From a virus: a stretch of 23,101 nucleotides of DNA. The DNA lies in IMG/VR virus record IMGVR_UViG_3300046517_000893, positions 1 to 23,101 of that record, one strand, 5' to 3'. Both the position numbers and the translations under genes were made by a program. Shown here in pieces: positions 1 to 23,101 of the stretch. The notes beneath the pieces were generated by a model. The model made no database searches. It was given only the letters and a program-made list of their open reading frames with translations, and was not told where the DNA came from. How positions within the stretch are numbered: position 1 is the first letter of the stretch; the number at the start of each line of letters is the position of its first letter.

Positions 1-8
1 TTCTTCAT
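1..8 (-). CDS. Start of a gene running off the left edge (partial)
   Basis: The minus strand has an ATG at 8-6 followed by AAG, giving Met-Lys before the window ends. The ATG overlaps the TGA stop (7-5) of the upstream small gene as ATGA, the same coupling seen at several junctions in this window. That overlap is the only evidence. No function can be assigned. Confidence 0.35.
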
Positions 9-232
9 GCCGCCCTCGTCCAGGTGATGGTGTTGCCGCGCGCGCCGGCGCCGCGCGTGATCGTAGCGCGCTGGTGGGCGCGATCGCAGCGGGCGCGCGA
101 GATCGCGAGCGTGCGATCAGCCTCGGCCTGGCCGGCGGCCAGGTACGCCTCGACGGACAGGCCAGCGGCGGCCGCGCGGCGCGCGATCATCGCGTCGCGG
201 GTGGCCTTCACCTTGCTGTTCGTCGTCGTCAC
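5..232 (-). CDS. Small hypothetical protein behind an operator-like repeat
   Basis: This short Ala/Arg-rich, probably helical protein has 75 aa from a GTG at 232. The middle contains a GLSVEAYL segment that superficially resembles the second helix of ribbon-helix-helix proteins, but no DNA-binding domain can be called. The frame is open up to an ATG at 271, but that start would place the promoter-like elements and the perfect inverted repeat inside the gene. I therefore prefer the GTG directly after the repeat. No Shine-Dalgarno sequence precedes any candidate start, so the message may be leaderless. An ATG at 190 (61 aa) is another option. Being the first gene after the terminator and operator suggests an early or regulatory role, but this is inference only. 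Confidence 0.45.
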   Translation of the reverse strand: MTTTNSKVKATRDAMIARRAAAAGLSVEAYLAAGQAEADRTLAISRARCDRAHQRATITRGAGARGNTITWTRAA

Positions 233-233
233 A

Positions 234-254
234 GTTTGTACACTACGTACAAAC
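234..254. promoter_or_regulatory. Perfect 21-bp inverted repeat, probable operator
   Basis: The arms GTTTGTAC and GTACAAAC are exactly complementary and flank a 5-base spacer, ACTAC. The AT-rich dyad stands out in this GC-rich sequence. It overlaps the spacer and -10 part of the promoter-like sequence at 240-268, which is where a dimeric repressor would block transcription. The arms are too short and AT-rich, and lack a T-run, to look like a terminator. The binding protein is not identifiable in this window. Confidence 0.65.
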
Positions 255-268
255 CATCCGCCCGTCAA
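240..268 (-). promoter_or_regulatory. Candidate sigma70-type promoter under the operator
   Basis: Read on the minus strand, TTGACG (268-263, five of six -35 consensus bases) is followed by a 17-base spacer and TAGTGT (245-240, three of six -10 bases). A transcript starting about seven bases after the -10 would begin at or next to the GTG at 232. The -10 match is weak, so the call rests mainly on the -35, the spacing, the overlapping dyad and the terminator just upstream. Confidence 0.4.
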
Positions 269-280
269 CATCCATCAGCA

Positions 281-317
281 CAAAAAACGAACCCCGGAGC
301 GACGACTCTCCGGGGTT
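281..317 (-). terminator. Rho-independent terminator ending the recombination operon
   Basis: The minus strand has a perfect 10-bp stem, AACCCCGGAG / CTCCGGGGTT (plus-strand arms 290-299 and 308-317), with an 8-base loop. It is followed by CG and six T residues (287-282). It lies 47 bases past the stop codon of the annealing-protein gene. This is the clearest intrinsic terminator in the window. Confidence 0.92.
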
Positions 318-364
318 CTAACGACGCAGCCGACAGGGAGGAGGGCTACATGGCGAGGTTCATG

Positions 365-1483
365 CTACTGGCGCGGCTTGCCGCTGTCAACGGGCGGCGG
401 CGATCCCCGCATCCAGTCGGGCTCATCCAGCGGTCCGCCGGTCGGCGCCGGCGGTGTCTTGTCGGCGTCGCGCTTGGCCCTCAGCTGCTCCTTCACCGCC
501 TGCGTACCCTTGCCGGTCGCCGGCGTCGCCGCGGGCGCCGGCGCGGCCTGCTCGGTCGCCGGCGCCTCCTGCGCGTTGTCCTCGCCCAGGCGCGCCTCGA
601 GCGCGTCCGCCCACGTGATGTGCCCGTCGCGGATCGAGGCGCCCAGGCTGCGCAGTTGCGCGTACTCGTCGGCGGTCATCTGCGCGAGCGGGTGGCCCAG
701 GTACTTCGCGAGCAGCTCGGGGGTCACGCCGATGCCCATATACGCCTCGCACAGCTGCTTGCGCGCGGCGTCCGGGTCGCGCGCCTGGCCGTCCTTCAGC
801 GTGCGCACGCAGCGCGCCATCGCCTCCTCGATGATGTCCGCCGGCACCAGCCGCAGGATCAACGTGCGCATCACCTTGCTGATCTGCGCCTGCATCTTGT
901 TCTGCAGCTCGTCCTCGGACGCCTCCACCAGGTACACCACGTCCCCGTAGCTGTTGCGGCGCTGCCCCTTCGCGATCTGTCCCTGGCGCAGCTGCCGGCG
1001 CTCCACCGTCTTGGCGATCACCAGATCCTGCGTGTACGTGTCGTTCACCTCGAGATCGGTCGCGCACACGCGCAGCTGCCGCATCTCGGGATCGTCGTAC
1101 ACGACGTAGGTTTCCGTCAGCAGGTTACCCATCGCGCGCTTGGCGGCCTCGGCGAACCGGATCGACGGCCCCTCCACGAAGTTGTCCACCCACTGCCCCT
1201 TCTCGTTCTGCCGCTTGCCGCGCTGCACCGAGTACCGCGCCTCGTCCGCGAACGACGGCCGCGAGCACTCGCGGATCAGCGTCACGCGCACGGTGTCGAT
1301 GTCGCGCGGCCGCCGCATCGCGAGCACGTACCGCGCCTCCACGGCCGCCTTCGCCTGCGCGGCCAGCGCGTCGCTCTGCGTCTGCGCGCCGCGGTACGTC
1401 TGCACCTCGCCAAACCCCTGGCGCGTGCCCATCGCCGGGTTCGTCTGCCCCATCGGGATCAGCTGACCATTTCCGTTGTCCAT
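365..1483 (-). CDS. Probable single-strand DNA annealing protein (phage recombinase)
   Basis: This 372-aa protein has a conserved core followed by a Pro/Ala-rich tail from about residue 303. Residues 57-150 contain the pattern RRPRDID...ECSRPSFADEARY...GPSIRFAEAAKRAMGN...ATDLEVN, which I recognise from phage annealing proteins encoded beside recombination nucleases. Residues 252-295 (GVTPELL...YLGHP...T...LRSLGASIRDG) match the usual C-terminal helical block of that group. With the YqaJ-type exonuclease upstream it would form an exonuclease/annealing pair for recombination of phage DNA ends. The start at 1483 is chosen because AGGGGTGA (1495-1488) precedes it; an in-frame ATG at 1507 has no comparable site. 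The gene is last in its operon, just before the terminator. The exact subfamily (RecT, Erf or other) is uncertain. Confidence 0.72.
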   Translation of the reverse strand: MDNGNGQLIPMGQTNPAMGTRQGFGEVQTYRGAQTQSDALAAQAKAAVEARYVLAMRRPRDIDTVRVTLIRECSRPSFADEARYSVQRGKRQNEKGQWVDNFVEGPSIRFAEAAKRAMGNLLTETYVVYDDPEMRQLRVCATDLEVNDTYTQDLVIAKTVERRQLRQGQIAKGQRRNSYGDVVYLVEASEDELQNKMQAQISKVMRTLILRLVPADIIEEAMARCVRTLKDGQARDPDAARKQLCEAYMGIGVTPELLAKYLGHPLAQMTADEYAQLRSLGASIRDGHITWADALEARLGEDNAQEAPATEQAAPAPAATPATGKGTQAVKEQLRAKRDADKTPPAPTGGPLDEPDWMRGSPPPVDSGKPRQ

Positions 1484-1487
1484 GTCG

Positions 1488-1495
1488 TCACCCCT
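1488..1495 (-). promoter_or_regulatory. Strong ribosome binding site fixing the annealing-protein start
   Basis: AGGGGTGA on the minus strand ends four bases before the ATG at 1483. It is a close match to the anti-Shine-Dalgarno complement and argues against the in-frame ATG at 1507. It lies in the 44-base gap after the 63-aa ORF, so this gene is probably translated independently. Confidence 0.6.
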
Positions 1496-1527
1496 GTCGG
1501 TTGCCATGTTGTACTCGTACCACAATC

Positions 1528-1719
1528 CTACCGGAACGGGTGGCCGTGATCGCGCTCGTACTGGTCCAGCGCCTCGTGCCACGCGCGCCCGGCGGCCATC
1601 GCCGCCTCGAACGCCGGCGTGTTGTTCAGGATGTCGAGATCGTCGATCTTCAGCTCGGCATCCCGCATCGCCTTCAGCTTGCCGATCACCTCCTCGCGCG
1701 TGATCTTCCTGTCAGCCAC
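1528..1719 (-). CDS. Small hypothetical protein (63 aa)
   Basis: This short charged protein starts MADRKITREEVIGKLKAMRD and looks mostly helical, ending in a His/Arg-containing tail (ERDHGHPFR). The start is a GTG two bases after the TAG of the MazG-like gene, with GAGGG upstream. Tight packing between the MazG-like and annealing-protein genes supports it being real and co-transcribed with them. There is no recognisable domain. It could be an accessory to DNA metabolism, but only its position suggests so. Confidence 0.6.
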   Translation of the reverse strand: MADRKITREEVIGKLKAMRDAELKIDDLDILNNTPAFEAAMAAGRAWHEALDQYERDHGHPFR

Positions 1720-1721
1720 GG

Positions 1722-2234
1722 CTAGCCGCCCTCGCGCCTGATCACGTCCGCGATCATCATCGCGAAGTTGCCGACGTCGGCGGCCTCGTCGATCACGCGA
1801 TCGTTCTGCCGGTTAGGGCTCGCCAGCGCCTTCGCCAGCTCGTCCACCTCCTCGCGCAGCCGCTTCAGCAGCGCCTTGGGCTCGTCACCGTCCCAGCCGC
1901 CCTTGTGGTCGTTCTCGCGCAGCTTGCGTTCCATGTCGTCCGCGAACTCGAGCACCTCGCTGCGTGGCGTAGCGGTCGCCCTGCCGCCACGGGTCCAGCC
2001 GCCGAGCGCCCGCGCCTTCGCGTCGCGATCGTGGCCGATCTTCACCGCGTCCTCCTTGTGCCTGTCCACGGCGCACTTCAGGTGATCGATCGTGCTGCCA
2101 CACGCGGCCAGGCGCGCCTCGAGATCACGGACCTGCTCGCGGTGCGCGCGATCATCGGCGGCCAGCTGGCGGATCGTCTCGCGCTGCTCGGCCACGATCT
2201 CGGCCAGCGCGGCCACCGTTCCATCGCTCGCCAC
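1722..2234 (-). CDS. MazG-like nucleotide pyrophosphohydrolase with N-terminal helical extension
   Basis: This 170-aa protein has two parts. Residues 1-75 are a charged, heptad-like helical stretch (EQRETIRQLAADDRAHREQ...). Residues 93-170 look like a MazG-type all-alpha NTP pyrophosphohydrolase: MERKLRENDHKGGW, then REEVDEL with E128, E129 and E132, then EAAD with E150 and D153. These fit the EExxE...ExxD metal-binding pattern of the family. MazG enzymes hydrolyse (d)NTPs or alarmones; phage versions are thought to adjust nucleotide pools or host stress signalling. The start is set at GTG 2234 because GAGGAG (2247-2242) sits seven bases upstream; an upstream GTG at 2252 lacks this. The upstream TAG lies between that site and the start, so translation is probably coupled. 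Confidence 0.75.
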   Translation of the reverse strand: MASDGTVAALAEIVAEQRETIRQLAADDRAHREQVRDLEARLAACGSTIDHLKCAVDRHKEDAVKIGHDRDAKARALGGWTRGGRATATPRSEVLEFADDMERKLRENDHKGGWDGDEPKALLKRLREEVDELAKALASPNRQNDRVIDEAADVGNFAMMIADVIRREGG

Positions 2235-2238
2235 GGCG

Positions 2239-3366
2239 CTACTCCTCGCCACCGGTCCAGCTGCGCGGCACGTTGAACCGCCGCGATCCGGCCTTGGTGA
2301 TCTTGGTGTACTTCGCCTTCAGATCCTCGAGCACCAGCTCCTGCACCGCGACGCCCAGGATCGAGAACAGCTCGCCGCCGATGTCCTGCGTGATCGTGCC
2401 TGCGCTCGCCAGCTCCTCGATGCGCTGCGCGGCCGCGGTGATGGTCAGGTTCGTGCTGGTCAGCGCCTGCATCGCGAGCGCCTGCCAATCGACGCCCATC
2501 GAGTCCGCACAGCGCTTCCACGTGATCTTGGCCGTGCCCTTCCCCTCCGGGTTCGGGAACGAGATCCCGGCGGCGTCGCCGATCGCCTCCTTGATGTGCT
2601 GCTCGATCAGCTCCTTGCGGCGCTTCAGCGACGCCTCCTCGATGCGCAGCTCGCGCAGCTCGGCGGCCGCCGCCGCGATCGCCTCGTCGGCCTCCACGAT
2701 CTGCTCGCCCAGGTGCTTGGGGTGCTTGCGCAGCAGCGCGGCCGCGTAGCTCTCGCTGCCGTCCGGCGGCGGCGGCACGCCGGCCTTGACGTAACGCTCG
2801 TCGAAATGCTGCACTGCATCGGCCAGGATCTGCTCCAGCTCGAGATCGCGCCGGATCGTGTACGGCGTGAACTCGCCATCGATCAACGCCACCAGGTCCC
2901 ACTCGGGCAGGCCGGTGCAGCCCATGTACCACGCGCACTGCAGCAGCTCCCACGGCGGCACTTGATCGGTGCCGGCGTCGCCGTACAGGTGCCGCAGGTG
3001 GATCGTGTGCGTCTTGATCTCCATGCCGCGATCCGGCTCGTCGCCGCGCAGCATCGCCAGCTCGGTGTTCCACACGATGCCGTCCGGCGTGCCCAGCCAC
3101 CAGGGCAGCGTGGGATGCACGATCGTGCCGGGCTGGCGGATCACCGCGCCCGGCCGGTGATCTTCCACGTACCAGGCGCGCGCCGGCGCCTCGAATCGGT
3201 GGCCGTTGCGGCTGCGCTCGGTGGACTCGCGCGCGGGCGCGCGGCCCGTCTTGTCCTCCCAGACGTCATACGGACGCTTCCACGGGTTCTTGCCCATGAT
3301 CGCGCCCACGTCGCTGCCGCCGTACCCCAGGCGTCGGATCTCTTGCTGTGCGTTGCTCAGTCCCAT
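2239..3366 (-). CDS. YqaJ-type viral recombinase / phage exonuclease
   Basis: This 375-aa protein has the PD-(D/E)XK nuclease signature of the YqaJ/lambda-exonuclease group. It shows GGSDVGAIMG (16-25), GHRFE (E59), GTPDGIV (D95), MEIKT (E116 and K118) and LLQCAWYM (Q143). The first ~200 residues hold the nuclease fold. The rest is helical and charged, with ELRELRIEEASLKRRKELIE-type segments typical of the C-terminal half of phage YqaJ proteins. It should degrade one strand of linear double-stranded DNA to expose single strands for the annealing protein encoded two genes downstream. AGGAG precedes the ATG at 3366 by ten bases. Confidence 0.88.
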   Translation of the reverse strand: MGLSNAQQEIRRLGYGGSDVGAIMGKNPWKRPYDVWEDKTGRAPARESTERSRNGHRFEAPARAWYVEDHRPGAVIRQPGTIVHPTLPWWLGTPDGIVWNTELAMLRGDEPDRGMEIKTHTIHLRHLYGDAGTDQVPPWELLQCAWYMGCTGLPEWDLVALIDGEFTPYTIRRDLELEQILADAVQHFDERYVKAGVPPPPDGSESYAAALLRKHPKHLGEQIVEADEAIAAAAAELRELRIEEASLKRRKELIEQHIKEAIGDAAGISFPNPEGKGTAKITWKRCADSMGVDWQALAMQALTSTNLTITAAAQRIEELASAGTITQDIGGELFSILGVAVQELVLEDLKAKYTKITKAGSRRFNVPRSWTGGEE

Positions 3367-3403
3367 GTGTCGTCGCTCCTGTCGTTAGTTGCGGGCGAAC
3401 AAT

Positions 3404-3601
3404 CTATCCGCCCTCGCCGCCGATGTCAACCCACTCCGGGTGCTGGCGCTCGTCGCGGTACCGATCGCGCGCGCCGGCCGTCGCCAGCGCGGCCCAGTCG
3501 ATCAACGGCTCGTGCGTGAGCATGCGCTCGATGCGCTCGAGATCGGCGCGCAGGATCGCCTGCACCCGCGGATCGTCGGTCAGGTCGCGCAGGTCAGCCA
3601 T
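3404..3601 (-). CDS. Small hypothetical protein (65 aa)
   Basis: This acidic, probably helical protein begins MADLRDLTDDPRVQAILRAD and ends in a Gly/Glu-rich tail. The ATG at 3601 overlaps the end of the preceding 67-aa ORF by eight bases (ATGGCTGA), which supports coupled translation. It precedes the exonuclease gene by 37 bases. I recognise no family. Amino-acid composition and packing look coding, but no function can be given. Confidence 0.6.
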   Translation of the reverse strand: MADLRDLTDDPRVQAILRADLERIERMLTHEPLIDWAALATAGARDRYRDERQHPEWVDIGGEGG

Positions 3602-3797
3602 CGCGCAGTCCGATGTCCCACGGCGGCCCGAGCAGCCGCCGCAGGTCGTTCGCGGCCGCGACGTACGCCGCCGCCGTGCCGTCGTCGTACTGCGCGGCGC
3701 CATCGAACCGGCCAGCCGCCTGCTGCCGGCGCTGCGCTGCCGTGCGCTCCCACTTCTCCAGCAACTCGATCAGCGCCGCCGCGCTCGGGCGCGACAT
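3594..3797 (-). CDS. Small hypothetical protein (67 aa)
   Basis: This short protein, MSRPSAAALIELLEKWERTA onward, has a predicted amphipathic helix in the first half and a second helix around YVAAANDLRRLLG. It starts two bases after the TAG of the lipoprotein gene and overlaps the following 65-aa ORF by eight bases, so it is probably part of the same message. No family is recognised. Confidence 0.6.
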   Translation of the reverse strand: MSRPSAAALIELLEKWERTAAQRRQQAAGRFDGAAQYDDGTAAAYVAAANDLRRLLGPPWDIGLRDG

Positions 3798-3799
3798 TG

Positions 3800-4210
3800 C
3801 TACACCTGCCACGGACAGAGGCTGTACCAGCGCAGATCGGCGGACACGCACATGCCGTCCCCGTTCGCGTCGTTCGGGCACAGCTCGCCATCCGGCACCG
3901 GGCCGGGCGGAAAGCACTCGCCGCCGCCGATGTCGACGGCGCGCGCGCAGGTGCCATCGTACAAGCAGCAGCTGCTCGAGCCGTCGCCCTGCGTCGCGAG
4001 CATGAACGTGCACTCGGCGCCGGTCTGACACCCGACCACCAAGCAGAAGTTGCCGATCCGCTGCGGTTCGGACGTCACGCCCGGCGGCGGCACCGCCGGC
4101 GCAGCGTCAGCGCTCGGCGCGGTCGCGTCCGGCGTGTCGATCGCCGGATCGCTGCCGGCGGTACAGGCGGCGAGCGCCGCGGTGATCAGAATCGTCGTCA
4201 GGATGCGCAT
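3800..4210 (-). CDS. Cys-rich secreted lipoprotein
   Basis: This 136-aa protein has a signal peptide (MRILTTILITAALAAC) with a clear lipobox, L13-A-A-C16. A low-complexity Asp/Pro/Ala linker follows (about residues 18-44), then a compact domain containing ten further cysteines, including a CC pair. The design suggests a lipid-anchored, disulfide-stabilised periplasmic or surface domain; Thr at +2 would not retain it at the inner membrane under the E. coli rule. The start at ATG 4210 gives a proper signal peptide, whereas an ATG at 4246 would add an unlikely leader overlapping the promoter. It is first in the recombination operon behind its own promoter-like sequence. It could be a superinfection-exclusion or lysogenic-conversion protein, or less likely a spanin. 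Function is unproven. Confidence 0.72.
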   Translation of the reverse strand: MRILTTILITAALAACTAGSDPAIDTPDATAPSADAAPAVPPPGVTSEPQRIGNFCLVVGCQTGAECTFMLATQGDGSSSCCLYDGTCARAVDIGGGECFPPGPVPDGELCPNDANGDGMCVSADLRWYSLCPWQV

Positions 4211-4217
4211 GCCCTGC

Positions 4218-4229
4218 AGGATGCATCCT
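4218..4229. promoter_or_regulatory. 12-bp perfect palindrome in the lipoprotein leader
   Basis: AGGATGCATCCT is its own reverse complement. It lies just downstream of the candidate -10 box and eight bases before the lipoprotein ATG, so it covers the expected transcription start and leader. The position fits an operator. It is short enough that chance cannot be excluded. Confidence 0.35.
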
Positions 4230-4231
4230 AG

Positions 4232-4259
4232 ATTGTATTCTGTCAACTATCTCAGCAAA
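4232..4259 (-). promoter_or_regulatory. Candidate promoter of the lipoprotein/recombination operon
   Basis: On the minus strand, TACAAT (4237-4232) matches five of six -10 consensus bases. A weak -35 (TTTGCT, 4259-4254) sits 16 bases upstream; a perfect TTGACA at 4246-4241 lies too close to that -10. The patch is strikingly AT-rich in a GC-rich window and falls in one of the few real intergenic gaps, between the endolysin and the lipoprotein. Confidence 0.45.
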
Positions 4260-4281
4260 CGAGCTGCCGGCGTGTCGGTCC

Positions 4282-4308
4282 GCGGCGCGAGACAGCAAGA
4301 AGCGCCGC
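4282..4308 (-). repeat. Inverted repeat downstream of the endolysin gene
   Basis: The arms GCGGCGC and GCGCCGC form a 7-bp stem with a 13-base loop, within the 181-base gap between the endolysin stop and the lipoprotein start. No T-run follows, so it is at best a weak terminator or a transcript-end stabiliser. Apart from this hairpin, the promoter patch and the short palindrome, I see nothing convincing in the gap. Confidence 0.3.
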
Positions 4309-4391
4309 ATCATCCCTTACGATCCTGCCACGCCCCCTGTCGCTGTCCCCCTTCGGTACTGCGGGCGCGGTTCGATCGGGCCGGTTCCAGC

Positions 4392-4982
4392 TCAGACGAC
4401 GAAGTACACGTGCATCGGATCCACGAACACCAGGCCGCGATGGTCGGCGGCGGTCCAGTCGCCGCCCCACTTCGCCCCCACGGACTTCCACGCTCCGACG
4501 TACGATCGCGGCAGCCCGGCCGGCCAGCGCTTCAGCCACTCGGGCGACCACGGTTCCGGCAGCTCGTGGTGGGGGATGTACGCGGCCGCGTTCTTGGCCT
4601 CGTTGATGTCGACGGCGCCGGCGAGCGTGTGCGGCGACAGCGGCATGTCCGGGTTGTGGCGCATGTGGCGCGGCACGAAACACCCGGTGTCGTGATCGAT
4701 CACGTACTCCGGGCACGCGCGGTGCGCGGCCGCGAACCCGGCGCGCATCAGGCCCTCGAGCAAGCGGTGCGTCTTGAAATACAGCGCCTCGGGGATCTCG
4801 GGGATGCGGTTGGCGCCGTGCAGCTCGATGATGCAGGCGGCCAGCCACGCCGGGTCCACGTTGGACTCGCCCTCGCAGCTGTACTTGCCGCCGCCCGTCG
4901 GATCGCCCAGCAGCGCGATTGACGCGCGCCGCGTCCGCGGGAACACGCCGCTGGGCGGCCAGCTCGTCGCGGCGGCGATCAC
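4392..4982 (-). CDS. Endolysin, M15-family zinc peptidase (L-Ala-D-Glu or D-Ala-D-Ala type)
   Basis: This 196-aa protein has the Peptidase_M15 active-site pattern: SPHTLAGAVD (S116, H118, D125), WGGDW (172-176) and VDPMHVYF (D188, H191). H118, D125 and H191 would bind zinc and D188 would act as catalytic base. The WGGDW block is typical of phage L-alanyl-D-glutamate peptidases. The usual SxHxxGxAxD has its Gly shifted by one position here. No cell-wall-binding domain or signal peptide is visible, so export depends on a holin. The GTG start at 4982 overlaps the upstream holin-like gene's TGA as GTGA. It would cut peptidoglycan stem peptides at the end of infection. Confidence 0.85.
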   Translation of the reverse strand: MIAAATSWPPSGVFPRTRRASIALLGDPTGGGKYSCEGESNVDPAWLAACIIELHGANRIPEIPEALYFKTHRLLEGLMRAGFAAAHRACPEYVIDHDTGCFVPRHMRHNPDMPLSPHTLAGAVDINEAKNAAAYIPHHELPEPWSPEWLKRWPAGLPRSYVGAWKSVGAKWGGDWTAADHRGLVFVDPMHVYFVV

Positions 4983-5608
4983 GCGGGCACCACCGCCGGC
5001 GCCACGGGCGCCGCGCTGCCCTTCGCCTTCGCCTTCGCTGCCGCCTCCTCGTCCATCGCGCGCAGCCGCGCCAGATCCTTGCCCAGCTGACCGTTCTCGA
5101 GCGCGTCCTGCATGCTCTTGGCGTTCGCGGCCAGCTTCGCCGTCGCCTCGGCGGCCGCGCGCCGCGCGCCCAGCTGCGACTCGATCAGCGCGCGCACCGC
5201 GTCCGCCGCCGCGCCGGCCACCTCGTGCGCGGCCAGGAAGTCCTTCACGTGCTGCTCGATCGCGGTGTCCGACAGCTTGGCGTTCGCGACGTGGGCCATC
5301 TGATCGACGTACGCCACCGCCTCGGCGGCGAGCTGCTTCTGCAGCCCCAGCTTCGCGGCGTCGTTCTCGAGCGCGCGCCCGATCGTGTGGTGGCCGATCC
5401 AGTCCCAGGCGCGCGTGCCGATCGCGACCACCGCGCCGGTGACGGCGGTAACCAGCGCCGCGGTCAGCATGCGCTGCAGGTCGCCCAGCGGATCGCTCGT
5501 CAGCGCCGTGGTGCCGGTCGGATCAGCGAACGCCACGCGCGCGAACAGCGCGGTGGCGAACAGGAAGATGGTGAAGATGATCAGCTGTGCCCAGTGCTTG
5601 TTTCGCAT
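4979..5608 (-). CDS. Holin-like membrane protein (LLH-type)
   Basis: This 209-aa protein has an N-terminal hydrophobic segment at about residues 8-28 ending AFADP, possibly a cleavable signal or signal anchor. A second membrane segment lies at about 46-66 (MLTAALVTAVTGAVVAIGTR). A long Ala-rich helical tail follows, with AVAYVDQMAHVANAKLS and ALIESQLGA motifs resembling LLH-family holins. It lies between an XhlA-like gene and the endolysin, overlapping the latter by four bases. The last ~50 residues are a charged Ala/Lys-rich, probably cytoplasmic helix. Function as the pore-forming holin is inferred from topology and context. Confidence 0.62.
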   Translation of the reverse strand: MRNKHWAQLIIFTIFLFATALFARVAFADPTGTTALTSDPLGDLQRMLTAALVTAVTGAVVAIGTRAWDWIGHHTIGRALENDAAKLGLQKQLAAEAVAYVDQMAHVANAKLSDTAIEQHVKDFLAAHEVAGAAADAVRALIESQLGARRAAAEATAKLAANAKSMQDALENGQLGKDLARLRAMDEEAAAKAKAKGSAAPVAPAVVPA

Positions 5609-5638
5609 GGGGCGGATGCTGCCATCCCCGTCTGACCT

Positions 5639-6004
5639 TCAGTGACTGCCGCCGATCACGCGGATCGCGATCTCGATGATCGCCATCGCGCAGCCGGCGC
5701 CGATGCCGGTGGTCACCAGGATCTTGAACCCGATCCGGTCCAGGCGATCGAGCGCGCGATCGTGTTTCTCGTGACGCGCTGAGTGCTCCTTCAGCGTCAC
5801 GGTGTGCTCGTCCATGTCCGCCTCCAGCCGCCCCAGCCGGCCCTTGTCGTTCTTGTCGTCCTTGAACCCGAACAGGTGGGTGCGCCACCGCTCGAGCGTC
5901 CGATCGGTTCGATCGGCCACCTTCCACGCGGCGCCGGCCACGTCGAACGGGGGCGGCGTTCGGTACTCGTCGTCCGTGTCGTCCGGGGCGCCATCGGCAG
6001 CCAT
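5639..6004 (-). CDS. XhlA-like coiled-coil membrane protein of the lysis cassette
   Basis: This 121-aa protein has a polar N-terminus, a helical and probably coiled-coil stretch at about residues 55-90 (RLGRLEADMDEHTVTLKEHS), and one C-terminal membrane segment at about 92-117. This matches the layout of haemolysin XhlA-type phage proteins, which act with a holin at the membrane. It is the first gene of the lysis cassette, 30 bases before the holin-like gene and after the tandem hairpins. The start at ATG 6004 was chosen because upstream sequence in this frame runs into the fibre gene; no strong ribosome binding site is seen. A role in tethering or timing lysis is inferred. Confidence 0.65.
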   Translation of the reverse strand: MAADGAPDDTDDEYRTPPPFDVAGAAWKVADRTDRTLERWRTHLFGFKDDKNDKGRLGRLEADMDEHTVTLKEHSARHEKHDRALDRLDRIGFKILVTTGIGAGCAMAIIEIAIRVIGGSH

Positions 6005-6044
6005 GATGGTGCCATCGTACACGCAGCTCTGACGCGCGGAACAC

Positions 6045-6078
6045 CACCCTGTCAGGGTGAGGCGGGCAGATCCCGCCT
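6045..6078 (-). terminator. Tandem hairpins after the tail-fibre gene, possible terminator
   Basis: Two stems are adjacent. AGGCGGG / CCCGCCT (arms 6060-6066 and 6072-6078) has a 5-base loop, and CACCCT / AGGGTG (arms 6045-6050 and 6054-6059) has a 3-base loop. They begin seven bases past the fibre gene's stop codon and sit between the structural and lysis genes. No T-run follows, so this may be a partial terminator or RNA-end stabiliser rather than a full stop. Confidence 0.5.
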
Positions 6079-6084
6079 GGCCTG

Positions 6085-7323
6085 CTACTTGCCAGCCAGG
6101 TACCAGGTTACCTCGGCGATCACCGTGCCGCTGCCGCCGTCGATGTTCAGCAGCGCCTTGCTGAACTTGTTTGTGTTGCTGACCGTCTGGATCGCCGGTC
6201 CGCTGCAGCCGCCGGCGGCCCACAGCGGATCGCCCACCGGGCCGTTGGCGGCGCTCGGGTTGCTCTTGTTCGATGCGTCCGCGATCTTGCCCAGGTGCGC
6301 GAACTTCGATTGCGTCGCGCCGCCGGTCACCACCAGCGTGCCGCTGACGTCGTACTCCACGCCGCTGGACGCGTAGTGGCCGATCGCGCTCCACCGCATC
6401 GTCTCCAGCTTGGTCGTCCCCGACGTCACCCACGCCGCGGTGACCTGCACGCCCACGATCCGCTTGGTCTGTCCGGCGCGCGGACACCACACGCGCAGGC
6501 TCGTGCCGGCGCCGCCGCTCGCCTCGGCCTCGCCGTGCGTGTTGTGGATCCAGTTGGTCGCCGCGCTGTAGTCGAACGCCTCGGGCGTCACCGTGATCGC
6601 CTCGATCCCGAGCGGCACCGAGCACTGCCGCAGGATGCCCACGCTCGCGCCGAACCCGAGCGCGTCGGCGCCGAACCCGCCAGCCGCGAACCCGTTCGCG
6701 ACGTACACCGCGCCCAGGATCGCGTAGCCGGCGTCCGGCGCGGGATAGCTTGGCGTCGCACCAGGCGTACCCTGCTTGACGCTGATCGTCGCGGTCACAC
6801 CGCGCGTGACGGACATCGACTGCGTGGACAGCGCGCCGGTCACCGCGTCCTTGAAGTCGCGAGAGACGGTGGCGCTGTCCGCCCAGGCGAGCTTGACCTG
6901 GATGATGTCGATCCGCGGGTTGCCGCTCGCGTTCGCGGCGATCGCGTAATCGCCGTCGCCGGCGAGCACCTGGTACGGGATGAACCCGGACTCGGCGCCA
7001 TCCAGCCCGTTGACGAACTGGAACATCGTTCCGGGGCTGATGTACACGTGATCGGTCGGGTGATCGGGACTCGCGAGCACGACGCAATCCGCGCCGGACA
7101 TCGTGTAGATCACGTTCTGATTCGCCCAGTCGTCCGTGCCGCCGGCGCCGCCCACCTCCCACCCGATCTCCGGGTCCGTGTCGGCGGCGATCGTGCCCAC
7201 CAGGCGCTGCAGCATCTGATCGGTGACGCGTGCCAGGTTGATCTTGCTCGCCGCCGTCAGGTCGGAGTGCAGGATGCCCTCACCGTCTTGCCAGATCGGT
7301 TGCGCCCAGGTGTCGGTGCTCAT
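6085..7323 (-). CDS. Tail-fibre-like protein
   Basis: This 412-aa protein starts WAQPIWQDGEGILHSDLTAA... (residues 6 on), a segment typical of fibre proteins that attach to the baseplate. Gly/Ala/Thr-rich beta-type sequence follows, with hydrophobic segments such as GYAILGAVYVANG and a C-terminal globular half (about 230-412) that could carry the receptor-binding surface. It is the last structural gene, directly after the gpI/gp48-like gene, which is the usual fibre position in Mu- and P2-type tails. AGGA lies just upstream of the ATG. No chaperone gene for fibre assembly follows. There is no collagen-like repeat or recognised enzymatic motif, so host specificity cannot be inferred. Confidence 0.6.
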   Translation of the reverse strand: MSTDTWAQPIWQDGEGILHSDLTAASKINLARVTDQMLQRLVGTIAADTDPEIGWEVGGAGGTDDWANQNVIYTMSGADCVVLASPDHPTDHVYISPGTMFQFVNGLDGAESGFIPYQVLAGDGDYAIAANASGNPRIDIIQVKLAWADSATVSRDFKDAVTGALSTQSMSVTRGVTATISVKQGTPGATPSYPAPDAGYAILGAVYVANGFAAGGFGADALGFGASVGILRQCSVPLGIEAITVTPEAFDYSAATNWIHNTHGEAEASGGAGTSLRVWCPRAGQTKRIVGVQVTAAWVTSGTTKLETMRWSAIGHYASSGVEYDVSGTLVVTGGATQSKFAHLGKIADASNKSNPSAANGPVGDPLWAAGGCSGPAIQTVSNTNKFSKALLNIDGGSGTVIAEVTWYLAGK

Positions 7324-7333
7324 GGTGTCCTCG

Positions 7334-8245
7334 TCATGGTGATTGCCGACGCTCCACGATCACGCGCACGCCGGCGGCCTTGCGCTGTCGTACCGTCTCG
7401 AGCACGCTCGCCGCAAGCGCGGCGCTCGTTCCGTAGGGGAGGATCAGCAGGATTGTGGGGTACGTGCTGCCGCAGCGGTAGCCGCGATCGCAGTACGCCT
7501 CGAGCCGTCCGGCCCCCGCGGTCAGCAGGTTGCCGCTTCCGTCGTAGCGATCCACGCGCCACGTCGCCAGCGGCTTCACCTCGTTCACGCCGCTGCCGTT
7601 CGTGATCACCGCGGCGTCGCCCTCGAGCGCCTCGATCGTAAACGTGCCGTTGTTCCCGGCGCTCGCGCCGGCGATCACGATCTTGTGCACCACGCCGTCC
7701 AGGTGCACCACGCCCTGGCCGAACAGCGGCGGCGCCTGCCACGTGGACGTCAGGCCAGATCCTGCGTGCACGGTGCGCTTGCCGGGGTACGCGACCGAGG
7801 CCCCGAAGATCGCGCCGGTGCTGGACTGCGGCGACATCAGCGCGGCGTGCGCGCGATCGCGCCGCAGCTCCACCATCGCCGGCGCGCCGGCCACGCCGGC
7901 GTCCGTCAGCATGTCCTGAACGATCGACAGCAGCAGCTCGCGGGTCAGCGCGTCCGGGTACTGCCGCAGGCGAATGCGCAGCGCCGCGTCCGACTCGTTC
8001 GCCTGGCGCCGCGTGCCGCGATCCTTCGCGTGCTGGTTCAGCCAGTCGGGGGTGTCGCTCGTCGCGCCGGTGGCGCCGCCGATCAGCGTCTGGGCGAACC
8101 AATACGCGCTCTGCGCGCGCGCGGCCCCCATCTGCTTCGCCATGCCGCCCTCGATCGCGAAGTCGCGTTCCGGCGAGCTGAACCAGCTGGGCAGCGAGGC
8201 CAGCGCGAAGTCCAGCAGCTCTTGCTCGTCGGTGGTCAGCGCCAT
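7334..8245 (-). CDS. Baseplate protein, gpI / Mu gp48-like
   Basis: This 303-aa protein lies directly after the gpJ-like gene, where P2 has gpI and Mu has gp48. The N-terminal part (about 1-110: LASLPSWFSSPERDFAIEGG...TPDWLNQHAKDRG...ESDAALRIRLRQYPDALT) resembles this group. Its end, TILLILPYGTSAALAASVLE then RKAAGVRVIVERR, matches the closing block of DUF2313-type proteins. A beta-rich insert lies between them (about 140-245). It probably links the wedge to the fibres. The ATG at 8245 is two bases after the stop of the gpJ-like gene; the frame is open further upstream, but that part is out-of-frame sequence inside gpJ. Confidence 0.68.
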   Translation of the reverse strand: MALTTDEQELLDFALASLPSWFSSPERDFAIEGGMAKQMGAARAQSAYWFAQTLIGGATGATSDTPDWLNQHAKDRGTRRQANESDAALRIRLRQYPDALTRELLLSIVQDMLTDAGVAGAPAMVELRRDRAHAALMSPQSSTGAIFGASVAYPGKRTVHAGSGLTSTWQAPPLFGQGVVHLDGVVHKIVIAGASAGNNGTFTIEALEGDAAVITNGSGVNEVKPLATWRVDRYDGSGNLLTAGAGRLEAYCDRGYRCGSTYPTILLILPYGTSAALAASVLETVRQRKAAGVRVIVERRQSP

Positions 8246-8247
8246 GA

Positions 8248-9372
8248 CTACACCACCAGCGGTCCCAGATCCACGGTGATGGTTCCCGCCCGGATCGTCT
8301 GGGCGCTCGTCGGCGTCGTGTCGCCGGCGGTGAAGTTGTAGGAACCGAGCGATCCCACGTCCAGCCCGATCTGCGCGGACTCGATGCCATCGGGATCGAC
8401 GTCCAGGATCGCGCGCACGAGCTGGTACAGGTACAGCGTTTCGCCCTGGCGCTGCTTTGCCATCTGCGCGGTGATCGCATCGGTCACCGGCGTGATCAGC
8501 GGGTTCAGGTCCACGCCGTCGCGCAGGATCAGGTACACGAACACGCCCACCGGCAGACGGGTGCCGCCGATCACCGTCACCACCACGCCGGCGGATCGCC
8601 ACGCCTCGAGCGCCGTCTCCACATCGGTCACCATCTGCGCGGTGCTGTTGCCGTCCTCGTCCGCAACGAGCACCGTCACCAGGCCGGTGGGATCCTCGAT
8701 CGCGCGCGCGGTGCGCACGCTGGCGACGGTCAGCGCGCCGAACTCGAGCGCCGCGAGCGTGCCGCGCCGCAGGGTAGACCAGAAGGTGCGCGCGCGCTGA
8801 CGCAGCTGCGGATCGGACTCCTGATCGTTGCCGCCGCCGGCCGCCGCCGCGTTGGTCACGCTGAACGTGGTATCGAACAGCGCGTCAACGATGCGCGTGA
8901 TCGCCGCCGCCGCGACGTTGCCGGCGCGGCCGTCGGTCACCGCGGTGGCCGTCGCGGTGAACGGACCGTTCGCGCCGGCGCCCACGCCCACGTTGTTATC
9001 GACGGCGAACCGCTGCTCGCTGCCGTCCGCGGCGATCGCCGTCGCCACGATCGTGCCGGCCGCGATCGTACCGGCGCCGCCGGCGCTCGTGCGCGAGAAC
9101 GCCAGCGTGACCTGTGCGGCGGTCGCCTGCTGGCGCGGCAGGTTCAGGTGATCGTCCACCAGCGCCGTCAGATCATCGCCCTCGGCCAGGTCGATAAACG
9201 TCGCCTTGAACGCCTGCGCCGAGAACCGCACGGCCGCGTCCGCCATCGCCGCGCCGGCGTGGATCTGGGCGAGCGACACGTCACCGTCCGAGAACAGCAG
9301 ATCGTTGCGGCGATCCTCGGCCTCGGCGAGGCCCTGATCCACCAGATCGTTGACGCTGGGAGCTACGGGCAC
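8248..9372 (-). CDS. Baseplate wedge protein J (gpJ / Mu gp47-like)
   Basis: This 374-aa protein has the features of baseplate J-like proteins. It has a helical N-terminus (SVNDLVDQGLAEAEDRR), the central AGTIVATAIAADGSEQRFAV block, and ESDPQLRQRARTFWSTLRRG (185-204), a hallmark pattern of the family. The C-terminal part has VFVYLILRDGVDLNPL and ending beta strands. With the gp25-like protein upstream it builds the wedge that triggers sheath contraction. The start is a GTG at 9372 preceded by AGGTGAGGTGA; the gp25-like gene's TGA lies inside that binding site, so translation is coupled. Confidence 0.88.
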   Translation of the reverse strand: MPVAPSVNDLVDQGLAEAEDRRNDLLFSDGDVSLAQIHAGAAMADAAVRFSAQAFKATFIDLAEGDDLTALVDDHLNLPRQQATAAQVTLAFSRTSAGGAGTIAAGTIVATAIAADGSEQRFAVDNNVGVGAGANGPFTATATAVTDGRAGNVAAAAITRIVDALFDTTFSVTNAAAAGGGNDQESDPQLRQRARTFWSTLRRGTLAALEFGALTVASVRTARAIEDPTGLVTVLVADEDGNSTAQMVTDVETALEAWRSAGVVVTVIGGTRLPVGVFVYLILRDGVDLNPLITPVTDAITAQMAKQRQGETLYLYQLVRAILDVDPDGIESAQIGLDVGSLGSYNFTAGDTTPTSAQTIRAGTITVDLGPLVV

Positions 9373-9376
9373 GGTG

Positions 9377-9859
9377 TCACCTCACCTGCAGTACCACGGC
9401 CAGGAAGTCGTCCGGGCGATTCTTGGCGCGCGGGTCCACCTGGACGTTGATGGAGATCCCCTCGGTATCCTCGAGCACTTCGATCACCACCTGCACCACG
9501 CGCAGCACGCGCGGCTCGAGTTGCAGCTGGGTGCGGATGCGCTCGGCCAGTTCGTCGCGCTTCGCCTGCGTGTTGCGCTCCTTGATGTACAGGCGCGCCC
9601 CGCAACCGTACTCGGGCAGCAGCGCCCACTCGCCGGGGTTCGTGAGGATCCGGCGGATGATCGCCTGACGCAGCGCCTCGCGGCCGGTGACCAGCGCAAG
9701 ATCGCCGGCGGCCGTGGTCGCCACGTCGGCGTGCTTGCCGTCGTTCACGTCCAGCCAGATATCGCGACCCCACATCCTGGCGTGCTGATCGGAGCGATCG
9801 CCCACCTGCGTGGACGCCGCGCTGCCGCCGCTCGGGATGCTGAAGTCGTAGCCGCTCAT
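9377..9859 (-). CDS. Baseplate wedge protein, gp25-like
   Basis: This 160-aa protein has the T4 gp25 / Mu gp46 core. It shows GDLALVTGREALRQAIIRRILTN (52-74), GEWALLPEYGCGARLYI (76-92) and LEPRVL (114-119), which contains the conserved EPR motif (E115-R117). The extra N-terminal ~45 residues are polar. It sits at the sheath-baseplate interface and nucleates sheath assembly. The ATG overlaps the upstream 137-aa ORF as ATGA (9859-9856), and the gpJ-like gene follows directly. Confidence 0.9.
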   Translation of the reverse strand: MSGYDFSIPSGGSAASTQVGDRSDQHARMWGRDIWLDVNDGKHADVATTAAGDLALVTGREALRQAIIRRILTNPGEWALLPEYGCGARLYIKERNTQAKRDELAERIRTQLQLEPRVLRVVQVVIEVLEDTEGISINVQVDPRAKNRPDDFLAVVLQVR

Positions 9860-10269
9860 GGTCCGTCCGTCGCGATGTTACCGGCTTGGTCGATCGCTCT
9901 GCAATGGAACGAGATCGTGCAGTCGGGCGGCCAGCCGCCGCGCGGCAGCACGCTGAAGTGGTAGCCGTTCGTGATCGGCGTGATCGTGGACGTGTCGAAC
10001 GGCCAGAGCAGGCTCGCGCCGTCGTACACCACGAGCGTGTCGGTGCGGTTCGAGAACTTGCACCAGACGATGATCAGCGCGACGCCCGGGGTGGTGTCGG
10101 TGACGTCGAATTCGATCGGCGTCACCCGCGCGGCGTGGTAGTTGGCCGGGAACCCGCCCGGGTCGCCCGGCGCGACGCTCGGACTCGGCGACATGTTCGA
10201 GATCGTCGGTGCCGTGGCGTCCACCGCGCCGCCGCCGATCATCCCGTGCGTGGCGAGGCCAGCGCTCAC
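9856..10269 (-). CDS. Small Ig/FN3-like structural protein
   Basis: This 137-aa protein is one predicted beta-sandwich domain. It begins DATAPTISNMSPSP, continues through VTPIEFDVTDTTPGVALIIV, and closes with ISFHCRAIDQAGNIA. That DxxGN ending is common in Ig-like or cadherin-like domains carried by phage tail and adhesin proteins. It overlaps both neighbours by four bases (ATGA at 10269-10266 and at 9859-9856), so it is tightly coupled to the fibre-like 308-aa gene and the gp25-like gene. A decorating or carbohydrate-contacting role is possible. No enzyme motif is seen. Confidence 0.62.
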   Translation of the reverse strand: MSAGLATHGMIGGGAVDATAPTISNMSPSPSVAPGDPGGFPANYHAARVTPIEFDVTDTTPGVALIIVWCKFSNRTDTLVVYDGASLLWPFDTSTITPITNGYHFSVLPRGGWPPDCTISFHCRAIDQAGNIATDGP

Positions 10270-11192
10270 GCCGTGCGCCTCGCCTTGTACGTGTTGACCT
10301 TGCCGGGGCTGTCGTACGTCGCGGCTATCGAGATCGTGGCGATCTCGCCTTCGCCACTGCCGCCGTCGGTCGCGGCGGCCACCTGTGCCTGCGACGTGAA
10401 CACGCGCAGCCGCGCCGCGGTCAGGCCGTCGCTGGTGTTGGTGGTGTTGTCCACCATGTACATGCCGTTTGCGAGCGCGAACGCGATCCAGATCGCCTCA
10501 CCAACGGTGTTGGCGGTCAGGTGTCCGCTGCACAGCTGATCGAGCACCGCGGCCGCGATCGCCGTCGTGCCGCCGGCCTGCAGCGCGCCCACGCTGACGT
10601 CCATGCGGCCGCCCACGAGCGCCGCGGGCAGCCGGGTCTGGATGTCGTCGGTGTCGGCCTGCACGCCGGCGATCGCGGTCGCGAGCGTCGCCTGGGCGGC
10701 GGCGGTCGCCAGACCGCTCTGGATCTCGGCGACCGCGCTGGCGGCGATCGCGTCGCTGTCGATCGCGTCGGTCGCCACCGCGGCGGCCGTCACCGTGTTG
10801 GCGTCCATCCCCTTCACCTGTGCCTTGATGTTGCCGCTGCCGTCCAGCGCCGCCGGGATCCGGTTGCTGATGTCCGTCTGGTTCGCGAGCGTCGCGTCCG
10901 CGGCGCGCACGCGGATCCGCAGGTGCTCGGGCAGTGCGTCGGCGTGCTTGATCTCGATGTTCAGCTCGCCCAGCGTGTCAGCAACGGTGTTGCTGAATGC
11001 GAACTTGTACTGACCGCTCCCGAGATCGGTAATCGTCGGCGTGATCACCACGCCGGCGCCGCCGTCGCGATAGGTGGTCACGGTGATCGCCGACGTACTG
11101 AGGCCAGCGACGCCATCCATCCCGTAGGACGCGCGCGAACGCAACGTCACCACCAGGTTGAACGCGGTATTCTGGACCATCTCGTAATACAT
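10266..11192 (-). CDS. Fibre/collar-like structural protein with repeated linker motifs
   Basis: This 308-aa protein has an N-terminal beta domain (1-97, starting MYYEMVQNTAFNLVV), as in BppU-type phage proteins. Helical linkers follow, with two related motifs, NRIPAALDGSGN (110-121) and TRLPAALVGGRM (186-197), and the segment AIDSDAIAASAVAEIQSGLAT (143-163). The C-terminal domain (about 228-308) contains GMYMVDNTTNTSDGLTAARL. The start at 11192 was chosen because GAGG lies six bases upstream and the beta domain begins there. An in-frame GTG at 11309 overlaps the upstream stop as GTGA and would add 39 residues. The linker closely resembles that of the 274-aa protein at 22057-22881. It is probably a trimeric tail or baseplate appendage. 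Confidence 0.62.
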   Translation of the reverse strand: MYYEMVQNTAFNLVVTLRSRASYGMDGVAGLSTSAITVTTYRDGGAGVVITPTITDLGSGQYKFAFSNTVADTLGELNIEIKHADALPEHLRIRVRAADATLANQTDISNRIPAALDGSGNIKAQVKGMDANTVTAAAVATDAIDSDAIAASAVAEIQSGLATAAAQATLATAIAGVQADTDDIQTRLPAALVGGRMDVSVGALQAGGTTAIAAAVLDQLCSGHLTANTVGEAIWIAFALANGMYMVDNTTNTSDGLTAARLRVFTSQAQVAAATDGGSGEGEIATISIAATYDSPGKVNTYKARRTA

Positions 11193-11305
11193 GGGATCCC
11201 TCGTCGGAATGATCGGCGTGTGCGGCATCGTGAACGTGGAACCGAGCAGAGTCATGCGGTCCGCGTAAAACGCGGTCAGTGACGTGAAGATCGATCCGCT
11301 GACGG

Positions 11306-12343
11306 TCACGCGATCACCGGCGTGGTAACTCCATCCCACGGCCAGAGCGACGATCCCGACGACGCGGGAACGCTGCCGCCGCAGAACATGATCCACTTCT
11401 TGTCGCTCGTCATGGTCCCCTCGGACACCGTGTCCGCGCTGAGGTACCAGTCGATCACGTTACCCCAGCGCCCGCGCTGACCAGCAGTCGCGTCACCGAG
11501 TCCATAGGAGATGATGTACGGCGCCCCCTGCGCGTCCTGCGACTGCCCGGCTGCGTACGTCCAGAAGTCCAGCGACTCGCACGAGATCCCGAGGTTCAGG
11601 GTCTTGGCGACGCTCGATACACTCGCGTGCGCGACGCGCTGCCGCGCGTTCGCGGAGTACACGTGGTTGCTGTTCGTTGAGGTGAACGTCGTGCCGCCGC
11701 CGGCGGTGCCGTTGCCCAGCACGAAAAACCCGTACATGGCTGGCGAGAACGACACGCCGATCCCGCCGATCGTGGTGTCCGTGCACGCCTCGACGCCGAA
11801 ATGGCAGACGTGCACGCTCGAGCGCCACACCATCACGCGGAACATTTTTCCGTCGTCGGTGGCGATCAGATCCCACACGCGATCGGCGGACGTCGCGGTG
11901 TTCAGCCAGGTGCTGGTGCCGCTGCACACCACCTCGTCGGTGGCTGTGGGCTGGTTCGTCGTCGTGCCAGCGAGCGCATACGCGGCGCTCGGCGAGTACG
12001 CGAGGCGCGCCACGTCGTCGGTAGCGCCCTGGTACGTCAGCAGGATCTGCGCCCCGTTGCCGTCGGAGAGCACCACCCAGCTCTGCGCCGCCGCCGCGAC
12101 GCTCGCGCGCGTCGTACACGCGGTCTGCGACGTCCAGCGATCGGTGTGATCGCTCGAGTTGGTCGGCCCGGTCGTGCCGTTGCAGCTCCACACCACCGAC
12201 CACGGCGTGGCGCCGCCGCTGTTCACCAGCCCGTCCTTCACGCCGAACAGCAAGCGCGCCATCGTGTCGTTCAGCGACACGAACGTGATCCGCTGGTTCA
12301 GCTTGGGGAACTTCCACGTTTTTGTCGCGGTGGGCAGCGTCAT
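11306..12343 (-). CDS. Uncharacterised baseplate-region protein (345 aa)
   Basis: This protein is beta-rich, unusually rich in Trp and Cys for a phage structural protein, and has no membrane segment. Visible blocks include PWSVVWSCNG (47-56), AQSWVVLSDGNGAQILLTYQ (86-105), TATDEVVCSG (133-142) and MFRVMVWRSSVHVCHFGVE (167-185). The W-S-C...SWVVL layout reminds me of proteins found near baseplate genes in other phages, but I cannot name a function. The gene starts three bases after the spike gene stop and lies between spike and gp25-like genes, a place for accessory or receptor-contacting parts. The conserved aromatic pattern could suit a carbohydrate-binding surface; this is speculation. Confidence 0.6.
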   Translation of the reverse strand: MTLPTATKTWKFPKLNQRITFVSLNDTMARLLFGVKDGLVNSGGATPWSVVWSCNGTTGPTNSSDHTDRWTSQTACTTRASVAAAAQSWVVLSDGNGAQILLTYQGATDDVARLAYSPSAAYALAGTTTNQPTATDEVVCSGTSTWLNTATSADRVWDLIATDDGKMFRVMVWRSSVHVCHFGVEACTDTTIGGIGVSFSPAMYGFFVLGNGTAGGGTTFTSTNSNHVYSANARQRVAHASVSSVAKTLNLGISCESLDFWTYAAGQSQDAQGAPYIISYGLGDATAGQRGRWGNVIDWYLSADTVSEGTMTSDKKWIMFCGGSVPASSGSSLWPWDGVTTPVIA

Positions 12344-12346
12344 GGA

Positions 12347-12949
12347 TCACTTTGCTTTCAGGTTCGTGGTGCCGGCGACGCTATCAGCGCCGCCTGACAG
12401 GCCGGTCACGGGTCCGCCGCCGCTCGGCGCGGTGAACGTTCCGGGATCGTGCGTGTGCCCGTCATACTCGGACTTCTTCACCAGCGGTTCGGCGCCGCCG
12501 CTGCCGTCGTGCACGTACACGTCTCCGACGACGACGATCCGGCCCGGCGCCGGCCCCTGCGCGCCGGCACCGCCGCCGGCGACGCCGCCGGTGGACAGCG
12601 GCGCGACCACCACCGGCATCCAGTCCACCTCGCCGTCAGGCACGTGCACGATCACCTCGTCGCCCACGTTCGGCACCATCGCGATGCCGTACGCCGCGGT
12701 GTAGCCGCCCAGGCGAGCGGTCACCTCGATCTTGCTGGGCACGAGCTGCACCTCCACCAGGATGTCGGTCACGTTGCCGGCATCGTCGGTGTGCAGCTCC
12801 CAGTGCTGATCGCTGGCGCCCTCGGCCGGCTTGACCACGATCCCGAGCGCCGCCCAGATCCGGCGATCGCGGAACAGCGCGCGCAACTCGGCCATCGGCA
12901 GCCGCTTGGCCGGGCGCCGGCCGCGCATCGGCGAGCTGATGCGGCTCAT
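12347..12949 (-). CDS. Baseplate spike, gpV / Mu gp45-like
   Basis: This 200-aa protein has an N-terminal helix with WAALGIVV (32-39) and an OB-fold region (about 35-120) containing VPNVGDEVIVHVPDGEVDW. A glycine-rich hinge follows (121-135), then a beta-helix-like tail. Near the tip is LVKKSEYDGHTHDPGTF with H165-T-H167, matching the HxH metal-binding motif of P2 gpV-type central spikes. The trimer would pierce the outer membrane on contraction. The ATG at 12949 overlaps the hub stop as ATGA. Sequence further upstream in this frame lies inside the hub gene and is not part of this protein. Confidence 0.85.
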   Translation of the reverse strand: MSRISSPMRGRRPAKRLPMAELRALFRDRRIWAALGIVVKPAEGASDQHWELHTDDAGNVTDILVEVQLVPSKIEVTARLGGYTAAYGIAMVPNVGDEVIVHVPDGEVDWMPVVVAPLSTGGVAGGGAGAQGPAPGRIVVVGDVYVHDGSGGAEPLVKKSEYDGHTHDPGTFTAPSGGGPVTGLSGGADSVAGTTNLKAK

Positions 12950-14595
12950 GATCCTAGCCCCCGGCGGCGCAGCTCGGCCGCCTCGCGCTCCTTGGTCCAG
13001 CCCACCGGCTTGCCCTTCGCGTCGCGGCGGCGATCGCGCGCGCGGTCCGCGGCGCCGCGCCGATCGGTCTGCTGATCGGGATCGCTGCGCGTTCCGTCGA
13101 TCACGATGAAGTCCTGCAGCTGCGCCTCGATCGACACGCCCTGATCGACGTCGTACTCCACCGTGGCCTCGCGAACGCGCAGCGGCCGCTGCAGCGCCTG
13201 CAGCTTGGCGTAAGCGTCCGCGATCTTGCCAGCGATCGACTCGTTGAACCCGCGGCTGACGAGATACCTGATCTTGGCCTCGCGCGGCATCTCGGGATTG
13301 GCGAGCACCTCGACGTTGAAATCGTCCCAGTCGATCAGGTACGCGTCGCCGGTGACGATCTGCAGGATGTCTGACTCGTTCATGTCGCGCAGATCGTGCG
13401 TGCGGAACACCACATCGCGCTCGGCGCGGCCCAGCAGCTCGTACCGCGTTTCCGCCATCCGCTGCAGCGTCGCGCGATCGGTGACGCCGTAGGCCGGGAT
13501 GATCTCGTACTCGTCGCGCTTGCGCACGGTGGTAGTCACCTTGCCCTTGCTGCTGACGTGCGTGTGCTCCTTCACCGCCTCCTTGAACTTGTGCGACTGC
13601 TTGCCCGTCTTGCCGAGGCGCTGCTGCACATGGAACGTGCCCTCGGGGTACACCACGTCCACCACCTCGCGCGTCTTGGGATCGTAGCCGCGCATCACGA
13701 TCGTGGGGCTCTGCTGCTTGCCCAGGTTGCGCGTCAGCTCGAGCGACTCGAGGTTGGTCCCCCACGCCATGCGCTTGACGGTCCCCGCGTTGCTCGCGCC
13801 CAGGTTGCGCGGCTGCGCGAGCACGACGGACAGGCCCTGCACGAACAGGATGAACCCGTGGCGCTCGGCGAGCTTGTACATCACGTCCCAGTACGTGGTG
13901 TTCTGATCCACCGGGATGCCGCGCTTGTTCGTCGCAACCTCGTTCGCGCCCACGATCGGCAGCTCGTCCTCGGACACGCCGCGCACCTCGAGCTGCAGGC
14001 GGTCCAGATCGTCGGCCTCGTGCAGCAGGTCGCGCAGGATCAGGTCCAGGCGCTTGCCGCTCGGCAGCCGGCGCGCGCGGCCATTCGGCAGCGGTTTCCA
14101 CTGCAGCGAGGCCAGGTGGGCGGTGTAGTCCTGCCCCTGGATGCGCACCCACTTGCCGTCGTCCGACAGCGACAGCTGATCCTGATCGAACAGCCCAGCC
14201 ATCTGCGGCGGGTTGCCGTACGTGAAGCGATCGCGCGTCTGCGCGACGCCCAGATCGAGGCCAGCGGTGTCCGTCGGATCGCGCGGCCGCAGGTCGCCCG
14301 GGTCGGGTTCGGCGAGCGGCTCGCGCCGCGAGAGCACGCGGTACTCGGCCTCCTCGATCTGGAACAGGTAGATCTCCACCGCGCCGGCGCGCACGAGCGT
14401 CGGATCGATCGGCAGATCGCCGGCATCGAACTCCAGCTCCCAGCTGTCCGCCTGGTTGTAGCTGTTGCGGTGCAGCTTCACGCTTTTGGGAAGGACGGGG
14501 ATCACCTCGGTTTCGCTGTCCTTCGCGGTGTCGCCGAACCCGTCGAAGATCACTTGCAGAACCGCGCGCGCCTGCGGAAAGAAACGCGCGCTCAT
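12946..14595 (-). CDS. Baseplate hub protein, gpD / gp27-like
   Basis: This 549-aa protein has the look of late-control-D-type hub proteins. The N-terminal beta domain begins at about residue 20 (PVLPKSVKLHRNSYNQADSW) and includes WELEFDAGDLPIDP. The middle contains TYWDVMYKLAERHGFILFVQ, a feature of this family. The C-terminal part is charged and helical, ending in an Arg/Asp-rich tail. It forms the trimeric hub between tape measure and tube above, and spike below. Both ends overlap neighbours as ATGA (14595-14592 and 12949-12946). The order LysM protein, hub, spike is typical of P2/Mu-like tails. Confidence 0.82.
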   Translation of the reverse strand: MSARFFPQARAVLQVIFDGFGDTAKDSETEVIPVLPKSVKLHRNSYNQADSWELEFDAGDLPIDPTLVRAGAVEIYLFQIEEAEYRVLSRREPLAEPDPGDLRPRDPTDTAGLDLGVAQTRDRFTYGNPPQMAGLFDQDQLSLSDDGKWVRIQGQDYTAHLASLQWKPLPNGRARRLPSGKRLDLILRDLLHEADDLDRLQLEVRGVSEDELPIVGANEVATNKRGIPVDQNTTYWDVMYKLAERHGFILFVQGLSVVLAQPRNLGASNAGTVKRMAWGTNLESLELTRNLGKQQSPTIVMRGYDPKTREVVDVVYPEGTFHVQQRLGKTGKQSHKFKEAVKEHTHVSSKGKVTTTVRKRDEYEIIPAYGVTDRATLQRMAETRYELLGRAERDVVFRTHDLRDMNESDILQIVTGDAYLIDWDDFNVEVLANPEMPREAKIRYLVSRGFNESIAGKIADAYAKLQALQRPLRVREATVEYDVDQGVSIEAQLQDFIVIDGTRSDPDQQTDRRGAADRARDRRRDAKGKPVGWTKEREAAELRRRGLGS

Positions 14596-15662
14596 CCCTG
14601 CCCCCGCGCCGGGATGATCAGCAGCTCGTCGCCATGCATGATCACGTGATCGAGGTTGTTCCGATCGGCGATCAGGCGCCACGCCGTCGCCGCGCCCAAC
14701 GTCTTGCGCGCGATCTGGTACAGCGACTCGCCTTCGCTCGGCCTATACAGCTGCTTGGCGTCCGGCGCCGCGCGCTCGTCCATGTCGTCGCCGCCGGCGT
14801 TCGCCACCGACAGCAGCGAGCGCGAGTAGTAACGCATCGAGCGCGACCAATCCTCGAAGTCCAGCACGGACTCGGCGGTCAGGTACGCCAGATTCAGATC
14901 GCTACGCGCGCCGGCCAGCTCGTCGATCGTCGCGCGCGCCTGGATGCCCACCACGCGGAACTGCGTGGCGAGCTTGGGGAGCGTGTCGCTCGGCTTTTCG
15001 CCGGGCGCGATGTCGCGCAGGTCCAGCGTGTTGCCCAGATCGTTGCGCGCGCTCGTCGCGCCCACCACGATGTCCCCCACGTCGGACACCAACGTGCCGG
15101 TGACCACGCCGGCCGGCGCGCCGTCGTGCGTGGTCTGCAGTCCGGCCACGAGCAGGTCCACCTGATCGAACCGCTGCGGCGGCGTCTGCGGCCCCTGCGG
15201 CGAGCGATCGCGCGATACCAGCGTGTTGCCCGTCTCCACCGACACCTGGAACGAGTAGCGGATCAGCGCGTCGTGCACGTACTCGGGATCGAACTCGATG
15301 ATGATGCCCTCGAGCACCTGGCGCCGGTACTGGAACCGGATCGTGTTGCCGCGCTGCACCATCTCGTCGAAGCGCTTCAGCTCGGCCACCGCGTACCCGG
15401 GGAAGTTGTACCGATCGTCCCACTTGCCGCTCCACGTGAACGGCTTGCGGCGCGCGCCCAGGATCTGGTGCGACGGCCGGCGCGCACCGGGGTAGTCGGT
15501 GCGCACCGTGTGCTGCGACAGCCCGAGCGCCCAGGTGCCCTTGGGCGCGGCGCGGCCGCCGCCGCGCTTCGCGTTCACCGGGTCGCGATCGGACGTCCAC
15601 TCGAACCGCTCGCCCTCGCCGGACGACCGCAGTTCGGTGATGATGAACGTGCCACGTGCCAC
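14592..15662 (-). CDS. LysM-containing baseplate/tail protein
   Basis: This 356-aa protein has a C-terminal LysM domain at about residues 305-354 (SEGESLYQIARKTLG...WRLIADRNNL...GDELLIIPA). The N-terminal region carries TDYPGARRPSHQILG and FTWSGKWDDRY, followed by YSFQVSVETGNTL, a pattern seen in phage baseplate proteins that join tube and hub. In contractile tails LysM proteins usually act as structural glue in the baseplate rather than as lysins. The GTG start at 15662 is supported by GGGAGGG seven bases upstream, which overlaps the end of the tape-measure gene. Confidence 0.8.
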   Translation of the reverse strand: MARGTFIITELRSSGEGERFEWTSDRDPVNAKRGGGRAAPKGTWALGLSQHTVRTDYPGARRPSHQILGARRKPFTWSGKWDDRYNFPGYAVAELKRFDEMVQRGNTIRFQYRRQVLEGIIIEFDPEYVHDALIRYSFQVSVETGNTLVSRDRSPQGPQTPPQRFDQVDLLVAGLQTTHDGAPAGVVTGTLVSDVGDIVVGATSARNDLGNTLDLRDIAPGEKPSDTLPKLATQFRVVGIQARATIDELAGARSDLNLAYLTAESVLDFEDWSRSMRYYSRSLLSVANAGGDDMDERAAPDAKQLYRPSEGESLYQIARKTLGAATAWRLIADRNNLDHVIMHGDELLIIPARGQG

Positions 15663-15665
15663 GGC

Positions 15666-17567
15666 CTAGCCCTCCCTGAGCGCGTTCATGGCGCTGCTCG
15701 GGTTGCGCGCGGCGTCGCGGAACGACTCGATCGCCTGGAACACGAACCGATCCGGATCGTCGGACTTCACCTCGATGCGCTGGATCGTCACGTTCACCTT
15801 CGCGCCCTTCGCCATCTTGTCCGTGTTGGAGAGCTTGCCGGTGGGATCGTCGGTGTACTTCTTCAGGATGTCGAGAACGTGCTGCGGATCCAGGTAGCCG
15901 TACCCGCCGCTGTTCAGGCTCTTGACCACCTCCTCGAGAATGGCCTCCTGCGCGCGGTTCACGTTCAGCGTGTCCTTCTGGTAGGACGTCAGCTTGTCCA
16001 CGCCGTTCAGATAGTCGCCCTGGGTGATCGCCTGGCTGTTGCCGGCGAGCTGCCCCAGGTGGCTGATCTTGTCCTGCAGATCGCCGATCATCTGCTGGTA
16101 GGCGTCGGACGTTTCGCTCAGATTGGACTTCAGGTCCAATCCGTACTTGGATCCGAGATCCTGCAGCCCGGCGCTGTCACCGCTGCCGATGTAGTTTTGG
16201 AACTTCTGGAACCCGCCCTGGGGCGCCTGGAACTGCGTGAGCAGGCTCAGCTGCTGCTTGTACAGATCGAGCTGCCCCTGCTGGATCGTCGCTGCCGACG
16301 TCTCAGCCACGCCGCTCATGCCGCCCTTGCCGCGCGCGCGATCGGCCGCCGCGTTCACCGCGTTGTCCCAGGCGTCCATCGCGTCACTGACGGCCTGTTG
16401 CTTCTGCTGGATGCGATCGGCTGCCCAGTCGAAAGACCCCGTCAGCTTCTTGATCTCGGTGATCATCGAATCCACCGCGGGGTTCAGCGCGTCGCCGATC
16501 ATGTACCCCACGCCGAACGCTGCGCCGAGCTGCGGCATGTTGCCGGCGATGCCGCCCAGGCCCTTCACGTCTGCGCCGAGTCCACCGGCGCCCTTGACGA
16601 GGCTGCCGAGCGTGCCGCCGAGCATGCCGGCGCCCTTCGCCGCCAGCCAGATCTCGCCCAGCTTGATCAGCAGATCCTTGTGCTGCACCAGGAACGAGAT
16701 CGCGTCCTTCACCATGCGGAATCCCTCCACCAGGCCCTCGCCCAGGGACTTCGCCATGCGCTCGATCTTGCCCTGATTCGCACTGATGTACTGATTCCAG
16801 TGCTGCACCTCGGCGGTGATTGCCTTGAACAGCGGCAATCCCACCTTGCCGAGGAGGATCTGCAGGTTGTCCTTCAGCGTGCTGGTCACTCCAGAGAAGG
16901 ACTCGCTGAACGCCTGGGTGGCATTCTTCATCGCCGGGCTGTTCAGCACCTTCTCGATCACGTCCATTCGGCCGTGGCCGGACAGCTTCTTGAACGCCTC
17001 CTCGGTCATGTTCGCCATGCCCAGGATCTGCTTGGCGAACAACATGCGGTTGTTCACGTTGCCCATCAGCATCTCGGAGATCTCGCGCGAGACGTAGCCC
17101 GTCTCCATCCCGAGCGCCTTCGCGGCCACGGTGCCCTGCTCGGCCATCGTGGTGAAGTCGTGCAGCCCACCGCCGGCCTGGAACGTCGCGACGGCCACCG
17201 CGTTGCCGAACTCCATCACGTCCTGCGTGGTGACGGGCGTCAGTTGGCTGAACTTCTGGAACTCGTTGTACAGCCGATCCGCGTTCGCGGTTGCCATCTC
17301 CCAGCTGCCGCCGCGGTTGCCCTGCAGCATCGTCGACAGCCCGATCTTGGCGTTCTGCACCTCCTCGTTGAACCCGATCAGCGCTTTCTCGGCCTCGTGG
17401 ATGCCGAACGCCCCGACGATCATCGCCCCGACGTGGCCGATCGTCGAACCCAGCCCACCCGTGGCGTGCGATGCCCCCTCGGCCGCGTCCTCGATCCCCT
17501 TCAGGCCCTTGCTCGCCTTGTCATCGAGCAGGTACCTCAGGCGGATGTCATACGTGGTGGTGGGCAT
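15666..17567 (-). CDS. Tail tape measure protein
   Basis: This 633-aa protein follows the two-product chaperone gene, the standard place for the tape measure. It is largely helical, with an N-terminal hydrophobic Gly/Ala segment (about 38-57) and a second long Gly-rich hydrophobic stretch (about 305-360). Gln-rich helices and a polar C-terminus follow. The N-terminal half contains NEEVQNAKIGLSTMLQGN and QILGMANMTEEAFKKLS, typical of Mu- and lambdoid-type tape measures. No peptidase or lysozyme domain is visible. At the usual ~1.5 angstrom per residue the tail would be near 95 nm. AGGACGAG precedes the ATG and overlaps the stop of the frameshifted ORF. Confidence 0.85.
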   Translation of the reverse strand: MPTTTYDIRLRYLLDDKASKGLKGIEDAAEGASHATGGLGSTIGHVGAMIVGAFGIHEAEKALIGFNEEVQNAKIGLSTMLQGNRGGSWEMATANADRLYNEFQKFSQLTPVTTQDVMEFGNAVAVATFQAGGGLHDFTTMAEQGTVAAKALGMETGYVSREISEMLMGNVNNRMLFAKQILGMANMTEEAFKKLSGHGRMDVIEKVLNSPAMKNATQAFSESFSGVTSTLKDNLQILLGKVGLPLFKAITAEVQHWNQYISANQGKIERMAKSLGEGLVEGFRMVKDAISFLVQHKDLLIKLGEIWLAAKGAGMLGGTLGSLVKGAGGLGADVKGLGGIAGNMPQLGAAFGVGYMIGDALNPAVDSMITEIKKLTGSFDWAADRIQQKQQAVSDAMDAWDNAVNAAADRARGKGGMSGVAETSAATIQQGQLDLYKQQLSLLTQFQAPQGGFQKFQNYIGSGDSAGLQDLGSKYGLDLKSNLSETSDAYQQMIGDLQDKISHLGQLAGNSQAITQGDYLNGVDKLTSYQKDTLNVNRAQEAILEEVVKSLNSGGYGYLDPQHVLDILKKYTDDPTGKLSNTDKMAKGAKVNVTIQRIEVKSDDPDRFVFQAIESFRDAARNPSSAMNALREG

Positions 17568-17573
17568 CTCGTC

Positions 17574-18151
17574 CTAGTCGGGTTCGGGTGGTGCGGTCAC
17601 CTGTTCGTTGTGTCGCTCGATCAACTCGTCGGTCTCGTCCATCAGCAGGAACCGCTCCATCTTGGTCAGCCTCAGGAAGTCGTCCCAGGTTCCGACGTTC
17701 ACGTGGTGCCAGGCCAGGCGCGCGTAGGAGCGCGCGAGCGCCCGCTTCACTTCCCAGTAGCGGCCGCCTGCGGCAAGGGGGCGGGCGTCAGCAGCTGCGC
17801 CCCCTTCAGGCACTTTCCCAGCTCGTCCTCCGGGATCCCGTTCATGTCGGCGTAGTACCGCGCGAGCACCGTCCAGATGCGGACGCCCCACGTCTCGCGG
17901 ATCTCGAGCAGCTTGGGATCATCGGCGCCCACGATCGGCTGATCGTCGATCGCGACGATCGACAGCAGGATCGCCTCGCGGTGCTCGTGCCGCAGCGCGA
18001 TCACCGCCGAACGCTTCGCCTCCTGGGACATCACCTGATCGGCGGACAGCGCTGCGATGATCTCGTCACCGCCGCGCAGCTCGCGGATCGTCACGCTCTT
18101 GCACTCGAGGCCCTTGGGCACCGAGTACCTCTTGGAAATCGTCTCCGACAT
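17574..18151 (-). CDS. Tail assembly chaperone G-T fusion (programmed -1 frameshift product)
   Basis: Ribosomes slipping back one base at GGGAAAG (17819-17813) leave the 134-aa frame after codon 113 and continue from GTG at 17813 to the stop at 17576-17574. The product is about 192 aa: 113 shared residues plus a 79-residue T part (VPEGGAAADARPLAAGGRYW onward). The T part is helical, with WDDFLRLTKMERFLLMDETDELIERH. In lambda-type systems G and G-T coat the tape measure during tube assembly in a set ratio. The downstream frame has no good start of its own, and the tape measure follows seven bases after the T stop. Confidence 0.85.
17747..18151 (-). CDS. Tail assembly chaperone, unshifted G product
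   Basis: This 134-aa protein starts MSETISKRYSVPKGLECKSV and contains TIRELRGGDEIIAAL and a central helical domain. This is the profile of tail-assembly chaperones encoded between tube and tape measure (lambda gpG, Mu gp41). Termination after the slippery site adds a 21-residue Pro/Ala-rich tail instead of the T domain. AGGAG lies eight bases before the ATG. The G form is expected to be in large excess over G-T. Confidence 0.82.
   Translation of the reverse strand: MSETISKRYSVPKGLECKSVTIRELRGGDEIIAALSADQVMSQEAKRSAVIALRHEHREAILLSIVAIDDQPIVGADDPKLLEIRETWGVRIWTVLARYYADMNGIPEDELGKCLKGAQLLTPAPLPQAAATGK
17775..17819 (-). promoter_or_regulatory. -1 ribosomal frameshift signal (GGGAAAG plus stem-loop)
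   Basis: The heptamer G GGA AAG occupies 17819-17813 in the frame of the G product (codons 112-113), identical to the lambda G/T slippery sequence. Six bases later an 8-bp perfect stem forms, AAGGGGGC (17806-17799) with GCCCCCTT (17782-17775), around a 16-base loop that holds the self-complementary GCAGCTGC. Such a stem could pause ribosomes and raise slippage. Confidence 0.88.
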
Positions 18152-18181
18152 CGTGCTTGCTCCTGTGCTGGTTCACGAACA

Positions 18182-18202
18182 GCGGCGCCACCGCGGCGCC
18201 GC
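18182..18202 (-). repeat. Strong hairpin between tube and chaperone genes
   Basis: GCGGCGCC and GGCGCCGC form a perfect 8-bp stem with a 5-base loop in the 72-base gap after the tube gene. No T-run follows. It may be an attenuator or a 3'-end protector that lets tube mRNA exceed chaperone mRNA. The chaperone ribosome binding site lies beyond it and is not sequestered. Confidence 0.5.
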
Positions 18203-18223
18203 GACATCACGAGCGCGCCGCCG

Positions 18224-18670
18224 CTACGGCGCGTTGATCACCGTGCGCGTCTTGCAGCGGCCCTCGAACGTGGACGCCACGCGCTCCTTGCGGCCGCCAG
18301 CGCCGCGGTTGCTGACCTTCAGGAACACCTCCGGGTACACCTCGATCTTGGGGCGGTTGCCCGTCTCGCGGTACACGTAGGTGGCCGTGATGGTGATCTT
18401 GGGGTGCTGCTGCGACGCCTCCTCGAGCGTGGTGATCGTGGTCAGGAAGTCGATCACCTTGGAGTCCTGCTCGTCGCACTCGAAGTCCAGCGACCACCCG
18501 TGGTGCTGGATGTCGAGATCGGTCTGCGGCTCGCCGATGTAGTCGTCCTCCACCAGATCGGTGCGCGGCGTCGCCTTGAAGGACTTCACCTTGAAGAACG
18601 ACCCCGTTTGCAGCTGGCCGTTGACGGCAACCCGAAGGGTTACCTCTTGGCCTCTTTGCCTCGCGCTCAT
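18224..18670 (-). CDS. Tail tube protein
   Basis: This 148-aa, beta-rich protein lies directly after the sheath gene, the standard position of the contractile-tail tube. Recognisable segments are VTLRVAVNGQLQTGSFFKVK (10-29), PRTDLVEDDYIGEPQTDLDI and WSLDFECDEQ. The end, ITATYVYRETGNRPKIEVYP, matches XkdM-type tube proteins. Hexameric rings stack to form the rigid inner tube that is driven through the envelope. GGAG precedes the ATG. The 53-base spacer from the sheath contains a run of CAACC-type repeats. Confidence 0.82.
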   Translation of the reverse strand: MSARQRGQEVTLRVAVNGQLQTGSFFKVKSFKATPRTDLVEDDYIGEPQTDLDIQHHGWSLDFECDEQDSKVIDFLTTITTLEEASQQHPKITITATYVYRETGNRPKIEVYPEVFLKVSNRGAGGRKERVASTFEGRCKTRTVINAP

Positions 18671-18723
18671 GATTGCCTACTCCGGGTTGCTGGTTGCGGT
18701 TGGGGTTGCTCTGGGGTGGTGTC

Positions 18724-20202
18724 CTAGGCGGCCTGCTCGGTGATCGTCACGTCGGTGCCGATCTCCGTCTGCAGCACCAGGCTGTTCATGTGGCCGATCA
18801 GCTTCACGCGCCACAGCACCTGCTCGATGTTCTGCGCGCGCTGCGCGTCGGTGTTCACGCTCGCGCTGTCGATCGCGAAGTCCTCCACGATGCGGCCCTT
18901 GTTCCGCAGCTCGTTCGAGAACGCCACCAGCTCGCCGATCATGCTGGCGCGGTTCGCCGGCGTGTTCAGCGCCTTGACGTAGTGGCGCAGCCGATCGGCC
19001 GCGGACAGCTGCAGGTAGTCGGCGCTGCGCCGGCGCGTGATCTCCGTCTTGCCGGGGTTCAGGTCCGTGGTGACGCCCATGCGGAACCGGAACTCGCCGG
19101 GCAGGCGCTCGATCGCGCTGATGCCGGCGTTCTGCAGCCCGATCAGCTGCGAGCGCGTCAGGTTCGGGTTGTACAGGCGCTTGATGCCGGCGAGCAGCGG
19201 CGTCGCGTCCGCGGCGCCGGGGTGCACGTCCACCTCGAGCTGCGACAGGATCGACGCCATCCAGACGTGCGGCCCGGTCACCGTCTCGGTGCCGGTCACC
19301 GGATCGATCGTGTACGGCGCGTTGTAGCACCACACGATGCGATCGCTGCGCGTCGTGATCTGCGTGCCGATGTCGGTCACGTCGTCCGTGTCGGTGTTGG
19401 TCTCGTCGCTGCTCCACGTGAGGAACATGCGATCGGCGACGGTCGGCGCGAGCGCCACCAGGTACCCGTTGACAGTCGCCGGCGTCGGCGCCTTTTCCGG
19501 CACCAGCACGACACCCACGCCGGGCTCCACGGACATGTCCGACAGCGGCGTGTTGTAATCGGACGCCACGGCCGTGCCGTCCGCGCCGGTGGTGAGCGAC
19601 GCCGCCGCGCTGTTCACCGGGCGGCCGTCCGCCAGCTTGGTCGCCACGATCACGTTCGCGTCGTCGTCGCCGATCGTCGTCGCGAGGTTGTCCTGGCCGG
19701 TCTGCGTGTTCAGGTTCTCGTAGGTGTACGTCTTGCCGTCGTACGTCACCACCAGGTTGAAGTGGGTGGCGTCGGCGTCGGTCGCGTCCACCACCGCCAC
19801 CTGCACGTCGTTCCCCCACGCGCCCTTGCTCGTCGCGTCCACGCGCACGATCGCGGTGGGCACCGCGTTGGACAAGTTCTTGGTCGCGAGCGCCGCATCC
19901 GCGGGCACCACGCGACGCACCGAGATCGTGCCGAACTGCTTGTTCAGCAGCCCCTTCCACACCTCGCCCAGCAGCGTGCCGGGCGCACCCGGGCGCGCGC
20001 GGCCGCCGTAGATCTCGAGGAAGCGCCCCGACGTCGTGATCGTGATCGGCCGCTCGGGGCCGCGCACGCACTTGCCGACGAACCCGACCACGGACTGATC
20101 GATCCCGCGGATGAACCCCGGCGGGTTCTGCTCGCTGACGTACAGGCCGGGCAGCTTGCTGAACTCCGACGGATTGGTGGTGAAGTAGACATCGCTCGGC
20201 AT
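18724..20202 (-). CDS. Tail sheath protein
   Basis: This 492-aa protein starts with a short extended arm and LPGLYVSEQNPPGFIRGIDQ (17-36), as in many sheath proteins. VVGFVGKCVRGP, a nucleus including TSGRFLEIYGGR, and a variable middle domain (about 110-260) follow. The conserved C-terminal domain has GEFRFRMGVTTDLNPGKTEI and ends IGHMNSLVLQTEIGTDVTI. This C-terminal block and arm interlock neighbouring subunits. Its presence shows a contractile tail, i.e. a myovirus-type particle. GGAGGA precedes the ATG by five bases. Confidence 0.92.
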   Translation of the reverse strand: MPSDVYFTTNPSEFSKLPGLYVSEQNPPGFIRGIDQSVVGFVGKCVRGPERPITITTSGRFLEIYGGRARPGAPGTLLGEVWKGLLNKQFGTISVRRVVPADAALATKNLSNAVPTAIVRVDATSKGAWGNDVQVAVVDATDADATHFNLVVTYDGKTYTYENLNTQTGQDNLATTIGDDDANVIVATKLADGRPVNSAAASLTTGADGTAVASDYNTPLSDMSVEPGVGVVLVPEKAPTPATVNGYLVALAPTVADRMFLTWSSDETNTDTDDVTDIGTQITTRSDRIVWCYNAPYTIDPVTGTETVTGPHVWMASILSQLEVDVHPGAADATPLLAGIKRLYNPNLTRSQLIGLQNAGISAIERLPGEFRFRMGVTTDLNPGKTEITRRRSADYLQLSAADRLRHYVKALNTPANRASMIGELVAFSNELRNKGRIVEDFAIDSASVNTDAQRAQNIEQVLWRVKLIGHMNSLVLQTEIGTDVTITEQAA

Positions 20203-20213
20203 GGCGTCCTCCG

Positions 20214-20909
20214 TTACGGCAGCGGGGTGATGGTCCCGTCTTGGTTGATCCGCACCACCTCGACAGCGGGCGGCCCGAATGTATCAGCGTCGACTGACGC
20301 CGTCAGATCGTTGATGAGTCCGAGGCGCAGATCTTCCATCGTGTAGATCCCGGCCGTGGCGCTCGGCCCGGTCCCGAATCCGCTGCGGATCACCAGCGCC
20401 GGCACGCTGCCGGTGCACTCGATCAGGCCCTCGTGCTGGCGCTCGGTCCCCAGCGCCTCCACCCACGTGTCCTGATCCAGCTCGAACGTCGCCAGCCACG
20501 GCACCGCCGCGCAGTCGGTGACGTCCACCGCGATGATCCCTGCGCGCTCGTAGCCGTATTCATCGGTCTGCGCCATGAACACGTCCACGATCGCCTGCGA
20601 GAGATTGTCGCGCTTGCGCTCCGTGCCGGCGAGCACGCGGATCTGCACCGTGCCCTCGTGATCGCCCACGTAGAACACGCCGCGCGGCACCGGATGATCA
20701 ACGTCCGCGGGGAGCTGTGCCACGTCCTCGGCCTGGCCGGGATCCCAGTCGTACTTGATCGGCCCAGCCCAGGTGATCCCGACGCACGGCAGCACCTGCG
20801 TGACGTTGTCTTGCGCGGTGCCGGCGGTGATCTTGCCGGCCAGCTCGGGGATCGCGGCCGCCAGCAGGTCGCGCAGGTGCTCGAGCGCGCAGATCCGCAC
20901 GACGGACAT
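20214..20909 (-). CDS. Probable tail terminator / neck protein
   Basis: This 231-aa alpha/beta protein is encoded between the gp10-like protein and the sheath, where tail terminator proteins lie. It has an N-terminal helix (VRICALEHLRDLLAAAIPEL), then beta strands with VQIRVLAGTERKRDNLSQAIVDVF, a strand-helix arrangement found in tail-completion folds. The C-terminal region contains LALVIRSGFGT-like hydrophobic strands and an acidic end. It is longer than many terminators (about 130-160 aa). Its ATG overlaps the preceding stop as TGATG. The call rests mainly on order. Confidence 0.5.
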   Translation of the reverse strand: MSVVRICALEHLRDLLAAAIPELAGKITAGTAQDNVTQVLPCVGITWAGPIKYDWDPGQAEDVAQLPADVDHPVPRGVFYVGDHEGTVQIRVLAGTERKRDNLSQAIVDVFMAQTDEYGYERAGIIAVDVTDCAAVPWLATFELDQDTWVEALGTERQHEGLIECTGSVPALVIRSGFGTGPSATAGIYTMEDLRLGLINDLTASVDADTFGPPAVEVVRINQDGTITPLP

Positions 20910-21544
20910 CAGCCACCCCCCGCGGCGTCGCCGCCGCCCTGGCCGGACTCGCGCTCGAGCGCGCGATCAACCTCGCGCTGCACCACCGCGAGCAGCTCGT
21001 CCAGGCTGCCCTTCACAAAGTAGGTCGGCTTCTGCCCCTCGCGCTCGAGCTTCTTAACGATACCCCACGCGATGCCGGCGATCTCAGGATCGAGGCCCAC
21101 GCCCTTGTCCGCGAGCAGCCCGTGCACCGCCACCGTCCCCTTGCGCACCCGGCGCGCGCGGCCGCTCTTGGTGACCAGCCCGAGCGCCTGGCGGTGGCGC
21201 ACGCACCAGTCGTAGATCGCCATCCAGCCCTCGGGGCTCGTCTTGTGCGGGCGCGCGCCCAGCTCCACGATGCCGGCGTGCGGCGCCGTGTTGCGCAGCT
21301 CGGCGAGCACGCTCGCGCGGAACATGCGCGGCGTCGCGGCCCCCTTCAGCAGCGACTCGGCGCCGGGGATCACCTTCCACGTGTTCTTGAGCTGCCCCTG
21401 ATCGGTCGGCGTCTTGCGCACGATCAGCGCGCGGCCGCGATGCGCGCCGGCGAGCGCGCCCTGTGCCATCGCGCGGAACATGCGCTGATGCTTCTTGTGC
21501 AGCACCTTGCCGAGCTGGTTCGCGTTGACGCGGATCACGGCCAC
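20909..21544 (-). CDS. HK97 gp10-like tail completion protein
   Basis: This 211-aa protein shows the features of the HK97-gp10 family. The N-terminal helix precedes ALIVRKTPTDQGQLKNTWKV (40-59), where the TPxDxGxLxxxW pattern is typical. Then comes APHAGIVELGARPHKTSPEG (88-107) and a C-terminal helix ending in a Gly-rich tail. It acts at the head-tail interface or in tail completion. Start codon GTG at 21544 has GGAGGG six bases upstream; a second GTG at 21538 would give a GTGA overlap but has no such site. Confidence 0.78.
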   Translation of the reverse strand: MAVIRVNANQLGKVLHKKHQRMFRAMAQGALAGAHRGRALIVRKTPTDQGQLKNTWKVIPGAESLLKGAATPRMFRASVLAELRNTAPHAGIVELGARPHKTSPEGWMAIYDWCVRHRQALGLVTKSGRARRVRKGTVAVHGLLADKGVGLDPEIAGIAWGIVKKLEREGQKPTYFVKGSLDELLAVVQREVDRALERESGQGGGDAAGGG

Positions 21545-22035
21545 GGCTCGCCCTCCGCGCGTGTCAGGTACACCACCCAGCCCAGGGACTTCATGCGATC
21601 GCAGTACGGCGGCCGCGCGTGCGTGTACAGCACGCTGGGCTGCAGCTGGCCGTTCGCTTCGCCGATCGCGAGGAACTGCTGCTGATTCGCCGCGAGCGCG
21701 CCGCGCCCGGTCAGCTGCGATTCGGTGTACGTCAGCGACACCTCCTCGAGCATCACCTCACCGAGATCCTGCATACCGGCGGCGGCGAGGCGCCGCTGCA
21801 TCGCGCTCCACTCGAGCACGCGCGGCTGCGGCCGCAGCTCGGCCGCATCGTCGGTGTACGTGCCTTCGCCCGGCACGTCGCCGGTCCAGGTGCGGATCAC
21901 CCGGTACACGCGATACGCGCGCACCCCGAAGTCCGGGTACAGCGCATCGCGCAGGCCGTCGATCACGTCGGGCACCAGGTTGTCCACCAGGTTGTCCGAC
22001 ATGACCGCGGCGCCGGCGAGCACAGGGATCGGCAT
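21535..22035 (-). CDS. Hypothetical head-tail connector-region protein
   Basis: This 166-aa protein has a hydrophobic N-terminal helix (VDNLVPDVIDGLRDALYPDF), then VRAYRVYRVIRTWTGDVPGEGTYTDD and a beta-rich C-terminal part (VMLEEVSLTYTESQL...WVVYLTRAEG). It lies immediately before the gp10-like gene, so a stopper or connector role is plausible. I recognise no specific family. An alternative start at ATG 22002 would shorten it by 11 residues; neither start has a strong ribosome binding site at normal spacing. Confidence 0.55.
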   Translation of the reverse strand: MPIPVLAGAAVMSDNLVDNLVPDVIDGLRDALYPDFGVRAYRVYRVIRTWTGDVPGEGTYTDDAAELRPQPRVLEWSAMQRRLAAAGMQDLGEVMLEEVSLTYTESQLTGRGALAANQQQFLAIGEANGQLQPSVLYTHARPPYCDRMKSLGWVVYLTRAEGEPWP

Positions 22036-22056
22036 CGGGGTGCGCGCCTCGTCGCG

Positions 22057-22881
22057 CTACTTCACCATCGTGGCGGTGACGACGACATCGCTCGCGGCGC
22101 CGTCGTTGGACATCGTGGCGCGGATGCCCTGCACGGGGCCCGTGATCGCCACGATCGCGTCCGCCGTCTTGGCGCCGCTCGCGTAGGTCGTCCAGACCTG
22201 CGGATCCGCGAGCACGTCATCGCAGCGCTCCACGGTCACCGTCGAGCCGTCCCAGGTGCCGGCCAGGTTCACCTCGGCGCTGACGACGTCCGCCATGCTG
22301 ATCGCGGCGGTCGAACCGTCCGCGGTCAGCTCGCCCATGGTGAACACCACCGTGCGCTGCGGGCGGTTGTCCACCACGTTCTGGCCGGTCGCCAGGTTCG
22401 CCTGGATCTCGGCCACCGCGTCGGCCGCCAGCTCGGACGCGCCGATCGCATCGGGCGCGATCGCCGCCGCGTTGATCGCGCCGGCCGCGAACGAGGCGCT
22501 GGTGATGCCACCGGCGCCGGGGTTCACCGTCGCGGTGTTCATGTCCAGCACGCTGACCTGGTGCGTGACGCGCAGCGGGTCCACGCCGGCCTCCACGGAC
22601 AGCTCGCACGCGAGCGCGCCGATCGTGTCGACGTCGCCGGCGTCGAAAACCATCTTGTACCAGCCCAGCGAGATCTCGCTGACCACGCCCACGGCGTTGC
22701 CGAACGCGCCGCCGGCCTTGCTGATGCGGAAGTCGCTGCCGGCGATCACCTTGCCGGTCGCCGCGCTGCCGTCCGCGGTGTTGGAGAGGTAGAACGGCCA
22801 CGTGCGCTGCGCCGCGGTCGCCTCGTCCTTGGTGAAGATCATCGGGTCGCCGTGCGAGACGGGAATGAGCGAAGCGGTCAT
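22057..22881 (-). CDS. Fibre/collar-like structural protein
   Basis: This 274-aa protein has an N-terminal beta domain (about 15-115) including WPFYLSN and GWYKMVFDAGDVDTIGALAC. An Ala-rich linker at 126-164 contains AINAAAIAPDAIGASELAAD and AVAEIQANLAT. A second beta domain follows (about 177-274: VVFTMGELTADGS...VNLAGTWDGSTVTVERCDD). The linker is nearly the same type as that in the 308-aa protein at 10266-11192. AAGGA lies seven bases before the ATG. Position ahead of the connector genes suggests a head-decoration, collar or whisker-like part rather than a baseplate fibre; this is inference. Confidence 0.58.
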   Translation of the reverse strand: MTASLIPVSHGDPMIFTKDEATAAQRTWPFYLSNTADGSAATGKVIAGSDFRISKAGGAFGNAVGVVSEISLGWYKMVFDAGDVDTIGALACELSVEAGVDPLRVTHQVSVLDMNTATVNPGAGGITSASFAAGAINAAAIAPDAIGASELAADAVAEIQANLATGQNVVDNRPQRTVVFTMGELTADGSTAAISMADVVSAEVNLAGTWDGSTVTVERCDDVLADPQVWTTYASGAKTADAIVAITGPVQGIRATMSNDGAASDVVVTATMVK

Positions 22882-22939
22882 GGTCGGTTCCTTGGATCCC
22901 CTGTGCTACTGTCGAACGTGTCGGTGGTGAAAGATCGGC

Positions 22940-22989
22940 CCGGCGGCGACGTGATGGCACTGGAGCGGTAGACACCGCGCCGCCGCCGG
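22940..22989 (-). repeat. Nested inverted repeats in the leader of the 274-aa gene
   Basis: The outer arms CCGGCGGCG (22940-22948) and CGCCGCCGG (22981-22989) are perfectly complementary. They enclose an inner hairpin with 5-bp arms GCGGT / ACCGC (22965-22978). The structure lies in the 118-base gap after the rightmost gene. A TCTTTC stretch follows the outer stem, so it could be a weak terminator or a leader structure. Confidence 0.4.
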
Positions 22990-22999
22990 TCCGAAAGCG

Positions 23000-23101
23000 T
23001 TAGCCCTGCATCTGGTAGCCGCCGCCTCCCAGCGGCCCCCACGGCGTGGCGGTGGTGGTGGGCAGGCTGCCCTCGAACGAGTCACCGCGCGCGGGCACGC
23101 C
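23000..23101 (-). CDS. C-terminal end of an unknown structural-region gene (partial)
   Basis: The last 33 codons of a minus-strand gene are present, ending in TAA at 23002-23000. The peptide is rich in Gly, Pro and Thr (for example SLPTTTATPWGPLGGGGYQM) and shows no recognisable domain. Its place upstream of the connector and tail genes would suit a head gene, but too little is visible to decide. Confidence 0.6.
   Translation of the reverse strand, partial: GVPARGDSFEGSLPTTTATPWGPLGGGGYQMQG

Follow-up and report, generated by a model that had tools for sequence, protein, structure and literature searches.

The complete 23,101-nt IMG/VR virus record analyzed here (hereafter the window) very probably relies on programmed -1 ribosomal frameshifting, of the kind known from lambda G/GT, within its tail assembly chaperone gene. 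The tail genes of this phage were found on the minus strand (Table 1) in the order sheath, tube, chaperone, and tape measure, an order common to the window and its relatives, with the chaperone gene sitting between the tube and tape measure genes and the baseplate genes lying beyond the tape measure. The tape measure protein had no Pfam or PHROG match at E < 0.001, and Rfam and tRNA scans of the window were both empty. At 365-3366 (minus strand) the window was also found to encode a RecE-like exonuclease (phrog_434, YqaJ domain) and, close to it, a phrog_3657 protein; counterparts of the latter with 42% identity occur in Acinetobacter phages, and the tail genes are without a close cultured relative.

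Table 1. Coordinates of the tail genes and of the elements of the proposed shift site (window positions unless a relative is named)
Feature	Position	Strand	Basis or remark
Contractile tail sheath protein	18724..20202	-	phrog_279, E 2.8e-16; Pfam PF17482, E 2.5e-6
Tail tube protein	18224..18670	-	position and conservation (34-55% identity in relatives)
Zero-frame gene, tail assembly chaperone (gpG-like), 134 aa	17747..18151	-	ORF, predicted fold, position, 25 relatives
SD-like GGAGG, possible 5' stimulator	17827..17831	-	7 nt upstream of heptamer; anti-SD duplex -9.5 kcal/mol
Slippery heptamer G_GGA_AAG	17813..17819	-	sequence; 18/25 relatives have a heptamer of this type, usually in the matching position
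-1 frame extension, 79 codons and stop, putative T-like domain of the fusion	17574..17813	-	conserved domain, -1 register
5' arm of downstream stem, AAGGGGGCG	17798..17806	-	6 nt after heptamer; clade-level fold peak
3' arm of downstream stem, CGCCCCCTT	17775..17783	-	pairs with AAGGGGGCG
Tape measure protein	15666..17567	-	position and 27-42% identity to counterparts
Heptamer-less -1 layout, L091	7414-7566
Heptamer-less -1 layout, L092	7418-7570
Heptamer-less -1 layout, L093, L094, and L096	same place

The anatomy of the site was largely as the first-pass annotation had described it. The heptamer covers codons 112-113 of the chaperone gene and lies in slip phase (ORF offset 332, where 332 mod 3 = 2), reading CT G GGA AAG TGC; it is the sole in-phase X_XXY_YYZ heptamer of this ORF, and the site has no single-base run longer than 3. 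A -1 shift at this position enters, as had been proposed, an open frame of 79 codons that runs from a GTG (17813) to a TAG stop (17576-17574) and would yield a fusion of 192 aa (113+79). The gap between this stop and the tape-measure ATG at 17567 was 6 nt and not the seven bases given earlier. The stem formed by AAGGGGGCG and CGCCCCCTT was indeed perfect and separated from the heptamer by a 6-nt spacer, but it comprised 9 bp instead of 8, enclosing a loop of 14 nt; the GCAGCTGC that had been placed in this loop was present, overlapping the last G of the stem as well.

Judged on the window by itself, neither the heptamer nor the stem exceeded composition-matched chance at such a G+C content. 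Synonymous shuffling of the window overlap produced a heptamer somewhere in 31% of shuffles, and the stem was not significant against dinucleotide shuffles (z about 0 over 63 nt and -1.3 over 50 nt). Because this window-only folding z-score gave no support, the 'strong stem' that had been put forward was rejected as stand-alone evidence. The genes of the window, as delimited in this analysis, contain just seven in-phase X_XXY_YYZ heptamers, among which the chaperone site was the only one to (i) end in AAG, thus being the sole site with an AAG A-site codon; (ii) be followed by the strongest downstream fold (-27.0 kcal/mol, in the lowest 2% of 50-nt windows); and (iii) be preceded by the strongest SD-like sequence (-9.5, in the strongest 5% of positions). 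An in-phase GGGGGGT was also detected at 20921-20915 (minus strand), three codons from the end of an HK97-gp10-like gene, whose -1 frame there runs open into the following gene; this sequence probably serves for ribosome binding where the genes overlap, not for a shift. On these sequence comparisons, the significance of the chaperone site derives from its relatives and not from the window alone.

Single-sequence searches with the chaperone or sheath protein against viral contigs, genome contigs, phages, and plasmids returned nothing useful. Relatives were instead reached by a baseplate J alignment, which identified three contigs at 50-58% identity, and then by sheath alignments, with searches in two of these three contigs giving matches at 53-54% identity and the sheath alignment searches extending to 29 loci. 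Profiles of the two chaperone halves detected both halves in 25 of the 29 loci as well as in the window, and these 26 loci formed the comparison set. The 25 relatives are previously unlinked metagenomic-virus loci, and with the window phage they appear to make up a clade of myoviruses for which searches by sheath or chaperone sequence detected no close cultured relative. The sheath alignment found no relative among GTDB genomes, and so no host was assigned. Two further IMG/VR fragments from other metagenomes (L003 and L004) encode gp25 and baseplate J proteins identical to those of the window phage; both fragments end short of the chaperone.

In 26/26 loci, passing from the first half to the second takes a -1 change of frame. 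The second half is a conserved protein domain (RxLxxEWxRxxWH...W..YL.L....R......L.DLIERxN), with the extension sharing 22-45% identity in most relatives. The distance from its stop to the start of the tape measure gene was measured in 15 loci and was no more than about 25 nt except in L096, where it is about 540 nt; the extra sequence in this phage (3828-4365) is absent from near-identical relatives. Ahead of the conserved domain, the -1 frame of 16 of the 25 relatives was found to have no ATG, GTG, or TTG, and the domain was still in the -1 register. This finding bears on the idea that no frameshift takes place and that the -1 part of the window is a separate protein, started from the GTG at 17813 (GGGAAAGTG) by coupled re-initiation off the GGAGG. 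In favor of such a start, the -1 frame has its GTG precisely where the shift would occur, with the GGAGG 13 nt upstream and an anti-SD energy of -9.5; however, GGAGG and GTG are rather widely spaced for initiation, the slippery heptamer is in itself enriched (see below), and separate initiation cannot explain the clade because of the 16 relatives that lack a -1 start before the domain. We consider re-initiation very unlikely, and programmed frameshifting remains the preferred reading.

A strict X_XXY_YYZ heptamer was found in the overlap of 19/26 loci (18/25 relatives), compared with 5.9 expected under synonymous codon shuffling; the tail probability was 4e-9 when the loci are treated as independent, which they are not. 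The heptamers consisted of AAAAAA followed by A, C, or G (7 loci), TTTTTT followed by C or G (7 loci), GGGAAAG (the window and L098), and TTTAAAG, CCCTTTG, and CCCTTTA. They were not all at the identical codon, with L098, L102, and L109 departing from the position used by other loci, and in several loci (e.g., L090 and L100) a stop codon opens the -1 frame directly before the heptamer. When mapped on the sheath tree, the site class was found to change at least 9 times, with GGGAAAG arising twice independently and the layout unchanged throughout. The description of the window heptamer as lambda-identical thus holds for the heptamer, but it is no mark of special kinship with lambda because most relatives use other heptamers. 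The seven relatives without a strict heptamer likewise retained the -1 layout, and among these L091 has no start ahead of the domain; heptamer loss was therefore not accompanied by a switch to two frames with separate starts, the outcome that had been named as counting against a frameshift.

These comparisons also weigh on two further explanations. The fusion could arise by transcriptional slippage on a homopolymer, for which the A6-A7 or T6 runs of some relatives would be suited; the lack of any run above 3 at the window site, the absence of a six-base run from 12/26 sites, and the presence of downstream fold and SD-like signals, which are translational features, make this extremely improbable. 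Alternatively, two unrelated genes could overlap, or a sequencing indel could have occurred, beside a heptamer present by coincidence. At this composition neither the heptamer nor the stem stands out by itself, as such a coincidence would have it, yet the same -1 relation recurs in 26/26 contigs and the signals converge on one place. As a general account this explanation was refuted by the relatives, and for the window we give it next to no credence.

Averaged over the 19 canonical loci, the 50-nt folding energy was lowest exactly after the heptamer, at -17.5 kcal/mol, with values of about -11 to either side and -12.5 at random coding positions, and 0/20000 draws from neighbouring coding sequence matched the value after the site. 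After correction for composition, the mean z was -0.8 over 50 nt and -1.4 +/- 0.25 over 40 nt at a 5-nt offset; it was about zero once the offset reached 40 nt. This effect came mainly from the phages with AAAAAAN and GGGAAAG and was weaker in those with TTTTTTN. The downstream stem is thus supported as a clade-level tendency; it lacked covariation support, because each lineage tends to have a different hairpin. In the 12 nt upstream of the site, SD-like pairing had a clade mean of -6.8 vs a null of -3.9 (0/20000 draws), although part of this signal may reflect Glu codons. Overall, the retention of both halves, always in the -1 register, and the presence of heptamer, fold, and SD-like signals at the site in the relatives bear out the frameshift reading of the first-pass annotation.

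Five of the heptamer-less relatives (L091, L092, L093, L094, and L096) were found to be monophyletic (support 100/100) and to keep the -1 layout with no X_XXY_YYZ heptamer. Tentatively, and with somewhat less than even confidence, we suggest that this clade keeps the -1 chaperone fusion by shifting at G_GGG_YTG; two other phages, L101 and L103, have the similar T_TTT_CTN. The candidate site reads G_GGG_TTG in L091, where the -1 opening begins directly at this sequence, and G_GGG_CTG in the other four. Full re-pairing at G_GGG_YTG would be available to the P-site tRNA only. Possible aids to the shift are a GAGGAG about 8 nt ahead of the site and, in 4/5 of these phages, a stable downstream fold. 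A later candidate, C_CCC_GCN, is likewise conserved in the clade; G_GGG_YTG appears the more likely of the two because the -1 reading is conserved early. Among the four close members of the clade, sequence variation before the site was mainly at zero-frame third positions (22/35), while past the zero-frame stop it was mainly at -1-frame third positions (14/17), as were 3/4 variable sites within the overlap (Fisher p = 0.003 comparing before with after, and p = 0.057 comparing before with overlap). Two separate genes would also give the before/after switch, so what bears on a shift is the overlap together with the absent starts, and as evidence for a shift in this clade these are suggestive only. 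In L101 (7443) and L103 (7377), T_TTT_CTN replaces T_TTT_TTN at or near the shift site, and A-site re-pairing at T_TTT_CTN would be poor. According to the authors of PRFect, most annotated phage frameshift overlaps are without an X_XXY_YYZ motif (PMC10274946), and the heptamer-less clade would therefore be a variant within known ground.

The product of the zero frame was identified through its predicted structure. No Pfam or PHROG family was assigned to the window chaperone by sequence profile; among the relatives, one had a weak match to Pfam Gp41_Mu (E 0.01) and two matched the phrog_508 tail assembly chaperone (best E 0.006). The AlphaFold model of the zero-frame product (pLDDT 91.5) was compared with BFVD by Foldseek and retrieved several matches named tail assembly chaperone at a probability of 1.00 (E about 1e-2, TM 0.45-0.58), with the best match being unnamed (E 2e-3); Mu FS-gp41 was matched at a probability of 0.80. 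A fold search of the PDB with the same model gave nothing significant, the best TM score being that of YqbN (E 8.6). The predicted fold of the first half thus matches known tail assembly chaperones. The -1 domain was modelled at a pLDDT of 82. In L107 (7029-7758) and L109 (6012-6786), the zero-frame chaperone ORF is almost double in length and partially matches the chaperone profile a second time, which would fit a duplication or an insert.

The heptamer of lambda G/GT is G_GGA_AAG, and that of P2 E/E' is T_TTT_TTG. In lambda, a low-level -1 shift yields gpG and gpGT at about 30:1, with G binding the tape measure and T recruiting the tail tube subunit (PMC5009743). G_GGA_AAG is highly shift-prone in E. 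coli assays and is also used by the archaeal virus HCTV-5 (PMC5009743), and GGGAAAG serves gpG/gpGT of TP901-1 (PMC4493119). The window site resembles lambda G/GT in its heptamer, its place between the major tail protein and the tape measure, the -1 direction, and the pairing of a short with an extended product; it differs in belonging to a contractile-tailed phage and in having a hairpin and an SD-like element nearby, and profile searches revealed no sequence similarity between the two systems. In TP901-1 of lactococci the chaperone gene likewise carries GGGAAAG at its 3' end, but this phage is a siphovirus of a Gram-positive host and is unrelated in sequence. The contractile tail and gene order are shared with the myoviruses Mu (gp41/FS-gp41) and P2 (E/E'); however, the Mu tail chaperone shift is -2 (PMC5009743), in contrast to the -1 of all 26 loci here, and the T_TTT_TTG of P2 is found in some of the relatives but not in the window.

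From these parallels and the arrangement of the site, we infer that the shift occurs at some frequency and that both products have roles in tail assembly, as follows. Ribosomes translating the mRNA of the 134-aa chaperone would pause at G_GGA_AAG, with help from the GGAGG that precedes it and from the GC-rich hairpin that begins 6 nt after it, and in a minority of passages both tRNAs would re-pair one base back (GGG AAA), after which the -1 frame would be read for 79 codons to give the 192-aa fusion. As in lambda, the tape measure protein would then be coated by the short product, with the extension of the long one serving to recruit tail tube protein; slippage would set the short:long ratio.

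The window site is well supported as ordinary in kind, namely a lambda-type tail chaperone frameshift in an uncultivated clade of contractile-tailed phages, to which the G/GT type of frameshift is thereby extended. With a constant frame relation and a changing slippery sequence, the set of 26 loci offers a natural panel for the parts that a bacterial shift site needs, including lineages that apparently manage without a canonical heptamer. Furthermore, annotations should present the second frame in these phages as part of a fusion instead of treating it as a gene of its own or as missing.
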